From contig NZ_CP134876.1 in assembly GCF_032108445.1 (NCBI RefSeq), forward strand, positions 2,108,001 through 2,172,000: a stretch of 64,000 nt of DNA, written 5' to 3'. Positions 1 to 64,000 of this stretch are shown one piece after another. A program made the translations under genes and the position numbers. The notes beneath the pieces are model-generated. The model was not told where the DNA came from. It worked only from the letters and a program-made list of their open reading frames with translations, and ran no database searches. Origin of the DNA: Micromonospora halotolerans. GTDB lineage: Bacteria > Actinomycetota > Actinomycetes > Mycobacteriales > Micromonosporaceae. How positions within the stretch are numbered: the first letter of the stretch is position 1; the number at the start of each line of letters is the position of its first letter.

Positions 1-727
1 GCTGCGGTCCGTCGGCGCCATGAGCTCGAACGTGCCGGACCGGTTCACCGTCACACCGAGCGCCGGGCACATCGCCTGGGGCACCGAGCTGGCCGTGCCG
101 CGCTACTCCCAGAACATCCACGCCGGCCAGTACCCGGAGTACGGCGGCGGCGGCGAGGCGTGGTGCTCGCCCACCTCCACCGAGATGGTCGTCGAGTACT
201 GGGGCCGCGAGCCCTCCCCGGCCGACACGTCCTGGGTGGACCCCGGCTACGCCGATCCGACGGTCGACCACGCAGCTCGGATGGCCTACGACTGGCAGTA
301 CGGCGGCACCGGCAACTGGCCGTTCAACACCGCGTACGCGGCCAGCTTCCCCGGCCTGGAGGCCAAGGTGACCCGGCTGCACTCGCTGGACGAGCTGGAG
401 CACTTCATCGCCGCCGGCATCCCCGTGGTGACCAGCCAGTCCTTCCTCGCCAGCGAGCTGGACGGGGCGGGCTACGGCACGGCGGGGCACCTCATGGTGG
501 TGGTCGGCTTCACCGCCACCGGCGACGTGATCGCCAACGACCCGGCCTCGCCCAGCGACGCCGCCGTCCGGCACGTCTACCGACGCGACCAGTTCGAGCA
601 GATCTGGCTGCGTACCCGGCGGACCACCGGGGGCGGCGGTACCGGCAGCGGCTCCGGCGGCGTCGTCTACCTGATCAAACCGACCGAGGTGGCCTGGCCC
701 TCCGTGGCCGGTTCCACCAACTGGTGA
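1..727 (+). CDS. C39-family secreted peptidase, 5'-truncated by window edge
   Basis: The reading frame is open from the first complete codon (position 2), so the gene begins upstream of the window; the ATG at 20 is internal because the residues before it (LRSVGA) match the middle of the downstream paralogue. The visible 241 residues form a papain-like Peptidase_C39_2 domain: catalytic Cys in GEAWCSP (codon 164-166), His in GHLMVVVGF and Asp in ANDPAS. It is nearly identical to the C-terminal half of the next gene, 29 bp away, apart from a glycine-rich insertion near the C-terminus, so the pair is a tandem duplication. The product is probably exported like its neighbour. The substrate is unknown. 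Confidence 0.85.
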   Translation, partial: LRSVGAMSSNVPDRFTVTPSAGHIAWGTELAVPRYSQNIHAGQYPEYGGGGEAWCSPTSTEMVVEYWGREPSPADTSWVDPGYADPTVDHAARMAYDWQYGGTGNWPFNTAYAASFPGLEAKVTRLHSLDELEHFIAAGIPVVTSQSFLASELDGAGYGTAGHLMVVVGFTATGDVIANDPASPSDAAVRHVYRRDQFEQIWLRTRRTTGGGGTGSGSGGVVYLIKPTEVAWPSVAGSTNW

Positions 728-756
728 CCCATCCCTTCCCACCCAACGGAGTACCC

Positions 757-2097
757 ATGGTCAGACCAGCCCTGCGCGCGGTCGCCCTCGTCGGCGCCGC
801 CGCGCTCGCCCTCGTCGGTGTGACGGCGCCCGCCCACGCCGACAACAACCTGCCCGCCGTCGCGCACGACGAGCAGATCACCTTCCAGGAGTGGTCCACG
901 TACCCCGACTGGCGCGGCGGCACCCACCAGGGCACGTCCGCCATCCCGGGGCACCGCACCGGCATCACCATCGGCGAGCCGACCGGCACCACCGAGTTCA
1001 CCGACGAGCACACCGGCACGACCCGGACCTGGGAGTACGCGACCTGGACCTCGCCCCAGCGGACGGTCGGCTTCGACGCCACCGAACTGGTCGCCTCCTG
1101 GAACGCGGCGACCCCGGCCGGGACCTGGATCCAGGTCGAACTGCAGGGCACCTACAACACCGGAGCGCAGTCCGACTGGTACGTGATGGGCCGCTGGGCC
1201 TCCGGCGACCAGGACATCAAGCGGTCCACGCTCGACGGTCAGGGCGACGACTGGTCCAGCATCTGGACCGACACCTTCTCGATCGATGACGCCCAGGCCG
1301 GGGTGCTGCTGCGGTCGTACCAGCTCCGGCTGACCCTCTACCGCGCGCCGGGGCAGACCGCCTCGCCGCGGGTCTGGATGCTCGGCGCGATGAGCTCCAA
1401 CGTGCCGGACCGGTTCACCGTCACCCCGAGCAAGGGCGGGATCGCCTGGGGCCGGGAGCTGGCCGTGCCGCGCTACTCGCAGAACATCCACGTCGGCCAG
1501 TACCCCGAGTACGACAACGGCGGGGAAGCCTGGTGCTCCCCCACCTCGACGGAGATGGTCGTTGAGTACTGGGGCCGCAAGCCGTCGGCTGAGGACATCG
1601 CCTGGGTCGACCCGAGCTACGCAGACCCGACCGTCGACCACGCCGCCCGGATGACCTACGACTACGAGTACGAGGGCGCCGGCAACTGGCCGTTCAACAC
1701 CGCGTACGCGGCCAGCTTCCCCGGCCTGGACGCCCGGGTCACCCGGATGCACTCCCTCGACGAGGTGGAACGCTTCATCAAGGCCGGCATCCCGGTGATC
1801 ACGTCGCAGTCCTTCCTGGCCAGCGAGCTGGACGGGGCGAACTACGGCACCTCCGGGCACCTGTTCGTGATCGTCGGCTTCACGGCCGACGGTGACGTGA
1901 TCGTCAACGACCCCGCCTCGTCGTCCGACGACGTGGTGCGCAACGTCTACAAGCGGGAGCAGTTCGAGCAGATCTGGCTGCGCACCAAGCGCTACCGGGC
2001 GAACGGCACCGTGGCCTCCGGCTCCGGCGGCGTCGCGTACCTGATCAAGCCGACCAACAAGGCCTGGCCGGTCGTGCCCGGCTCGACCAACTGGTGA
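757..2097 (+). CDS. Secreted C39-family peptidase with N-terminal beta-sandwich domain
   Basis: A 446-residue protein. The ATG is chosen because GGAG lies 5 nt upstream and a clear Sec signal peptide follows, cleaved after AHA at about residue 28. Residues ~35-205 are Trp/Thr-rich and look like an all-beta accessory domain; residues ~215-446 are a cysteine peptidase of the C39_2 type with Cys260, His368 and Asp385. The family is common in actinobacteria as an extracellular 'peptidase C39 family protein', but its natural substrate is not known. It follows its truncated paralogue with a 29-bp gap, probably in one transcript, and ends at a strong hairpin. Confidence 0.85.
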   Translation: MVRPALRAVALVGAAALALVGVTAPAHADNNLPAVAHDEQITFQEWSTYPDWRGGTHQGTSAIPGHRTGITIGEPTGTTEFTDEHTGTTRTWEYATWTSPQRTVGFDATELVASWNAATPAGTWIQVELQGTYNTGAQSDWYVMGRWASGDQDIKRSTLDGQGDDWSSIWTDTFSIDDAQAGVLLRSYQLRLTLYRAPGQTASPRVWMLGAMSSNVPDRFTVTPSKGGIAWGRELAVPRYSQNIHVGQYPEYDNGGEAWCSPTSTEMVVEYWGRKPSAEDIAWVDPSYADPTVDHAARMTYDYEYEGAGNWPFNTAYAASFPGLDARVTRMHSLDEVERFIKAGIPVITSQSFLASELDGANYGTSGHLFVIVGFTADGDVIVNDPASSSDDVVRNVYKREQFEQIWLRTKRYRANGTVASGSGGVAYLIKPTNKAWPVVPGSTNW

Positions 2098-2102
2098 AAC
2101 GG

Positions 2103-2146
2103 CCGGGCCCGGCGCGTTCTCCGTTCGGGGATCGCGCCGGGCCCGG
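2103..2146. terminator. Bidirectional terminator hairpin
   Basis: Perfect 14-bp inverted repeat (ccgggcccggcgcg at 2103-2116 and its complement at 2133-2146) with a 16-nt loop. It lies between two convergent genes ending at 2097 (+) and 2153 (-), so it can terminate both. There is no U-tract, which is usual in high-GC actinobacteria. Confidence 0.75.
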
Positions 2147-2152
2147 GTCTGG

Positions 2153-2638
2153 TCAGGCGGACGGGGCGAACGAGGCCGGCGGGGCGGTGGGCTCCGTCGC
2201 CCGGCGGCGGTTCCGGATCGCCCGCACGATGATCCACACCCAGGCGACCAGGGCGGCCACACCGGCCACGGTGAGCCCGGTGACCAGCAGGTAGGTCGAG
2301 CCGCCGGCGGTGGAGAAGACGCCCTTCCGGGCACCGGAGTCGAGCGCCGGGGCGGTGGCTCCCGCGGTCAGCTCGTCCGGCGCGTCGTAGAGGATCACGT
2401 CGGCGCGCTGGGCGCCGCCCTCGGTGGCGACGAAGGTCCCGTGCCACTCGCAGTTACGCCGGCCGCATTCCTCGTTCACCGCGGTGAAGGTGCCCGGCGT
2501 GCCGCCACCGTTCTTCGCCTCCCAGGCCGGGGCGAGATCGGTGACGCTCAGCATAAGTCCGATGGCGGCGATGACCGGCAGGCCGATCCAGACGAAGACC
2601 TTCGTCCGCCACCCGTAGATCGTGTTCAGGAAACTCAC
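2153..2638 (-). CDS. Two-helix membrane protein of unknown function
   Basis: A 161-residue protein starting at a GTG (VSFLNTIYGW). It has a transmembrane helix at about 14-36, an extracytoplasmic segment of roughly 75 residues with a Cys pair (ECGRRNC), a second helix near 112-135, and a basic tail. I do not recognise the family. It is the last gene of a leftward run beginning at mqnE, 53 bp after the DUF4229 gene, and stops at a bidirectional hairpin. The Shine-Dalgarno is weak, so the start is moderately certain. Confidence 0.65.
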   Translation of the reverse strand: MSFLNTIYGWRTKVFVWIGLPVIAAIGLMLSVTDLAPAWEAKNGGGTPGTFTAVNEECGRRNCEWHGTFVATEGGAQRADVILYDAPDELTAGATAPALDSGARKGVFSTAGGSTYLLVTGLTVAGVAALVAWVWIIVRAIRNRRRATEPTAPPASFAPSA

Positions 2639-2691
2639 GGCGGCAGACCCTAGCGGTCGGGGCGCGATCCCGCTGCCCCGTTCCCGGCGGC

Positions 2692-2970
2692 TCAGTTCTC
2701 CCGGCGCTCGTCCGTGCGCTCGCCCTGGTCGTCCCCGGCCAGGGCGGAGCGCAGCCGCTCCTTCTCCGCGCGGCGCCGCTCCGCCGCCTCGGACATCTCG
2801 CCGGCCATCTCGTCCCGCCAGCCGCGGAGCAGGAAGAACGACAGCGCCGCGGAGAAGACCAGCGCCAGCATCAGCCGCAGGAACATGTTCATCTCGACGA
2901 ACCAGAGAGCCGCCAGCACGCCGACGAACAGCCCGATCCGGCCCAGCGTGTACTTGACCGCCGCGCTCAC
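2692..2970 (-). CDS. DUF4229 small membrane protein
   Basis: A 92-residue protein with two hydrophobic helices (about 9-28 and 29-50) and a charged, helical C-terminal tail rich in Glu and Arg. The pattern matches the actinobacterial DUF4229 family, often found beside menaquinone genes. Its GTG start overlaps by 4 nt (GTGA) the stop of a 20-codon leader ORF inside a repeat element, so its translation is probably coupled to that leader. It sits downstream of mqnE in the same direction. No biochemical function is known. Confidence 0.75.
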   Translation of the reverse strand: MSAAVKYTLGRIGLFVGVLAALWFVEMNMFLRLMLALVFSAALSFFLLRGWRDEMAGEMSEAAERRRAEKERLRSALAGDDQGERTDERREN

Positions 2971-3029
2971 TGCGACGCCTCAGTTCGCGACTGCGGGGCT
3001 CGCAAACCCGGCTCACTCCTCGCGCTCAC
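2967..3029 (-). CDS. Repeat-encoded 20-aa leader peptide (copy 1)
   Basis: A 21-codon ORF, GTG to TGA, encoding VSARSEPGLRAPQSRTEASQ. It has a good Shine-Dalgarno (AAGGA, 9-nt spacer), and its TGA overlaps the GTG start of the DUF4229 gene. The first 46 nt are repeated with one mismatch at 25087-25132, where an equivalent ORF again overlaps the start of the next gene. Whether the peptide is made is inference; the coupled geometry and its recurrence argue that it is not chance. Confidence 0.5.
   Translation of the reverse strand: MSARSEPGLRAPQSRTEASQ
2984..3029 (-). repeat. 46-bp dispersed repeat, copy 1
   Basis: Matches 25087-25132 at 45 of 46 positions. Both copies lie between two leftward genes in the same orientation relative to transcription, and each forms the 5' part of a small ORF coupled to the downstream gene. 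Confidence 0.9.
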
Positions 3030-3055
3030 GCCCGCACTTCCTTCTCTCTCACGCC

Positions 3056-3484
3056 TCAGCCCGTCCGCCGGGCCAGCCAGTGCACGCCATGAAACCAGAC
3101 CACCGCGTAGACCACCGTGAACACCGCCGCGGCCAGCGCGCCGGAGAACAGTGCCGGCAGCCCGGCGGCGAGGCCGGCCGCCAGCAGACCGGCGAAGACG
3201 CCGAGCGCGATCCCGGCCAGCGCCGCGAGCACCCTGGACGCGCCGAACTCCCAGGCCCGGAAGTCGTCCCAGAACAGCCAGAGCGGCAGGATCACCGCCA
3301 GCCAGCCGTTGGTCCGCCCGAACCGGCCCGCGCCCATGGTGGCGAAGGCCCACTCGAAGAGCACCAGCGCCAGCACCCCGATGACCAGCCCGGCGAGACT
3401 CACCCCGAGCAGGTCACCCAGGGTGAGGATGCGCCCCTCGGCGTCCCGCCGGGGGAAGGTGCGCTGCTGCTCCTCGGTGCTCAT
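3056..3484 (-). CDS. Multi-helix membrane protein of unknown function
   Basis: A 142-residue protein with a polar N-terminus (~25 residues) and about four hydrophobic segments (near 27-48, 58-72, 84-104 and 110-132). I do not recognise the family. It begins 10 bp after the stop of mqnE and has no separate Shine-Dalgarno, so it is probably translated by reinitiation. It precedes the repeat-encoded leader and the DUF4229 gene. The position suggests a role linked to menaquinone or the membrane, but nothing in the sequence proves it. Confidence 0.65.
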   Translation of the reverse strand: MSTEEQQRTFPRRDAEGRILTLGDLLGVSLAGLVIGVLALVLFEWAFATMGAGRFGRTNGWLAVILPLWLFWDDFRAWEFGASRVLAALAGIALGVFAGLLAAGLAAGLPALFSGALAAAVFTVVYAVVWFHGVHWLARRTG

Positions 3485-3494
3485 CGGCGTGCCG

Positions 3495-4664
3495 TCAGGC
3501 CCAGACCTGCTGCGGCTCGGCGCGGCGCTCGGCCAGCGACGGGGCCGCGTCGTACTCGCGGACGATCTCGTAGCGGGTGTTCCGCTCGACCGGGCGGAAG
3601 CCCGCGTCCCAGATCAGGTTCAGCAGGTCCTCGCGGTGCATGGTGTTCGGCGTGCCGTACGAGTCGGCGTCGTGCGTGATCTTGTATTCCACGACCGAGC
3701 CGTCCAGGTCGTCGACACCGAAGTTCAGCGAGAGCTGCGCCACCGAGAGGCCGTGCATCACCCAGAAGTTCTTCAGGTGCGGCACGTTGTCGAAGAGCAG
3801 CCGGGAGACGGCGAACGTCTTCAGCGACTCGGCCGGCGAGGCCATCGTGGTGCGTGCCTGGATCTTGTTGCGGATCTTGCCGTCCGCCGAGTCCACGAAG
3901 TCGTGCTGGTAGCGCAGCGGGATGAAGACCGCGAAGCCGCCGGTCTCGTCCTGCAGCTCGCGCAGCCGCAGCACGTGGTCGACCCGGTGCCGGGGCTCCT
4001 CGATGTGGCCGTACAGCATCGTCGCCGGGGTCTGCATGCCCTTGCTGTGCGCCAGGGCGTGGATCCGCGACCAGTCCTCCCAGTGGCAGGCGTGGTCGAC
4101 GATGTGCTGCCGGACCTCCCAGTCGAAGATCTCCGCGCCGCCACCGGTCAGCGACTCCAGGCCGGCGTCCATCAGCTCGTCGAGGATCTCGTCGGCGCTC
4201 AGGCCGCTGATCTTCTCGAACCACTGCACCTCGGTCGCGGTGAAGCACTTGAGCTTGACGTTCGGCAGCGCCGCCTTCAGCTCGCGCAGCACCTTGGGGT
4301 AGTAGCGCCAGGGCAGGGTCGGGTGCAGGCCGTTGACGATGTGCAGCTCGGTGAGCTGCTCGTCCTCCATCTCCTTGGCCTTGCGGACCGCCTCGTCGAT
4401 GCGCATCGTGTAGGCGTCCTTCTCACCCGGCTTGCGCTGGAACGAGCAGTACGCGCACGAGGCGGAGCAGACGTTCGTCAGGTTGAGGTGCCGGTTGACG
4501 TTGAACATCACCCGGTCACCGTTCATCTCGGTGCGCTTGTGGTGGGCCAGTCGCCCCAGCCAGGCGAGGTCGTCGCTCTCGTAGAGGGCGATGCCGTCCG
4601 CGCGGGTGAGCCGCTCCCCCGCGTAGACCTTCGCTTCGAGCTCGCGCTTGAGTCCGGCGTCCAT
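3495..4664 (-). CDS. mqnE: Aminofutalosine synthase MqnE (radical SAM)
   Basis: A 389-residue radical-SAM enzyme of the futalosine menaquinone pathway. It joins the adenosyl radical of SAM to 3-[(1-carboxyvinyl)oxy]benzoate to give aminofutalosine. The [4Fe-4S] ligands are Cys66, Cys70 and Cys73 (CSASCAYC), followed by SFQRKPGEKDAYTM, typical of MqnE. The start is set at the ATG giving MDAGLKRELE, where the family normally begins, with GGAAGGGA upstream; a GTG seven codons earlier is possible. It heads a leftward operon with three small membrane-protein genes. The UbiX/UbiA/UbiD-type genes at 13.9-18.0 kb supply later steps. Confidence 0.95.
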   Translation of the reverse strand: MDAGLKRELEAKVYAGERLTRADGIALYESDDLAWLGRLAHHKRTEMNGDRVMFNVNRHLNLTNVCSASCAYCSFQRKPGEKDAYTMRIDEAVRKAKEMEDEQLTELHIVNGLHPTLPWRYYPKVLRELKAALPNVKLKCFTATEVQWFEKISGLSADEILDELMDAGLESLTGGGAEIFDWEVRQHIVDHACHWEDWSRIHALAHSKGMQTPATMLYGHIEEPRHRVDHVLRLRELQDETGGFAVFIPLRYQHDFVDSADGKIRNKIQARTTMASPAESLKTFAVSRLLFDNVPHLKNFWVMHGLSVAQLSLNFGVDDLDGSVVEYKITHDADSYGTPNTMHREDLLNLIWDAGFRPVERNTRYEIVREYDAAPSLAERRAEPQQVWA

Positions 4665-4888
4665 CGAAAGCCACGTCCCTTCCACCTGCGGTCCCGGTCG
4701 AGCGTACGTCGCGCGCCCGACGACCCGGCGACCCGGTCAACCGCAGCGACCGACTTCACCGGACTCCCGGCTGACCGTCACCCTCCGCACATCGACATAC
4801 CTGCGTTGGTGAGGTAAGACAGGATGGGGCGGAACACACACCGGTACCGTCCTGGCCCAGCGCGCCCACCTCGCGCGGAAGGCACCAG

Positions 4889-6511
4889 ATGACGGGGAGC
4901 GGAATGGTCGAGAGCACCCAGGGCCGATACCGACGAAACCGGATTCCGGTGATCTCGCCGGTGCTGCGCCCGGCGCTCTGGTCCGCCCTGCTCGGGGCGG
5001 TCGCCGCCGCGGCGCTGGCCACCCCGGCCTGGGCCGACCCGCTGCCCGACACCGTCCCCGACACCGGCTCCCGTCCCCGGGCCGCCGGCACCCTCCAACT
5101 TCCCACCGTGCCCGGCGCCGTCCCGGGCGCGCCCGGCACGGTCACCGGCCTGCCCGGCACGGTTACCGGCGTGCCCGGCGCCACTCCGGGCCTCCCCGGC
5201 GTCACACCGACCGGTGTCACCAACCCCGCCGACGGCCCGCTGATCGCCCAGATCAACCAGGTCGACACGCAGGTCGCCCAGCTCGGCGACACCCTGCTCA
5301 ACATCAAGGGCGAGCGGGACACCGCGCGGGCCGACCTGGCGCTGGCCGCCGCCCGGCTGAAGGAGGCCCAGGAAGCGCTCGTCCGGGCCCAGGAGAACGC
5401 GAAGACCGCCGCCGCCGACGCCGTCAAGGCCGACGCCGCGCTGCCGCCCGGCGAGTTCGGGGCCAGCCTGCGCGACCTCGCCAACCTCCAGCGCATCACC
5501 CGGGGCGACAAGGCCGAGGGCGCCACCACCGCGGTCACCGGCGAGCTGACCCGGGCCACCGCCGCCGAACAGGTCGCCCGCCAGGCGCACGACTCGGCCG
5601 AGCGGCGCGCCGCCGAGAAGACCGCGGAGTACACCCGGGTCGAGGCCGACCTGCACAAGCAGGAAGCCACGCTGCTCAAGCTGCGCCGCGACAACGCCGC
5701 CAAGCTGCGGGAGATCGAGCGCCGCGAGGACGCCGCCGAGCAGCAGATCGGCAGCTCGTACGTCGTCAACCAGAGCGTCAGCGGGCGGGTCGCCGACCCG
5801 CGGGCGCTGGCCGCGGTGCGCTACGCCCTCGCCCAGCTCGGCGACCCCTACCTCTGGGCGGCCGAGGGGCCGGACCGGTTCGACTGCTCCGGTCTGGTGC
5901 TCGCCTCCTACCAGGCGGCCGGCTACCACGGCCTGCCCCGCGTCTCCCGGGACCAGTACTACGCCACCCGGTCCCGCACGGTCGACCCCAACGCTCTCCT
6001 CCCCGGCGACCTGCTCTTCTTCGCCTCGGGCAGCAGCTGGACGAGCATCCATCACGTCACCATGTACATCGGCAACGGCAAGATGGTCGAGGCCCCGCGG
6101 ACCGGCGACGTCGTCAAGATCTCCGTGGTCCGGTGGTCCCGGCTCTACGCGGCCACCCGGGTGATCGGCGCGGTCCCCGCCCCGGCCACCCCGCCGCCGG
6201 CCCCGACGCCGCCGACCACCCCGCCGAAGCCCAGCCCGACGCCGAAGCCGACCAAGACGGCCACGCCGAAGCCGACGCCCAAGCCGACGAAGACGGCCAC
6301 GCCGAAGCCGACGCCGAGCACGTCGAGCCCGACGCCCACCCCGTCGACCCCGTCGACCTCGCCGACCACCCCGCCGCCGACCACCCCGCCGCCGACGACG
6401 CCGCCGCCGAGCCCGTCCGATTCGCCCACCTCGGCGCCGAGCAGCACCGCCGCCGCGCCGACCGACAGCGCGGCCGGGAGCACCTCGGCGAGCGCGAGCG
6501 CCACCGACTGA
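4889..6511 (+). CDS. Secreted NlpC/P60 peptidoglycan endopeptidase
   Basis: A 540-residue RipA-like wall hydrolase. It has a signal sequence ending near AWA (~45), a Gly/Pro/Val-rich linker, a long coiled coil (~120-290), and an NlpC/P60 domain (~305-430) with catalytic Cys333 in RFDCSG and His389 in IHHVTMY. The last ~110 residues are a Pro/Thr/Lys-rich low-complexity tail (PTPKPTKTATPKP repeats) likely to span the wall. The family cleaves the D-Glu to meso-DAP bond of stem peptides, and the coiled coil often blocks the active site until removed. ATG start with GGAAGG 6 nt upstream. It is divergent from mqnE across a 224-bp gap in which I see no riboswitch. Confidence 0.9.
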   Translation: MTGSGMVESTQGRYRRNRIPVISPVLRPALWSALLGAVAAAALATPAWADPLPDTVPDTGSRPRAAGTLQLPTVPGAVPGAPGTVTGLPGTVTGVPGATPGLPGVTPTGVTNPADGPLIAQINQVDTQVAQLGDTLLNIKGERDTARADLALAAARLKEAQEALVRAQENAKTAAADAVKADAALPPGEFGASLRDLANLQRITRGDKAEGATTAVTGELTRATAAEQVARQAHDSAERRAAEKTAEYTRVEADLHKQEATLLKLRRDNAAKLREIERREDAAEQQIGSSYVVNQSVSGRVADPRALAAVRYALAQLGDPYLWAAEGPDRFDCSGLVLASYQAAGYHGLPRVSRDQYYATRSRTVDPNALLPGDLLFFASGSSWTSIHHVTMYIGNGKMVEAPRTGDVVKISVVRWSRLYAATRVIGAVPAPATPPPAPTPPTTPPKPSPTPKPTKTATPKPTPKPTKTATPKPTPSTSSPTPTPSTPSTSPTTPPPTTPPPTTPPPSPSDSPTSAPSSTAAAPTDSAAGSTSASASATD

Positions 6512-6621
6512 CCCAACCATCCGCTCCGGCTGTGCTCTCGGGCCGGAATGTGGCACGGTGAGATCCAGGCACGCCCGACCGGCGCCACGGTCGGGGGCGA
6601 GCGTGGGCGCGGAGGGGCGAG

Positions 6622-7911
6622 ATGGGCGAGCAGGACGTTCCGGCGGAGACGGTCCACCCCGGATCCGCGCCCGAGGCCGCCGACGACCGGCCGGCCGACC
6701 CCGCGGAGGAGCGGCCGGGCCAGGACGCCCCGGTGGCCGTCGCCCGGGCCCGGGTGAGCGTCGCCGGCGCCGCGGCGCCGCCGCAGGCCGAGGAGCTGCC
6801 GGGCGCGCCGGCCAGCGCCACCACGTACCGGGCGGGCGGCCCGGCGGAGTCGGTCCCGGCGCTCGACCGGCGCCAGCCCGGTGCCTCCGTCGCGCCGTCG
6901 TCGACCTGGTCCGCCTTCGCCGCCGCCGAACGCCCCGGGACGCAGGCGTCCGTGCCCGCGCAGCCGCCGGCCGCGAAGACCGCCGTCCCCGCTCAGGCGC
7001 AGGCCAGGGCCAGCGCGTCGGTCCCCGGGCTGACCCGGGCCTCGGCCGACGAGGTCGCCGCCGCGGTCGCCGGGACGCCCGGCGGCGCCAAGGTCTACCG
7101 GGCCGGGCCGGTCAATCCCGAACCGCCGGAGCCGGCCCAGCCGCCGGAGCCGGCCCAGCCCCCGACGCCGCCCGTGCCGGAGCCCGAGCCGGCGCCGACG
7201 CCCGTACCGGGTCCGAACCCGCCCTCCCCGGCGCCGCCCGGGCCGGCGCCGGAGCCCCCGTTCCGCCCGGCGCCACCGGTGCCCGCACCGCCGCCGGGCC
7301 CGACCCCGCCGGGACCGGTGCCCCCCGTGCCGGGGCCGCCGGTGCCACCGCCGGGACCGCCGGTGCCGCCGCCTCCGTCGCCACCCGGCCCGATGCCCGC
7401 GCCGCCGTTCCCGCCGCCGCCCGCCATGGCCGGCGTACCGGGGCCGACGCCGCTCGCGGGCGCCGGGCAGTCGGACGTGCCCGCCGCGCCGTGGGCCGCC
7501 GCGCCACCGCCGCCCACCGCGCCACCGGTGGTGCCCGCCCCGGCCCTCCCGGCCTGGCCGCCGTCGACCGGAGCCACCGAATACGGGTCCCCGGCCGCCG
7601 GCCGCACCCCCGGGCCGACCGCTCCGGTGGGCGGTCCCGCCGGCAGCGTGTACGGCGGCGGCACCGAGGGGCCGGGCTTCGCCACGGTCTCCTTCCCGCA
7701 GGGCAACCCGCTGGAGAACTCCGGCTCGCTGACCGGGCACATCCTGGCCCAGGGCTGGACCGAGGACGCCCCGGCGACCCGGTCGAGCAACACCAAGGTC
7801 GTGATCGTCCTGGCCGGCGCGCTGGCGCTGCTGGTCGCGATCAGCCTGGTGGTGGTCTTCCTGGCCAACGACGCGCTCAGCGGGATCACCGGCGCCACGC
7901 TGACCAGGTGA
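6622..7911 (+). CDS. Proline-rich single-pass membrane protein
   Basis: A 429-residue protein with a long disordered acidic/Ala-rich region, a Pro-Glu-Pro stretch (~160-270) of PPEPAQ and PPGP repeats, and one transmembrane helix near the C-terminus (about 391-416: VVIVLAGALALLVAIS...). Only about 13 residues follow the helix. The start has GGAGGGG 6 nt upstream. I do not recognise the family; the layout suggests a C-terminally anchored protein whose proline-rich arm lies on one face of the membrane. Several overlapping antisense and alternate-frame ORFs here result from base composition. Confidence 0.7.
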   Translation: MGEQDVPAETVHPGSAPEAADDRPADPAEERPGQDAPVAVARARVSVAGAAAPPQAEELPGAPASATTYRAGGPAESVPALDRRQPGASVAPSSTWSAFAAAERPGTQASVPAQPPAAKTAVPAQAQARASASVPGLTRASADEVAAAVAGTPGGAKVYRAGPVNPEPPEPAQPPEPAQPPTPPVPEPEPAPTPVPGPNPPSPAPPGPAPEPPFRPAPPVPAPPPGPTPPGPVPPVPGPPVPPPGPPVPPPPSPPGPMPAPPFPPPPAMAGVPGPTPLAGAGQSDVPAAPWAAAPPPPTAPPVVPAPALPAWPPSTGATEYGSPAAGRTPGPTAPVGGPAGSVYGGGTEGPGFATVSFPQGNPLENSGSLTGHILAQGWTEDAPATRSSNTKVVIVLAGALALLVAISLVVVFLANDALSGITGATLTR

Positions 7912-8098
7912 TCGGGGTGAGCCCGCCCACTACGTACTCGTGGTGCGGTGGCGGGTTCGCCACACCGCCGTACACTTGTGGAGATCACTGACCTGGCGCG
8001 CCCGTTGCGCGCCCATGGGCGATCTTGCGGGCGAATCGGCGGCGTCACGAAGCCGCGGCGGGCCATCGCGAAGATGCGCCCCGCTCGAAAGGCATTTC

Positions 8099-10093
8099 TT
8101 GACCACGTTCGCTGCCACCGGCACGTCCCCGTCCGCCGACCCCACCGTCGACACCCCTGACTTCGCCGCCCTCGGCCTGCCCCGCCCGCTGGTCGAGGCG
8201 CTCGCCCGGCAGGGCATCACCACCCCGTTCGAGATCCAGCGGGCCACCGTGCCGGACGCCCTCGCCGGGCGTGACGTGCTCGGCCGCGGCCAGACCGGCT
8301 CGGGCAAGACCCTCGCCTTCGGCCTGCCGGTGATCGCCCGCCTCGCGGAGCGGAACCGGGCCCGGCCGCTGCACCCGCGCGCCCTGGTCCTGGTGCCGAC
8401 CCGCGAGCTGGCCATGCAGGTCAACGACGCGCTGGTGCCGCTCGGCAAGGCGGTCGGCATCTTCCTGAAGACCGCCGTCGGCGGTGTCCCGTACGACCGG
8501 CAGATCGACGCGCTGCGCCGCGGCGTGGAGATCGTCGTGGCCACCCCCGGGCGGCTCGGCGACCTGATCGAGCGGGGCGTCTGCAAGCTCGACGACGTCG
8601 AGATCACCGTGCTGGACGAGGCCGACCAGATGGCCGACATGGGCTTCCTGCCCGAGGTCACCCAGCTGCTGGCGAAGACGCCGGCGGACGCCCAGCGGCT
8701 GCTCTTCTCGGCCACTCTGGACAACGACGTCGACAGCCTGGTCAAGCGGTTCATGACCGACCCGGTCACCCACTCGACCGCGCCGGCGACCGCGGCCGTG
8801 TCCACCATGGACCACCACCTGCTGCTGATCCCGCCGCACGACAAGTTCGCCGTGACGGCGTCCATCGCGGCCCGCGAGGGCCGCACCATGCTCTTCGCGC
8901 GTACCCAGCTCGGCGTCGACCGGCTGGTCGAGCAGCTCACCGCCGTCGGCGTGCGGGCCGGCGGCCTGCACGGCGGCAAGACCCAGCGGATGCGCACCCG
9001 CACCCTGGCCGAGTTCCGCGAGGGACGGATGAACGTGCTGGTCGCCACCGACGTGGCGGCCCGCGGCATCCACGTCGACGGCGTGACGCTGGTGCTGCAC
9101 GTGGACCCGCCCAAGGACCCGAAGGACTACCTGCACCGGGCGGGTCGCACCGCGCGGGCCGGTGAGTCCGGCGCGGTGGCGACGCTGGTGCTGCCGAAGC
9201 AGCGCCGGACCACGCTCGCCATGCTGGAGAAGGCGGGCGTCGAGCCGGCCGAAGCCCGGGTCCGCGCCGGTGATGCGGCGCTGGCCGAGCTGACGGGCGC
9301 CCGCGAGCCCAGCGGCGTGCCGGTCCGCGAGGAGCCGGAACCCCGCCGGGGCGGCCCGCGCCGCTTCGGCGACCGGGACGGGCGCGGCGAGCGGCGCTTC
9401 GGTGACCGGCCGACCGGCCGTGGCTTCGACCGGGGCGAGCGCCGCCACGACGACCGCCCGGCCGGCGGCCGCGGCTACGACCGGCCCTCCGGCGAGCGGC
9501 GCTTCGACCGCGACGACCGGGGCTTCGGCGAGCGGCGCCAGGCCGACCGGGGCGGATTCGACCGGGACGCGCGCGGCGACCGGCGCTTCGGCGACCGCGA
9601 CGAGCGCGGCTCCGGCCGGCCCTCGGGCGACCGCCACTTCGCCGAGCGGGCCGGGCGCGACCAGCACCGGCCGACCGGCGCCGGTCGCGGCTACGACCGG
9701 GACGCGCGCGGCGACCGGCGGCACGACGACCGACCCACCGGCGGGCGCACCTACGGCGACCGACCCAGCGGCGGCTACGGCGACCGGGACGGCGCGCGCC
9801 GCTACGGCGACCGGCCGACCGGCGGCTACGGCGACCGACCCACCGGCGGTGGTTACGGCGACCGGGACGGCGCTCGGACCAACGGCGACCGGCCCACCGG
9901 CGCGCGCGGCCACGGCGACCACGGCCGCCGCTACGAGGACCGCCCGCAGGGCGAGCGGCGCTTCGGCGAGCGGGGCGAGTTCCGCCCGGCCGAGCGCCGG
10001 GGCGGCTTCCGGCCGGAGGCCCGGGGCCGGGAGGACCGGCCGCGCGACGACCGGCGCGGCTTCGGCGGCCGTGCGCCGGCCCGCACCCACTGA
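8099..10093 (+). CDS. DEAD-box ATP-dependent RNA helicase with repetitive Arg/Gly/Asp tail
   Basis: A 664-residue helicase. Q-motif Phe21/Gln47, Walker A GQTGSGKT at 64-71, PTREL, TPGR, DEAD at ~172-175, SAT near 204, and motifs V-VI (ATDVAARGIHV, HRAGRTARAG) make a complete, active-looking core. From about residue 415 to the end the protein is a low-complexity tail of GDR, RRFGD and GYGDRP units, an RGG-like region expected to bind RNA or phase-separate. The start is TTG at 8099 (LTTFAAT) with AAGG 6 nt before; the frame upstream lacks family similarity. It is followed by a terminator hairpin. Such helicases unwind structured mRNA or assist ribosome assembly, often in the cold. Confidence 0.92.
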   Translation: MTTFAATGTSPSADPTVDTPDFAALGLPRPLVEALARQGITTPFEIQRATVPDALAGRDVLGRGQTGSGKTLAFGLPVIARLAERNRARPLHPRALVLVPTRELAMQVNDALVPLGKAVGIFLKTAVGGVPYDRQIDALRRGVEIVVATPGRLGDLIERGVCKLDDVEITVLDEADQMADMGFLPEVTQLLAKTPADAQRLLFSATLDNDVDSLVKRFMTDPVTHSTAPATAAVSTMDHHLLLIPPHDKFAVTASIAAREGRTMLFARTQLGVDRLVEQLTAVGVRAGGLHGGKTQRMRTRTLAEFREGRMNVLVATDVAARGIHVDGVTLVLHVDPPKDPKDYLHRAGRTARAGESGAVATLVLPKQRRTTLAMLEKAGVEPAEARVRAGDAALAELTGAREPSGVPVREEPEPRRGGPRRFGDRDGRGERRFGDRPTGRGFDRGERRHDDRPAGGRGYDRPSGERRFDRDDRGFGERRQADRGGFDRDARGDRRFGDRDERGSGRPSGDRHFAERAGRDQHRPTGAGRGYDRDARGDRRHDDRPTGGRTYGDRPSGGYGDRDGARRYGDRPTGGYGDRPTGGGYGDRDGARTNGDRPTGARGHGDHGRRYEDRPQGERRFGERGEFRPAERRGGFRPEARGREDRPRDDRRGFGGRAPARTH

Positions 10094-10117
10094 CCGGAGC
10101 CACTCCGCAACACCCAC

Positions 10118-10159
10118 GCGAACGCCGCCGTCGAGCCACCGCTCGGCGGCGGCGTTCGC
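10118..10159 (+). terminator. Terminator after the DEAD-box helicase gene
   Basis: Perfect 13-bp inverted repeat (gcgaacgccgccg at 10118-10130, complement at 10147-10159) with a 16-nt loop, 24 bp after the helicase stop codon. Confidence 0.75.
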
Positions 10160-10189
10160 GCATCCGCTGCCGGTGTCCGCCGGGTCGCG

Positions 10190-10195
10190 TAACGT
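10190..10195 (+). promoter_or_regulatory. -10 box TAACGT of a leaderless gene
   Basis: TAACGT ends 7 nt before the ATG at 10203 and no Shine-Dalgarno is present, so transcription probably starts at or next to the start codon. Confidence 0.55.
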
Positions 10196-10202
10196 CCGGT
10201 TC

Positions 10203-10832
10203 ATGCCGACCATGCCGAAGTCGCTGTTCTGGACCCGGACCGACACCGCCGGCTCGGAGCACGTGGTGCTCGACGACCGGCAGGGGCTGACCGCGCAGGG
10301 CGTGGCGCTGGCCGTCGACCCCATCCCGTACACCTGCCGCTACCAGCTCACGGTGGGCGCGGACTGGTCGACCAACCGGCTGGAGGTCACCGCGGAGGGC
10401 GCGGGCTGGTCGCGGAGCGTACGCCTGGAACGGGGCGGGGACGGGTGGCGGGTGCGCACCGGCGAGGAGGGTGACCTGGACGCGGCGTTGCGCGCGGCCG
10501 GGCATCCGCCGGCCGGGCTGCCGGGCACCGACGACCCGGGCCGGCTGGACGAGGCGCTCGACGTCGACCTGGGCGGCTCACCGCTGACCAACACCCTGCC
10601 GGTCCGCCGGCTCGACCTGGGTCGGGCCCCGGCCGACCAGCCGCGCACCGTGACCGTCGCGTGGGTGCTGCTGCCCGGCCTGGCGGTCCTTCCCGCCGAG
10701 CAGGTCTACAGCTCGCTCGGCCCGGGCCGGGTCCGCTACGTCAGCGACTCCTTCACCGCCGACCTGGACGTGGACCAGGAGGGTTACGTGGTGCGTTACC
10801 CGGGGCTGGCGGAGCGGATCGACCCGCGCTGA
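10203..10832 (+). CDS. Putative glycolipid-binding protein (DUF1089 type)
   Basis: A 209-residue cytoplasmic protein starting MPTMPKSLFWTRTD. Features such as SLFWTRTD, the central CRYQLTVGADW strand and the C-terminal FTADLDVDQEGYVVRYPGLAERI match the 'putative glycolipid-binding' family (DUF1089), a beta-barrel related to bacterial LolA/LolB-like folds. The start at 10203 is favoured because a TAACGT -10 box lies 7 nt upstream (leaderless); MPKSLFW at 10212 is the alternative. It converges with the Cds1-like gene with only 4 bp between them and no terminator. The true ligand is unknown. Confidence 0.75.
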   Translation: MPTMPKSLFWTRTDTAGSEHVVLDDRQGLTAQGVALAVDPIPYTCRYQLTVGADWSTNRLEVTAEGAGWSRSVRLERGGDGWRVRTGEEGDLDAALRAAGHPPAGLPGTDDPGRLDEALDVDLGGSPLTNTLPVRRLDLGRAPADQPRTVTVAWVLLPGLAVLPAEQVYSSLGPGRVRYVSDSFTADLDVDQEGYVVRYPGLAERIDPR

Positions 10833-10836
10833 CGGC

Positions 10837-11928
10837 TCAGGCCGGCCAGGCCCCGGTGGCCAGGAAACGGTCGATGGTGGCCAGGTGCGGGGCGAGGTCG
10901 AGGCCCTGCGCGGCCACCCACCCGTCGTCGTAGTAGGTGTGCGCGTAGCGGTCGCCCGGGTCGCAGATCAGGGTGACCACCGAGCCGGTCCGGCCGGCGG
11001 CCAGCAGCTCCGCGATCAGCGCGAAGGCGCCCCACAGGTTGGTGCCGGTGGAGCCGCCCACCCGGCGGCCGAGCACCGCCGACCCGGCCCGCATGGCGGC
11101 CAGCGACGCGGCGTCCGGCACCTGCATCATCCGGTCCACCACGCTGGGCAGGAAGGACGCCTCGACGCAGGGCCGGCCGATGCCCTCGATCCGGGAGCCC
11201 TTGTCGGTGCGGACCGACCAGTCGCCGGCCTGCCACGCCGGGTAGAACGCGGAGTTCTCCGGGTCGACCACGCAGAGCTTCGTGGGCAGCCGGCGGTAGC
11301 GGGCGTACCGGCCGATGGTCGCGCTCGTGCCGCCGGTGCCGGCGCCCACCACGATCCAGGCCGGCACGGGGTGCCGTTCCAGGGCGAGCTGCGCGTAGAT
11401 CGACTCGGCGATGTTGTTGTTGCCCCGCCAGTCGGTGGCCCGCTCGGCGTAGGTGAACTGGTCCATGTAGTGCCCGCCGCTGTCCTCGGCGAGCCAGCGC
11501 GCCTCGATGACCACCTTGGCCGGGTCCCGCACCAGGTGGCAGCGGCCGCCCTGGAACTCGATCTGGGCGATCTTCTCGGGCGAGGTGGTGGCGGGCATGA
11601 CCGCGATGAACGGCAACCCGAGCATCCGCGCGAAGTACGCCTCGGAGACCGCGGTCGAGCCGGACGACGCCTCGACGACGGTGGTCTCCGGGCCGATCCA
11701 GCCGTTGCAGAGCCCGTACAGGAAGAGCGACCGGGCCAGCCGGTGCTTGAGCGAGCCGGTCGGGTGCACCGACTCGTCCTTGAGATAGAGGTCGATGCCC
11801 CACTCCCGGGGCAGCGGGAAGGGCAGGAGGTGGGTGTCGGCGGAGCGGTTGGCGTCCGCCTCGACCGTGGCGATGGCCTCGGTCACCCAGCTCCGGCTGG
11901 CCTCGTCACACCGGTCGAGATGAGTCAC
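10837..11928 (-). CDS. cds1: Cds1-like L-cysteine desulfhydrase (PLP enzyme)
   Basis: A 363-residue fold-type II PLP protein of the cysteine synthase superfamily. The PLP lysine lies in TGSLKHRLA, the phosphate-binding loop is [12 protein letters not shown], and [13 protein letters not shown] is the substrate loop. Length and motifs fit mycobacterial Cds1, which degrades L-cysteine to H2S, pyruvate and ammonia, rather than CysK. It starts at GTG with a TAACGT -10 box 7 nt upstream, so the transcript looks leaderless. The SDR and Lrp genes upstream run in the same direction but each has its own start signals. Family assignment is firm; the reaction is inferred. Confidence 0.8.
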
Positions 11929-11935
11929 GCCGGCA

Positions 11936-11941
11936 ACGTTA
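11936..11941 (-). promoter_or_regulatory. -10 box TAACGT of the leaderless cds1-like gene
   Basis: On the minus strand TAACGT is followed by 7 nt and then the GTG start at 11928. It lies just before the 3' end of the upstream SDR gene. Confidence 0.55.
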
Positions 11942-12781
11942 CAAGCGCGGCCCGCTCGCCTCGGGACCCGCCCGGCGCGCCTGCCGGCGCTGGCCGGCCC
12001 GGCCGGCGGCCCGGACCACCGGGGTGAGGGCCAGGGCGAGCCGGGGGAAGGCGTCCAGGAGCCGCACCTGGGCGCCGCGCCAGCGCGGCAGGCTGACCAC
12101 CGGCCGGGGCCGCCGGGCCAGCCGCACGGCCCGCGCGGCCACCCGCTCCGGGGTGAGCAGCGACCCGGTGAAGGACGCCAGGGCCCCCGGGTCGTCGAGC
12201 TTGTCGTGCAGCATCGGCGTCCAGATCCCGTCCGGGCAGAGGCACGACACGTGTACGCCCCGGACGCCGGCCATCCGCAGGTCGGCGAGGGTGCCGAGGC
12301 TGAACGCCAGCAGGGCGTGCTTGCTGGCCGCGTAGACGGTCTCGCCGGGTGCGGCGATCAGCCCGGCCAGCGAGACGACGTTGAGCACGTGGCCGTGGCC
12401 CTGCGCCCGCATCACGGTCAGGGCCGCGTGGGTGCCGTTCATCGCGCCCAGCGCGTTCACCTCGACGAGCCGCCGCCGGGTCGTCGCGTCGTGCGTCCAG
12501 GACGGCCCGGTGGCCAGGATGCCGGCGTTGTTGACCCAGAGCGCGAGCCCACCCGGCGCACCGGCCGCCTCGGCGGCCACCGTCGCGCAGGCCGCCTCGT
12601 CGCGGACGTCGAGCGGGCGGGACCAGCCACCGAGGGGTGCCGCCGCGGTGGCCACGACGTCGGCGTCCAGATCGGTGAGCAGCACCCGCCAGCCGTCGGC
12701 GTGCAGCGCGGCGGCGATCGCCCGGCCGAGGCCGCCGGCCGCCCCGGTCACCACGGCGGCGCCCCGCCCCGGAGTCGTCAT
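11939..12781 (-). CDS. Short-chain dehydrogenase/reductase
   Basis: A 280-residue classical SDR. The Rossmann dinucleotide motif is TGAAGGLG (residues ~12-19), NNAG near 88, catalytic Ser in NVVSLAG, and YAASK as the Tyr/Lys pair. Acidic residues after strand beta-2 (LTDLDAD) favour NAD(H). The C-terminal ~60 residues are Arg/Ala-rich and hydrophobic, resembling the membrane-associated tail of some SDRs. The ATG is preceded by TACCGT at a 6-nt spacing, so the message is probably leaderless. The substrate cannot be deduced. Confidence 0.85.
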
Positions 12782-12787
12782 CGGCGC

Positions 12788-12793
12788 ACGGTA
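12788..12793 (-). promoter_or_regulatory. -10 box TACCGT of the leaderless SDR gene
   Basis: TACCGT on the minus strand, 6 nt before the ATG at 12781; no Shine-Dalgarno. Confidence 0.5.
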
Positions 12794-12827
12794 GCGCCCC
12801 CGGGGCGGCCGGGACCAGAGCGAGCGG

Positions 12828-13286
12828 TCAGGAGGCGGCGGATTCGAGCGGCTGGGGCCGGTTCTCCCACTTGGTCGACAGGGCGATGCCGGTGCGGGTG
12901 GAGGCCACCCCGGCGGTCCGGTTCAGCCGGACGATCAGCTGCTCCAGCTCGGCGATGGTGCCCACCCGGGCCTTCAGCAGGAACGATTCGACGCCGGCCA
13001 TGAAATAGCAGGACTCGATCTCCGGGATCTGCCGGAACGCCTCCAGCACGTCGTCGGTGTCCGCGGTCGAGTCTTCCACGATGCCGATCAGCGCCGTGAC
13101 GCCGAGCCCGATCGCCTCCGGTTCCACCTCGGCCCGGTACGCGCGGATGACGCCGCTCGACTCCAGCTTGCCGACTCGTTCATGCACGGCCGGGGCGGAG
13201 AGGCCGACCTGGCGGGCCAGTTCGGCGTACGACAGTCGGGCGTTGCCCCGCAACAGCTCCACGAGGCTCAGGTCGATCGCGTCCAC
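12828..13286 (-). CDS. Lrp/AsnC-family transcriptional regulator
   Basis: A 152-residue one-domain-pair regulator. The N-terminal winged helix-turn-helix (LSYAELARQVGLSAPAVHERVGKLES) is followed by a RAM/ligand-sensing domain (~65-145) with the typical GVTALIGIVED and YFMAGVESFLLKARV segments. The start is set at GTG (VDAIDLSLVELL), where homologues begin; an upstream GTG at 13325 would add 13 residues but lacks a Shine-Dalgarno. AAAGGA and TAGGG lie upstream. It is divergent from bldC across a 268-bp gap. Lrp proteins sense amino acids, so control of the neighbouring cysteine desulfhydrase or SDR is possible but unproven. Confidence 0.85.
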   Translation of the reverse strand: MDAIDLSLVELLRGNARLSYAELARQVGLSAPAVHERVGKLESSGVIRAYRAEVEPEAIGLGVTALIGIVEDSTADTDDVLEAFRQIPEIESCYFMAGVESFLLKARVGTIAELEQLIVRLNRTAGVASTRTGIALSTKWENRPQPLESAAS

Positions 13287-13554
13287 GGACAGTGACCCTA
13301 TCCTTTCGGGCGTAACGCCAGACACCGGGCATCAGTTGAACATGACGTCGCGTTGCCATTCACAAACGTGCCGTCACGGGGGTTCTGCGCCGGTAGCATT
13401 TACTAACTTCTCACTGTGTGCGTTTTTCGCGTTTGGCGGACACGCCAGGTCGCTGGTGCTGTAATTGCCATACGTCCCTCATGACGGCTCTGGGCTCGCA
13501 CCGGCCGGGGGCAGTGTGTTCAGCCGGGGGCTTCGTCGACGCGAGGAGGGGGCT

Positions 13555-13821
13555 GTGGACACTGGAGATCGCCTGCTGACACCGGGTGAGGTCGCCGCGC
13601 TGTTTCGGGTTGACCCGAAGACCGTCACCAGATGGGCAGCGGCCGGCCGGATCGGCAGCATCCGGACTCCAGGCGGGCATCGCCGGTTTCGGGAATCCGA
13701 GGTGCGGGCCCTGCTTGAGGGGGAGGGCATGCTGGACGAGGCGGAGGACATGGGCAAGGCACGCAACATGGGTCCGACCGCCTCGACCGGCCCAGGGCCG
13801 GCGAACGCCGGAATGTACTGA
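13555..13821 (+). CDS. bldC: BldC-family MerR-type developmental regulator
   Basis: An 88-residue protein that is essentially one winged helix-turn-helix: LLTPGEVAALFRVDPKTVTRWAAAGRIGSIRTPGGHRRFRESEVRALL. It is very close to Streptomyces BldC (68 residues), which binds head-to-tail to direct repeats and delays sporulation. The start is GTG at 13555 with GAGGAGGGGG just upstream; the frame is open further 5' without similarity. It carries a ~25-residue acidic, Met/Gly-rich tail not found in Streptomyces BldC. It stands alone between a long upstream region and a bidirectional terminator. Confidence 0.85.
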   Translation: MDTGDRLLTPGEVAALFRVDPKTVTRWAAAGRIGSIRTPGGHRRFRESEVRALLEGEGMLDEAEDMGKARNMGPTASTGPGPANAGMY

Positions 13822-13830
13822 GGCGACACC

Positions 13831-13867
13831 GATCGGGGCGCGGTCCGGCTCGGTCCGCGTCCCGATC
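13831..13867. terminator. Bidirectional terminator between bldC and the UbiX gene
   Basis: A 13-bp stem (gatcggggcgcgg at 13831-13843 with 13855-13867, one G-T pair) and an 11-nt loop between convergent stop codons at 13821 and 13875. Confidence 0.7.
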
Positions 13868-13874
13868 CGCGCCG

Positions 13875-14519
13875 TCATGCCGGGTCCACGTCCCGGCGGG
13901 CGGCGGCCAGCTCCCCGGACCAGCGGCGGAACAGCGTGTGCGGCACGCCGAGCGCGTCCAGCACCTTCCCGGCCACGAAGTCGACAAGTTGCTGGGCGGA
14001 GGCCGCCGCCCCGGCGCCGTAGAAGCCGGGGCTCGCCGGCAGGACCACCGCGCCGGCGTCGTGCAGCGCGATGAGGTGCTCCAGGTGGCTGCGGGTCACC
14101 GGCGTCTCCCGGGGGACCACCACCACGGGCCGCCGCTCCTTGAGGTTCACCTCGGCGGCGCGCTGCAACAGGTCCTTGGACAGCCCGATGGCGATGCCGG
14201 CGCAGGCCGCCGTGCTGGCGGGGACGACCGCCATGCCGCGTACCCGGTAGGAGCCGCTGCTCGGGCCGGCGGCCAGGTCACCGGCCGGCCAGTGCCGTAG
14301 GTCCGCGTCGGCGAGATCGCGGCCCAGCCAGGCGGCCAGGTCCTCGGCCCAGTGACCGTCGCGGAACGCCCGGCCGGTCTCGTCGAGGATGGTCAGCCGG
14401 GCGGCCCGGGAGACGATGAGGTCCACCGCCTGGCCGGCGTCGAGCAGGCCGCGGACGACCGCGGCCGCGTACGGCGTGCCGGAGGCGCCGGAGACGCCGA
14501 CCACCCATGGTTCGCGCAT
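13875..14519 (-). CDS. mqnM: UbiX-type flavin prenyltransferase (MqnM)
   Basis: A 214-residue flavoprotein-fold enzyme that makes prenylated FMN, the cofactor of UbiD-type decarboxylases. Diagnostic segments are GVSGASGTPYA near the N-terminus, MAVVPASTAACAGIAIGLSKDLLQRAAEV, and ERRPVVVVPRETP. The start is ATG at 14519 (MREPWVVGVSG); CAGTCT sits 7 nt upstream as a possible leaderless -10. It lies 3.5 kb from mqnL, whose product needs this cofactor, with mqnP and an oppositely oriented terpene synthase between. In the futalosine pathway this homologue is called MqnM. Confidence 0.88.
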   Translation of the reverse strand: MREPWVVGVSGASGTPYAAAVVRGLLDAGQAVDLIVSRAARLTILDETGRAFRDGHWAEDLAAWLGRDLADADLRHWPAGDLAAGPSSGSYRVRGMAVVPASTAACAGIAIGLSKDLLQRAAEVNLKERRPVVVVPRETPVTRSHLEHLIALHDAGAVVLPASPGFYGAGAAASAQQLVDFVAGKVLDALGVPHTLFRRWSGELAAARRDVDPA

Positions 14520-14674
14520 GCCGTCCAGACTGCCTGGTCGACCCGGAGGCCGGGCGCCCACCCCGGCAGTGTCCCGCTTGTCCGCGACCAGCGGCGTTGT
14601 CCGGCGGGTCGGCGGGCGTGCCGGGAACGTGGGATTCTTCCCTCGGCGATCCACGTCCATGGAAGGGATCGGTG

Positions 14675-15634
14675 ATGACGGCGGCGGTGCTGCGGGCGTT
14701 GCGGTCCGACTTTCCGATCGCGCCCCGGCTCTCCCCGCACGCCGACGGTGTGCAGGAGTGGCTCGTCGGCCAGCTCGACCGGCTCGGCCTGCCGCTGGAT
14801 CCGGCCATGCGGGAGCGGTTGGCCCGGGCCGGCTTCGCGCGCTACGCCGGCCGCCTCTACCCGGAGGCCAGCGAGCCCGACCTGCGGGCACTGGCCGCCC
14901 TGTTCACGTGGTTCTTTCTGGTGGACGACGCCTGCGAGGGGCCGGACCGGCTCGCTCCGGCGCAGATCCGGGCGCTGCGCGACGGGGCGCTCGCCCTGCT
15001 CCGGGAGGGTCCCCGGGCCCGCCATCCCGGCTTCTCCGGCCCGCTGCGCCGGCTGCTGGTCCAGGCGTGGCGGGAGCCGCGGCGCCGGATGCCGGCCCGC
15101 TGGCGGTTGCGCTTCGCCGACGCCGTGGCCGACCACCTCGACGGCGCCTGGCGGGAGGCGGTCGCCACCGTCGCCGGGCGGCAGCCGGGCGTCGCCGAGT
15201 ACGTGCAGCTGCGCCGGGCCACCTCGGCCGCGTACGTGTCGTACCCCTTGATCGAGTTCGCCGCCGGGCGGCCGCTGCCGGACGCGGTCTACCACCATCC
15301 CGCGTTGCGCCGGCTCGCCGACCTCGCCAACGACCTGCTGTCCTGGTACAACGACCTGGCCTCGCTGGAGCGCGACCGGGCCGGCGCCGGCGGCCACAAC
15401 CTGGTGCTGGCGGTGGCCGCCGAGGAGGGCGTGCCGGTGCCGGCCGCGGTGGACGTGGTCGCCGAGCGCTGGCGCGCCGAGATGGCCCGCTTCGTGGCGC
15501 TGCGCGCCGCGGTGCCGTCGTTCGGGCCGGCGCTGGACGAGGCGGTCACCGCCCACCTCGACGGGCTGGCCAACGCGGTCCGCGGCACGATCGACTGGAC
15601 GATGGAGAGCGCCCGCTACCCCGTGGCCGGGTGA
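14675..15634 (+). CDS. Class I terpene synthase
   Basis: A 319-residue protein with the alpha-helical class I terpene cyclase signature: acidic motif DDACE at 84-88 (FFLVDDACEG), the Arg/Thr-Ser element LRRATSAAY, NSE-type motif NDLLSWYND at 219-227, and the C-terminal Trp...RY (WTMESARY, ~305-314). The last Mg2+ ligand of the NSE motif is Asp where Glu is usual. All other key residues are present, so it looks active on FPP or GPP; the product cannot be predicted. The ATG has GGAAGG 8 nt upstream. It runs opposite to the flanking menaquinone genes, which suggests later insertion rather than a menaquinone role. Confidence 0.85.
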   Translation: MTAAVLRALRSDFPIAPRLSPHADGVQEWLVGQLDRLGLPLDPAMRERLARAGFARYAGRLYPEASEPDLRALAALFTWFFLVDDACEGPDRLAPAQIRALRDGALALLREGPRARHPGFSGPLRRLLVQAWREPRRRMPARWRLRFADAVADHLDGAWREAVATVAGRQPGVAEYVQLRRATSAAYVSYPLIEFAAGRPLPDAVYHHPALRRLADLANDLLSWYNDLASLERDRAGAGGHNLVLAVAAEEGVPVPAAVDVVAERWRAEMARFVALRAAVPSFGPALDEAVTAHLDGLANAVRGTIDWTMESARYPVAG

Positions 15635-15641
15635 CGCCCCG

Positions 15642-16556
15642 TCAGGGGCGCAGGTCGAGGCGGACCACCAGGTCCAGCAGGGCGAAGACGAACAGCGCGA
15701 TGCCGACGAAGCCGTTGGCGGTGAAGAACGCCCGGTTGACCTTGCTCAGGTCGGTCGGGCTGACCACCAGGTGCTGGTAGCCGAAGGCGACCGCGGTGAA
15801 CGCGAGCCCGATCCACCAGAGCCAGCCGAAGCCGACCAGCGCGCCGAACCAGATGAACAGCGCGAAGGTGACCACATGCGCGACGGTGGAGGCGTGCAGC
15901 GCGAAACGCCGGCCGTAGCGGGCGGGAACGCTGTGCACCCCGATCTCCCGGTCGATTTCGGAGTCCTGGCAGGCGTAGATGAGGTCGAAGCCGCCGATCC
16001 AGAGGCCGACGGCCGCGCCGAGCAGCCAGGCCGGCCCGGAACCGGCGAGGGTGCCGGTGACGGCCAGCCAGGCGCCGACCGGGCCGACCGCCTGGGCGAT
16101 CGCCAGGATGGCGTGCGGCCAGTCGGTGAACCGCTTGCCGTAGGGGTAGACGACCAGCGGCACCACGGCGAGCGGGGCGAGCGCCAGGCAGAGCGGGTTG
16201 AGCAGGGCGGCGGCGGCCAGGAAGACCACCAGCGCGACGGCCGCGCCGGTCCAGGCCGTCCGCACGCTCACCGCCCCGGTCACCAGCTCCCGGTTGGCGG
16301 TACGCGGGTTCCGCGCGTCGATCCGCCGGTCGAGGATCCGGTTGGCGGCCATGGCGAATGTCCGCGCGCCGACCATCGCCACGGTGATCAGCAGCAGGTC
16401 GAGCCAGCGCACCCGCCCGCCGTCGACCTGCATGGCGGTCAGCGCCGACAGGTACGCGAACGGCAGCGCGAAGACCGAGTGCTCGATCGTGACCAGCTTG
16501 AGGAAGGACTTGACCCGGCCCGGGCGCTCCACGGGGACCTCGGCGACGGTGGCCAT
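15642..16556 (-). CDS. mqnP: UbiA-family prenyltransferase MqnP
   Basis: A 304-residue integral membrane protein with about eight or nine helices. The two Asp-rich motifs of UbiA enzymes are present: NRILDRRIDARNPRTANR and YACQDSEIDREIGVHS. Its ATG overlaps the mqnL stop (ATGA), so the two are coupled. With MqnL and the UbiX-type protein it fits the late futalosine pathway, attaching the polyprenyl chain to a dihydroxynaphthoate intermediate to give demethylmenaquinone. It converges with the terpene synthase gene, leaving 7 bp. Confidence 0.9.
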   Translation of the reverse strand: MATVAEVPVERPGRVKSFLKLVTIEHSVFALPFAYLSALTAMQVDGGRVRWLDLLLITVAMVGARTFAMAANRILDRRIDARNPRTANRELVTGAVSVRTAWTGAAVALVVFLAAAALLNPLCLALAPLAVVPLVVYPYGKRFTDWPHAILAIAQAVGPVGAWLAVTGTLAGSGPAWLLGAAVGLWIGGFDLIYACQDSEIDREIGVHSVPARYGRRFALHASTVAHVVTFALFIWFGALVGFGWLWWIGLAFTAVAFGYQHLVVSPTDLSKVNRAFFTANGFVGIALFVFALLDLVVRLDLRP

Positions 16557-18016
16557 CAGATGCCGTACTCCTTCCAGCGCTTGTCGACCAGCGAGACCAC
16601 CTCGGGCGACATGGTCATCTCCTCGGGCCAACCCCGGGTGTAGCCCTCGGTGGGCAGCTTGCGGGTCGCGTCGAGGCCCGCCTTCCCGCCCCAGAACTGC
16701 TGGTACGAGGCGTGGTCCAGATGGTCCACCGGGCCCTCGGTGACGAGCAGGTCCCGGGCGTAGTCGACGTTGCCGAAGGCGCGGAACGCGACCTCGTTGT
16801 AGTCGTGCACGTCGCAGTCCTCGTCCACGATCACGATGAGCTTGGTCAGCGACATGAGGTGCGCGCCCCAGATCGCGTTCATCACCTTCTGCGCGTGCTT
16901 CGGGTAGCGCTTGCGGATGGAGACGATCGCGCAGTTGTGGAAGACGCCGGCGGCCGGCAGGTCGTAGTCGACGATGTCCGGGATCATCAGCTTGAGCAGC
17001 GGCAGGAAGATCCGCTCGGTGGCCTTGCCGAGGCCGTGGTCCTCCTGCGGCGGCTTCGAGGTGATGATCGAGTGGTAGACCGGGTCGCGCTGCATGGTCA
17101 TCGTCTCGACGTGCAGCACCGGGAACGGCTCGACCGGGGTGTAGAAGCCGGTGTGGTCGCCGAAGGGGCCCTCGGGCAGCCGCTCGCCGGGCTCCAGGTA
17201 GCCCTCCAGCACGATCTGCGCGTTCGCCGGCACCTGCAGCGGCACGGTCAAGCAGTCGACCATCTCGACCCGCTCGCCACGCAGGAAGCCGGCGAACAGG
17301 TACTCGTCGATGTCGCTGGGCAGCGGCGCGGTGGCGGCGTACGAGACGACCGGGTCGCAGCCGATCGCGATGGCGACCGGGAGCCGCTGGCCGAGCCGCT
17401 CGGCGACGGCGTGGTGGGCGGTGGAGTCCTTGTGGATCTGCCAGTGCATGCCGAGGGTGTTCCGGCCGTGCTGCTGGAGCCGGTAGAGGCCGAGGTTGCG
17501 CTTGCCGGTCTCCGGGTGCTTGGTGTGGGTCAGCCCGAAGTTGTGGAAGATCCCGCCGTCGCCGGGCCAGACCTGGAGGCCGGGCAGCCGGTTCAGGTCG
17601 ACGTCGTCACCGCGGTAGACCACCTGCTGGCAGGGGGCGGTCTTGACCTTCCGCGGCGGCAGCGACTTGAGCTGCATGACCTTGCCGAGGCCCTCGCGGA
17701 TGCCGGACCAGCCGACGGGCAGCTCCGGCTTGATCATCGCGCCGATCCGCTCGCCGATCTCGTCCAGCGTGTCGACGCCCAGCGCCATGGCCATCCGCTT
17801 CTCGGTGCCGAACAGGTTGATCGCCACCGGCATCTCGCCCCGGGTGGGCCGCTCGAAGAGCAGCGCCGGGCCGCCGTCACGGACGGTCCGCGTGACCACC
17901 TCGCTGATCTCCAGCGAGGGGTCGACCGGGACGCTCACCCGCCGCAGCTCGCCCGCGGCCTCCAGGGCCGCGAGGAAATCCTTGAGATCGGTGTACGGGA
18001 AGCCACGAGCCGCCAT
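16556..18016 (-). CDS. mqnL: UbiD-type menaquinone biosynthesis decarboxylase (MqnL)
   Basis: A 486-residue prFMN-dependent decarboxylase. UbiD landmarks include RNLGLYRLQQHGRNTLGMHW, the active-site Glu region EPGERLPEGPFGDHTGFYTP and the C-terminal IVIVDEDCDVHDYNEV. It is expected to decarboxylate the naphthoate intermediate of the futalosine pathway, using prFMN from the UbiX homologue at 13.9 kb. The start is the ATG at 18016 (MAARGFPYTDL) with GGAGA 9 nt upstream; the frame stays open far upstream, but those residues are antisense to the next gene. It overlaps mqnP by 4 nt. Confidence 0.9.
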   Translation of the reverse strand: MAARGFPYTDLKDFLAALEAAGELRRVSVPVDPSLEISEVVTRTVRDGGPALLFERPTRGEMPVAINLFGTEKRMAMALGVDTLDEIGERIGAMIKPELPVGWSGIREGLGKVMQLKSLPPRKVKTAPCQQVVYRGDDVDLNRLPGLQVWPGDGGIFHNFGLTHTKHPETGKRNLGLYRLQQHGRNTLGMHWQIHKDSTAHHAVAERLGQRLPVAIAIGCDPVVSYAATAPLPSDIDEYLFAGFLRGERVEMVDCLTVPLQVPANAQIVLEGYLEPGERLPEGPFGDHTGFYTPVEPFPVLHVETMTMQRDPVYHSIITSKPPQEDHGLGKATERIFLPLLKLMIPDIVDYDLPAAGVFHNCAIVSIRKRYPKHAQKVMNAIWGAHLMSLTKLIVIVDEDCDVHDYNEVAFRAFGNVDYARDLLVTEGPVDHLDHASYQQFWGGKAGLDATRKLPTEGYTRGWPEEMTMSPEVVSLVDKRWKEYGI

Positions 18017-18172
18017 GCCCGCCAGTCTCCCGCACCGGTCTTCCCAGCGTCCAAGCCGGGTGGTGTGAGCTGAGCGATGGCGTCGGACGAGCGCGGCCGG
18101 CCCCGGTTCGGCGGGCCCGGCATGGCCCTCCACTCGCCGGGTAGTCGAGCTGCCGGACGAGAGGGGGCGCCG

Positions 18173-19045
18173 ATGGGCGAGGGACGGGTCCCGGCGGGGT
18201 TCACCGAGCAGCGGACCCGGGTCGGTGACGTGACGATCAACCACGTCCGCGGGGGCAGCGGGCCCACCCTGGTGCTCCTGCACGGCTATCCGCAGTGCTG
18301 GCGGATGTGGCGGCACCTGCTGCCGGAACTGGCCGAGTCGTTCGAGGTGGTCGCGCCCGACCTGCGCGGCTTCGGCGACAGCGACGCTCCCACCGCCGGG
18401 TACGACAAGAAGAGCGTCGCCGCCGACCTGCACGGGCTGCTGACCGGGCTCGGACTGGTCGAGGACATCCGCCTGGTCGGCCACGACCTCGGCACGATGG
18501 TCGCCTACGCCTACGCCGCCGCCCATCCCGACCGGGTGTCCCGGCTGGTGCTCACCGAGGCGCCGATCCCCGACGAGAGCATCTTCGCGATCCCGGCCCT
18601 GACCGCCGCCGGCCCGGCGGTGTGGAACTTCGGCTTCTTCAACCTGACCAACGGTCTGCCCGAGCAACTCGTCACCGGCCGGGAACCGCTCTGGGTGGAC
18701 CGGTTCACCGACTCGATCATGGTCAACAAGGGCAGCATCGGCCCGGAGGTGGCGGCGGAGTACGCCCGGCACCTCCGGGACCCGGCCCACCTCTGGGCCA
18801 GCTTCGCCTACTTCCGCGCGTTCGGTCAGGACGTGGCGGACAACGCGGCGTACCGGGCGCAGAAGCTGCCGATGCCGGTACTCGCCGTCGGCGCCCGGGC
18901 CAGCCTCGGTGAGCAGGTGGCCGAGCAGGTCCGCCGGTACGCCGACACGGTCACCGGCGAGGTGGTGGAGGGGTGTGGCCACTGGCTCTTCGAGGAGCGG
19001 CCGGCCGAACTGGCGGAGCTGCTGCTGCCGTTCCTGCGAAGCTGA
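18173..19045 (+). CDS. Alpha/beta hydrolase, epoxide-hydrolase-like
   Basis: A 290-residue alpha/beta hydrolase. Oxyanion-hole motif HGYPQCW, nucleophile elbow GHDLGTM with Asp as nucleophile (typical of epoxide hydrolases and haloalkane dehalogenases), a cap with FAYFRAFG, and catalytic His in GCGHWLFEE. The HGxP plus Asp nucleophile favours epoxide hydrolase. The ATG at 18173 is chosen for the GAGGGGG ahead of it; 32 upstream codons in frame look non-coding. It is divergent from mqnL and converges with the AhpD-like gene. Confidence 0.85.
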   Translation: MGEGRVPAGFTEQRTRVGDVTINHVRGGSGPTLVLLHGYPQCWRMWRHLLPELAESFEVVAPDLRGFGDSDAPTAGYDKKSVAADLHGLLTGLGLVEDIRLVGHDLGTMVAYAYAAAHPDRVSRLVLTEAPIPDESIFAIPALTAAGPAVWNFGFFNLTNGLPEQLVTGREPLWVDRFTDSIMVNKGSIGPEVAAEYARHLRDPAHLWASFAYFRAFGQDVADNAAYRAQKLPMPVLAVGARASLGEQVAEQVRRYADTVTGEVVEGCGHWLFEERPAELAELLLPFLRS

Positions 19046-19054
19046 GGCCGCCGG

Positions 19055-19615
19055 TCAGGCGGCCGGGGACCAGGCGTACGCGGCCAGGGACGGGTCGAGC
19101 GGGGCGTCGGTGAGGCGGTTGGCGAAGGTCGAGATCGTGTACGTGCCGACGCCGAGCACCACGTCCAGCGCGTGCCGCGGCTGCCAGCCGGCGGTGAGGA
19201 AGGCATCCAGCTCGTCGTCGGGGACGTCGCCCCGGTGGTCGAGCACGGCGACGGTGAACCGGCGCAGCGCCTCCAGGCGCGGATCGGGCAGCGCGGTGCC
19301 GGCCCGGAGCGCCTCGATCAGCTCGGGCGCCCCGCTGCGCCGGGTGAGCGTCGCGGTGTGCATGGCCACGCAGAGGTGGCACTCGTTGCGGGTGGCCACG
19401 GTCAGCACGACCACCTCCCGGGCGACCGGGTCGAGGTCGGTGGACTCGAAGGTGGCGCTGGCGGTGAGGAAGCCCTTGAGCAGCTCGGGCGACTCGGCCA
19501 TCAGGGCCACCGCGCCAGGCAGGTGGCCGAGCTTGCGGTGGACGCCGACCATGGTGGGACGGGCGGCCGCGGGCGCGGTGTCGGGGGTGTGGGTGGTGAA
19601 GACCGGACGGGACAT
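19055..19615 (-). CDS. Carboxymuconolactone decarboxylase/AhpD-like protein
   Basis: A 186-residue all-helical protein of the CMD/AhpD superfamily. The redox motif is NECHLCVAMH (Cys-X2-Cys with the downstream His), placing it with the alkylhydroperoxidase D-like group rather than the non-redox decarboxylases. It starts at ATG with GAGGGA 7 nt upstream. It is divergent from a MarR gene, and a perfect inverted repeat in the 63-bp gap covers its promoter, so it is probably repressed by that regulator and induced by oxidants or electrophiles. Confidence 0.85.
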   Translation of the reverse strand: MSRPVFTTHTPDTAPAAARPTMVGVHRKLGHLPGAVALMAESPELLKGFLTASATFESTDLDPVAREVVVLTVATRNECHLCVAMHTATLTRRSGAPELIEALRAGTALPDPRLEALRRFTVAVLDHRGDVPDDELDAFLTAGWQPRHALDVVLGVGTYTISTFANRLTDAPLDPSLAAYAWSPAA

Positions 19616-19638
19616 GACGGGTTCCCTCGCATAAGATA

Positions 19639-19653
19639 GTCAACGTGGTTGAC
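19639..19653. promoter_or_regulatory. MarR operator O1
   Basis: Perfect inverted repeat GTCAAC-GTG-GTTGAC between the divergent AhpD-like and MarR genes. It lies about 8 bp upstream of a TATCTT -10-like sequence for the leftward gene. Confidence 0.65.
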
Positions 19654-19659
19654 GAAATA

Positions 19660-19674
19660 GTAAACGAGGTTGTC
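19660..19674. promoter_or_regulatory. MarR operator O2
   Basis: GTAAACGAGGTTGTC is an imperfect copy of O1 centred 21 bp away (two helical turns). It ends 4 bp before the MarR start codon, so binding here would also block the regulator's own gene. Confidence 0.55.
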
Positions 19675-19678
19675 GAAC

Positions 19679-20149
19679 ATGGCAACGCCTGACCGCCCCG
19701 GCTTCGTGCTCCCGCTGCTCCTGCTCGCCGGCTTCCGCACGCTCATCGACGACCTGCACGCCGAGCTGGCCCGGCAGGGGCACACCGAGCTGCGGCCGGC
19801 CCACGGCTTCGTGCTCCAGGCCGTCGGCCCCGCCGGCACCACCGCCTCCGACCTGGGCCAGCGCCTCGGCGTCTCGAAACAGGCGGCCGGCAAGACCGTC
19901 GACCGCCTGGTCGCCCTCGGCTACCTGGAACGCGCCGACGACCCGGCCGACGCCCGGCGCAAGCTGGTCCGGATGACGGCCCGGGGCCACGACGGGCTGC
20001 GCCGCTCGGCGATCGTCTTCGACGCCCTACGCGACCGCTGGGTGGCGACCCTCGGCGCCGACCGGGTCGCGGCCATGGAGGACGACCTGCGCCGGATGGT
20101 CCCGGCCGACGTCTTCCGCCTCGACGTCCCCGGCTGGTTCGGCGCGTGA
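19679..20149 (+). CDS. MarR-family repressor
   Basis: A 156-residue winged-helix regulator with TASDLGQRLGVSKQAAGKTVDRLVALGYLERADDPADARRK, the classic MarR recognition helix and wing. The start is ATG at 19679 (MATPDRPGF) with GAGG 9 nt upstream; TTG at 19670 would place the start inside the operator. Two inverted repeats in the shared promoter imply autoregulation and control of the divergent AhpD-like gene. The inducer is unknown. There are no cysteines, so direct thiol sensing is unlikely. Confidence 0.88.
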   Translation: MATPDRPGFVLPLLLLAGFRTLIDDLHAELARQGHTELRPAHGFVLQAVGPAGTTASDLGQRLGVSKQAAGKTVDRLVALGYLERADDPADARRKLVRMTARGHDGLRRSAIVFDALRDRWVATLGADRVAAMEDDLRRMVPADVFRLDVPGWFGA

Positions 20150-20202
20150 CAAACATCGTCGCGCCTTGACCCACCGGCCGGACCAGGGGCCACGATGTCC
20201 GC

Positions 20203-20400
20203 ATGGACGACGCGTACGTGGTGGGCGACCCGGACGGGCTCAGCCCCCTACAGGCCGAGATCCGGGACGCCGTGGCCCGCGAGCTGCACGCCCAGTTCGC
20301 GCTGCGGGCCGACCGCCTCGACCTGGCCGACCTCCCCGAGGTGGCCTACCAGATCACCCTGCGCGTCGACGGGCTGCTGACCGGCCGCCGGGGCCGCTGA
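20203..20400 (+). CDS. Small acidic protein of unknown function
   Basis: A 65-residue ORF, MDDAYVVGDPDGLSPLQAEI..., predicted to be helical and soluble. Evidence for coding is a CACGAT -10-like box exactly 6 nt before the ATG (leaderless pattern), normal third-position GC bias, and a fit between MarR and ccsB with 9 bp left over. It ends in a basic GRRGR tail. I do not recognise a family. Confidence 0.55.
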   Translation: MDDAYVVGDPDGLSPLQAEIRDAVARELHAQFALRADRLDLADLPEVAYQITLRVDGLLTGRRGR

Positions 20401-20409
20401 CCGCCGGGG

Positions 20410-21390
20410 TCAGAGGCCGGCGTAGGAGTGCAGGCCGGTGAAGAAGAAGTTGACCCCGAACAGGTTCATCAGCATGGTCAGGAAGCCCACGACCGAGATC
20501 CAGGTGGCCACGTTGCGCTTGACGCTCGGGGTGGCCCGGGCGTGCAGGTAGCCCGCGTAGACCACCCAGGAGATGAACGCCCAGGTCTCCTTCGGGTCCC
20601 AGCCCCAGGCGCGACCCCAGGCCGCCTCGGCCCAGATCGCACCCGCGATCACCGCGAAGGTGAAGACCGGGAAGGCGAAGGCGTGCAGCGTGAAGGTCAG
20701 CCGCTCCAGGCCGGCCGCCGCCGGCAGCCGCCGGGCGAGGGTGTACGGGAAGCTCCGCTTCCCCTGCTCCCAGCCGGCCCGCATCAGGTAGGCCACGGCC
20801 GGCACCACGCCCAGCAGGAAGATGCCGGAGGCGAAGATGATCGTGGACACGTGGATGACGAACCAGTAGGACTGCAGCGCCGGCATCAACGGCACGACCT
20901 GCACGTAGAGCTTCAGCTCGGCGAACGCCAGCAGCAGCACCATGACCAGGGTGAGGAACAGCCCGAGCCGGCGCAGCGACGGCTGCTTCCAGAGCACCAC
21001 GAGCCAGGCGGCCGCCCCGATCCAGGTGACGGTCAGCACGAACTCGTACATGTTGCCCCAGGGCATCCGCTCGGCGGCGATGCCCCGGGTGACCACCGCG
21101 CCGATGTGCAGCGCGGCGGCGAGCACGGTGATCCAGGCGGCGATCCGCCCGGCCAGCGCGGCCCGGGCGGCGGAGCGGCCGGCTCGGGCCGCGGCCGTGG
21201 GGACCGGACCCGCCGGCTCCTCGACCGTCCCGCCGGGGCCGCCGACGCCGGCGCCGACCAGCTCCCGGGCCGGGGCCGCCGCCGGCACCTTCCGGGCGTT
21301 GCCCAGGGCGTACTCGACGGCGTGGCTGATCATCGCGACCAGGTACGCCAGGATCGCGAACGTGACCAGCTGGTCGGAGAGTGCGGACAT
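20410..21390 (-). CDS. ccsB: Cytochrome c biogenesis protein CcsB (haem channel)
   Basis: A 326-residue polytopic membrane protein of cytochrome c assembly System II. The Trp-rich haem-handling motif WGRAWGWDPKETWAF is present, with flanking conserved His residues in transmembrane helices. A ~45-residue Pro/Gly-rich cytoplasmic insert follows the first helix. Its ATG overlaps the resB stop (ATGA) and has GGAGA about 7 nt upstream. With ResB it exports haem and ligates it to the CXXCH of apocytochromes at the outer face of the membrane. Confidence 0.93.
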   Translation of the reverse strand: MSALSDQLVTFAILAYLVAMISHAVEYALGNARKVPAAAPARELVGAGVGGPGGTVEEPAGPVPTAAARAGRSAARAALAGRIAAWITVLAAALHIGAVVTRGIAAERMPWGNMYEFVLTVTWIGAAAWLVVLWKQPSLRRLGLFLTLVMVLLLAFAELKLYVQVVPLMPALQSYWFVIHVSTIIFASGIFLLGVVPAVAYLMRAGWEQGKRSFPYTLARRLPAAAGLERLTFTLHAFAFPVFTFAVIAGAIWAEAAWGRAWGWDPKETWAFISWVVYAGYLHARATPSVKRNVATWISVVGFLTMLMNLFGVNFFFTGLHSYAGL

Positions 21391-23012
21391 CACTCGTCTC
21401 CTTCTCGCGCCCGCGGGTCGTCCCGCCCGTCGTCGCTGACCGCGGCGACGAGCTGTGCGAACTCGTCGGCGAACCCTGGATGCTCGGTGCGCGGGAGCCC
21501 ACCGGCCTCCACCAAACTACTACCGCTCGTCGGAGATTCACCCGCCGGGGCGGAAACCCGGAACCAGACCCGGCGCCGCCGGGCGAACAGCGAGCCCATC
21601 AGCCCGAGGAGCAGCGTCACGCAGGCGACCAGCATCAGGGTCTGGCCGGGGGCGTGTCGGACCGAGATGGTGATGTACGGCTTCGTGCCGACGAACTCCA
21701 GCGTGCTGCCATCGTCCAGCGTCCACTTCTCGCCGGGGCGCAGCACCTTCTCGCCGATCTGCTTGAGCTTGCCGTTGGCGACCTGCCGCTGGTCGAGCTT
21801 GTAGACCGAGCCCGGGATGCCGGCGTCCAGCCCCAGGTTGCCCCGGTACGCGGCCAGCACCACCGCGGGGTTCCGCTCGGCGGGGAACTGGGACGCGACG
21901 AACGGCGCGCGGTCCGGGGCGGTGGGCAGGTAGAGCCCGTCGAAGGCGACCTGCTGATCCGGGGAGCGCTTGCCGGTCTTCGGATCGACGTTCGCGTCCG
22001 GGAAGGCGGCCACGCCCTCCTCGGTGGCGTTCTGGTCGCCGCTGCGCAGGAACGGCTCGTCGCTGGTCTGCGTGCGGCCGTACCGGTCGGTGTACCTCAG
22101 GATCGGCGCGTACCCGTTGCCGAGCAGGTAGACGTTGGCCGCGCCGAGCCGCAGCGGCGAGTTGACCGAGAAGCCGGCGGTGCGCGTGGACCCGTCGTCC
22201 ACGTGGTCCACGGTCACCGTGGCCCAGTAGCGGGAGGCCTGCCCGGACGCCAGGTAGTCGGCCTCGAACCGGTCCAGGGTGAGGCAGAACGGCGGCAGGT
22301 CCGCGCTGTCGACGCGCGGCCCGAGCGACGCCTCGGCGTACTGCTGGCGGCTGTTGCAGAAGGCGTTGTCCGCGCCGGCCGTCAGCAACTTGTTGCCGTG
22401 CCAGCCGTACCAGGAGCCGAGCGCGACCCCGAGCAGGAGGGCGACCAGCGAGACGTGGAAGAGCAGGTTGCCGGTCTCCTTGAGGTAGCCCTTCTCGGCG
22501 GAGACCTCGTTGCCACGGACCGTGACCCGCCAGCGGCGGCGGCGCAGCACCGCCGCGATCGCCTCGGGGTCGGCGGCGGCCGGGGCCTCCAGCACGGCGT
22601 GCTGAGGCAACCGCTCCAGGCGCTTCGGGGCGGCGGGCGGCCGCATCCGCAGCGCGCGGACGTGGTCGCGGGCGCGGGGCAGGATGCAGCCGACCAGCGA
22701 GGTGAAGAGCAGCAGGTAGATGGCGGAGAACCAGACCGAGCCGAAGACCTCGAACATGCCGAGCTGGTCGAGCCGGGGCGCCAGGTCGGGGTGGTCGACG
22801 AAGTACTCGTTGACCTTCTCCGGGCTGACCCCGCGCTGCGGCAGCACCGAGCCGGGGATGGCGGCGATCGCCAGCAGGAAGAGCAGGATGAGCGCGGTAC
22901 GCATGCTGGTGAGCTGCCGCCACGAGTTGCGCAGCAGGGCCAGCACCGGGTTGGCCCGTCGCCGGGGGGCGTCCGCGGGCGGCGCGGCCGGGCGGTCGTC
23001 CACGGTCGTCAT
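21390..23012 (-). CDS. resB: Cytochrome c biogenesis protein ResB
   Basis: A 540-residue protein with three N-terminal helices, a fourth near the C-terminus and a large extracytoplasmic domain (~225-475). Early landmarks are TALILLFLLAIAAIPGSVLPQRGVSPEKV and the GNLLFHVSL helix with a conserved His. It partners CcsB in haem delivery. It overlaps ccdA upstream and ccsB downstream by 4 nt each. The extension of the frame upstream of the ATG at 23012 is antisense or alternate frame to ccdA and is not coding. Confidence 0.92.
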   Translation of the reverse strand: MTTVDDRPAAPPADAPRRRANPVLALLRNSWRQLTSMRTALILLFLLAIAAIPGSVLPQRGVSPEKVNEYFVDHPDLAPRLDQLGMFEVFGSVWFSAIYLLLFTSLVGCILPRARDHVRALRMRPPAAPKRLERLPQHAVLEAPAAADPEAIAAVLRRRRWRVTVRGNEVSAEKGYLKETGNLLFHVSLVALLLGVALGSWYGWHGNKLLTAGADNAFCNSRQQYAEASLGPRVDSADLPPFCLTLDRFEADYLASGQASRYWATVTVDHVDDGSTRTAGFSVNSPLRLGAANVYLLGNGYAPILRYTDRYGRTQTSDEPFLRSGDQNATEEGVAAFPDANVDPKTGKRSPDQQVAFDGLYLPTAPDRAPFVASQFPAERNPAVVLAAYRGNLGLDAGIPGSVYKLDQRQVANGKLKQIGEKVLRPGEKWTLDDGSTLEFVGTKPYITISVRHAPGQTLMLVACVTLLLGLMGSLFARRRRVWFRVSAPAGESPTSGSSLVEAGGLPRTEHPGFADEFAQLVAAVSDDGRDDPRAREGDE

Positions 23013-23851
23013 CAGATGCTCACCTCGCCCACGCCCACGTGCGTCTGCAACCAGATCACGAAGTCCTGCCAGCCGCCGGTGACCAGCGCCACGCCGATCA
23101 GGATCAGCAGTGCGCCGCCGATCCGGGTGACCCAGCGGCTGTTGCGCCGGACGGCGCGGAACACCCCGAGGAGGCGGTGGAAGCCCAGCCCGAAGACGAC
23201 GAACGGTACCCCCAGCCCGAGGCAGTACGCCACGGCGAGCAGCACGGCCCGGTCGGTCCGCCCGTCGACCGTGGCCATGCCGAGCACCGCGCCGAGCGTC
23301 GGGCCGGTGCACGGCAGCCAGCTCAGCGCGAAGACGGCGCCGAGGACCGGGGCGCCGAGCAGGCCGGCGGCCGGGAGCCGCCGGATGCGGAACTCGCGCT
23401 GCATGCCGGGGACCACGCCCAGGTAGCCGAGGCCGAGCACCACGACGAGGGCGCCGATGACGATCTCCAACGTGCGCTCGTGCGCGAAGAGGAGCTTGCC
23501 GACGCCGGAGAAGAGGATCGCGGTGGCGGTGAACACCGCGGTGAAGCCGGCGATGAAGAGCATGGTGCCGGCCAGCACCCGCCCCTTCACGGCGGCGACC
23601 GGCCGTGCCGCCGGGGGCGCCGCGACGGCCACGCCGCCGCCGCTCGGCTCGCCCGCGACGGGAACGGGACTCTCCGTCCGGTTCCGGCCCTCCAGGTCCG
23701 CCCCGGCCAGCCCGGTGACGTACGACAGGTAGCCGGGCATCAGCGGCAGGACGCACGGGGAGAGGAAGCTGACCAGCCCGGCGAGCGCCGCGGCACCGAC
23801 GGCCAGCAGCAGCGGGCCGGACTCGGCGAGCTGGCGGAAGGTCTCGCCCAT
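23012..23851 (-). CDS. ccdA: Thiol-reductant transporter CcdA
   Basis: A 279-residue six-helix protein of the DsbD/CcdA family. It carries electrons from cytoplasmic thioredoxin to ResA outside the membrane. The two redox cysteines are in SFLSPCVLPLMPGY (helix 1) and ALSWLPCTGPTLGA (helix 4). A ~50-residue hydrophilic loop after helix 1 is longer than usual. It overlaps resA and resB by 4 nt on either side. Confidence 0.93.
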   Translation of the reverse strand: MGETFRQLAESGPLLLAVGAAALAGLVSFLSPCVLPLMPGYLSYVTGLAGADLEGRNRTESPVPVAGEPSGGGVAVAAPPAARPVAAVKGRVLAGTMLFIAGFTAVFTATAILFSGVGKLLFAHERTLEIVIGALVVVLGLGYLGVVPGMQREFRIRRLPAAGLLGAPVLGAVFALSWLPCTGPTLGAVLGMATVDGRTDRAVLLAVAYCLGLGVPFVVFGLGFHRLLGVFRAVRRNSRWVTRIGGALLILIGVALVTGGWQDFVIWLQTHVGVGEVSI

Positions 23852-24423
23852 CAGCGGGACCCGGACGGGGGCTGCTCGGCCGCGATCCGCTCGACGACGG
23901 GCTGGAGCTCGTCCCGGGTGATCGCCCGGCGGATCACCACGGCGACCCGGCCGTCGCGGTCCAGGACGACGGTCGCCGGGGTGGTGTTGGGCGGGATGTC
24001 GAAGTCGAGCGCCTGCCGGCTGGCCGGGTCGAAGAGGCTCGGGTAGGTGACCCGGCCCTCCTCGAAGGCGGCCGCCTTGTCCTTGCTGTCCTGCACGTTG
24101 ATGCCGAGGAAGGTGACGCCGGACGCCTTGGTGGCCTGGTGCACGGCCTCCAGGTCGTCGGCCTCCGCCCGGCAGGGCGCGCACCAGGATCCCCAGAAGT
24201 TGACGACGACCACCTGGCCGCGGGCCTCGGCGATGTCGTAGCTGCCGCCGGTGAGCAGCTCGCCGCTCACCTTCGGGGTCTTCGACCGCTGGTCGGGGGC
24301 GCAGGTGATGGTGACGCCGTCGCTCGCGCAGCGGCTCTCCTCGCTGCCGGAGGAGCAGCCGACCAGCGCCGTCCCGGCGGTGACGGCGGCGAGCAGGGCG
24401 GCGACGAGCCTCCGGCTGGGCAT
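23851..24423 (-). CDS. resA: ResA-like thioredoxin lipoprotein
   Basis: A 190-residue exported protein with a lipobox LVGCSS (lipidated Cys near residue 23) and a thioredoxin fold with active site WCAPC in VVVNFWGSWCAPCRAE. It keeps apocytochrome haem-binding cysteines reduced, receiving electrons from CcdA. PNTTPATVVLD supplies the cis-Pro loop. Two further cysteines (residues ~32-41) precede the domain. It overlaps the histidine phosphatase gene by 4 nt. Confidence 0.92.
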   Translation of the reverse strand: MPSRRLVAALLAAVTAGTALVGCSSGSEESRCASDGVTITCAPDQRSKTPKVSGELLTGGSYDIAEARGQVVVVNFWGSWCAPCRAEADDLEAVHQATKASGVTFLGINVQDSKDKAAAFEEGRVTYPSLFDPASRQALDFDIPPNTTPATVVLDRDGRVAVVIRRAITRDELQPVVERIAAEQPPSGSR

Positions 24424-25070
24424 CAGGCTCCCTTGGCCGTCCGGGCGGTCGGCGAGATCGAGACCAGGTGGGCCGCGGGCTCGGAGTAGCCGATGCCGAC
24501 GATCTTGGCACCGTCGAAGTGGAACGAGGTGAGGCTGGCCAGGCCGCACTGCCGCTTGCGCGGGTCGTGCCAGAGCCGCTTGCGCTCGACGTAGCGGCGC
24601 AGGGTCCAGATGGGCAGCTGGTGGGAGACGAGCACGGCCTCGCGCCCCTCGGCGGCGATCCGGGCGGCGTGCAGCGCGCCGAACATCCGCTCGGCGATCA
24701 CCCGGTAGGCCTCGCCCCAGGACGGGGTGACCGGGTCGCGCAGCACCCACCAGTTGCGCGGGTCGCGGAAGGAGCCGTCGCCCGGGGACACCTTCTTGCC
24801 CTCGAACCAGTTCGCGCTCTCGATCAGCCGCTCGTCCACCCCGACCGGCAGCCCGAACTGGGCGGCGATCGGCTCGGCGGTCTGCTGGGCGCGTTCGAGC
24901 GGGCTGGCCACCACGTGCACCACGGTGCGCTCGGCGAGCGCCTGGGCGGCCGCCTTGGCCATCTGGACGCCCAGCTCGGAGAGGCGGAACCCGGGCAGCC
25001 GCCCGTAGAGGATGCCGTCCGGGTTGTACACCTCGCCGTGCCGCAGCACGTGGACCACCGTCTCGCTCAC
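24423..25070 (-). CDS. Histidine phosphatase (phosphoglycerate-mutase-like)
   Basis: A 215-residue member of the branch-1 histidine phosphatase superfamily, with catalytic RHGE at ~10-13, a second conserved segment VVASPLERAQQTAEP and the catalytic His in VLVSHQLPIW. It starts at GTG (VSETVVHVLRHGE), which overlaps the stop of the repeat-encoded leader peptide (GTGA). Genes of this type sit next to hemL and resA in many actinobacteria, but the physiological substrate is unknown. Confidence 0.88.
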   Translation of the reverse strand: MSETVVHVLRHGEVYNPDGILYGRLPGFRLSELGVQMAKAAAQALAERTVVHVVASPLERAQQTAEPIAAQFGLPVGVDERLIESANWFEGKKVSPGDGSFRDPRNWWVLRDPVTPSWGEAYRVIAERMFGALHAARIAAEGREAVLVSHQLPIWTLRRYVERKRLWHDPRKRQCGLASLTSFHFDGAKIVGIGYSEPAAHLVSISPTARTAKGA

Positions 25071-25132
25071 GCCTGAGCCCCCTTCGTTCGCGGCTGCGGG
25101 GCTCGCAAACCCGGCTCACTCCTCGCGCTCAC
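25067..25132 (-). CDS. Repeat-encoded 21-aa leader peptide (copy 2)
   Basis: A 22-codon ORF from GTG to TGA beginning VSARSEPGLRAPQPRTK. It starts 2 nt after the hemL TAA with GGGGGG 5 nt before it, and its TGA overlaps the GTG of the histidine phosphatase gene. It is the second copy of the element at 2967-3029; the sequence after the shared 46 nt differs, but the reading frame and terminal GTGA overlap are kept. Confidence 0.5.
   Translation of the reverse strand: MSARSEPGLRAPQPRTKGAQA
25087..25132 (-). repeat. 46-bp dispersed repeat, copy 2
   Basis: 45 of 46 bases match 2984-3029. It is placed between two leftward co-directional genes, in the same orientation as copy 1. Confidence 0.9.
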
Positions 25133-25134
25133 CG

Positions 25135-26472
25135 TTACCCCCCGTGTCCCGCCGCTGCCGCCGCCGCTGCCGCCGCCGGCAGGGCCGCGGCGATCTGCTC
25201 CAGGGCGGCGTCGTCGATCGCCGCCGACACGAACCACGACTCGAACGCGCTCGGCGGCAGGTAGACGCCGGCGGCGAGCATGGCGTGGAAGAACGCCTTG
25301 AACGCGGGCACCTGCTGGGTGCGGGCGCTGTCGTAGTCGGTCACGTCGGCGTCGGTGAAGAAGATCGAGAACATGTTGCCCGCGTACGACAGGCGGTGCG
25401 GGACCCCGGCGGCGGCCAGCGCCTCGGCGGCGAGCTTGCCCACGGCGGCGGCCGTCTCGTCGAGGCGGCGGTAGAGCGCGTCGTCGGCCAGCCGCAGCGT
25501 GGCCAGGCCGGCGGCGCACGCGAGGGGGTTACCGGAGAGGGTGCCGGCCTGGTAGACCGGGCCGGCCGGGGCCAGCCTCGCCATGATCTCGGTGCGTCCG
25601 CCGAACGCCGCGGCGGGCAGGCCGCCGCCCATGACCTTCCCGTACGTCCACAGGTCGGCGTCGGACGGGTCGAGGCCGTGCCAGCCGGCGCGGGAGACCC
25701 GGAACCCGGTCATCACCTCGTCGACGATGAGCAGCGCGCCGTGCGCGTGGGCGATCCGGGCGAGCTGCTGGTTGAAGTCGCCGCGCGGGGCGACCACGCC
25801 CATGTTGCCGGCGGCCGCCTCGGTGATGATGGCCGCGATGTGCGGGCCCTCGGCGGCGAAGGCCTCCTCGACCGCGCGCAGGTCGTTGTACGGCAGCACG
25901 ATCGTGTCGCCGGCGGCCGCCCCGGTGACGCCGGGCGAGTCGGGCAGGCCGAGGGTGGCCACGCCCGAGCCGGCGGCGGCGAGCAGCGCGTCGGAGTGGC
26001 CGTGGTAGCAGCCGGAGAACTTGATGATCTTGGCCCGGCCGGTGAAGCCGCGGGCCAGCCGGATCGCCGACATGGTCGCCTCGGTGCCCGAGTTGACCAG
26101 GCGGACCTGCTCCACCGGGGTCCGCGTGACGATCTCCGCGGCCAGCTCGACCTCGCCCGGGGTGGGGGTGCCGAAGCTGGTGCCGAGCGCGGCGGCCTCG
26201 CGCAGCGCCTCGACCACGGCCGGGTGGGCGTGACCGAGGATCAGCGGGCCCCAGGAGCAGACCAGGTCGACGTAGCGGCGACCGTCGGCGTCGAAGAGCC
26301 AGGGACCCTCCCCCCGGACCATGAAGCGCGGGGTGCCGCCGACGGCACGGAACGCGCGTACGGGTGAGTTGACCCCGCCGGGCACGATGGCCTTGGCGCG
26401 GTCGAACAGGGCCTCGGAGGCCGGTGCGTCGGCCGGGTAGCGGCCGGATCCGGCGGGAAACGTATCGGTCAC
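25135..26472 (-). CDS. hemL: Glutamate-1-semialdehyde 2,1-aminomutase
   Basis: A 445-residue PLP-dependent aminomutase that makes 5-aminolevulinate in the C5 haem pathway. Family hallmarks are [10 protein letters not shown] at the N-terminus, [24 protein letters not shown], the Asp motif [10 protein letters not shown] and the PLP lysine in [10 protein letters not shown]. It is the first gene of the leftward haem/cytochrome c assembly cluster, so haem supply and haem attachment are co-located. It is divergent from the STAS gene across 150 bp. Confidence 0.96.
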
Positions 26473-26610
26473 GATGCCGCCATTGTGTCAGCGCCGGGCA
26501 GCTGATCGGCAGGCACCCCGCACCGAGGGTTACCGGGCTCACGCCCCGCGGGTGCGGCACGGGCCAGCAACCGGCGGGTCGCTCGACAGGCCCGTGGGTC
26601 GAGATCGCGA

Positions 26611-26616
26611 TAGGGT
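26611..26616 (+). promoter_or_regulatory. -10 box TAGGGT of a leaderless STAS gene
   Basis: TAGGGT is followed by 6 nt and then the GTG at 26623; no Shine-Dalgarno is present. Confidence 0.55.
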
Positions 26617-26622
26617 GACCGG

Positions 26623-26955
26623 GTGGATCGTGCCGAACTGTCCATCACGCTACACCGGACGGGTGACGAAGCGGTGCTTCGCCTCGCCGGTGAGATCGAC
26701 ATGCTCACGGCCGCCCAGCTGTCGACAGTCGTCAACGAGGTGCTGGCCGACCCCCCGCCGCGCATCGTGCTCGACCTGGGCGGGGTCACCTTCTGCGACT
26801 CGCAGGGCCTCGGGACGCTCGTGGTGCTCAGCCGCAAGGCCAGCCACGCCCAGAGCCTGCTGGTCCTGAGCAACGTCGGCGACTTCCTCCTCCGCGTCCT
26901 GGACATCACCGGCCTCCGCTCGGCTCTGATGATCCGCAACGAAACCGCCCCCTGA
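26623..26955 (+). CDS. Anti-sigma-factor antagonist (STAS domain)
   Basis: A 110-residue single STAS domain. The phosphorylatable serine is in VTFCDSQGLGTLVVLSR, in the SpoIIAA/RsbV position; RLAGEIDMLTAAQL is the first beta-alpha segment. Proteins of this family bind and neutralise an RsbW-type anti-sigma kinase when unphosphorylated. The transcript appears leaderless from GTG 26623. The gene stands alone. Candidates for its kinase and phosphatase in the window are the OsaC-like protein (35.2 kb) and the PP2C proteins at 49.3 and 52.2 kb. Confidence 0.88.
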   Translation: MDRAELSITLHRTGDEAVLRLAGEIDMLTAAQLSTVVNEVLADPPPRIVLDLGGVTFCDSQGLGTLVVLSRKASHAQSLLVLSNVGDFLLRVLDITGLRSALMIRNETAP

Positions 26956-26970
26956 CCCGTCCTGGTCGGC

Positions 26971-27030
26971 GTTGATCAAGAAGTTTGCGTCTGCCGAGGG
27001 CTGATGCCGGACGCAAACTTCTTGATCAAC
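26971..27030. terminator. Long perfect palindrome between convergent genes (GATCAAGAAGTT family)
   Basis: A perfect 21-bp inverted repeat (arms 26971-26991 and 27010-27030; core gatcaagaagtttgcg) with an 18-nt loop, between stop codons at 26955 (+) and 27044 (-). It can form a strong hairpin in both transcripts. A related sequence lies at 37329-37388 in the same kind of location, so it is both a terminator candidate and a dispersed repeat. Confidence 0.7.
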
Positions 27031-27043
27031 TAGGTCTGCGCGG

Positions 27044-28636
27044 TCAGGTGACCGGGACGTCGCGGCGGCGGAAGGCCGTCAGGCCGGCTGCCGTCAGGGC
27101 CAGGGCCACGGCGGCCAGGGTCCACAGCGGGGTGGCGCTCCAGGTGTCGCGAAGGACCTGGGGGGTGTGCGTGAACGGGGACAGGTCCAGCAGCCACTGG
27201 TCGAGTTCGAGCACCGCGCCGAGCTGGCCGAGCAGCACGCAGACCGCCAGCACCGCCCAGGCCGTCGGGGCCAGCCGGGGCAGCAGGCCGTAGAGCAGCA
27301 CGGCGAGCCCGGCCAGCACCCAGGCGGCGGGCGCGTGGGCCAACCCGGCACCGAGCATCCGGGGCAGCTCCCGCGGCACGTCGTGCACGCTCAGCCCGTA
27401 CGTCAGGCCGGTCGCCAGGCCGGTCACGGCGAGCACCACGGCCGGGCCGACCAGCGCGAACACCACGTGCGACAGCAGCCAGGTGGAGCGGCGCGCGCCG
27501 GTGACGAGCACCGGTTCGGCGTGCCCGGCGGACTCCTCGGCGCGCATCCGCAGCGCGGCCTGGATGCCGTAACCCGCGGCGGCCAGCCCGGCCAGGCTGA
27601 GCGTGGCGCCCAGGTAGGCGTCGGCCAGGCCGGAGGCCCCACCGATCCGGGCCATGATCTGCTCCAGCTCCTCGTTACCCTCGACCGAGCGGCCGGCCGC
27701 CTGCGCGGCGCCGCCGAGGATCAGCCCGAGCAGGCCGAAGCCGACCGACCACCAGAGGATCTGCCCCCGGTGCAGCCGCCAGGCCAGCCCGAACGGGCCG
27801 GCGAGCCCGCGGCCGGCAGTGGCCGGCCCGAGCCGGGGCGGCAGCACCCCCGCGCCCAGGTCGCGGCGCACCGAGACCGGGTACGCGACCGCGGCGAGCA
27901 GCGCCGACGCGACCAGCGGCAGCGCCAGCACCCACCAGCGTTCCCCCTCGAAGGGCCGGATCCGGGGTGCCCAGCCCAGCGGGGAGAGCCAGCTCGGCCA
28001 GTCGTTGGCGGCGGTGTCCCCCACCATCCGCAGCGCGAAGGAGGCGCCGAGGACGGCGATCCCGATGCCCCGTGCCCCGCCCGCGCTCTCGGTGAGCTGG
28101 GCGGTCAGCCCGCCGAGGGTGGCGAAGACCACGCCGGTGAGCGCCGTGCCGAGGCCGTACGCGTACGAGCCGGTGGCGGAGAGCCCGGTGGACGCCAGCC
28201 CGGCCGCGGTGAGCAGGCCGAGCAGCAGGTCGGCCGCGTACGTGACGAGCAGCGCGGCGGTCAGGCCGGCGTGCCGGCCCAGCACCCCGCCGCCGAGCAG
28301 CTCCCGCCGGCCGGCCTCCTCCTCGACGCGGGTGTGCCGGACGACGGTGAGCACGCTGGCCAGCGCCACGATGACCAGCAGGAAGCCGCCGCGCTGGGCG
28401 GTCAGCGCGCCGACGCTGTCCCCGTAGACCGGGCCGAGCAGCGCGATGATCGAGGGGTTGCGGGCGGTGCCGGTGACGTACGCGGCCCGCTCGGCGTCGG
28501 TCGGGAACAGCTCGAAGAAGCTGGTCGCGTAGGTCGTCGGCAGCACGGCGAGGAACAGCACCCAGAGCGGGAGCACGAGACGGTCCCGGCGCAGCACGAG
28601 TCGGGCCAGCTGCCAGGTGCCGGTGAGGGTGCTCAT
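27044..28636 (-). CDS. ABC exporter permease, about 12 TM
   Basis: A 530-residue hydrophobic protein made of two similar halves of roughly six helices each ([22 protein letters not shown] at the N-terminus; [22 protein letters not shown] opening the second half near residue 290). The layout matches actinobacterial 'antibiotic ABC transporter permease' proteins. Its ATG overlaps the stop of the ATPase gene (ATGA). With that ATPase and the divergent MarR/GbsR regulator it forms a drug-export or lipid-export cassette; the substrate is unknown. Confidence 0.8.
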
Positions 28637-29535
28637 CGGGTCAGCTCCTCGGGGACCGCCTCGTAGTGCCGCAGGAACAGCTCCTCCAGCGTCGGCGGCG
28701 TGCTGACCAGGCTGCGGACGCCCAGCTCGGTGAGGCGCCGCAGCGCGACGTCCAGCGCGGCGGTGTCCACGTCGAAGCGGACGCGGTTGCAGTCCACCCG
28801 CAGGTCGTGCACGCCGGGCAGGTCGGCCAGCCCGTTCAGCGGGGCGGTCACCTCGGCGTCGATCGAGGTGCGGTGCAGGTGGCGCAGCTCGGTGAGGGTG
28901 CCGGACTCGACGGCCCGGCCGTTCCGGATGATCGTCACCCGGTCGCAGAGCGCCTCCACCTCGGCCAGGATGTGGCTGGAGAGCAGCACGGTGCGGCCGT
29001 CCTGCTTGGCCCGGCGTACCCAGTGCTGGAAGACCTCCTCCATGAGCGGGTCGAGCCCGGAGGTGGGCTCGTCGAGGATGAGCAGCTCGACGTCGGAGGC
29101 GAGCGCGGCCACCAGGCCGACCTTCTGCCGGTTGCCCTTGGAGTAGGCGCGGCCCTTCTTGCGCGGGTCCAGCTCGAAGGACTCCAGCAGCTCGGCCCGG
29201 CGCTTCGGGTCGAGCCCGCCGCGCAGCCGGCCGAGCAGGTCGATCACCTCGCCGCCGCTCAGGTTGGGCCAGAGGGTGACGTCGCCGGGCACGTACGCGA
29301 GCCGGCGGTGCAGGGCGACGGCGTCCCGCCAGGGGTCGCCGCCGAGCAGCCGGACGGCCCCCGCGTCCGCCCGCAGCAGACCGAGCAGCACCCGGATGGT
29401 GGTCGACTTGCCGGAGCCGTTGGGGCCCAGGAAGCCGTGCACCTCGCCGGCGCGGACGGTCAGGTCGAGTCCGTCGAGCGCTCGGGTCCGGCCGAAGGTC
29501 TTCACCAGGCCGGACACCTCAATGGGAGTTTCCAT
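28633..29535 (-). CDS. ABC exporter ATP-binding protein
   Basis: A 300-residue ATPase with Walker [10 protein letters not shown] (~37-45), signature segment [11 protein letters not shown], Walker [13 protein letters not shown] and the H-loop SSHILAEVE. The C-terminal ~85 residues form the extension usual in DrrA/NatA-type exporters. It is the first gene of a two-gene operon; a 16-bp palindrome just upstream probably binds the divergent regulator. Confidence 0.9.
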
Positions 29536-29555
29536 ACTTCGGAAGCTACGCTCGT

Positions 29556-29571
29556 TTCACAAACTTGTGAA
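29556..29571. promoter_or_regulatory. Operator between ABC exporter and MarR/GbsR gene
   Basis: Palindrome TTCACAA-AC-TTGTGAA in the 67-bp divergent promoter region; both half-sites are perfect. Confidence 0.6.
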
Positions 29572-29602
29572 GACAGTGAGATCTGAGAGACGATCGGATG
29601 CG

Positions 29603-30127
29603 ATGAGCACCGAGGAGACGATGTCGATGACCCCGCCGCGCCCGGACGAGGAAGAGGTCCACCGCTTCGTGGAACGGATGGCGATGGCCTTCGCGGACGT
29701 CGGCTTCCCCCGGATGGCCGGCCGGGTGCTCTTCACCGTGATGAGCGCGGACGAGCCGCTCACGGCCGGCGAGATCGCCGAGCGACTGGGGGTCAGCGCG
29801 GCGGCCGTGTCCGGCGCCGTGCGCTACCTGACCCAGTTCGCCATGCTGGTCCGCGAGCCGGTCAAGGGCTCCCGGCGGGACCGCTACCGGATGCCGGCCA
29901 ACCCCTGGTACGAGGCCACCATCACCAAGACCGGCCTCTACAAGAACTTCATCGACATCGCCAAGGGCGGGATGGACGCGCTGGGTGGGCGGGACACCCC
30001 GGCGGGCGAGCGGGTGGCCGAGATGCGGGACTTCTTCCTCTTCGTCCAGGAGGAGATCGACGCCCTCGGCGAACGGTGGCGGGCCCGGCGCGCCGCGACG
30101 GGACACGGCGACCCGGCCGACGCCTGA
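29603..30127 (+). CDS. GbsR/MarR-family transcriptional regulator
   Basis: A 174-residue winged-helix protein (LTAGEIAERLGVSAAAVSGAVRYLTQFAMLVREPVKGSRRDRYR) with a helical C-terminal dimer region. It is divergent from the ABC exporter, with a 16-bp palindrome between them, which points to local repression of the transporter. Three in-frame ATGs are possible (29603, 29621, 29627); the first is used here because homologues as I remember them include MSTEETMS, but GAGGAGA lies closest to the second and third. Confidence 0.82.
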   Translation: MSTEETMSMTPPRPDEEEVHRFVERMAMAFADVGFPRMAGRVLFTVMSADEPLTAGEIAERLGVSAAAVSGAVRYLTQFAMLVREPVKGSRRDRYRMPANPWYEATITKTGLYKNFIDIAKGGMDALGGRDTPAGERVAEMRDFFLFVQEEIDALGERWRARRAATGHGDPADA

Positions 30128-30139
30128 GCGCCTCAGGCG
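30121..30139. terminator. Short hairpin overlapping two convergent stop codons
   Basis: CGCCTGAG-CGC-CTCAGGCG, a perfect 8-bp stem covering the stop of the MarR/GbsR gene (30127) and reaching the stop of the response-regulator gene (30133). Confidence 0.5.
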
Positions 30140-30686
30140 TTGTTGCCCCAGCGGGCCTGCTCCAGCAGGTCCACCGCACGCTCCCGGGACTCCGCGTCGT
30201 CGTCGGCGCGCAGCAGCGCGGTCGCCTCGTCCACCGCGTCGGTGAGCACCCGCCACTGCGCGTCGCGCTCCCGCACCAGGTCCGACTGGGCGGCGAGCTG
30301 CCGGGTCTTCACCCACAGCTCGACGAAGACCGACACCTTCGCCCGCAGCACCCACGGGTCGAAGGGCTTGGTCAGGTAGTCGACCGCGCCGACCGCGTAG
30401 CCCCGCAGGGCGAGCTGGGCGTCCTTGTCCGCGGCGGTGAGGAAGATGATCGGCACATGCCGGGTCCGCTCCCGCCGCTTGATGTGGGTGGCCGTCTCGA
30501 AGCCGTCCATGTCCGGCATCTGGGCGTCCAGCAGGATCACCGCGAAGTCGTCCACCAGGAGCTGCTTGAGCGCCGCCTCGCCGCTCTCCACGGCGACGGA
30601 CTGCACCGGAAGCCCCTGGAGGATCGCCTCCAGGGCCATCAGGTTCTCCCGCCGGTCGTCCACCAGCAGCGCCTTGGCCATCTGGG

Positions 30687-30690
<4 letters not shown>
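30133..30690 (-). CDS. osaB: OsaB-like response regulator (REC plus coiled coil)
   Basis: A 185-residue protein with a receiver domain (residues ~5-125) containing the Asp pair VDD, phospho-acceptor Asp in ILLDAQMPDMDG, Thr in FLTAAD and Lys in YLTKPFDP. The last ~60 residues are a charged coiled coil with no DNA-binding domain. Its GTG overlaps the kinase stop (GTGA), with GAGGAG 5-8 nt upstream. It follows a poly-HAMP hybrid kinase, as in Streptomyces osaA/osaB, which control osmoadaptation; orthology is inferred from architecture and gene order. Confidence 0.82.
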
Positions 30691-35039
<4,349 letters not shown>

Positions 35040-35220
35040 CAGTTCCTCGCTCAGCTCGGGGGCCATCAGGCTCGTGCCGACACGCGGCCATCCCACCATT
35101 CTGCCGCGTGTCACGTCGAGGCCACGGGCTCCAGCCGCCCGCCACGCCCGATCTGTCCCCCGCCGACCGGATCGGCGGACCGGCTTGGCACCCGGGGCGG
35201 CGGCGGTGGAGGATACGGAG

Positions 35221-37281
35221 GTGTCAGCGGAGACGGGGCCGGCGATGAACGGCGGCTCGGACGAACACGTCCGGCGGGTCCGCCTCCCCGCAGATCGGCG
35301 CACGCCCGCGGCGGCCCGGGCGCTGGTGCGGTCCGTGCTCGCCGAGGCGGACCTGCACGAGCTGCTCAACGAGGCGCTGCTGCTGACCACCGAGCTCACC
35401 ACCAACGCGGTGGAGCACGCGCGCACCGAACTGGACATCGAGGTCGAAGCCGACCCGGCGGGGCTCACCGTCACGGTCACCGACTTCGCCTCCGGCCCGG
35501 TCGACGAGCTGATGATCGGCGTCCGGAACACCACCTCCGACATCACCGAGGTGGCCGAGCGCGGGCGCGGGCTGCTGCTGGTCGACCACTTCGCCAGCCG
35601 GTGGGGCACCACCTACCTGCCCACCGGGAAGGGCGTCTGGTTCCGGCTCGACCGGCCCCACCTCGGGGCGGCCGCTCGGCCGGCCGAGACCCGCGCCACA
35701 CTCGCCGACAGCGCGGCGGACGGGGGAACCCCGAGCGCCGCCGCGATGAGCGAGCTGATGCAGACCACCCCCGACCCGAACGCGGACGACCCGCTGCCCG
35801 AGTTCGCCGCCGGGCTGCTCACCCGGGTCGCCGACATGGTCGGCGCGGCCGGCGGTGTGGTGCGGCTGGACCGCGGCGACGGGCAGGGCCGCCAGGTGCT
35901 CGCCCGCTACGGCCGGCAGCCCCGGGAGGGCAGCGAGCTGCTCCGCGTCCCGCTCGCCGTGCACCGCCCGTACGCCGGGGAGCTGGAGCTGGACGCGGCG
36001 CCCTCCGCGTACGCCCGGCCCCTCGCGGTGCTCGCCGCCGAACGGCTCTCCCTGCACCTGGAGAACGACCGGCTGCGCCGCGCCGACGTCCGGCGGTCGG
36101 CCTGGCTGACCTTCCTGGCCGAGGCGAGCGAGCTGCTCGCCCAGTCGCTCGACGTCGAGCTGACCATGGCGCTCGTCCCCCAGCTCGTGGTGCCCCGGCT
36201 CGGCCAGTGGTGCGCGGTGCACACCAGCGACGAGTGGGGGCGGCTGCGGCTCGCCGCGGCCAGCCACGCCGACGAGTCGGTGCTGCCGCAACTGCACCGG
36301 GTCCTTCAGGAGACCGGGCCCGACTCGATCCAGGCCCGGCTGCGGGAGGCCTCCCGCAGCGCCGCGCAGGTACCGCTGAGCGGGCCGATGGAGGGCTTCG
36401 CCGTACCCCTGATCGCCCGCGGGCAGCGGCTCGGCACCCTGGCCGTGGGCCGCCACCAGCGGCACCGGCACGACCCTGACGAGGTCTCGGTGCTGGAGGA
36501 CGTGGCCCGGCGGGCCGCCCTGGCCATCGAGAACGCCCGGATCCACGCCGAGCGCCGACGCGTCGCGCAGACCCTCCAGCAGTCGCTGCTGCCGCCCGTG
36601 CTCCCGGTGGTCGAGGGCATCGGCTTCGCCGCCGAGTACGTCCCGACCGGCGACGACGCCGAGGTCGGCGGCGACTTCTACGACGTGGTGCCACTGTCGG
36701 ACGGCCGGTGGCTCGTGGTGGTCGGCGACGTCTCCGGCAAGGGCGTCCAGGCGGCGGCCGTGACCGGGCTGGTCCGGGACGTGATCCGGGTGCTGGTCGG
36801 CGACGGCAAGCCGCTGCCCGAGGTGCTCGGCCGGCTCAACGAGACGCTGGTCGAGCGGGGTGGCGGCCGCTACTGCACGCTGGCGCTGGCGGCGGTCGGC
36901 CCCGGCGACGGCGACCAGCTCGACGTCTCCCTGCACCTGGCCGGGCACGACCGGCCGGTCCTGCTGCACGGCGGCGGCGGTGCGGGCTTCGTCGGCACCG
37001 GCGGCACGGCGCTCGGGCTGCTCGACACGATCGCCACCCCGACCGCCGAGATCGCCCTCAAGCCGGGCGACGCGCTGATCTTCTACACCGACGGGGTCAC
37101 CGAGCGGCGGCGCGGCCGGGAACTGTTCGGCACCGACCGACTGCGCGAGGCCGCCGCGCCCCTGGCCGGCTACTCGGCCGACGTGGTCGCCGCCCGCCTC
37201 CGCGCCACAGCCATCGCCTTCTCCGTCGAACCCCCCAGAGACGACATAGCAGTCCTGGTCCTCCGCAACGACGCCCTGTAA
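35221..37281 (+). CDS. osaC: OsaC-like regulator: RsbW-type ATPase, GAF domains, PP2C phosphatase
   Basis: A 686-residue multidomain protein. Residues ~20-140 form an RsbW-type anti-sigma kinase (N-box ELTTNAVEHA, ERGRGLLLVD). Two GAF-like regions follow (~195-290 and ~300-450). Residues ~465-686 are a SpoIIE/PP2C phosphatase (GGDFYDVV, GDVSGKG, FYTDGVTERR, DDIAVLVLR). The GTG at 35221 has GGAGGA 7 nt upstream; ATG 35245 is an alternative. The domain order and position beside osaA/osaB match S. coelicolor OsaC, which modulates the stress sigma factor SigB after osmotic shock. The sigma target is not in this window. Confidence 0.85.
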   Translation: MSAETGPAMNGGSDEHVRRVRLPADRRTPAAARALVRSVLAEADLHELLNEALLLTTELTTNAVEHARTELDIEVEADPAGLTVTVTDFASGPVDELMIGVRNTTSDITEVAERGRGLLLVDHFASRWGTTYLPTGKGVWFRLDRPHLGAAARPAETRATLADSAADGGTPSAAAMSELMQTTPDPNADDPLPEFAAGLLTRVADMVGAAGGVVRLDRGDGQGRQVLARYGRQPREGSELLRVPLAVHRPYAGELELDAAPSAYARPLAVLAAERLSLHLENDRLRRADVRRSAWLTFLAEASELLAQSLDVELTMALVPQLVVPRLGQWCAVHTSDEWGRLRLAAASHADESVLPQLHRVLQETGPDSIQARLREASRSAAQVPLSGPMEGFAVPLIARGQRLGTLAVGRHQRHRHDPDEVSVLEDVARRAALAIENARIHAERRRVAQTLQQSLLPPVLPVVEGIGFAAEYVPTGDDAEVGGDFYDVVPLSDGRWLVVVGDVSGKGVQAAAVTGLVRDVIRVLVGDGKPLPEVLGRLNETLVERGGGRYCTLALAAVGPGDGDQLDVSLHLAGHDRPVLLHGGGGAGFVGTGGTALGLLDTIATPTAEIALKPGDALIFYTDGVTERRRGRELFGTDRLREAAAPLAGYSADVVAARLRATAIAFSVEPPRDDIAVLVLRNDAL

Positions 37282-37319
37282 CCCCTCCCCCTGCCCCCTC
37301 CCCCTGCCCCCTCCCCCCG
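37282..37319 (-). other. Six-run G-quadruplex motif (G-rich on minus strand)
   Basis: The plus strand carries a near-tandem ccctccccctgcc repeat. Read on the minus strand it gives six consecutive G-runs of 4 to 6 separated by 1-2 nt (A or CA). It lies immediately after the OsaC-like stop codon, beyond the 3' end of the leftward FAD oxidoreductase gene. Confidence 0.6.
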
Positions 37320-37328
37320 CCGGACCGC

Positions 37329-37388
37329 GTCGATCATGAAGTTCGCGGCACTCGGCGCCCGATTTGTCGCCGCCAACGTCATGATCAC
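37329..37388. repeat. Imperfect palindrome of the GATCATGAAGTT family
   Basis: Left part gtcgatcatgaagttcgcgg, right part gccgccaacgtcatgatcac, with a central gcgcccgatttgtcg. It resembles the palindrome at 26971-27030 in its outer segment (GATCA.GAAGTT) and likewise sits between convergent stop codons (37281 and 37407). Probably a dispersed REP-like element that can act as a terminator. Confidence 0.6.
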
Positions 37389-37406
37389 CGAGGCTGGCGC
37401 GCGGGG

Positions 37407-38834
37407 TTACAGGCCGCCCGGGAGGCGGCCGGGGGACAGGCGGTGGTGGGGGTCCAGGTGCGCCTTGGCCGTGCGGAGGCGGGGCAGGATGGGCAGCTCG
37501 CCCCAGAGGTCGACGGCGCGGCGGACCGGTGTGGGAGCGGAGACCACCACGCAGCGGCCCTGGCGGGCGAGGAGCACGCCCCGGACGGCGGCGAGGATCG
37601 AGGCCACCCGCTCGGGCGGCAGCGACCCGGGCAGCGCGGCGTGCACGGCGCCGATCCCGGCCGAGCCGCGGACCGGCACCGGCGTGCCGGCCGCGTCGCG
37701 CAGCGCGTAGACGGCGGCGTGCAGGTCGTTGATCGGCACCTCGATCCGCAGGGCGGTGTCGCCCGGGGCGAACGGGTAGCGGCCCCACCACTCGGGGGCG
37801 GCGTGGTTGACCACGGCCTCGGGGCCGAGCAGCGCGGCGAGCCGGTCGGCGCGTTCCGCCACGTCGGCGGGGCCGCCTTCCAGGAGCACCACGAGGCTGC
37901 CCGCGGCGGCCGGCCGCCCCGGGCGCCCGGTCACCGCCGGGTGGTCGGGCCGGTTGGCCACGGACGGGTGGGAGGCGGGGATTCGCCGGCGCGGCAGCGC
38001 CACGTGCACCGGCAGGTCCAACTCGACGGCCGCCGGGTCGAGCCGGGCGGCGAGCACCGCCCGGACCAGGTCGTGCACCTCCAGCGGGGTCCACACGGGA
38101 CGGGACACCCAGACCCGGCCGGCCGGCACGGCCTGCACCCGCATGGTGGCCGAGACCAGCACCCCGAGGCCGCCCTGCGAGCCGCAGAGCAGCCGGGCCA
38201 CGTCGAGCCCCGGCACCTCGGCCGCGCCGAACAGCGCCGCCGCGCCACCCCGCGCCGGCCCGGCCCGGCCGAGCAGCGCGGTGCCCGGCTCCCCCACGCT
38301 GACCAGTTCGCCGTCGGCGTCGAGGTAGCGCACCCCGACGAGCTGGGCGCACGGGCTGCCGTGCCGGTGGCGCAGCGGGCCGGACTCGTCGGCGGCCAGC
38401 ACCCCGCCGAGGGTCGCCCCGGGGGAGGGCGCGTCGACCGGGAGGCGCCGGCCGGTGCGCCCCAGGGTGGCCTGGACGGCCCGCAGCGGGGTGCCGGCGC
38501 CGATCTCGGCCACCGCGGAAGCCTGCGGCTCGTGCCACACCCCGGCCAGCCGGCCGGTGTCGAGCATGATGTCGACCTGCGCCGGCGCGGCGCCCCAGTC
38601 GATCTTCGTGCCGGCGCCGCGGGGCACCACGGTCAGGTCGTGCGCCGCGGCCAGCCGGAGCACCTCGGCCGCGGCGTGCGGGCCGCCCGGCACCGCCACC
38701 CAGCGGGCCGTCCGGCCGGCCACCTCGTCGGCCGGGCCGGCGAACCGGGCGAACGGCGCGCCGCAGATCTCCGCCAGCTTCCGGGTGATCTCGAGGGCTC
38801 CGGGTCGGTCGGTGGAACGCGCTGCAGCCGCCAT
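37407..38834 (-). CDS. FAD-binding oxidoreductase, GlcE-like
   Basis: A 475-residue PCMH-type flavoprotein resembling the GlcE subunit of glycolate oxidase: VVPRGAGTKIDWG binds FAD, followed by APSPGATLGGVLAADESGPLRHRHG and GSQGGLGVLVSATMRV. The start is ATG 38834 (MAAAARS), 7 nt after TACGAT, giving a leaderless message; ATG 38852 is the alternative. An SOS-box-like sequence overlaps the -10. It is divergent from the oligopeptidase gene. The substrate is probably a 2-hydroxy acid, but GlcD and GlcF partners are absent here. Confidence 0.82.
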   Translation of the reverse strand: MAAAARSTDRPGALEITRKLAEICGAPFARFAGPADEVAGRTARWVAVPGGPHAAAEVLRLAAAHDLTVVPRGAGTKIDWGAAPAQVDIMLDTGRLAGVWHEPQASAVAEIGAGTPLRAVQATLGRTGRRLPVDAPSPGATLGGVLAADESGPLRHRHGSPCAQLVGVRYLDADGELVSVGEPGTALLGRAGPARGGAAALFGAAEVPGLDVARLLCGSQGGLGVLVSATMRVQAVPAGRVWVSRPVWTPLEVHDLVRAVLAARLDPAAVELDLPVHVALPRRRIPASHPSVANRPDHPAVTGRPGRPAAAGSLVVLLEGGPADVAERADRLAALLGPEAVVNHAAPEWWGRYPFAPGDTALRIEVPINDLHAAVYALRDAAGTPVPVRGSAGIGAVHAALPGSLPPERVASILAAVRGVLLARQGRCVVVSAPTPVRRAVDLWGELPILPRLRTAKAHLDPHHRLSPGRLPGGL

Positions 38835-38841
38835 GGCGGTT

Positions 38842-38847
38842 ATCGTA
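38842..38847 (-). promoter_or_regulatory. -10 box TACGAT of the FAD oxidoreductase gene
   Basis: TACGAT on the minus strand, 7 nt upstream of the ATG at 38834. Confidence 0.5.
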
Positions 38848-38858
38848 CACATGTTCGA
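38843..38858. promoter_or_regulatory. SOS-box-like LexA site, one mismatch
   Basis: TCGAACATGTGTACGA on the minus strand matches the actinobacterial LexA consensus TCGAACNNNNGTTCGA at all but one base. It overlaps the -10 box of the FAD oxidoreductase gene. Confidence 0.45.
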
Positions 38859-38921
38859 ACGATGTGCCGGCGAGTCGCCGCACTTCGGCGACGCGCGGAC
38901 CTGAGGGCGGCCCACCGCCGG

Positions 38922-38927
38922 TAACGT
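38922..38927 (+). promoter_or_regulatory. -10 box TAACGT of the leaderless oligopeptidase gene
   Basis: TAACGT followed by 7 nt and the GTG at 38935; there is no Shine-Dalgarno. This supports GTG 38935 over GTG 38926. Confidence 0.55.
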
Positions 38928-38934
38928 GGCGCCC

Positions 38935-41085
38935 GTGACCACCGAGACTTTCGACAACTCCAGCTCGGCGCGTCGATCGCCGCGCCGCGACCTGGAGCCG
39001 TCGCCTGCGCCCGTCGCCAAGCGCATTCCGGCCGAGCGGACCCACCACGGCGACACAGTCGTCGACGAGTACGCCTGGCTCGCCGCCAAGGACGACCCGG
39101 AGACGATCGCCTACCTGACCGCGGAGAACGCCTACACGGAGGCGCGCACCGCCCACCTGGCGGGGCTGCGCGCGGAGCTGTTCGAGGAGACCCGCCGGCG
39201 CACCCAGGAGACCGACCTGTCGGTGCCGACCCGCAAGGACGGCTACTGGTACTACACCCGCACGGTCGAGGGCCAGCAGTACGGCGTGCAGTGCCGCCGG
39301 GCCGTCCGCGACGGCGAGACCGCCCCGCCGGTCAGCGCCGACGGCGCCCCGCTGGACGGCGAGGAGGTGCTGCTCGACGGCAACCAGCTCGCCGAGGGGC
39401 ACGACTTCTTCTCGCTCGGCGCGTTCGACGTCAGCCCGGACGGACGTTGGCTGGCCTACTCCACCGACTTCTCCGGCGACGAGCGCTTCACCCTGCGGAT
39501 CAAGGACCTCCAGACCGGCGAGGTGCGTCCCGACGAGATCCCGGACACCTTCTACGGCACGGCCTGGTCGAGCGACGCCTCGACGCTGTTCTACGTCACC
39601 GTCGACGACGCCTGGCGGCCGAACCGGGTCTGGCGGCACACCGTGGGCACCCCGTCGAGCGAGGACGTGGTGGTGCACCAGGAGGACGACGAGCGGTTCT
39701 GGGTGGGCGTCGAGCTGACCCGCTCCGAGCGCTTCGTGCTGATCGACATCCACAGCAAGATCACCAGCGAGGTGCGGGTCATCCCGGCCGGCAACCCCAC
39801 CGGCGAGCCGGCCATCGTCGCACCCCGGCGGCAGGGCGTCGAGTACGCGGTGGAGCACCACGGCCACCGCTTCCTGATCCTGCACAACGACGGCGCCGAG
39901 GACTTCGCGCTGGCGTACACCTCGGCGGACGCGCCGGGCGACTGGACGCCGCTGATCCCGCACACCCCCGGCACCCGGCTGGAGGCCGTCGACGCGTTCG
40001 AGAACCACCTGGTCGTCTCGCTGCGCACCAACGGGCTGACCGGGCTGCGGGTGCTGCCGGTCGGCGGCGGCGACAGCTTCGACATCGACTTCCCCGAGCC
40101 GATCTACAGCGTCGGCCTCGACGCCAACCCGGAATACCGCACGGCCGAGGTGCGGCTGCGCTACACCTCGCTGGTCACCCCGGACTCGGTCTACGACTAC
40201 GACCTGGTCACCCGGCAGATGGTGCTGCGCCGGCGGAAGCCGGTCCGGCCCGGCCCGGACGGGCGCGAGTACGACCCGGCCGACTACGAGCAGCACCGGG
40301 ACTGGGCGCTCGCCGACGACGGCACCCGGGTGCCGATCTCGCTGGTGTGCCGCACGGGCACCCCGCGCGACGGCTCCGCCCCCGCCGTCATCTACGGCTA
40401 CGGGTCGTACGAGGCGAGCATGGACCCCTGGTTCTCCATCGCCCGCCTCAGCCTGCTCGACCGGGGCGTGATCTTCGCGGTGGCGCACATCCGCGGCGGC
40501 GGTGAGCTGGGCCGGCGCTGGTACGACGAGGGCAAGCTGCTGGCCAAGAAGAACACCTTCACCGACTTCGTGGCCTGCGCCCGGCACCTGGTCAAGGCCG
40601 GCTGGACGGCCAGCGACCGGCTGGTCGCCCGGGGCGCCTCGGCCGGCGGCCTGCTGATGGGCGCGGTGGCCAACCTGGCCCCGGACGCGTTCGCCGGCAT
40701 CGTCGCGCAGGTGCCGTTCGTGGACGCGCTCACCTCGATCCTCGACCCGTCGCTGCCGCTGACGGTCACCGAGTGGGAGGAGTGGGGCAACCCGCTCGAC
40801 GACCCCGAGGTCTACGAGTACATGAAGTCGTACACGCCGTACGAGAACGTGGCCGCCGTGGACTACCCGGCGATCCTCGCGGTGACGAGCCTCAACGACA
40901 CCCGGGTGCTCTACCACGAGCCGGCCAAGTGGATCGCGCGGCTGCGGGCGGTCGCCCCGCAGGGCGACTACCTGCTGAAGACCGAGATGGGTGCCGGCCA
41001 CGGCGGCCCCAGCGGCCGGTACGACGCCTGGCGCGAGGAGGCGTTCGTCAACGCCTGGACCCTCGACCGGCTGAACCGCGCCTGA
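38935..41085 (+). CDS. S9-family oligopeptidase B-like serine peptidase
   Basis: A 716-residue cytoplasmic peptidase. Residues ~60-430 form the beta-propeller and the C-terminal ~270 the alpha/beta hydrolase. Catalytic Ser is in ARGASAGGLLMG, Asp in TSLNDTRV and His in MGAGHGGPSGR. Motifs such as AHIRGGGELGRRWYDEGK mark oligopeptidase B, which cleaves small peptides after Arg or Lys. The first ~25 residues are unstructured and basic. Leaderless start at GTG 38935. It ends 4 bp before a palindromic GGGGCCCC repeat. Confidence 0.9.
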   Translation: MTTETFDNSSSARRSPRRDLEPSPAPVAKRIPAERTHHGDTVVDEYAWLAAKDDPETIAYLTAENAYTEARTAHLAGLRAELFEETRRRTQETDLSVPTRKDGYWYYTRTVEGQQYGVQCRRAVRDGETAPPVSADGAPLDGEEVLLDGNQLAEGHDFFSLGAFDVSPDGRWLAYSTDFSGDERFTLRIKDLQTGEVRPDEIPDTFYGTAWSSDASTLFYVTVDDAWRPNRVWRHTVGTPSSEDVVVHQEDDERFWVGVELTRSERFVLIDIHSKITSEVRVIPAGNPTGEPAIVAPRRQGVEYAVEHHGHRFLILHNDGAEDFALAYTSADAPGDWTPLIPHTPGTRLEAVDAFENHLVVSLRTNGLTGLRVLPVGGGDSFDIDFPEPIYSVGLDANPEYRTAEVRLRYTSLVTPDSVYDYDLVTRQMVLRRRKPVRPGPDGREYDPADYEQHRDWALADDGTRVPISLVCRTGTPRDGSAPAVIYGYGSYEASMDPWFSIARLSLLDRGVIFAVAHIRGGGELGRRWYDEGKLLAKKNTFTDFVACARHLVKAGWTASDRLVARGASAGGLLMGAVANLAPDAFAGIVAQVPFVDALTSILDPSLPLTVTEWEEWGNPLDDPEVYEYMKSYTPYENVAAVDYPAILAVTSLNDTRVLYHEPAKWIARLRAVAPQGDYLLKTEMGAGHGGPSGRYDAWREEAFVNAWTLDRLNRA

Positions 41086-41089
41086 GATG

Positions 41090-41141
41090 TAAGGAAGGGG
41101 CCCCTGTTAACGCGTCATGCATAGCAGGGGCCCCCTTTTAA
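41090..41141. repeat. GGGGCCCC palindromic repeat, copy 1
   Basis: Inverted repeat arms ggggcccctg (41097-41106) and caggggcccc (41125-41134), flanked by gtaaggaag and ttttaac, with gttaacgcg in the loop. It lies between convergent genes and supplies the TAA stop of the threonine dehydratase gene. A second copy in opposite orientation is at 42325-42384. Confidence 0.75.
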
Positions 41142-42088
41142 CCTCCGGAGCCGAGAGCGGCCGCGAGCACCGCCGGGTCGACGTTGCCGCCGGTGACCAC
41201 CGCGACCGTACGGCCGTGCGGCAGCTCGTCCCGGTGGAACAGGCGCGCCGCGGCGGCCACCGCCCCGCTCGGCTCGGCCACCAGCCGGGCCTCGCGGAGC
41301 AGCCGCCCGGTCGCCGTGAGGATCTCGTCCTCGGTGACCGTGACGATGCCGTCGAGCCGGTCCCGCAGGTGGGCCAGGGTCAGCTCGGACAGGTTGGTGC
41401 GCAGGCCGTCCGCGCAGGTCCGATAGGTGCGTTCGACCTCCCAGACCACCACCTCCCCGGCGGCCAGGGAGTCGCGGGCGTCGGCGGCGAGCAGCGGCTC
41501 CACGCCGATCACGGCGGCCGACGGGCACAGCGCCTTGACCGCGGTGGCCACGCCCGAGGACAGCCCGCCGCCGCCCACCGGCACGAGCACCACGTCCACG
41601 TCGGGCAGATCGGCGACGATCTCCAGGCCGACGGTGCCCTGCCCGGCGATGATCCACGGATGGTCGAACGGCGGCACGAGCGCGGCCCCGGTGTCCACCA
41701 CGACCTGTTCCGCCGCCGCGAGCCGGTGGGCCGGCGGCACGAGCCGTACGTCCGCGCCCAGCGCCCGCATACGGTCCACCTTGATTCGCGGCGCACCCTC
41801 CGGCACCACCACGGTGCACGGCACGCCGAACGTCCGGGCCGCGTACGCGAGGGCCTGCCCGTGGTTGCCGGAGGAGTGGGTCACCACGCCCCGGGACCGG
41901 GCGGCCGGGTCCAGCCGGGCCACCGCGTGGGTCGCCCCCCGCAGCTTGAACGAGCCGACCGGTTGCAGGCTCTCCGGCTTGAGCCACAGCTCGTCGTCCC
42001 AGAGCGTCGGCAGCAGCGGGGTGCGCACCACGGCGCCCGCGACGTCCTCGGCGGCGGCCCGGATGTCGGCGATCGAGACCAGCTCCAT
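41138..42088 (-). CDS. Threonine/serine dehydratase-like PLP enzyme
   Basis: A 316-residue fold-type II PLP enzyme without a C-terminal regulatory ACT domain, so catabolic threonine/serine dehydratase or serine racemase is more likely than biosynthetic IlvA. PLP lysine in GSFKLRGA, SSGNHGQALAYAA as substrate loop, and VGGGGLSSG as phosphate loop. ATG 42088 (MELVSIADI) is chosen because the 78 codons upstream in frame are antisense to the small membrane gene. Its TAA lies inside a palindromic repeat. Confidence 0.87.
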   Translation of the reverse strand: MELVSIADIRAAAEDVAGAVVRTPLLPTLWDDELWLKPESLQPVGSFKLRGATHAVARLDPAARSRGVVTHSSGNHGQALAYAARTFGVPCTVVVPEGAPRIKVDRMRALGADVRLVPPAHRLAAAEQVVVDTGAALVPPFDHPWIIAGQGTVGLEIVADLPDVDVVLVPVGGGGLSSGVATAVKALCPSAAVIGVEPLLAADARDSLAAGEVVVWEVERTYRTCADGLRTNLSELTLAHLRDRLDGIVTVTEDEILTATGRLLREARLVAEPSGAVAAAARLFHRDELPHGRTVAVVTGGNVDPAVLAAALGSGG

Positions 42089-42139
42089 CGCCCCATCCTG
42101 CCGCGCGCCGGGATCGGCCGCCGCCCCGCGCCCGACGCC

Positions 42140-42145
42140 TAGACT
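42140..42145 (+). promoter_or_regulatory. -10 box TAGACT of a small leaderless gene
   Basis: TAGACT, 6 nt before the GTG at 42152. Confidence 0.5.
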
Positions 42146-42151
42146 GCCGGG

Positions 42152-42316
42152 GTGAGCGAGGACGAGCAGCAGGCGGACAGTGGACGGGGGCCGGCCCGGC
42201 GCGCGCCCGTCTGGCTGGTCCTCGGGGTGGTCGCCTCCGCCCTGGTGGTCTGCTGCTGCTCGGCGCTGATCGGCCTGGCCGTCTCCTGGTCCGCCGGCCT
42301 CCTCGGCAGCCGCTGA
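42152..42316 (+). CDS. 54-aa single-pass membrane protein
   Basis: GTG start, 54 codons: a polar head of about 20 residues (VSEDEQQADSGRGPARRAPV), then one hydrophobic helix (WLVLGVVASALVV) running through three consecutive cysteines (CCC) and ending ...LLGSR. The charged N-terminus with an Arg pair before the helix suggests N-in topology. Support for coding: a TAGACT -10 box 6 nt upstream, divergence from the threonine dehydratase gene, and a position just before a repeat that separates it from the convergent deacetylase gene. Function unknown; the Cys cluster could be palmitoylated or metal-binding, which is speculation. Confidence 0.6.
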   Translation: MSEDEQQADSGRGPARRAPVWLVLGVVASALVVCCCSALIGLAVSWSAGLLGSR

Positions 42317-42324
42317 CCCCACCC

Positions 42325-42384
42325 GCCGTGTTAACAGGGGCCCCCGCCTCTACCGGAGGCGTTAAGAGGGGGCCCCTCCTTGCA
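42325..42384. repeat. GGGGCCCC palindromic repeat, copy 2
   Basis: Outer arms aggggcccc (42336-42344) and ggggcccct (42369-42377), inner stem gcctc-taccg-gaggc (42346-42360). On the minus strand it reads aaggaggggccccctcttaacgc, closely matching the start of copy 1 in the opposite orientation. It encodes the last residues (QGGAPS) and TAA stop of the deacetylase/glycosyltransferase gene. Confidence 0.75.
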
Positions 42385-44479
42385 CCAGCGCCGCTGCCTC
42401 GCCGGTGCGGACCATCCGCTGCCAGCGCAGCCGGTTGCCGACCACCGCGGTCACCACCGACTGCACCACCACGAGGTACATCACCTGCCGGTAGACGAGC
42501 TGCTGCAGCGGCAGCGTCCAGAGCGGGCCGAACCGTTCCCGGTCCAGGCGCAGCGCGTACGCGGCGGTGCCGCCCTGGAGCAGGAGCAGGCCCACCCAGG
42601 CCAGCGCCAGCTCGGACCAGGGCAGGAAGAGCAGCCCGTAGAGGGCGAAGATGTCGACGGCCGGCGCGGCCAGCGGCAGCACGATCTGGAACACGGCCAG
42701 GTAGGGCAGGCCGCGCCGGCCCAGCTTCCCGCCGGCGCCCGGCTCGCGCAGCGCGTGGCGGTGCTTCCACATGGCCTGCATGGTCCCGTAGCACCAGCGG
42801 TAGCGCTGCCGCCACAGCTGGCGCAGCGACGACGGCGCCTCGGTCCAGGCGATGGCGCTCTCCTCGTACACCACCCGCCAGCCGGCCCGGAGCACCTTCA
42901 TGGTGAGGTCGGTGTCCTCGGCGAGGGTGTCGGCGGGCACGCCGCCGACCCCGAACAGCACCTGGCGGCGGAACGCGCCGATCGCCCCCGGGATGGTGGG
43001 CATGCACTCCAGCACGTCGTACATCCGGCGGTCGAGGTTGAAGCCGATCACGTACTCCAGGTGCTGCCAGCGGCCGAGCAGCCGGCGCCGGTTGGCCACC
43101 TTCGTGTTGCCGCTGATCGCACCCACGGTCGGGTCGGCGAAGCCCTGGACCAGCCGGTACACGGTGTCCGGCTGGAAGACGGTGTCCCCGTCGACCAGCA
43201 CCAGCAGGTCGGCCCGGGCGGCCCGGATGCCGGTGTTCAACGCGGCCGGCTTGCCGGCGTTGGCCTGCCGGATGACGCGTACCCCGCGCAGTCGCATCCG
43301 TTCGACGATGTCGGCCGTGCCGTCGCTGGAGCCGTCGTCCACCACGATGACCTCCAGCGCCGGATAGGCGCTGGCGACCAGGGACCGCACGGTGGCGGCG
43401 ATGTTGGCGGCCTCGTTGTACGCCGGCACGATCACCGACACGGGCGCGCTGACCTCGGGCAGCCGGTGGCGGGGCCGGCGTACCCGGCGGACGTGCCGGC
43501 GGGCGCAGACCACCTGCACGGCGAGGCGGACCACGCCGAGCACGAGGGCCACCCCGAGCAGCAGGTTCATGGCCGAGGCCAGCCAGTCGGCGCCGGTCTG
43601 CGCCGCGCGCAGCACGGTGCCGCTCAGCCGCGCGCCGCCGGTGGCCGGGACCATCGAGTCGGGCGCGCCGATCCCGGCGGAGACGGTGGTGAACCGGTAG
43701 CCCTGCGCGGCCAGCCGGGGCAGCAGCTGGTCCAGTGCGGCCACGGTCTGGCCGCGGTCCCCGCCGCCGTCGTGCATCAGCACTACCGCGCCGGCGCCCC
43801 CGGTCGGGGTGGCGGCCCGCACGATGGCCGGTACGCCGGGCCGTTGCCAGTCCTTGGCGTCCCGGTCGGCGAGCACCGCCACGTGCCCGCTGCCGGCGGC
43901 CGTCCGCAGCGCCCGGTACTGGGCGTCGGTGACGGCAGCCGTGGTCGACGAGAAGGGCGGCCGGAACAGCGTCACCTCGCGGCCGGTCACCCCGGCGATC
44001 GCGTTGCGGGTCCAGGAGAGCTCGACGTCGGCGCGCCAGCCCGGCGCGGTGGTCAGGTCGGCGTGGGTGAAGGTGTGCGAGCCGATCTCGTGCCCCTCGG
44101 CGAGGATGCGCCGGACCAGGTCGGGGTGCTCGTCCACGCGCGCGCCGACCACGAAGAACGTGGCGTGGGCGTGGTGCCGGCGCAGCACGTCCAGGATCTG
44201 CGGCGTCCAGCGCGGGTCGGGGCCGTCGTCGAAGGTGAGCGCCAGGGTGCGCGCGGGCAACCGCCGGCTGACCGGCGCGGGGCCGTCCAGCCGCAGCACC
44301 GGCCCGCCGGCGGCGACCGCGCGCGGCGGGGGCGAGGCGGGCGCCTGGTCCGGGCCGGCGCCGCCGCCGACGGCGTTGACCAGGCCGTGGAAGCTCAGCG
44401 CGGCGAGCAGGGCGACGAGGCCCAGCAGGAGCAGCACCCAGTGCGCCCGGGGGTCGGGGCGGGCGACGTGTCGCGCCAT
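42362..44479 (-). CDS. Bifunctional polysaccharide deacetylase/family 2 glycosyltransferase
   Basis: A 705-residue membrane fusion enzyme: N-terminal helix (~13-35), NodB-type deacetylase (~75-275; LTFDDGPD, SHTFTHADL, FRPPFSS), a helix near 300-325, a processive GT2 domain (~340-570; VSVIVPAYNE, DGDT, EDTDLT, QRYRW) and three or four C-terminal helices. It joins what PgaB/IcaB and PgaC/IcaA do separately, so it probably makes and trims a partly deacetylated N-acetylhexosamine exopolysaccharide; polymer identity is inferred. Start ATG 44479, 2 bp after the preceding gene. The stop codon lies inside a dispersed palindrome. Confidence 0.9.
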   Translation of the reverse strand: MARHVARPDPRAHWVLLLLGLVALLAALSFHGLVNAVGGGAGPDQAPASPPPRAVAAGGPVLRLDGPAPVSRRLPARTLALTFDDGPDPRWTPQILDVLRRHHAHATFFVVGARVDEHPDLVRRILAEGHEIGSHTFTHADLTTAPGWRADVELSWTRNAIAGVTGREVTLFRPPFSSTTAAVTDAQYRALRTAAGSGHVAVLADRDAKDWQRPGVPAIVRAATPTGGAGAVVLMHDGGGDRGQTVAALDQLLPRLAAQGYRFTTVSAGIGAPDSMVPATGGARLSGTVLRAAQTGADWLASAMNLLLGVALVLGVVRLAVQVVCARRHVRRVRRPRHRLPEVSAPVSVIVPAYNEAANIAATVRSLVASAYPALEVIVVDDGSSDGTADIVERMRLRGVRVIRQANAGKPAALNTGIRAARADLLVLVDGDTVFQPDTVYRLVQGFADPTVGAISGNTKVANRRRLLGRWQHLEYVIGFNLDRRMYDVLECMPTIPGAIGAFRRQVLFGVGGVPADTLAEDTDLTMKVLRAGWRVVYEESAIAWTEAPSSLRQLWRQRYRWCYGTMQAMWKHRHALREPGAGGKLGRRGLPYLAVFQIVLPLAAPAVDIFALYGLLFLPWSELALAWVGLLLLQGGTAAYALRLDRERFGPLWTLPLQQLVYRQVMYLVVVQSVVTAVVGNRLRWQRMVRTGEAAALVQGGAPS

Positions 44480-44481
44480 GG

Positions 44482-44904
44482 TCAGGGCTTGCCCGGCGGC
44501 CGGCTCGGCCGGGCGCTGTTGCGCCGCTCGTCGCCCTGCCCCGGCACGCTGGTGGTCGGGTGGGGCGCCACCGAGGTGGCGGCCCGGCTGGGAGCGGTCG
44601 TGCGGCTGGCGGCCGGCGCGGGCGCCGCCGGGCTGGTGCTGGTCACCGACGAGGGCCGGGGGCTCGGGCTGGTCGGCTTCCCGCCGCGGGGCGGAGCGTC
44701 GACTCCGGCCTCGATCGGCGGCGGTTTCGTGTCGGACCAGCCGGGCAGCGGCACCGACGAGTCGAAGAACAGCCCGGCCAGGATCAGGCCGAAGCTGGTG
44801 AGCAGGCCGAGGCCCATCGCCACGCCGGCGATCACGGTCAGCCGGCGGCGCCGGCCGGTCCGGTCGACGAACACCGGCGGTGTGGCGCCCGGCTGGTTCG
44901 GCAT
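44482..44904 (-). CDS. Single-pass membrane protein preceding the deacetylase/GT gene
   Basis: A 140-residue protein with a basic N-terminus (VDRTGRRRRL), one helix (~22-45: TVIAGVAMGLGLLTSFGLILAGLFF) and a Pro/Ser/Thr-rich outer part. ATG 44904 is preferred over an earlier GTG because GGGAGA lies 8 nt upstream. It is two bases from the polysaccharide enzyme and surely co-transcribed, so it may be an accessory subunit. The Shine-Dalgarno lies in one arm of a long hairpin (44911-44959). No recognised family. Confidence 0.7.
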   Translation of the reverse strand: MPNQPGATPPVFVDRTGRRRRLTVIAGVAMGLGLLTSFGLILAGLFFDSSVPLPGWSDTKPPPIEAGVDAPPRGGKPTSPSPRPSSVTSTSPAAPAPAASRTTAPSRAATSVAPHPTTSVPGQGDERRNSARPSRPPGKP

Positions 44905-44910
44905 GGTGCT

Positions 44911-44959
44911 GGTCTCCCGCTGTCGCTCCCGCCGGCGCGGTACGCCGGCTCGGGAGACC
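44911..44959 (-). promoter_or_regulatory. Shine-Dalgarno-sequestering hairpin in the 5' UTR
   Basis: On the minus-strand RNA GGTCTCCCG pairs with CGGGAGACC (9 bp), with an inner 7-bp stem GCCGGCG/CGCCGGC. The right arm contains GGGAGA, the ribosome-binding site of the gene starting at 44904. Confidence 0.5.
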
Positions 44960-45008
44960 ATCCCGGCCTCCCGAGGCGAACAGCGCCGGGGGCACCCGTG
45001 GCGTCACG

Positions 45009-46532
45009 TCAGGTCGTGCGCAGCTCCTCGACCGTCGTGCTGGCGCGCAGGAAGAGCAGGCCGACGCCGACGGTGAGCAGCACCGCGGCCAGCCCGGCGG
45101 CCGCGAACCAGGCCAGCTGCTCCCACGGCACGTGCGGCGGGACGGTCACCTCGGGCACCCACTCGGTGCGGGTGTAGCGGGCCCGGGTGTCCAGGTCCCC
45201 GCAGAGCCGCTCGCCGGCGTCGCAGACCTCCTGCGCGTAGCCCCCGCCCCTCGGCGCGGGGAACACGCCCCGGACCAGCAGGTAGCCGACGGCCAGCGCG
45301 AGGCCGATCGCGGGCACCGCCGGGGCGAGCGACTGCCAGAGCAGCGAGCGGCCGATGGTGGCGCGCGGCACCCCGGTCGCCACCAGCGCCGCGAACGCCC
45401 GGCGCCGGGTGGCGATGCTCTCGACGACCGCCACCAGCAGGCCGCCGCCCGCGATCGCCACGGAGACGGCGACGGCCAGGTCGACCAGATTCATCGCGCC
45501 GAGGTAGAAGTCGTCCGGGCCGGCGAGCCCCGCGCCGGTCCGGCGGTTCAGCTCCATGGTGGCCAGGAAGTCGGCCCGGACGCCGGCGGCGCCCGCACCG
45601 AAGATCAGTGCCGCCAGCAGGGCGGCGAAGGTGCGGCTGCCCGCCCACGGGTCGGCGGTCAACCGGCGGGCGGCGAGCAGCGCGGCCGGGCGGCGGCCGT
45701 AGCGGTGCAGCAGGCGGCCGGCGGCGTGGGAGAGCCAGCCGGTACCGGCGATCACCCCGACCATGGCGGCCAGGGCCCCGAGGATCAGCAGCGTCGGCAG
45801 CAGCCAGGGTGGCGGCAGGGTGTGCCGCCGCTCGTACCAGAGGCCGACCGGCCGGAACGCGGCGAACAGGGCCAGCCCCACCAGGATCAGCAGGCCGGGC
45901 CAGGGCCAGGGCGCCCGGGTGCGGACCCGACGGACCACGCCGAACGGGGTGGTGGTGACCCGGCGCAGCAGCACCGCGCTGACCAGGGCGGTGAGCAGCG
46001 GCAGGCCGAGCACCACGGCCAGCACGGCCGGCGGGGCCGGTTGGACGTCGGTGGGCAGCGGCAGCCGCCCGTCGGCGCCGGGCCGGTGCAGCAGGCGGTG
46101 GCCGGCCAGGAAGGCGGCGAGGCCGCCGACGGCGCCGAGCAGGCTGGCCAGCCCGGTCTCCGCGGCCGCGATCCGGGTGACCTGGTGCGGGGTCGCCCCG
46201 GCCAGCCGGAAGGCGGCCAGGCGGCGGTCCCGGGCCGGCGCGCCGAGCCGGGCGCACTGCCCGGCCAGCCCGAGCACCGGCACCACGAGCAGCAGCAGGC
46301 CGAACGTCAGGCCGCCGCGCAGGCCCGGCTCCCGCAGCAGCCCGTTGGTGTACTGGAGGGACCAGCGGAGGGAGTTGCCCTCGGTGGCCGGTGGGGTCGG
46401 TATGGCCAGCACGGTCAGCGCGGCCAGCCCGACCAGCGTGGCCAGGGCGGCGCTCAGCGCGGTCAGGGCGACCCGGGCGGTGTCGGTCCGGGTGCCGGCC
46501 CGGGCGAGCCGGAACAGCGTGCCCGGGCTCAC
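45009..46532 (-). CDS. FtsX-like ABC exporter permease
   Basis: A 507-residue MacB/FtsX-type permease with about eight to ten helices; typical segments are AAFRLAGATPHQVTRIAAAETG and RRRAFAALVATGVPRATIGRSLLWQS, the two FtsX-domain cytoplasmic motifs. Its GTG overlaps the ATPase stop (GTGA). It is the last gene of the PadR-ATPase-permease operon. Such exporters move peptides or lipids; the substrate here is unknown. Confidence 0.85.
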   Translation of the reverse strand: MSPGTLFRLARAGTRTDTARVALTALSAALATLVGLAALTVLAIPTPPATEGNSLRWSLQYTNGLLREPGLRGGLTFGLLLLVVPVLGLAGQCARLGAPARDRRLAAFRLAGATPHQVTRIAAAETGLASLLGAVGGLAAFLAGHRLLHRPGADGRLPLPTDVQPAPPAVLAVVLGLPLLTALVSAVLLRRVTTTPFGVVRRVRTRAPWPWPGLLILVGLALFAAFRPVGLWYERRHTLPPPWLLPTLLILGALAAMVGVIAGTGWLSHAAGRLLHRYGRRPAALLAARRLTADPWAGSRTFAALLAALIFGAGAAGVRADFLATMELNRRTGAGLAGPDDFYLGAMNLVDLAVAVSVAIAGGGLLVAVVESIATRRRAFAALVATGVPRATIGRSLLWQSLAPAVPAIGLALAVGYLLVRGVFPAPRGGGYAQEVCDAGERLCGDLDTRARYTRTEWVPEVTVPPHVPWEQLAWFAAAGLAAVLLTVGVGLLFLRASTTVEELRTT

Positions 46533-47230
46533 CGGTGCCCGCCGGGCACCGGCGCGTCGAGACCGAGGCCCGACTGGTCGACCACCCCGTCGCGCAGGGT
46601 CACCTCGCGGTCGGCGTACGCAGCGATCCGCGGCTCGTGCGTGACCAGCACGACGGCGGTGCGCTGCTCCCGCGCGAGCCGGACGAGCTGGGTGAGCACC
46701 TGCTCGCCGGTGAGCGTGTCCAGCGCGCCGGTGGGCTCGTCGGCGAAGAGCACCCGCGGCTCGGTGACCAGGGCCCGGGCCAGGGCACACCGCTGCTGCT
46801 GGCCGCCGGACATCTCGCCCGGCCGGGCGTCGGCGACCTCGGCCACGCCGAGCCGCTCCAGCCAGGTGACCGCCGCCGTCCGCGCCTCTCGCCGCCCCGT
46901 GCCGGCGAGAAGCAGCGGAAGGGCGACGTTCTCCGCCGCGGTCAGCTCGGCGACGAGCTGGCCGAACTGGAAGAGCACCCCGAACTCGGTGCGCCGCAGG
47001 CGGGACCGGGCCGACTCGGACCACTCGTCGATCCGCTCCCCGCGCCAGGTGACCTGCCCGGCGTCGGGGCGCAGGATGCCGGCGAGGCAGTGCAGCAGGG
47101 TGGACTTGCCGCAGCCGCTCGGGCCGGTGACGGCGACGATCTCGCCCTCTGCCAGGTCGAGGGTCACGCCGCGCAGGGCCGGCGTCGGCCCGTACGCCCG
47201 GACCACGCCGCGCGCCTCCAGGAAACTCAC
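46529..47230 (-). CDS. MacB/LolD-type ABC ATPase
   Basis: A 233-residue ATPase with Walker A GPSGCGKST, Q-loop FQFGQL, signature MSGGQQQRCALARAL, Walker B VLFADEPTGALD and the H-loop VTHEPRIA. All catalytic residues are present. The GTG start (VSFLEARGVVRAYG) overlaps the stop of the PadR gene. It energises the downstream FtsX-like permease. Confidence 0.92.
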   Translation of the reverse strand: MSFLEARGVVRAYGPTPALRGVTLDLAEGEIVAVTGPSGCGKSTLLHCLAGILRPDAGQVTWRGERIDEWSESARSRLRRTEFGVLFQFGQLVAELTAAENVALPLLLAGTGRREARTAAVTWLERLGVAEVADARPGEMSGGQQQRCALARALVTEPRVLFADEPTGALDTLTGEQVLTQLVRLAREQRTAVVLVTHEPRIAAYADREVTLRDGVVDQSGLGLDAPVPGGHR

Positions 47231-47763
47231 GAGTGCACCTCCCGGTGCCAGTCGGCGACGCGTTCGAGGGTGGTGTGCAGCCACCGCAGGTCGGCGTCGA
47301 GATGGGCGATGGCGAAGTCGGCCGCGATCACGTCGTCGAGGTCGGCAGCCGGAGCGGTCTTCACCGCGGTCAGCTCGCGCAGCCGCTCGGTGTGCGCCCG
47401 GCGCTGGGCGATCAGGTAGGCGCGGGCCCGCTCGACGTCGGCCACCATGAGCGCGACCACCACCTTGGCGAAGAGGGTGCTCGCCACGTACGGCATGGGC
47501 GGCTCGACGGTGGCCAGCCACCGGTCGAGCGCGGCGCGCCCCTCCCCGGTGAGCGCGTAGGACGTGCGGTCCGGTCCGCCCTCGCGGGCCTGCCCGGCCG
47601 GGACGACCAGGCCGTCCCGCTGGAGCCGGGCCAGGGTGGCGTAGACCTGCCCGAAGGCGAGCGGCCGGGCCCGGGGCAGCCGCTCGTCGTGGGCGCGCTT
47701 CAGCTCGTAGCCGTGCCGGGGGCCGCGCGCGAGCAGCCCGAGCAGTACGTGCTGAGTGGACAC
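47227..47763 (-). CDS. PadR-family transcriptional repressor
   Basis: A 178-residue PadR protein: winged helix with VLLGLLARGPRHGYELKRAHDE and FGQVYATLARLQRDGLV, then a C-terminal helical dimerisation region. GTG 47763 (VSTQHVLLG) is used; ATG 47778 is possible. A perfect inverted repeat overlaps the promoter. It is first in an operon with the ABC exporter it probably represses. Confidence 0.85.
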   Translation of the reverse strand: MSTQHVLLGLLARGPRHGYELKRAHDERLPRARPLAFGQVYATLARLQRDGLVVPAGQAREGGPDRTSYALTGEGRAALDRWLATVEPPMPYVASTLFAKVVVALMVADVERARAYLIAQRRAHTERLRELTAVKTAPAADLDDVIAADFAIAHLDADLRWLHTTLERVADWHREVHS

Positions 47764-47769
47764 GCCCAC

Positions 47770-47790
47770 ACTATTCATTGAGCGAATAGT
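47770..47790. promoter_or_regulatory. PadR operator
   Basis: ACTATTC-N7-GAATAGT, a perfect 7-bp inverted repeat immediately before the PadR start, well placed for autorepression. Confidence 0.6.
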
Positions 47791-47838
47791 GGTGTCAAGA
47801 GTGGCCCGTACGGCGGGTCGCCGCACGGGCCGGTCGGG

Positions 47839-48405
47839 TCAGGGGGTCCAGGAGGGGTCGCGGCCGGTCCGCCCGAGCAGGGCGTCCAGCGTGGTCGGCT
47901 CGCCGCTGGTCGGGACGGGCTCCCCGAAGGCGCCCATCTTCTGCCCGGTGTCGCCCATCCGGTCCATGAAGCCGTGTCCCGCCGCGAGGACCGCCGGGTC
48001 GACCTCCAGCCGCTGGCCGGTCGCGCGGGCCAGGTCCCAGCCGTGCACGGTGAGGTCGATGAGGGCCATGTCGCCGACGGTCTCCTGCGGCAGACCCATG
48101 CCGGGCGAGACGCCCTCCAGCGCCGCCGGGTCCGACCAGGCCCGCGCCAGGCGGTCGGCCTCGGTCGCGAACCGGTCCCGCCAGCCCTCGGTGAGGTGGT
48201 CGGTCTTGGCCGACCAGTCGACCTCCCGCCGGCGGGCCAGGTCCTGGAAGTTGACCACCACGTCGAAGAGGTGGTTGAGCAGGTCGCGCACCGTGTAGTC
48301 GGGGCACGGGGTGGGCAGGCCGAGCTGGTCGTCGGAGATGCCCTGGACCACCGCCGCCGTCCGGGGCGCGGCGACGGCCAGCAGCTCACTAGTCTTCGTG
48401 GTCAT
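47839..48405 (-). CDS. TIGR03086-type DinB-like metal-binding protein
   Basis: A 188-residue four-helix-bundle protein of the DinB/mycothiol maleylpyruvate isomerase N-domain superfamily. The TIGR03086 pattern is visible: TPCPDYTVRDLLNHL with the first metal His, and DLTVHGWDLARATG with the later one. Members are thought to be mycothiol-dependent transferases; no reaction is assigned. ATG 48405 follows TACGCT by 7 nt (leaderless pattern). It is divergent from the AraC-type regulator. Confidence 0.82.
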   Translation of the reverse strand: MTTKTSELLAVAAPRTAAVVQGISDDQLGLPTPCPDYTVRDLLNHLFDVVVNFQDLARRREVDWSAKTDHLTEGWRDRFATEADRLARAWSDPAALEGVSPGMGLPQETVGDMALIDLTVHGWDLARATGQRLEVDPAVLAAGHGFMDRMGDTGQKMGAFGEPVPTSGEPTTLDALLGRTGRDPSWTP

Positions 48406-48437
48406 ACGGACCAGCGTATGAGGGCGGTCTTGAAGAA

Positions 48438-49274
48438 ATGCGACACGAACCGCGGCGGGACACCCGGGGCATCCTCGACCCCGGGCGGCTCCGGCGGCGG
48501 GTCCACTTCCGGCGCCGGCTGCCCGCCCCGGCGCTGCGCCCCTGGGTCGAGCACTACTGGCTGATCGACTGGGACCTCACCGAGCCGTTCGACCAGCGGC
48601 TCGTCCCGCACCCCGCGGTCAACGTGGTGTTCCAGGTCCAGGCCGGCGAGGCGGAGCACGGCGAGATCGCCGGCGTGGACACCGGCCTGTTCACGGTCAC
48701 CCTGCACGGCAGCGGCCGGGTCACCGGCGTGCAGTTCCGGCCGGGCGGCTTCCGCCCCTTCTGGCGCCGCCCGGTCTCCGAGCTGACCGGCCGCCGTCTT
48801 CCGCTGCCCGCCGGGCCACCGCCGGCCGGCCCGGCCCCCGCCCCGCCGTTCGCCGCCGGGCCGGTCTGCCCGGGCAGCGACGCGCAACGGTGCCGCCGGC
48901 TGGACGACCTGCTCACCGCCTGGCAGCCCACGCCGGACCCGCTCACCGCCGAGGCCACCGCCCTGGTCGAGGAGATCCGCGCCGACCGGACCGTCCTGCG
49001 CGTGGACGACTTCGCCCGGCGGCACGGGACCTCCACCCGGCGGATCCAGCGGCTGTTCCTCGACCACGTCGGCGTCGGTCCGAAGTGGGTGATCCGCCGC
49101 TACCGGCTCCAGGAGGCCATCGAACAGGCCGCCGCCGGGCCGCTGGACTGGTCGCGGGTCGCCGCCGATCTGGGGTACGCCGACCAGGCCCACCTGGTCC
49201 GCGAGTTCACCGCGGTGGCCGGTGTGTCGCCGGCCGCGTACGCCCGCTCGCTGGCGGCCTCGCGCGGCGGGTGA
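48438..49274 (+). CDS. AraC-family regulator with DUF6597-like sensor domain
   Basis: A 278-residue protein. The N-terminal ~130 residues (RPWVEHYWLIDWDL, PHPAVNVVFQ, GVQFRPGGFRPFWRRPV) match the sensor domain found before AraC helix-turn-helix regions in actinobacteria. The C-terminal AraC domain (~175-275) has VDDFARRHGTSTRRIQRLFLDHVGVGPKWVIRRYRLQEA and DLGYADQAHLVREF. The neighbouring DinB-like gene, 32 bp away and divergent, is the obvious candidate target. No clear Shine-Dalgarno, so the start is moderately sure. Confidence 0.83.
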   Translation: MRHEPRRDTRGILDPGRLRRRVHFRRRLPAPALRPWVEHYWLIDWDLTEPFDQRLVPHPAVNVVFQVQAGEAEHGEIAGVDTGLFTVTLHGSGRVTGVQFRPGGFRPFWRRPVSELTGRRLPLPAGPPPAGPAPAPPFAAGPVCPGSDAQRCRRLDDLLTAWQPTPDPLTAEATALVEEIRADRTVLRVDDFARRHGTSTRRIQRLFLDHVGVGPKWVIRRYRLQEAIEQAAAGPLDWSRVAADLGYADQAHLVREFTAVAGVSPAAYARSLAASRGG

Positions 49275-49286
49275 TCCCGAGGGGGC

Positions 49287-50825
49287 TCAGCGGCGGCGGA
49301 CGGCGACCACCGCGACGTCGTCGTGGATCTCCGGAGGCGCCAGCTCGACGAGCAGCCGCTGGCAGAACTGGTCGAGGTCGTCGTCGACCCGGGCGGCCAC
49401 CGCGGCGAGCGCCGCCATGCCCTCGTCGATGGTGGCGTCCCGCCGCTCGATCAGCCCGTCGGTGTAGAGGACCAGCGTGGCCCCGGCCGGCAGGACGAAT
49501 TCCAGGTCCGGCGGGCGGGGCGCGCGCACCCCGAGCAGCGGTGCGGACTGCTGCACGAACTCGGTCCGCCCGTCGCCGCTGACCAGGGCCGGCAGGTGAC
49601 CGGCGCTGGCCAGCCGGATCAGGCCGCTGCCCGGATCGAGCAGCAACACGCAGATGGTGGCCAGCTCGGCCGGCAGCAGCGTGCGCATCAGCTCGTTGAC
49701 CCGGTCCAGGATCACGCCCGGCGGATGCCCCTCGACCGCGTACGCGCGCACCGCGTGCCGCAGCTCGGCCATCACCGTGGCGGCGTGCAGGGAGTGCCCG
49801 GCCACGTCGCCGATCGCCATGAGCAGGTGCCCGTCGAGCATCACCAGCTCGTAGAAGTCCCCGCCCACCTCGGTGTGGGCGCTCGCCGGCTCGTAGCGGA
49901 CGGCCAGGTCGAGGCCGGCGATCTCGGGCAGCCGCCGCGGCAGCAGGCTGCGCTGGAGGGTCACCGCGATGCGGTGCTCCTGGTCGAAGGAGCGCTGGGC
50001 CTCGACCGCCGAGGCGACCGCCTGGGCGAGCTGCACCAGCACCGGGGTCCGTACGGTCTGGGTGGCGGTCGGCACCACCACGTAGAGCGGGGCCCGGTCC
50101 TCCCGCAGCCGGGCGGCGGCCACGGTCACCGTGTCGCCGGCGGGCCAGGCGGTCAGGTCCCAGGCGCCCGGTTCGTCGATCCGCACCCGGGTGCCGATCG
50201 GGAGCCCGGTGTCGTCCACCGTCCACGGCAGGATCACCGCCGGCGCCTCCGGGCCGGCGGCCACCCCGGCCAGGCAGTCGCCGTCGAAGGTCTCCGCGAC
50301 CACCGCCGCCGGGCTCTTGAAGATCCGTGCCGCTCCGGCGGCCGCCGCCTCCAGCAGCCGGACGAAGCTCGACGCGGCGTGCATCTCCACGGTCGCGCCG
50401 GCCAGCGCGGCCAGCCGCTCGGCGAGCAGTTCGGCCCGCTGCCGGGCCTGGTAGTAGCGGAGCACCGCGTGCGCGGTGGCGACCAGTTCCTCCGGCTCGA
50501 TCGGCTCGGCCAGGTAGGCGTCCGCGCCCCGGGTCAGCCCCTGCGCCCGGTCCACCACGTCCACCGCGTGCGCAGAGACGTGGATAACCGGGGTCGACGG
50601 GCTGAAGTCCTTGATCAGCTCGCAGACCTCGAAGCCGCTCATGTCCGGCAGCCGGACGTCGAGCACCACGAGGTCGACCGGATCCTTGCGGACCCGGTCC
50701 AGCGCCTCGGCGCCGTTCTCCGCCTCGATGGTGGTGAAGCCGGCCCGGGTCAGCCAGCTCACCAGCAGGTACCGCTTCGGACTGCTGTCGTCGACCACCA
50801 GCACGGTCGCCGGACCGCCCTCCAC
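49287..50825 (-). CDS. Response regulator with PP2C (SpoIIE-type) phosphatase output
   Basis: A 512-residue protein with a REC domain (~1-125; VDDSS, phospho-Asp in VVLDVRLPDMSG), a GAF-like segment (~140-275) and a PP2C/SpoIIE domain (~285-512; GGDFYELVMLDG, GDVAGHSLHAA, LYTDGLIERR, HDDVAVVAVRR). It resembles RsbU/RssB-type phosphatases that dephosphorylate a STAS antagonist. It is the last gene of the stressosome operon, 2 bp after the kinase, so the kinase presumably phosphorylates its REC domain. Confidence 0.88.
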   Translation of the reverse strand: MEGGPATVLVVDDSSPKRYLLVSWLTRAGFTTIEAENGAEALDRVRKDPVDLVVLDVRLPDMSGFEVCELIKDFSPSTPVIHVSAHAVDVVDRAQGLTRGADAYLAEPIEPEELVATAHAVLRYYQARQRAELLAERLAALAGATVEMHAASSFVRLLEAAAAGAARIFKSPAAVVAETFDGDCLAGVAAGPEAPAVILPWTVDDTGLPIGTRVRIDEPGAWDLTAWPAGDTVTVAAARLREDRAPLYVVVPTATQTVRTPVLVQLAQAVASAVEAQRSFDQEHRIAVTLQRSLLPRRLPEIAGLDLAVRYEPASAHTEVGGDFYELVMLDGHLLMAIGDVAGHSLHAATVMAELRHAVRAYAVEGHPPGVILDRVNELMRTLLPAELATICVLLLDPGSGLIRLASAGHLPALVSGDGRTEFVQQSAPLLGVRAPRPPDLEFVLPAGATLVLYTDGLIERRDATIDEGMAALAAVAARVDDDLDQFCQRLLVELAPPEIHDDVAVVAVRRR

Positions 50826-50827
50826 CG

Positions 50828-52192
50828 TCAGGCTCCGCCCGCGGGAAGGTGCACCGTGAAGGTGCTGCCCCGGCCCGGTTCGCTGGTCAGCTCCAGCGTC
50901 CCGCCGAGCAGCGTGACCAGCCGGCGCGCGTACGGCAGGCCGAGGCCGGTGCCGCCGACCCGGGTCGTGCCGGGCACCTGGTAGAACTCCTCGAAGATCC
51001 GCTCGTGCAGCTCCGGCGGGATGCCCGCGCCGGTGTCGCTGACCGACAGCGACCAGCGGTCGTCCCGGCGTTCCGCCCGCAGCCGCACCTCACCCCGCTC
51101 GGTGAACTTCAGGCCGTTGTGCAGCAGGTTGCGCAGCACCTGGGCGAGCAGCACCTCGTCCGAGCGGAGCGTCGCCGGCGCGGGCGGCTCCTCCACCACC
51201 AGCTCCACGGCCGGCCGGGTGGCCAGCGCCCGCAGGGTGCCGCGGAGCTGCCCGAAGATCCCGCGCAGGTCCACCTCGACCCAGTTCGGCTCGAGCCGGC
51301 CCGACTCGGCCTTGGCCAGGTCGAGCAGCTCGTTGACCAGGCCGAGCAGGTCGGCCGCGGAGGACCGGATCAGCCCCACCTGCCGGGCCTGTTCGGCGGT
51401 GAGCGGGTCGGAGGCGGAGTCGCCGAGCAGGCGGCCCAGCCCGATGATCGCGGTGACCGGGGCGCGCAGCTCGTGGCTCACGTTGGCCAGGAACCGGCTC
51501 TTCGACTCGCTGGCCGCTCGGAGCTGCGCGGACTTCTCGTCCAGCTCGGCGTAGAGCGCCACCACGCCGCGGTTGGTCTCCTCCAGCTCCTCGGTGAGCT
51601 GGTTGTAGAGCGCCATCACGCCCCGGTTGGTCTCCTGGAGCTCGGAGTTGAGCACCTCCAGCTCGTCGCGCTGGCTGCGCACCTCGTCGAGGGCGGCGAT
51701 GAGCTGCGCGTTCTGCGCGGCCAACTCGTCCAGGGCGGTGCCCGGAGCGCTGGCGGCCAGCTCGGTCCGGAGCTGGTCGAGACGCTCCGGCGTCAGCGGC
51801 GGCGCGTGGGCCGGAACTCGTCGGGACATCCTCACGACCGTATCGTCCCCGTCGGTCACCACACCCAGCATGTCCACGAGACGCGCCACCGCACCGGACT
51901 GCGGCTCGTACCGGCCGCCGGGCAGGGGGCGCGCCGGGGCCAGGTCGAGCCGGAGCATCGGCCGGCCGGTGTGGGCGTCGACGGCGACCGCGAAGGTGAC
52001 GTCCGCGCCGCCGACCGCACGCAGCAGGTCCCGGGCCACCTCGCTGAGCGCGGTGGCCAGGCGTACCTGGTCCTGGTGCTCCAGCCCGACGGCGGCGGCC
52101 ACCTCCCGGCCGCGCTGCCGGACCAGGAAGATGTCGTGCTCCACCCGGAGCGCCATGTGCAGCAGCGGGTCCGAGGCGCCCGGTCGGGTCAT
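50828..52192 (-). CDS. Histidine kinase with degenerate RsbT-like N-terminus
   Basis: A 454-residue soluble kinase. Residues ~15-75 resemble RsbT (VRQRGREVAAAVGLEHQDQVRLATALSEVARD), with the Mg-binding N-box Asn replaced by Asp and no DxGxG box after it. A long coiled coil with a repeated ETNRGV.ALY unit follows (~150-235), then HisKA (SHELRAPV) and HATPase (RNLLHNGLKF, DTGAGIP, GGTGLGL). No transmembrane helix. It overlaps the upstream phosphatase gene by 4 nt and is followed by a REC-PP2C gene, its likely partner. Confidence 0.88.
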   Translation of the reverse strand: MTRPGASDPLLHMALRVEHDIFLVRQRGREVAAAVGLEHQDQVRLATALSEVARDLLRAVGGADVTFAVAVDAHTGRPMLRLDLAPARPLPGGRYEPQSGAVARLVDMLGVVTDGDDTVVRMSRRVPAHAPPLTPERLDQLRTELAASAPGTALDELAAQNAQLIAALDEVRSQRDELEVLNSELQETNRGVMALYNQLTEELEETNRGVVALYAELDEKSAQLRAASESKSRFLANVSHELRAPVTAIIGLGRLLGDSASDPLTAEQARQVGLIRSSAADLLGLVNELLDLAKAESGRLEPNWVEVDLRGIFGQLRGTLRALATRPAVELVVEEPPAPATLRSDEVLLAQVLRNLLHNGLKFTERGEVRLRAERRDDRWSLSVSDTGAGIPPELHERIFEEFYQVPGTTRVGGTGLGLPYARRLVTLLGGTLELTSEPGRGSTFTVHLPAGGA

Positions 52193-53202
52193 GGCTCCGC
52201 CCGGGCGACCAGGACGCAGGCGTCGTCGCGGCGGATCCCGGCGTCGCGGAGCAGGGTGGCGGCGACCAGCAGCGGCGCGCGGCCGGCCAGGCCGGGGTAG
52301 TCGGCCAGGTCCCAGCGGTCCACCACGCCGTCGCTGTGCATGACCAGGGTCGCCCCGGCCGGGAAGGGGTAGTCGTACTCCCGCACCGAGGGGCGCTGGT
52401 GTCCGGCGATGCCGGGCAGCGAGACGAGGCCTCGCCGCCGCTCACCCACCGCCACGATCATGGCTGCGATGTTGCCCAGCCCGGCGTAGCGCAGCAAGCC
52501 CGACACGAGGTCCGGTTCGGCCACGGCCAGCGCGGCGCCGCGGGTGTGCCCGATGGCCCGGTGCAGGTGCTGCACGACGGTGCCCGGCGACCCGGCCGGC
52601 GCGGCCCGGAACGCGGCCACCGCGGCCCCGGTGGCGGCGGCGGCCAGCGGACCGTGTCCCAGGCCGTCGCAGACCAGCACCTGCCGCCGGCCGTCGACCA
52701 CCCGCACCGCGTAGCCGTCGCCGCTGACCTGCTCGCCGGTGATCGGCCGGACCAGCGCACCGGCCCAGTCCGGTTCGGGGGCCGGACCGTCCCAGACCTG
52801 GACGGCCAGCACCGTGCCGCGGCCGGGCAGGGAGTAGCCGTCGAACCGGCTCGCCTGCCGGACGATCGCGCCCAGGCCGATGCCGAGCGTGCCGGTGGTG
52901 GAGTGCCCGTCCGCGGAAGAGAGGGCGAGGTCGGCCATGCCGGGGCCGGAGTCGATCGCCACCAGTTCCACCCCGGCCCGCCCGACCCGGCGTACCGGCC
53001 GGAGCAGCAGGGTGCCCTGCTGGGCGTGCTTGGCGAGGTTGCTGGTGATCTCGGCGGCGACGATGGCCAGGTCGGCGACGCGCTGCTCGCCGAGTTCCAG
53101 CTGCCGGCCGAGCCGCTCCGCGGCCCGTCGTACGCTGCTCGCCGTGTCGCCGCTCTCGATGCGGAACCAGAGACCGTGGTCGGTGACCACGTCGGCGTTC
53201 AT
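52189..53202 (-). CDS. RsbW/RsbX-like ATPase-phosphatase fusion
   Basis: A 337-residue protein. The N-terminal half is an RsbW/RsbT-type ATPase (N-box IVAAEITSNLAKHA, DSGPGM, GIGLGAI); the C-terminal half is a PP2C-like phosphatase of RsbX type (VCDGLGHGPLAAAATGAA, HSDGVVDRW, DDACVLVAR). In Bacillus, RsbX resets the stressosome by dephosphorylating RsbS and RsbR. Start ATG 53202, overlapping the rsbT stop (ATGA). Confidence 0.87.
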   Translation of the reverse strand: MNADVVTDHGLWFRIESGDTASSVRRAAERLGRQLELGEQRVADLAIVAAEITSNLAKHAQQGTLLLRPVRRVGRAGVELVAIDSGPGMADLALSSADGHSTTGTLGIGLGAIVRQASRFDGYSLPGRGTVLAVQVWDGPAPEPDWAGALVRPITGEQVSGDGYAVRVVDGRRQVLVCDGLGHGPLAAAATGAAVAAFRAAPAGSPGTVVQHLHRAIGHTRGAALAVAEPDLVSGLLRYAGLGNIAAMIVAVGERRRGLVSLPGIAGHQRPSVREYDYPFPAGATLVMHSDGVVDRWDLADYPGLAGRAPLLVAATLLRDAGIRRDDACVLVARAEP

Positions 53203-53618
53203 CGGGACCACTTGGTGACGGTGATCCGGGTGCCCTCACCCACGGCGGTCCAGATGTCGAAGTCGTCCACCAGCCGGCGGGCGCCGCTGAGCCCCAGGCC
53301 CAGCCCGCCGCCGGTGGTGAAGCCGTCGGTCAGGGCCGCGTCGAGGTCCGGGATGCCCGGCCCCTCGTCGGCGAAGACGATGCGGACCCCGCGCCGGCGG
53401 CCGTCCTCGACGGTGGTCACCTCGGCGGCGCCCCCGCCGCCGTAGATCAGCGTGTTGCGGGCCAGCTCGCTGGCGGCCGTGACCAGCTTCGTCTGGTCGA
53501 CCAGCGACAGCTTGACCGCGACGGCGGTGGTACGCACCAGCTGCCGCACCCGGACCACGTCCTCGTCGCTGCGGATCGCCTGGGTCGCCGGCACGCCCAG
53601 GTCGACGCCGGTGGTCAT
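53199..53618 (-). CDS. rsbT: Switch kinase RsbT
   Basis: A 139-residue GHKL kinase with VDQTKLVTAASELARNTLIYGGGG (N-box), DEGPGIPD and GGGLGLGLSGARRLVDDF. It is expected to bind and phosphorylate RsbS and RsbR in the stressosome and, when released, to activate a downstream phosphatase. Start ATG 53618 (MTTGVDLG) overlapping the rsbS stop; the 16 codons before it in frame are not needed. Confidence 0.92.
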   Translation of the reverse strand: MTTGVDLGVPATQAIRSDEDVVRVRQLVRTTAVAVKLSLVDQTKLVTAASELARNTLIYGGGGAAEVTTVEDGRRRGVRIVFADEGPGIPDLDAALTDGFTTGGGLGLGLSGARRLVDDFDIWTAVGEGTRITVTKWSR

Positions 53619-54025
53619 GACGTGGCCGTCGTCTCGACGTCCTCGTCGCCGTCCGCCTCGTCCCACTCGTCGCCGCGGTTCGCCGCGATCAGCTCCATGC
53701 CCCGCTCGACGTTCAGCGCGGTACGGATGCCGTTGAGCGACAGCCCCAGCTCGACCAGCGTGATGGCGACGGCCGGGCGCATCCCGACCACCACCGTCTC
53801 GGCGTCGAGCACCTTGGAGATCGACGCGATGGTGGAGAGCATCCGGCCGACGAAGGAGTCGACGATGTCCAGCGCCGTGATGTCGATGATCACGCCGTGG
53901 GAGCCGGTGGCGACGATCCGCTCGGCCAGGTCCTCCTGGAGCTGGATCGCCGTCTGGTCGGACATGTCGACCTGGATGGAGACGAGCAGGATGTCACCGA
54001 TCTTGAGGATCGGCACCCGGTCCAT
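53615..54025 (-). CDS. rsbS: Stressosome scaffold RsbS (STAS)
   Basis: A 136-residue STAS protein, VPILKIGDILLVSIQVDMSDQTA..., with the phosphorylatable Ser in DITALDIVDSFVGRML, equivalent to Ser59 of Bacillus RsbS. An acidic C-terminal tail (~118-136) exceeds the Bacillus protein. It overlaps rsbR and rsbT by about 4 nt and should assemble with RsbR into the stressosome core that holds RsbT. Confidence 0.93.
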   Translation of the reverse strand: MDRVPILKIGDILLVSIQVDMSDQTAIQLQEDLAERIVATGSHGVIIDITALDIVDSFVGRMLSTIASISKVLDAETVVVGMRPAVAITLVELGLSLNGIRTALNVERGMELIAANRGDEWDEADGDEDVETTATS

Positions 54026-54885
54026 CAGGGCTCCCGGCGCGCGCGGCGGGCGGTGGTCTCGACGCCGGTCAGGCGCAGCACGTGGCGCAGCGCGTCGGCC
54101 AGGCTCGCCTTGGTGGCGATGTCGCCGAACTCGATGCCGAGCGCGACGATCGTCTGGGCGATCTGCGGCCGGATGCCGGAGATGATGCAGTCGGCACCCA
54201 TCAGCCGGGCGGCCACCACGGTCTTGAGGATGTGCTGGGCGACCTGGGTGTCCACGGCCGGCACGCCGGTGATGTCGATGATCGCGTACGGCGAGCTGGT
54301 GTCGACCAGGGTCTGGAGCAGCCGCTCCATCACCACCTGGGCGCGGGCCGAGTCGAGGGTGCCGACCAGCGGGACGGCGACCACGCCCTCCCAGAGCTTC
54401 ACCACCGGCGTGGAGAGCTCCAGCAGCTGTTCCGCCTGGTCGGCGATCAGGCCCTCGCGGGTCCGGACGAAGCTCTCGAAGGTGAACAGCCCCATCTGGT
54501 CGATCAGGCCGGAGAAGGCCACGAAGTCGCGCAGGGTGTCCGCACCCGCGTCCCGCTCCATGACCTCCAGCAGCACGTCCTTGATGGCGAACACGCTGAT
54601 CGCGGTCTCGGTGGCGCTGAAGCCCTGCCGGGCCCGGCTCGTGGACAGCTCGGCCAGCACCGCGCGCAGCTCGCCGCCGTGCTCGTCGGCCAGGTCGGTG
54701 AGCCCGCCCCCGGCCGCGTCGGCCATGCTCCGGTGCAGCTCCCGCACCTGCCGGCTCAGCTCGGCCTGGCTGAGGCGACCGCGCAGCGAGCCGACGACGA
54801 TCTCCGTCCAGCGCTCGGTCAACCGGTCGGCGTGCTCGGTCAGCAGGCGGGCGAGCCGGCCACTCTGTTCGGCGCTCAACGCCAT
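54025..54885 (-). CDS. rsbR: Stressosome sensor RsbR
   Basis: A 286-residue protein with a helical globin-like N-terminal sensor (~1-155) and a C-terminal STAS domain. Both RsbT-target threonines of Bacillus RsbR have counterparts: DITGVPAVDTQVA (Thr171 position) and SGIRPQIAQTIV (Thr205 position). Start ATG 54885, with a strong GGGAGG 5 nt upstream; upstream in-frame residues are not coding. It is the first gene of the six-gene operon; a TAGAGT -10 box (54915-54920) and a palindrome precede it. Confidence 0.92.
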   Translation of the reverse strand: MALSAEQSGRLARLLTEHADRLTERWTEIVVGSLRGRLSQAELSRQVRELHRSMADAAGGGLTDLADEHGGELRAVLAELSTSRARQGFSATETAISVFAIKDVLLEVMERDAGADTLRDFVAFSGLIDQMGLFTFESFVRTREGLIADQAEQLLELSTPVVKLWEGVVAVPLVGTLDSARAQVVMERLLQTLVDTSSPYAIIDITGVPAVDTQVAQHILKTVVAARLMGADCIISGIRPQIAQTIVALGIEFGDIATKASLADALRHVLRLTGVETTARRARREP

Positions 54886-54931
54886 CTTGACCTCCCTGGA
54901 CTCTGGACTGGCGGACTCTATCACCGGGGCC

Positions 54932-54950
54932 TGCGGCACTAGTTGCCGCA
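54932..54950. promoter_or_regulatory. Palindrome in the rsbR/STAS divergent promoter region
   Basis: TGCGGCA-CTAGT-TGCCGCA, 7-bp arms around a 5-bp centre. It covers the expected -35 of the rsbR promoter (-10 TAGAGT at 54915-54920). Candidate operator; the binding protein is unknown. Confidence 0.45.
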
Positions 54951-55046
54951 TAGCAACGGAATGATCAACGGCACCCTTCTCGGCTCCCGTTCTGCACGCT
55001 GCCAGCTTCGTGGGATACCGTTCCACCGAACACAGGAGGTCGGCGA

Positions 55047-55403
55047 ATGTCCCTGACGGTGCACACGGAACAGCGCGGCGACGTGGTCGTCGTGTCGGTC
55101 GCGGGCGAGCTGGACATGGCGACGGCACCGCAGCTCCAGGACCAGATCACGGACCTGCTGGACAAGGGGCGCAACCGCCTCGTGTTCGATCTGGCCGAGG
55201 TGTCGTTCTGCGACTCCACCGGGCTGTCGGTGTTCGTGCGCGCCAAGAACAGCTGCGACGAGGCCGGCGGTGTGGTCCGACTGGCCGCCCCGCAGCGCGG
55301 CGTGCTCCGCATCCTCGAGGTCAGCGGCCTGGTCGAGGTGCTGCACACCTACCCGACGGTGGAGCAGGCCGTGGCGGGCGACCCCACGCCGGCCTCCTCC
55401 TGA
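55047..55403 (+). CDS. Anti-sigma-factor antagonist (RsbV/BldG-like STAS)
   Basis: A 118-residue STAS protein. VAGELDMATAPQLQDQI and VSFCDSTGLSVFVRAKN contain the phospho-Ser of SpoIIAA/RsbV/BldG. Strong AGGAGG 7 nt before the ATG. It is divergent from the stressosome operon, whose terminal PP2C gene would be a natural activator of it; no cognate anti-sigma kinase or sigma factor is adjacent. It resembles Streptomyces BldG in length and motif, but orthology is not claimed. Confidence 0.88.
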   Translation: MSLTVHTEQRGDVVVVSVAGELDMATAPQLQDQITDLLDKGRNRLVFDLAEVSFCDSTGLSVFVRAKNSCDEAGGVVRLAAPQRGVLRILEVSGLVEVLHTYPTVEQAVAGDPTPASS

Positions 55404-55413
55404 CCGTCTCTCC

Positions 55414-56706
55414 TCAGCGCTCGTCCTCGATGTGTCGGGGGCGGGCGATCACCATGCCCGCCGCCGTCTGCACGGCGAGCGCCACCAGCAGGAAGCCGAT
55501 CGGCGCGGTCCAGCCCCCGGTCGCCTCGTAGAGGATGCCGACCAGCAGCGGGCCGAGCGCGGCGATCAGGTAGCCGGTGCTCTGCGCGAAGGCGGAGAGG
55601 GCGACCGTGCCCTCGGCGGTCCGGGCGCGCAGCCCGATCGTGGTGAGGATCAGCGGGAACGCGCCCTGACCGAAGGCCAGCAGCAGCACCCACAGCGGCG
55701 CGAGGCCGCGCGGCGCGAGCGCCAGGCCGACGTACGCGGCCGTGGAGAACGCGGTCAGCGACAGCACCAGCGGGCGCAGCGTGGGCAGCCGGCCGGCCAG
55801 GGTCGGCATCGCCAGGGCCACCGGGACGCCGAGCGCGGTCACCCCGGCGAGCAGCAGGCCGGCCGCCTCCGGCGCGTAGCCGGCGTCCCGGAAGAGCTGG
55901 GCCAGCCAGCCCATGATCGCGTACCCGCTGAGTGACTGCGCCCCGAAGTACACCGCCATGGCCCAGCCGAGACGGGTGCGCGCCGGCCGCACCCGAGCCG
56001 GCGCGGCGGCGGCCACCGCCGGGGTCGCCGCCCGGCGCGCGGCCCGGGTCCGCAGCGCCAGCGGCACCCACGGGAGTACGGCCACCGCGGCCAGCCCGGC
56101 CCACACGCCGAGCCCGGCCCGCCACGAGCCGAAGGCGTGGGCGACCGGCACCGCCGAGGCGGCGGCCACCGTCGTGCCCACGGTCAGCGCCATCGTGTAC
56201 GCCCCGGTGACCAGCCCGGTGCGGTGCGGGAAGTGCTGCTTGACCAGCATCGGCAGCAGGATGTTGGCGACCGCGATGCCGGCCAGCGCGAGCGCGCTGG
56301 TGAGCACGAAGACCGCCGCCGAGTCGGTGACCACGCGGAGCACCTGCCCGACGGTCAGCGCGACCATGGCGACCACCAGCACCCGGGCGGCGGGCCAGCG
56401 GCGGACCAGCCACGGGGTGAGCGCGCCGAGCCCGGCGAAGGCGATGGTGGGCAGCGTGGTGACCAGGCCGGCCGTCGCGCCGGAGAGGCCCAGCCCGTCG
56501 CGGATCTCGTCGAGCAGGGCGCCCAGGCTGGTCACCGCGGCGCGCAGGTTGACCGCGACCAGCAGCATGCCGACCAGGACCAGGAGGCCGCCGCGCGCCG
56601 GGACGGCCGGCGGCGCGGGGGCGGCGGCCGGGGCGGGCCCGGGAGTCACGTCGGTGGTGGGCGCGTCGGTGACGGGAGTCCCGGTGGGCGGGGGTGGCGG
56701 GGTCAT
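55414..56706 (-). CDS. MFS transporter, CynX/NimT type
   Basis: A 430-residue twelve-helix MFS protein with a ~40-residue Pro/Thr-rich N-terminal tail. LLVAVNLRAAVTSLGALLDEI at the first helix and LPMLVKQHFPHRTGLVTGAYT match the CynX/NimT (cyanate or nitroimidazole) subfamily. The ATG follows TAGGTT by 7 nt (leaderless). It is divergent from a GntR regulator, its likely controller. Confidence 0.86.
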   Translation of the reverse strand: MTPPPPPTGTPVTDAPTTDVTPGPAPAAAPAPPAVPARGGLLVLVGMLLVAVNLRAAVTSLGALLDEIRDGLGLSGATAGLVTTLPTIAFAGLGALTPWLVRRWPAARVLVVAMVALTVGQVLRVVTDSAAVFVLTSALALAGIAVANILLPMLVKQHFPHRTGLVTGAYTMALTVGTTVAAASAVPVAHAFGSWRAGLGVWAGLAAVAVLPWVPLALRTRAARRAATPAVAAAAPARVRPARTRLGWAMAVYFGAQSLSGYAIMGWLAQLFRDAGYAPEAAGLLLAGVTALGVPVALAMPTLAGRLPTLRPLVLSLTAFSTAAYVGLALAPRGLAPLWVLLLAFGQGAFPLILTTIGLRARTAEGTVALSAFAQSTGYLIAALGPLLVGILYEATGGWTAPIGFLLVALAVQTAAGMVIARPRHIEDER

Positions 56707-56713
56707 GACCTCG

Positions 56714-56719
56714 AACCTA
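56714..56719 (-). promoter_or_regulatory. -10 box TAGGTT of the leaderless MFS gene
   Basis: TAGGTT on the minus strand, 7 nt before the ATG at 56706. Confidence 0.5.
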
Positions 56720-56755
56720 CAATCATGGGATGAATTTCGGCAGGAGGTGTAACCG

Positions 56756-57439
56756 GTGACACCCGCCGTCGATTCCGTCGCCGTGCCGCCGCGCGGCCAC
56801 CGGGTGCGCCAGACCATCGAGCAGCTCCGGGGCAGGATCCTCGGCGGCGAGTGGCCGGTGGGCGCGAAGATCCCCACCGAGCCGCAGCTCGTCGCCGCCC
56901 TGGGCGTCGGGCGGAACACGGTCCGCGAGGCGGTCCGGGCGCTGGTGCACGCCGGGGTGCTGGAGTGCCGGCAGGGCTCCGGGACCTACGTGGTGTCGAC
57001 CGACGAGCTGGCCCCCGTGGTGGCCCGCCGGCTCACCGACGACCGGATGGCCGAGGTCATCGAGGTCCGGCGCGCCTTCGAGGTGGAGGCGGCCCGGCTC
57101 GCCGCGCTGCGGCGTACCCCCGAGGACCTGGCGGCGCTCGACGACGCGCTCGCCACCCGGGAGGCCGCCTGGCGCTCCGGCCGGGTCGGCGAGTTCGTCG
57201 AGGCGGACGCCGCGCTGCACACCGCCGTGGTGGCCGCCGCGCACAACGCCATGCTGGCCGAGCTGTACGCCTCGGTCGGCACCGCGCTGCGCAGCACCGT
57301 CGCCCACGCCATGGGCAAAACGCTGGAGCCCGAGCGGTACGTGGACCACGGCCGGCTGGTCGAGGCCATCCGGGACGGCGACCCGGCCCGGGCGGCGATC
57401 GAGGCCGGTGCTTTCCTCGAGGCCCCCTCCCGGGCATAG
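56756..57439 (+). CDS. GntR-family (FadR subfamily) regulator
   Basis: A 227-residue regulator with an N-terminal winged helix (GAKIPTEPQLVAALGVGRNTVREAVRALVHAGVLECRQGSGTYV) and an FCD ligand-binding domain (~85-220; metal-binding Asp/His pattern EADAALHTAVVAAAHN, ERYVDHGRLVEAI). GTG start with a strong AGGAGGT 7 nt upstream. It is divergent from the MFS transporter and probably represses it until a carboxylate ligand binds. Confidence 0.9.
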   Translation: MTPAVDSVAVPPRGHRVRQTIEQLRGRILGGEWPVGAKIPTEPQLVAALGVGRNTVREAVRALVHAGVLECRQGSGTYVVSTDELAPVVARRLTDDRMAEVIEVRRAFEVEAARLAALRRTPEDLAALDDALATREAAWRSGRVGEFVEADAALHTAVVAAAHNAMLAELYASVGTALRSTVAHAMGKTLEPERYVDHGRLVEAIRDGDPARAAIEAGAFLEAPSRA

Positions 57440-57478
57440 GTTGTGCCGGACGGAAATTCGGACAGCACGGGAGTGCGG

Positions 57479-57949
57479 ATGCTCAAGGGCTTCAAAGACT
57501 TCATCATGCGCGGCAACGTCGTCGACCTGGCGGTCGGTGTCGTCATCGGTGCCGCCTTCACCGGGGTGGTCACCCAGCTCACCAACTCTTTCCTCAAGCC
57601 GCTGATCGCACTGGTCACGGTGTTGATCACCGGAAGCGACAAGGGCCTGGAGGGCACCCCCTGGATGGTGCGGAACGTCGGCTTCGACTGGATCAGCTTC
57701 CTCAATGCCCTGATCACGTTCCTGCTCACCGCGCTCGCGCTGTACTTCCTGGTCGTCTACCCGATGAACCGGCTCGCCGAGCGGCGCAAGCGCGGTGAGG
57801 AGCCCCCGCCCTCCGCGCCCAGCGAGGAGGTCAAGCTGCTCACCGAGATCCGGGACGCGCTGCTCGCCGGCAACCACGGCACCCCGGCCCAGCGCGGCGC
57901 GCTGGACGACGTGCTCGGCCGCCGGCAGGAGCCCCCGGCCGCGCGCTGA
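57479..57949 (+). CDS. mscL: Large-conductance mechanosensitive channel MscL
   Basis: A 156-residue channel beginning MLKGFKDFIMRGNVVDLAVGVVIGAAF, the conserved S1/TM1 region. TM2 (~80-103) and the C-terminal helix are intact. ATG 57479 is chosen because MscL proteins start MLKGFKDF and GGGAG lies upstream; GTG 57443 would add 12 residues. It opens on hypo-osmotic shock to release solutes, which fits the osmotic-stress genes elsewhere in the window. A terminator hairpin follows. Confidence 0.95.
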   Translation: MLKGFKDFIMRGNVVDLAVGVVIGAAFTGVVTQLTNSFLKPLIALVTVLITGSDKGLEGTPWMVRNVGFDWISFLNALITFLLTALALYFLVVYPMNRLAERRKRGEEPPPSAPSEEVKLLTEIRDALLAGNHGTPAQRGALDDVLGRRQEPPAAR

Positions 57950-57962
57950 CCCCATAGCCGAT

Positions 57963-57991
57963 CGGCCCCCGTGGGAATCCCGCGGGGGCCG
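57963..57991 (+). terminator. Terminator after mscL
   Basis: A 13-bp stem (cggcccccgtggg with cccgcgggggccg, one G-T pair) and an AAT loop, 13 bp after the mscL stop. It insulates mscL from the SOS-box promoter that begins 8 bp further on. Confidence 0.75.
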
Positions 57992-57998
57992 ACGCGTG

Positions 57999-58014
57999 TC
58001 GAACACATGTTCGA
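57999..58014. promoter_or_regulatory. Perfect LexA (SOS) box
   Basis: TCGAACACATGTTCGA matches the actinobacterial SOS box TCGAACNNNNGTTCGA at every fixed base. It abuts the -10 box (58015-58020) of the next gene, so LexA bound here would block transcription. Confidence 0.75.
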
Positions 58015-58020
58015 TAGAGT
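58015..58020 (+). promoter_or_regulatory. -10 box TAGAGT of the SOS-box gene
   Basis: TAGAGT directly follows the LexA box and lies 6 nt before the ATG at 58027, so the transcript is leaderless. Confidence 0.6.
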
Positions 58021-58026
58021 CCGGGC

Positions 58027-58275
58027 ATGGAGCAGCGCAGGCACTGGTGGAACGGGAAATGGGGGCGGCTGGCCCGGCGGGACGTCTTCCTCCGGGTCGA
58101 CGGCGACCGCTGGCACGTCGAGCAGCGGGCCGGCGGCGCCGAGGGGGTCTCCCAGTTCTACGAGTACGCCAGCGTCGAGGAGGCCGAGGAGACGGTCCGG
58201 GCGCTGCTCGAGGGGCCGGACACGTGGCGCGAGCTGTCCCCCCGCCCGCCGAGCGGCTGGGCCCCGCCCGTTTAG
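58027..58275 (+). CDS. Small SOS-box-controlled protein of unknown function
   Basis: An 82-residue protein: basic N-terminus MEQRRHWWNGKWGRLARRDVFLRVDGDRWHVEQRAGG, then an acidic helical part (YEYASVEEAEETVRALLEG) and a Pro/Trp-rich end. No domain recognised; the charge split (basic head, acidic middle) and aromatic residues could suit nucleic acid or protein binding. A perfect LexA box and adjacent -10 box make it a likely DNA-damage-induced gene. It stands alone between the mscL terminator and the next gene, 29 bp downstream. Confidence 0.75.
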   Translation: MEQRRHWWNGKWGRLARRDVFLRVDGDRWHVEQRAGGAEGVSQFYEYASVEEAEETVRALLEGPDTWRELSPRPPSGWAPPV

Positions 58276-58304
58276 CGCCCGCGCGCCTCGGGAACCGCGC
58301 CAGT

Positions 58305-58670
58305 ATGAGCCAGCAGCAGGACACCGTCTCCCGGGTCACCACCGGCATGCGGGTGGTCGACTCCACCGGCGTGGAGGTGGGCACCGTGGATCTCGTCCAG
58401 CGCGGCGACCCGACCGCCGTGACCGTGCAGGCGCCCGCCCCGGTGGACCCGGGCAGCAGCCTGGACGAGCTGATCGGGTCGGCGGCCGCCGAGGAGCCGG
58501 ACGTCCCGGCCGACCTGGCCGCCCGGCTGCTGCGCGAGGGCTACCTCAAGGTCTCCACCGAGCTGGCCCGCACCGGCGCGGTGTACGTGCTGGCCGACCG
58601 GATCGCCGCGGTCACCGACGACGGCGTACACCTCACCGTCCCCGCCGCCGAACTGCCCCCCGAGGAGTGA
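58305..58670 (+). CDS. PRC-barrel-like small protein
   Basis: A 121-residue protein, MSQQQDTVSRVTTGMRVVDSTGVEVGTVDLVQRGDPTAVTV..., with a beta-rich start (MRVVDSTGVEVGTVDLV) resembling PRC-barrel or DUF2171 domains and a later YLKVSTELARTGAVYVLADRIAAV segment repeating that theme. Soluble and acidic. No strong Shine-Dalgarno (GGAACC about 10 nt upstream). Function unknown; it might be read through from the SOS-controlled gene upstream. Confidence 0.65.
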   Translation: MSQQQDTVSRVTTGMRVVDSTGVEVGTVDLVQRGDPTAVTVQAPAPVDPGSSLDELIGSAAAEEPDVPADLAARLLREGYLKVSTELARTGAVYVLADRIAAVTDDGVHLTVPAAELPPEE

Positions 58671-58679
58671 CTCCCCGCC

Positions 58680-58685
58680 TACGGT
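58680..58685 (+). promoter_or_regulatory. -10 box TACGGT of a leaderless gene
   Basis: TACGGT followed by 6 nt and the ATG at 58692. Confidence 0.5.
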
Positions 58686-58691
58686 GGCGGC

Positions 58692-58967
58692 ATGTGGATG
58701 GTGATCGGAGAGCAGGGCGGCACACCGCCCGGCGCGGCGGCCCGGGCGGCCCAGTTCGCACACATGGCCGAGGTGACCCGGCAGAGCCCGGGCTTCGTCC
58801 GGGGCTGGTGGGGCTCGGACGAGGACGAGCCCGACCTCAGCCACACGCTGGTCGTGCTCGACACGCTGGAGCACGCGCGGGCGCTCCGGCGGATGGTCGA
58901 GGAGAACGTCGCGGGCGTCCGCCTGCGGATCATGGAGATCGGCGTCGAGGCGGAAGGCGTCGCCTGA
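58692..58967 (+). CDS. Small protein with ferredoxin-like (ABM/dimeric barrel) fold
   Basis: A 91-residue protein, MWMVIGEQGGTPPGAAARAAQFAHMAEVTRQSPGFVRGWWGSDED..., with the beta-alpha-beta pattern and 'SPGF..G' element of antibiotic-biosynthesis-monooxygenase or dimeric alpha/beta barrel proteins. No catalytic residues can be named. Leaderless start. Its TGA abuts the stop of benE on the other strand (shared TGATCA), so no terminator separates the convergent pair. Confidence 0.7.
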   Translation: MWMVIGEQGGTPPGAAARAAQFAHMAEVTRQSPGFVRGWWGSDEDEPDLSHTLVVLDTLEHARALRRMVEENVAGVRLRIMEIGVEAEGVA

Positions 58968-60176
58968 TCAGCCCGCCCGGGCCGGGGCGGCCGGTTCCGG
59001 CTCCGGCTCGGGCACCGGCGGCGGTCCGGCGTGCCGGCGGCGGAACAGCAGCAGCATGAGCCAGCCGGCGACCAGCCCCCAGAACGCGCCGCCCACGCCG
59101 AGCAGGCTCACCCCGGAGGCGGTGACCACGAGGGTGACCACGGCGGCCTCCCGGGCGTCCGGCTCGGCGACCGCCGCCGCGACCGCGCCGGCCAGCGCGC
59201 CGAGCAGCGCCAGCCCGGCCACCGCCTCGACCAGGACCGGCGGGGAGAGCAGCACCAGGGCGGTGGCCACGCCGGCACCCAGGCCGAGCAGCGCCAGGCC
59301 GATCCCCGCGGTGACCGAGGCGATCCAGCGCCGCTCCGGGTCACGGTGGGCGTCCGGGCCGGCCGCCAGCGCGGCGGTGATCGCGGCCAGGTTCACCGCG
59401 TGGCCGCCGGCCGGCGCACCGAGCGCGGTGGCGAGCCCGGTCACGCGGAGCGCCGAGCCCAGCGGGGCGCGGTAGCCGAAGCCGGCCAGCACGGCCGTCC
59501 CCGGCACGTTCTGCGCGGCCATGGTGACCAGGAACAGCGGCAGTGCCAGCCCGACGATCGCGGGCAGGGTCCAGGCGGGCGCGGTCAGCACGACGGCCGG
59601 GGCGGCGTCGATCCGGGCCGGCCCGGACGCGGTCAGCGCGATGGCCACCACCGCCACGGCGAGTGCGCCGGGCACCGCCCAGCGGCGGGCGAACCGGTGC
59701 AGCAGGAGCCAGGCGAGCACCACCGGCCCGGCCAGCCGGGGCACCTCGACCAGGGCCCGGACGGGCGCGGTGCAGAGCGGCAGCAGCACCCCGGCGAGCA
59801 TGGCGCTGGCGATCGGCGCGGGGATGGCGGCGACGGCCCGGCCGAGCGCGGGGACGAGCCCGGCCGCGACGATCAGCAGGCCGGTGACCAGGAAGGCGCC
59901 GACCGCCGCCGGCCACCCGCCGGGCACCGGCCCGGTGGCGACGAGCAGCGCGGCGCCCGGGGTGGACCAGGCGATGGCCAGCGGCAGCCGGTGCCGCAGG
60001 CCGAGCCAGACCGCGCAGCAGCCGCTGGCGACGCAGAGGGCGAGCAGTCCGGAGGCGGCCTGCGCCTGGTCCGCGCCCACCGCGCACAGCCCGGCGAGCA
60101 CGACCGTGAACGAGCTGGCGAAGCCGACCAGGGCGGTCACCACGCCGGCCAGGACGGGTTGCAGTCGACCGGCCAT
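58968..60176 (-). CDS. benE: BenE-family benzoate/H+ symporter
   Basis: A 402-residue membrane protein with about twelve helices. VGFASSFTVVLAGL at the start, GLRHRLPLAIAWSTPGAALL and the APAGGHAVNLAAITAAL loop are BenE landmarks. ATG 60176 (MAGRLQP) with GGGGAG 4 nt upstream; 25 earlier codons overlap the operator and are rejected. BenE proteins import benzoate with protons, but no benzoate catabolic genes are nearby, so the substrate may differ. Divergent from an XRE-cupin regulator. Confidence 0.87.
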   Translation of the reverse strand: MAGRLQPVLAGVVTALVGFASSFTVVLAGLCAVGADQAQAASGLLALCVASGCCAVWLGLRHRLPLAIAWSTPGAALLVATGPVPGGWPAAVGAFLVTGLLIVAAGLVPALGRAVAAIPAPIASAMLAGVLLPLCTAPVRALVEVPRLAGPVVLAWLLLHRFARRWAVPGALAVAVVAIALTASGPARIDAAPAVVLTAPAWTLPAIVGLALPLFLVTMAAQNVPGTAVLAGFGYRAPLGSALRVTGLATALGAPAGGHAVNLAAITAALAAGPDAHRDPERRWIASVTAGIGLALLGLGAGVATALVLLSPPVLVEAVAGLALLGALAGAVAAAVAEPDAREAAVVTLVVTASGVSLLGVGGAFWGLVAGWLMLLLFRRRHAGPPPVPEPEPEPAAPARAG

Positions 60177-60194
60177 TGCACTCCCCTCACCACC

Positions 60195-60210
60195 GTTCCG
60201 TTTACGGAAC
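60195..60210. promoter_or_regulatory. Operator between benE and the XRE-cupin gene
   Basis: GTTCCGT-TT-ACGGAAC, perfect 7-bp arms, in the 59-bp divergent region. Confidence 0.6.
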
Positions 60211-60235
60211 GGACCGATGTAGCACGATAGCCCCC

Positions 60236-60799
60236 ATGGCAGCTGCCCCACCAGCCGGTGACCGGACCGCCGAAGCCGTCGGCCGGCGCATCCGCGCCCT
60301 CCGGGAGGAGCGGGGGATGTCCCTGTCCACGCTCGCCCGGCTGGCCGGGGTCGGGAAGGCCACCCTCTCCGGGCTCGAGAACGGCACCCGCAACCCCACC
60401 CTGGAGACCCTGTACGCGATCACCGCCCAGCTCGGCGTGCCGCTCACCGCCGTGCTGTCCGGGCCGGCGGAGACGCCGACCGTCCGCGGCGCCGCCGTGG
60501 GGGCCACCCTGCTGGAGGTCTTCCGCGACACCGACGCGACCTACGAGCTCTACCGGATGCGGGTCAGCCCCGGCCCGGCGCAGCTCTCCCCCGCACACCA
60601 GGCCGGCGTCACCGAGCACGTCACGGTCTTCGCCGGCGTGCTCCGCGCCGGCCCGGTGGACGCACCGGGGACCGCCGGCCCCGGGGAATACCTGCGCTGG
60701 ACCTCCGACGTGCCGCACAGCTACGCCGCCGTCGGCGACGAGGAGGTGCGGGCGAGCCTCCTGCTGCGCTACCCGCGAACGACCACAGTGGATGGCTGA
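60236..60799 (+). CDS. XRE-family regulator with cupin domain
   Basis: A 187-residue regulator with an N-terminal HTH_3 (RIRALREERGMSLSTLARLAGVGKATLSGLENGTRNPTLETLYAI) and a C-terminal cupin_2 fold (~105-185; [29 protein letters not shown]). The cupin presumably binds a small ligand that relieves repression of benE. ATG 60236 with CACGAT 7 nt upstream (leaderless pattern) and a palindrome in front. Confidence 0.87.
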   Translation: MAAAPPAGDRTAEAVGRRIRALREERGMSLSTLARLAGVGKATLSGLENGTRNPTLETLYAITAQLGVPLTAVLSGPAETPTVRGAAVGATLLEVFRDTDATYELYRMRVSPGPAQLSPAHQAGVTEHVTVFAGVLRAGPVDAPGTAGPGEYLRWTSDVPHSYAAVGDEEVRASLLLRYPRTTTVDG

Positions 60800-60892
60800 T
60801 ACATACCGCGTGTGCAAGGCGGCGACATTTCTTTCAGCAGACCCAGCAGTGCGTAGAGACGCGGAGCCGATGTTCTTGGCAAGCTTGTCTCC

Positions 60893-61612
60893 ATGACGCT
60901 GATCCTCCGCTCGGCCATCCTGAACGACGTCGGCCTCGTCCGGACCAACAACGAGGACTCCGCCCTCGCCGGTGACCGCCTCGTGGCGGTGGCCGACGGC
61001 ATGGGCGGCCTCCCGGCCGGCGAGGTGGCCAGCGAGATCGTCATCCGCATCCTGGACGAGCTGACCCCGCCGACCGCTCCCGACGAGGCGGCCGACGCCC
61101 TGCGCGCCGTGGTGAGCACGGCCAACCAGCGGATCCGCGCGGCCATCACGGTCGACCCGACGCGCGACGGCATGGGTACGACGCTGACCGCCGCCCTGCT
61201 CGCCGGCGACTCCCTGGTGCTCGCCCAGGTCGGCGACTCCCGCTGCTACCTGCTGCGGGACACCGAGCTGACCCAGCTCACCCGGGACGACACGTTCGTG
61301 CAGGCCCTGGTCGACCAGGGTGCGCTCTCCCCCGACCAGGCCCGCCACCACCCGCAACGCTCGCTCGTCACTCGGGCGGTGCAGGGCTCGGACGCGCCAC
61401 CGGCCGTCGGGGTGCTCACCGTGTTCGCCGGCGACCGGCTGCTGCTGTGCAGCGACGGCCTCTCCGACTACGTGGAGGACGCCGCCATCACCTCGGCGCT
61501 GGTCACCTACGGTGACCGGCAGCAGTGCGGCGAGCAGCTCGTGAAGCTCGCCCACCAGGCCGGCGCGCCGGACAACGTCACCGTGGTCGTCTCCGACGTC
61601 ACCGAGGCCTGA
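60893..61612 (+). CDS. PP2C-family serine/threonine phosphatase (PstP-like)
   Basis: A 239-residue PPM/PP2C phosphatase: NDVGLVRTNNEDS, AVADGMGGLPAGEVAS, GMGTTLTAALL, QVGDSRCYLLRD, LLCSDGLSDYV and GAPDNVTVVVSD give all metal-binding Asp residues. Unlike mycobacterial PstP it lacks a membrane helix, so it is a cytosolic phosphatase. It opposes Ser/Thr kinases; none is encoded nearby. The start follows CAAGCT by 7 nt. Confidence 0.9.
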   Translation: MTLILRSAILNDVGLVRTNNEDSALAGDRLVAVADGMGGLPAGEVASEIVIRILDELTPPTAPDEAADALRAVVSTANQRIRAAITVDPTRDGMGTTLTAALLAGDSLVLAQVGDSRCYLLRDTELTQLTRDDTFVQALVDQGALSPDQARHHPQRSLVTRAVQGSDAPPAVGVLTVFAGDRLLLCSDGLSDYVEDAAITSALVTYGDRQQCGEQLVKLAHQAGAPDNVTVVVSDVTEA

Positions 61613-61663
61613 GCCCGCCTGATTCCGGTTGCGCCGCCGGGTGCGTCGGGTTGGGATGAGCGG

Positions 61664-62863
61664 ATGCGTATTCGCCGCTTGGCCGCCGAGGAACGCCTGA
61701 CCACCAGCTTCCCGCTCCAGGCGTACGCCTTCGAGACATCGCCGATGGCCGCGTCGCGGACCGAGGAGTTCCGCCAGTACCTGCCGTACAACGCGGGCAA
61801 CCGGACGCTGATCGTCGAGGAGGACGGGGTCACCACGGCCGCCGTCTCGGCGGTCCCCATGCGGCAGAACCTGCGCGGGGCCGTGCTGCCGATGGCCGGC
61901 GTCGCCGGGGTGGCCACCCACCCGCTGGCCCGCCGGCGCGGGCACGTGCGCACGCTGCTGCACCAGCTCCTCGACGAGATGCGCGACGAGGGGCACCCGC
62001 TGACCGCGCTCTACCCGTTCCGCGCCTCCTTCTACGAGCGCTTCGGCTACGTCGGGCTGCCCCGACGGCGTACCGCGGTCTTCTCCCCCGCGGACCTGGC
62101 CCCGCTGCTCCGCGCCGAGCTGCCCGGCGAGGTGGTGTGGGAACGGGTCGGCGCCGGCTACGAGCGGTGGCGGGCGTACACCGAACGCTGCCTGCGCGAG
62201 CGGCACGGGTTCGCGTGCTTCCCGGACTTCCGGGCCGTCGGGCTGCGCGACCGGGACGACCGCTGGCTGCTCACCGCCGTCCGGGACGGCGAGACGGTCG
62301 GCGCGGTCACCTACCGGATCGACGACCACGGCGGCGCGCTGATCGCCGACGACCTGCTGGCCGGCGACCCGTACGCCCGGGCGTCGCTGCTCCAGTTCTT
62401 CGCCCGCCACGTCGACCAGGTCGAGCGGATCAGCGTCGACCTCCCCGCCGACGAGCTGCCCGAGCTGTGGCTCACCGACCTCGCCGTGCACGTCGAGGCG
62501 CGGGTGTCCCGGCCCGGCTCGCCCGCCCCGATGGCCCGGCTGCTGAGCCTGGACGCGCTCGCCGACCAGCCGGTCGGGACCGGCCGGGTCACCGTCGAAC
62601 TGGTCGGCGACCGCTGGCTGACCGGCACCCACCTGCTCGACGGCACCACCGGCACCCTGGAGGTGCTGCCGGCGGACGCCGCCGCGGCGGGCACCGTGCC
62701 GGCCGCGCGGCTCACCGCCGCCGGGCTCTCCGCCCTGGCGTACGGGGTGCTCGACCCGGCCGAGGTGACCGTGCGCGGGCTCGGCGAGGTGCCCGTCGAC
62801 GCGGCCGCCGAGCTGCGCCGGATCTTCCCGCGGGAGCTGCCGTACCTGTTCGCCGACTTCTGA
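61664..62863 (+). CDS. Eis-like GNAT N-acetyltransferase
   Basis: A 399-residue three-part protein like mycobacterial Eis: N-terminal GNAT with the acetyl-CoA loop VATHPLARRRGHVRTLL and general-acid Tyr in YERFGYVG, a second GNAT-like region (~150-280), and a C-terminal sterol-carrier-like domain (~285-399). It ends in Phe (YLFADF), as Eis does, where the terminal carboxylate acts in catalysis. Eis enzymes acetylate several amines of aminoglycosides, which would give some self-resistance; the natural substrate is unknown. Confidence 0.85.
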   Translation: MRIRRLAAEERLTTSFPLQAYAFETSPMAASRTEEFRQYLPYNAGNRTLIVEEDGVTTAAVSAVPMRQNLRGAVLPMAGVAGVATHPLARRRGHVRTLLHQLLDEMRDEGHPLTALYPFRASFYERFGYVGLPRRRTAVFSPADLAPLLRAELPGEVVWERVGAGYERWRAYTERCLRERHGFACFPDFRAVGLRDRDDRWLLTAVRDGETVGAVTYRIDDHGGALIADDLLAGDPYARASLLQFFARHVDQVERISVDLPADELPELWLTDLAVHVEARVSRPGSPAPMARLLSLDALADQPVGTGRVTVELVGDRWLTGTHLLDGTTGTLEVLPADAAAAGTVPAARLTAAGLSALAYGVLDPAEVTVRGLGEVPVDAAAELRRIFPRELPYLFADF

Positions 62864-62889
62864 GCCCGTTTTCCGGTCACCGGCGGGGG

Positions 62890-62895
62890 TAGGGT
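62890..62895 (+). promoter_or_regulatory. -10 box TAGGGT of the leaderless ZIP gene
   Basis: TAGGGT, 6 nt before the GTG at 62902. Confidence 0.5.
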
Positions 62896-62901
62896 GCTGC
62901 G

Positions 62902-63651
62902 GTGCCGGGTTGGGGGGAAGCGGGATTCTGGGGTCTGCTGGCCGGGTCCGCGTTGCTGATCGGGGCGGTCGCCGGGTTCTCCGCGCAGGTGCCGCGCCGG
63001 ATCACCGCCTCGGTCATGGCGTTCGGCGCGGGCGTGCTGCTGTCCGCGGTCTCGTTCGAGCTGCTCGCCGGGGCGCACGAGCAGGCCGGCCTGCTGCCGG
63101 TGGCGCTCGGGACAGCGGCGGGGGCCCTCGCGTACACCGTGGCGAACATCCTGCTGGCTCGCCGCGGGGCGCGGCACCGCAAGCGCTCCGGCACCGAGCA
63201 GCCCTCCGAGCAGGAGCTGCCCGGCTCGGGCACGGCCATCGCGGTCGGCGCGCTGCTCGACGGCGTACCGGAGTCGGTGGTAATCGGCGCGAGCCTGTTG
63301 GGCGGCGGCAAGGTCAGCCTGGTCACCGTGGTCGCGGTCTTCCTCAGCAACGTGCCGGAGGGGCTGTCCAGCGCGGCGGGCATGCGCCAGGCCGGCCGCA
63401 GCCGGCGCTGGATCCTCCTGCTGTGGGCGGCCATCGCCCTGGCCTCGGGCGTGTCCGCGCTGGCCGGATACGCGCTGCTCGGCGGGTCCCCGCCCGCGGT
63501 GCTGGCCACCATCACGGCGCTCGCGGCCGGCGCGATCCTCGCGATGATCACCGACACCATGGTCCCGGAGGCGTTCGAGAACGCCCACCTGCTGGTCGGC
63601 CTGATCACCGTGCTGGGCTTCCTGGTCGCGTTCGCGCTGTCCCACGCCTGA
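62902..63651 (+). CDS. ZIP-family metal transporter
   Basis: A 249-residue membrane protein of about eight helices. The TM4 and TM5 metal-site signatures are ALLDGVPESVVIG and LSNVPEGLSSAAG; in the second His is replaced by Asn (NVPEG), seen in many bacterial members. The cytoplasmic loop after TM3 is short and basic (RRGARHRKRSG). Likely to carry Zn2+ or another divalent cation. Leaderless GTG start. Confidence 0.87.
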   Translation: MPGWGEAGFWGLLAGSALLIGAVAGFSAQVPRRITASVMAFGAGVLLSAVSFELLAGAHEQAGLLPVALGTAAGALAYTVANILLARRGARHRKRSGTEQPSEQELPGSGTAIAVGALLDGVPESVVIGASLLGGGKVSLVTVVAVFLSNVPEGLSSAAGMRQAGRSRRWILLLWAAIALASGVSALAGYALLGGSPPAVLATITALAAGAILAMITDTMVPEAFENAHLLVGLITVLGFLVAFALSHA

Positions 63652-63743
63652 CGCCGGCGCAGGCCCCCGCCCCGCGGCAGCCGGTTGGCTTAGCGGCGGG
63701 TTAAGGATCCGGTCCGGAGTCGTGCGGCGGCGGGCGGCCCTCC

Positions 63744-63749
63744 TAGCAT
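63744..63749 (+). promoter_or_regulatory. -10 box TAGCAT of a leaderless lipoprotein gene
   Basis: TAGCAT, 6 nt before the GTG at 63756. Confidence 0.55.
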
Positions 63750-63755
63750 CGGGCG

Positions 63756-64000
63756 GTGCGTGTGAAGTCCGCTGTCACCCTCCTCGTCCTCGGTCTCGCC
63801 ACCGCCACGCTGCCCGCCTGCGGAGGTGACCAGCCGACGGGCTCGCCCGCGCCGGTCGCCGCCACCACCGGCGCCGCCGCCGGTGCGACGCCACCCCCGA
63901 CCGGCGCCCCGAGCGCCCGGGCCGGTCTGGGCACCGCCAAGCCCAGCGCGACCCCCGCGGCGGTCGCGTTCCGGGCCGGCAACCCGGACGGGCACGCCAC
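63756..64000 (+). CDS. Lipoprotein, N-terminal part (runs off window)
   Basis: An open frame from GTG 63756 to the window end, 81 codons. Signal peptide VRVKSAVTLLVLGLATATL followed by lipobox LPAC (lipidated Cys at residue 22), then a Gly/Ala/Thr/Pro-rich linker, as in many actinobacterial lipoproteins whose folded domain lies further on. The TAGCAT -10 box at 6 nt supports this start. The functional domain is outside the window. Confidence 0.7.
   Translation, partial: MRVKSAVTLLVLGLATATLPACGGDQPTGSPAPVAATTGAAAGATPPPTGAPSARAGLGTAKPSATPAAVAFRAGNPDGHA

Follow-up and report, generated by a model that had tools for sequence, protein, structure and literature searches.

A candidate family of mobile-behaving hairpin repeats placed before start codons in Micromonosporaceae

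The short repeat that occurs twice in the window (the whole 64,000-nt stretch of Micromonospora halotolerans DNA analysed here) is probably, with a likelihood of roughly 60%, one form of a family of intercistronic RNA hairpins in Micromonosporaceae that behave as mobile, carry their own Shine-Dalgarno sequence and leave translational coupling intact. One unit consists of an imperfect hairpin of 42 to 47 nt followed by a Shine-Dalgarno tail, and it lies directly before a start codon, mostly RTGA. Its position, orientation, frame closure, polymorphism and hairpin were established from the sequences and from orthologous loci with and without the element. The earlier note on this DNA had suggested a mobile translational-coupling cassette; the mobile behavior and the keeping of frame and overlap held up, whereas the conserved unit proved to be the hairpin with its Shine-Dalgarno sequence and not a leader peptide.

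The two copies in the window and their relatives

Both copies lie on the minus strand, are 47 nt long and differ by one mismatch; the earlier note had recognized the near-identical pair but put its length at 46 bp. As it had described, each copy opens a GTG ORF whose TGA overlaps the GTG of the next co-directional gene, and frame and GTGA overlap are retained at both copies despite the differing 3' flanks. Pfam also confirmed DUF4229 and a histidine phosphatase as the downstream genes. The features are as follows.

2983..3029, minus strand: type I hairpin unit, copy 1, 47 nt (exact match)
2967..3029, minus strand: copy 1 mini-ORF, 20 codons plus TGA, running through the hairpin and encoding VSARSEPGLRAPQSRTEASQ (sequence and ORF)
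2971..2982, minus strand: copy 1 tail, 12 nt, with Shine-Dalgarno-like GAGG (missing from the empty site)
2967..2970, minus strand: GTGA, start of the DUF4229 gene overlapping the stop of the copy 1 mini-ORF (sequence)
2692..2970, minus strand: gene downstream of copy 1, DUF4229, PF14012 (Pfam)
3056..3484, minus strand: gene upstream of copy 1, 142 aa, stop TGA at 3056-3058 (ORF)
25086..25132, minus strand: type I hairpin unit, copy 2, one mismatch to copy 1 (sequence match)
25067..25132, minus strand: copy 2 mini-ORF, 21 codons plus TGA, encoding VSARSEPGLRAPQPRTKGAQA (read by eye; array L010)
25071..25085, minus strand: copy 2 tail, 15 nt, Shine-Dalgarno-like GAAGGGGG (sequence)
25067..25070, minus strand: GTGA, start of the phosphatase gene overlapping the stop of the copy 2 mini-ORF (sequence)
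24423..25070, minus strand: gene downstream of copy 2, histidine phosphatase, His_Phos_1, PF00300 (Pfam)
25135..26472, minus strand: gene upstream of copy 2, class III aminotransferase, Aminotran_3, PF00202, stop TAA at 25135-25137 (Pfam)

The hairpin of copy 1 has the arms GTGAGC...GCGAAC and the apical loop CGGGTTT. A covariance model, R1, recovered both copies on identical bases, with 78 bits for copy 1 (locus L366) and 74 bits for copy 2 (locus L367). No Pfam match was found for the 142-aa gene upstream of copy 1, and the aminotransferase gene upstream of copy 2 is probably hemL, a name that we infer. The upstream stops precede the element by 26 nt (copy 1) and 2 nt (copy 2), whereas elsewhere the stop usually lies in the element's GTGA. 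Rfam gave no match at gathering score in the window, with a single chance-level match at 2850-3150. The window holds other repeats as well, namely seven head-to-tail copies of a 276-nt unit at 32658-34613 (72 to 81% identity to the reference copy) and two neighboring paralogous stretches, 12-311 and 1382-1681, with 83% identity over 300 nt.

The repeat is indeed dispersed, at a frequency far above chance: a slightly degenerate pattern, with up to 3 mismatches allowed, picks out 34 copies in the window's own genome (31 are perfect matches), as opposed to none for the reversed pattern in the same scan. These 34 units form 21 arrays, which does not agree with a peptide confined to two unrelated operons. 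Twenty of the arrays close on a start codon (for L001 confirmed by orthologues, and for L024 on TTG), and the remaining one, L014, forms an in-frame fusion with the gene after it. A search of other Micromonosporaceae, as the earlier note had proposed, found a shorter pattern in 116 of the 300 genomes sampled from the family, 105 from the window's genus (its own genome included) and 11 from four other genera. Among the matches listed (80 loci, of at least 120 stretches), the carriers were Micromonospora, Plantactinospora, Paractinoplanes toevensis and Micromonosporaceae bacterium KJ-029. A longer pattern was not found in 16 genomes from other families of the order. One plasmid of Micromonospora terminaliae carries the pattern; the exact pattern was not found in viral contigs, nor the 47-mer in phage records. 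We also searched 2.1 Mb of collected loci for split halves around a larger autonomous element. No halves with an insert were seen; what came up were sister types, truncations and degenerate copies. The open-licence PMC papers searched gave no account of such a repeat or hairpin element.

Position, reading frame and turnover

We analyzed 166 arrays (168 distinct arrays minus 2 partial duplicates), many of which are orthologous, so that the counts are not independent. Read from the sequences, the upstream gene usually ends within the GTGA that belongs to the element: in 119 of the 153 arrays with a callable upstream frame, its stop codon is the TGA of that GTGA. For comparison, in a 400-kb portion of the same genome, 54 of the 222 ends of co-directional genes had an RTGA overlap with the next frame. 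At the other end, the reading frame that crosses the hairpin mostly terminates on the start codon of the next gene. The element ORF stops there in 124 of the 159 arrays with a callable downstream frame, in line with the earlier expectation that copies end at a gene start. Relative to the element's GTG, the downstream frame was 2 (overlap) in 130 arrays, 0 (in-frame fusion) in 24 and 1 in five; the last calls are doubtful because all five have a GTGA at +60 in which the element ORF ends. Insertion in frame within an ORF is not the rule, as most arrays begin at an upstream stop and only those 24 are in the frame of the downstream gene. The periods within arrays were 59 (48 times), 60 (38), 62 (11), 57 (4), 58 (1) and 61 (1). 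Given these periods and frames, length varies almost only where a run-on in the wrong frame is avoided. None of 332 cores with at most 6 mismatches contained an in-frame stop. Orientation and position are nearly always one and the same, in sense and directly before the start codon. An independent annotation of plasmid NZ_CP045310 has one CDS ending in the element's GTGA and the next starting 59 nt past the element start. The downstream proteins appear unrelated across arrays when read by eye, with Pfam assignments covering the genes in the window.

The comparison of orthologous loci suggested in the earlier note revealed precise full and empty alleles, the difference usually being 59 bp directly before the downstream start codon. 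At the site of copy 1, the orthologue L272 lacks exactly 59 bp, and L270, L271 and L273 are full; 27 of 30 loci are empty at this site (L272 included). At the phosphatase site of copy 2, 9 of 30 loci are full. A livF site is occupied in the window's own genome and vacant in another genome of its species. In such pairs the start codon almost always marks the end of the insert; the exceptions are L014, which is fused, and some livF alleles with the start a few bases further on. On trees built by a quick method from the flanking gene and 600 nt, at least 8 changes are needed for 8 carriers of 30 at the livF site and at least 7 for 9 of 30 at the phosphatase site. The presence of the element therefore hardly follows the gene tree.

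Within the species, we compared 17 arrays of the window's own genome that had loci with the genome G298. Seven were matched to G298 arrays by their flanks, five of which differ in unit number, and two more are common to both genomes on reading the loci (window copy 1, L271; and L019, L320). L004 and L262 lie at one junction in a different arrangement in the two genomes. Another seven (L010, L011, L012, L014, L016, L017 and L026) have no element at the best-matching G298 locus, which for L012 is only 81% identical. In the reverse direction, 7 of 13 G298-only arrays were checked in the window's genome and all seven sites were empty; one of them, L253, is a single unit, judged by an uninterrupted match. 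The element thus behaves as mobile, as the earlier note had supposed, with full and empty sites that are polymorphic within one species. As a side observation, a 30-nt internally deleted unit (GTGAGCGCSGCCGCGAAC plus tail) adjoins the full unit at L004:1560-1589 and in the left flank of L262; it lies on opposite sides of the full unit in the two same-species genomes, and the downstream gene there encodes at least 455 aa.

RTGA flanks the insert on both sides and is single in most empty sites, although some of these have TTGA or another start. In a check for target-site duplication, only the base preceding RTGA matched strongly beyond RTGA itself. The tails differ between sites, are mostly 12 to 15 nt long and are mostly not copied target sequence, so a simple copy-and-paste does not explain them. 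A long target-site duplication, with the Shine-Dalgarno sequence copied from the target, was ruled out, since the tails in full and empty pairs are mostly new sequence. Spacers are common to the units within most arrays, which suggests that arrays may arise by local tandem duplication.

One alternative for the spread is switching of the replication template at short homologies, namely the GTGAG at the start and the GGAGG in the Shine-Dalgarno sequence, together with local slippage and inter-strain recombination; no dedicated enzyme would be needed. The shared spacers would fit this account, as would the base before RTGA, which matched between the left flank and the first spacer in 78% of 60 multi-unit arrays (34% when shuffled) and in 59% of 82 single-unit sites (28% when shuffled); the next bases match weakly, and orthologous sites are included in these counts. 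However, the tails are mostly not target sequence, and a microhomology of 4 to 5 bp would hit many other sites too. We consider this account unlikely.

The hairpin, its sister forms and the encoded peptides

Judged from the alignments, the conserved feature is the imperfect hairpin and not the peptide. The hairpin was first indicated by double changes among type I cores. Its outer pairs are 1-47, 2-46, 5-43, 6-42, 7-41, 8-39 and 9-37, and its inner pairs are 11-35, 12-34, 14-32, 15-31, 18-28 and 19-27, with putative tandem G.A steps at G3/A45, A4/G44 and at G16/A30, A17/G29. Positions 20-26 form the apical loop, of which positions 23-25 are hypervariable. With respect to terminal inverted repeats, the hairpin constitutes an inverted repeat that includes G.A steps, and the tail lies outside it.

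In an alignment of 38 sequences of three types, which favored variants and contains many orthologues that are not independent, 96.3% of the cells pair and 7 of the 13 pairs changed on both sides (0 of 500 shuffles), as opposed to 18 to 52% paired cells for slid versions of the structure. RNAalifold, given this alignment without a structure, returned 10 pairs, all among the 13. Because the alignment favored variants, we repeated the compensation count on all 123 distinct type I cores. Seven of the 13 structure pairs were compensated, compared with 10 of 294 other complementary column pairs (Fisher p 6e-7), and 13 compensated cells were found against a shuffled maximum of 6. One-sided transitions in the same table produced 46 G-U and 18 A-C on the sense strand. 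The sense strand is therefore favored, either as RNA or as sense single-stranded DNA.

Folding of a single 47-mer was not significantly better than that of its own shuffles (z -0.79). The modeled energy for opening the region from the Shine-Dalgarno sequence to the start was 8.1 kcal/mol with the real core, 9.2 with shuffled cores and 9.6 with the core removed. This effect is modest: 52 of 69 single-unit sites lay below the shuffled mean, and because the core is almost identical across these sites, the p-value makes the effect look stronger than it is. The element may function at the RNA level, for which such modeling gives weak support.

R1 gave 16 matches at 14 places in 1.2 Mb of the window's own genome; 10 of these places lead into a downstream start, one of the ten (L383) as an extension of the upstream gene. 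The sister forms keep both arms. Type II is 42 nt long with the loop CTTG, and type III is 45 nt long with a GCGAAG-type loop and one 51-nt variant. They use the 3' arm in another frame, giving SELASPAVAN and SAAERSPAVAN, respectively, as opposed to SEPGLRAPQSR in type I. After the hairpin, 5 of 13 type II and 6 of 7 type III units (11 of 20) close on the downstream start, and 9 of these 11 have a 14-nt tail, so that the total length fits the frame again. Altogether, 34 units were examined, including four of type I. Of these 34, 17 close on the downstream start, L389 doing so only through a start within the hairpin, and in 16 the upstream stop lies at the GTGA. The remaining units are fusions to the upstream gene (L383, L398, L072), arrays in frame, degenerate copies, or units outside such junctions; L386 has a stop inside the hairpin. 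Sister families in intercistronic position in the same genome include L382, L384, L381 and L365 (type II) and L391, L392, L394 and L399 (type III).

Further variants were observed. A tandem array with a period of 58 (L396:581-796) has the stem foot GCTGAC/GGCAGC, with a different but mostly complementary sequence. In L150, L112 and L174, loop positions 23-25 vary between the units of one array and the internal spacers are identical, which suggests that the loop evolves more quickly than the tail. Gene conversion was thought unlikely as the cause of core constancy, as the central loop varies within some arrays. The first codons of the downstream genes at L034, L062, L129 and L131 resemble a decayed element (GTGAGCGCGAGGAGCGAG...), and these N-termini are possibly derived from the repeat.

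The element might instead be a regulatory leader peptide or attenuator, in which the downstream gene is controlled in response to a condition sensed through the nascent peptide or its codons. The frame is open in all 332 cores tested, which would suit such a role. In its favor, too, synonymous changes were more frequent per possible change (23/30) than non-synonymous ones (28/87), although half of the synonymous changes fall at one position. However, across 135 units, 6 of 14 third positions are invariant and just two show variation in more than three units, and the downstream genes look unrelated by eye. In types II and III, the shared 3' arm is translated in a different frame into other peptides (VSARSELASPAVAN, VSARSAAERSPAVAN), and on this ground the reading was rejected. 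The functional leader peptide proposed in the earlier note is accordingly most improbable, with the conservation, seen as compensatory changes, residing in the hairpin.

Mode of spread, known systems and significance

For the coupling-preserving hairpin family, which is our preferred reading, we propose the following mechanism. The element's start GTGA lies in the hairpin foot. A ribosome ending the upstream gene would open this foot, reinitiate on the embedded GTG, translate through the hairpin and hand over at the next RTGA, so that coupling would survive the insertion. When folded, the hairpin would pair with itself and leave the downstream Shine-Dalgarno sequence free. A bolder version is tentative, and we would put it at clearly below even odds: a new class of mobile element that recognizes translation start sites, in which a hairpin RNA cassette with its own Shine-Dalgarno sequence is inserted directly before start codons, possibly via a single-stranded or RNA intermediate. 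Such a cassette would be translated and would re-create the stop/start coupling at either end, and its exchangeable apical loops would define subfamilies.

A selfish or neutral palindromic repeat, whose hairpin serves mobility only through a single-stranded DNA or RNA intermediate and whose frame and overlap are kept by the purging of other insertions, is a serious possibility, although somewhat short of an even chance. It would account for the loose relation to gene trees, for the downstream proteins that appear unrelated by eye and for the polymorphism in both directions between the two same-species genomes (7 of 17 and 7 of 7 sites empty). However, compensated pairs are seen in individual resident copies, and orientation and position are nearly always the same. 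Heavily decayed copies are also few, as 206 of 339 units are perfect and 329 have at most 3 mismatches, figures partly biased by the fetching of loci.

REP or palindromic units and the RAYT-linked REPINs are short, dispersed, imperfect palindromes that are often intercistronic, occur many times per genome and can be in tandem, and the element resembles them in all these respects. In contrast, it lies in sense directly before start codons, with its own Shine-Dalgarno sequence and an open frame closing on the next start. A derivation from REP/RAYT or an IS200/IS605-derived MITE, with RTGA as the cleavage tetranucleotide next to the hairpin, would explain a hairpin with a fixed tetranucleotide and RTGA on both sides of the insert. 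The hallmark of REP/RAYT, however, is a GTAG/GGAG-type tetranucleotide outside the hairpin foot, whereas the constant RTGA lies within the stem. Moreover, the palindrome was found in many dispersed copies but its expected partner was not: the Y1 transposase profile (Y1_Tnp, PF01797; TnpA-REP) had no match in the element's genome, and the same search was positive in 5 of 14 control genomes, an argument limited by the possibility that a transposase was lost or acts from another location. We regard this origin as quite unlikely.

Rickettsia palindromic elements (RPEs) lie in frame inside ORFs. Like them, the element is a mobile-behaving palindrome compatible with translation, but it is placed between genes with its own mini-ORF, and only a few relatives (L383, L398) extend the upstream protein. 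ERIC, Correia and other bacterial MITEs are transcribed hairpins of tens to about 150 nt without a transposase, and the element resembles them as a short, transposase-free hairpin; we know of no start-codon rule or coupling-preserving frame for any of them. The TAACTGA direct repeats of Beggiatoaceae and cyanobacteria are dispersed and in tandem, lie in one genome mostly just upstream of the starts of genes without common function, and have been given a suggested post-transcriptional role (PMC4679880). The element shares with them dispersal, tandem arrangement and a place before the start codons of genes that look unrelated, but these repeats are heptamers, whereas the element is a 47-nt hairpin with its own Shine-Dalgarno sequence and a stop/start overlap.

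For annotation of Micromonospora genomes, the element may lead to spurious small proteins and wrong N-termini. It also raises the question of what carries a 59-bp hairpin unit to start codons. The natural polymorphic full and empty alleles before ordinary genes offer a test bed for coupling, reinitiation and the insulation of ribosome-binding sites by hairpins in GC-rich bacteria. Insertions into operons normally break translational coupling, whereas this element appears to be built or filtered to keep it.
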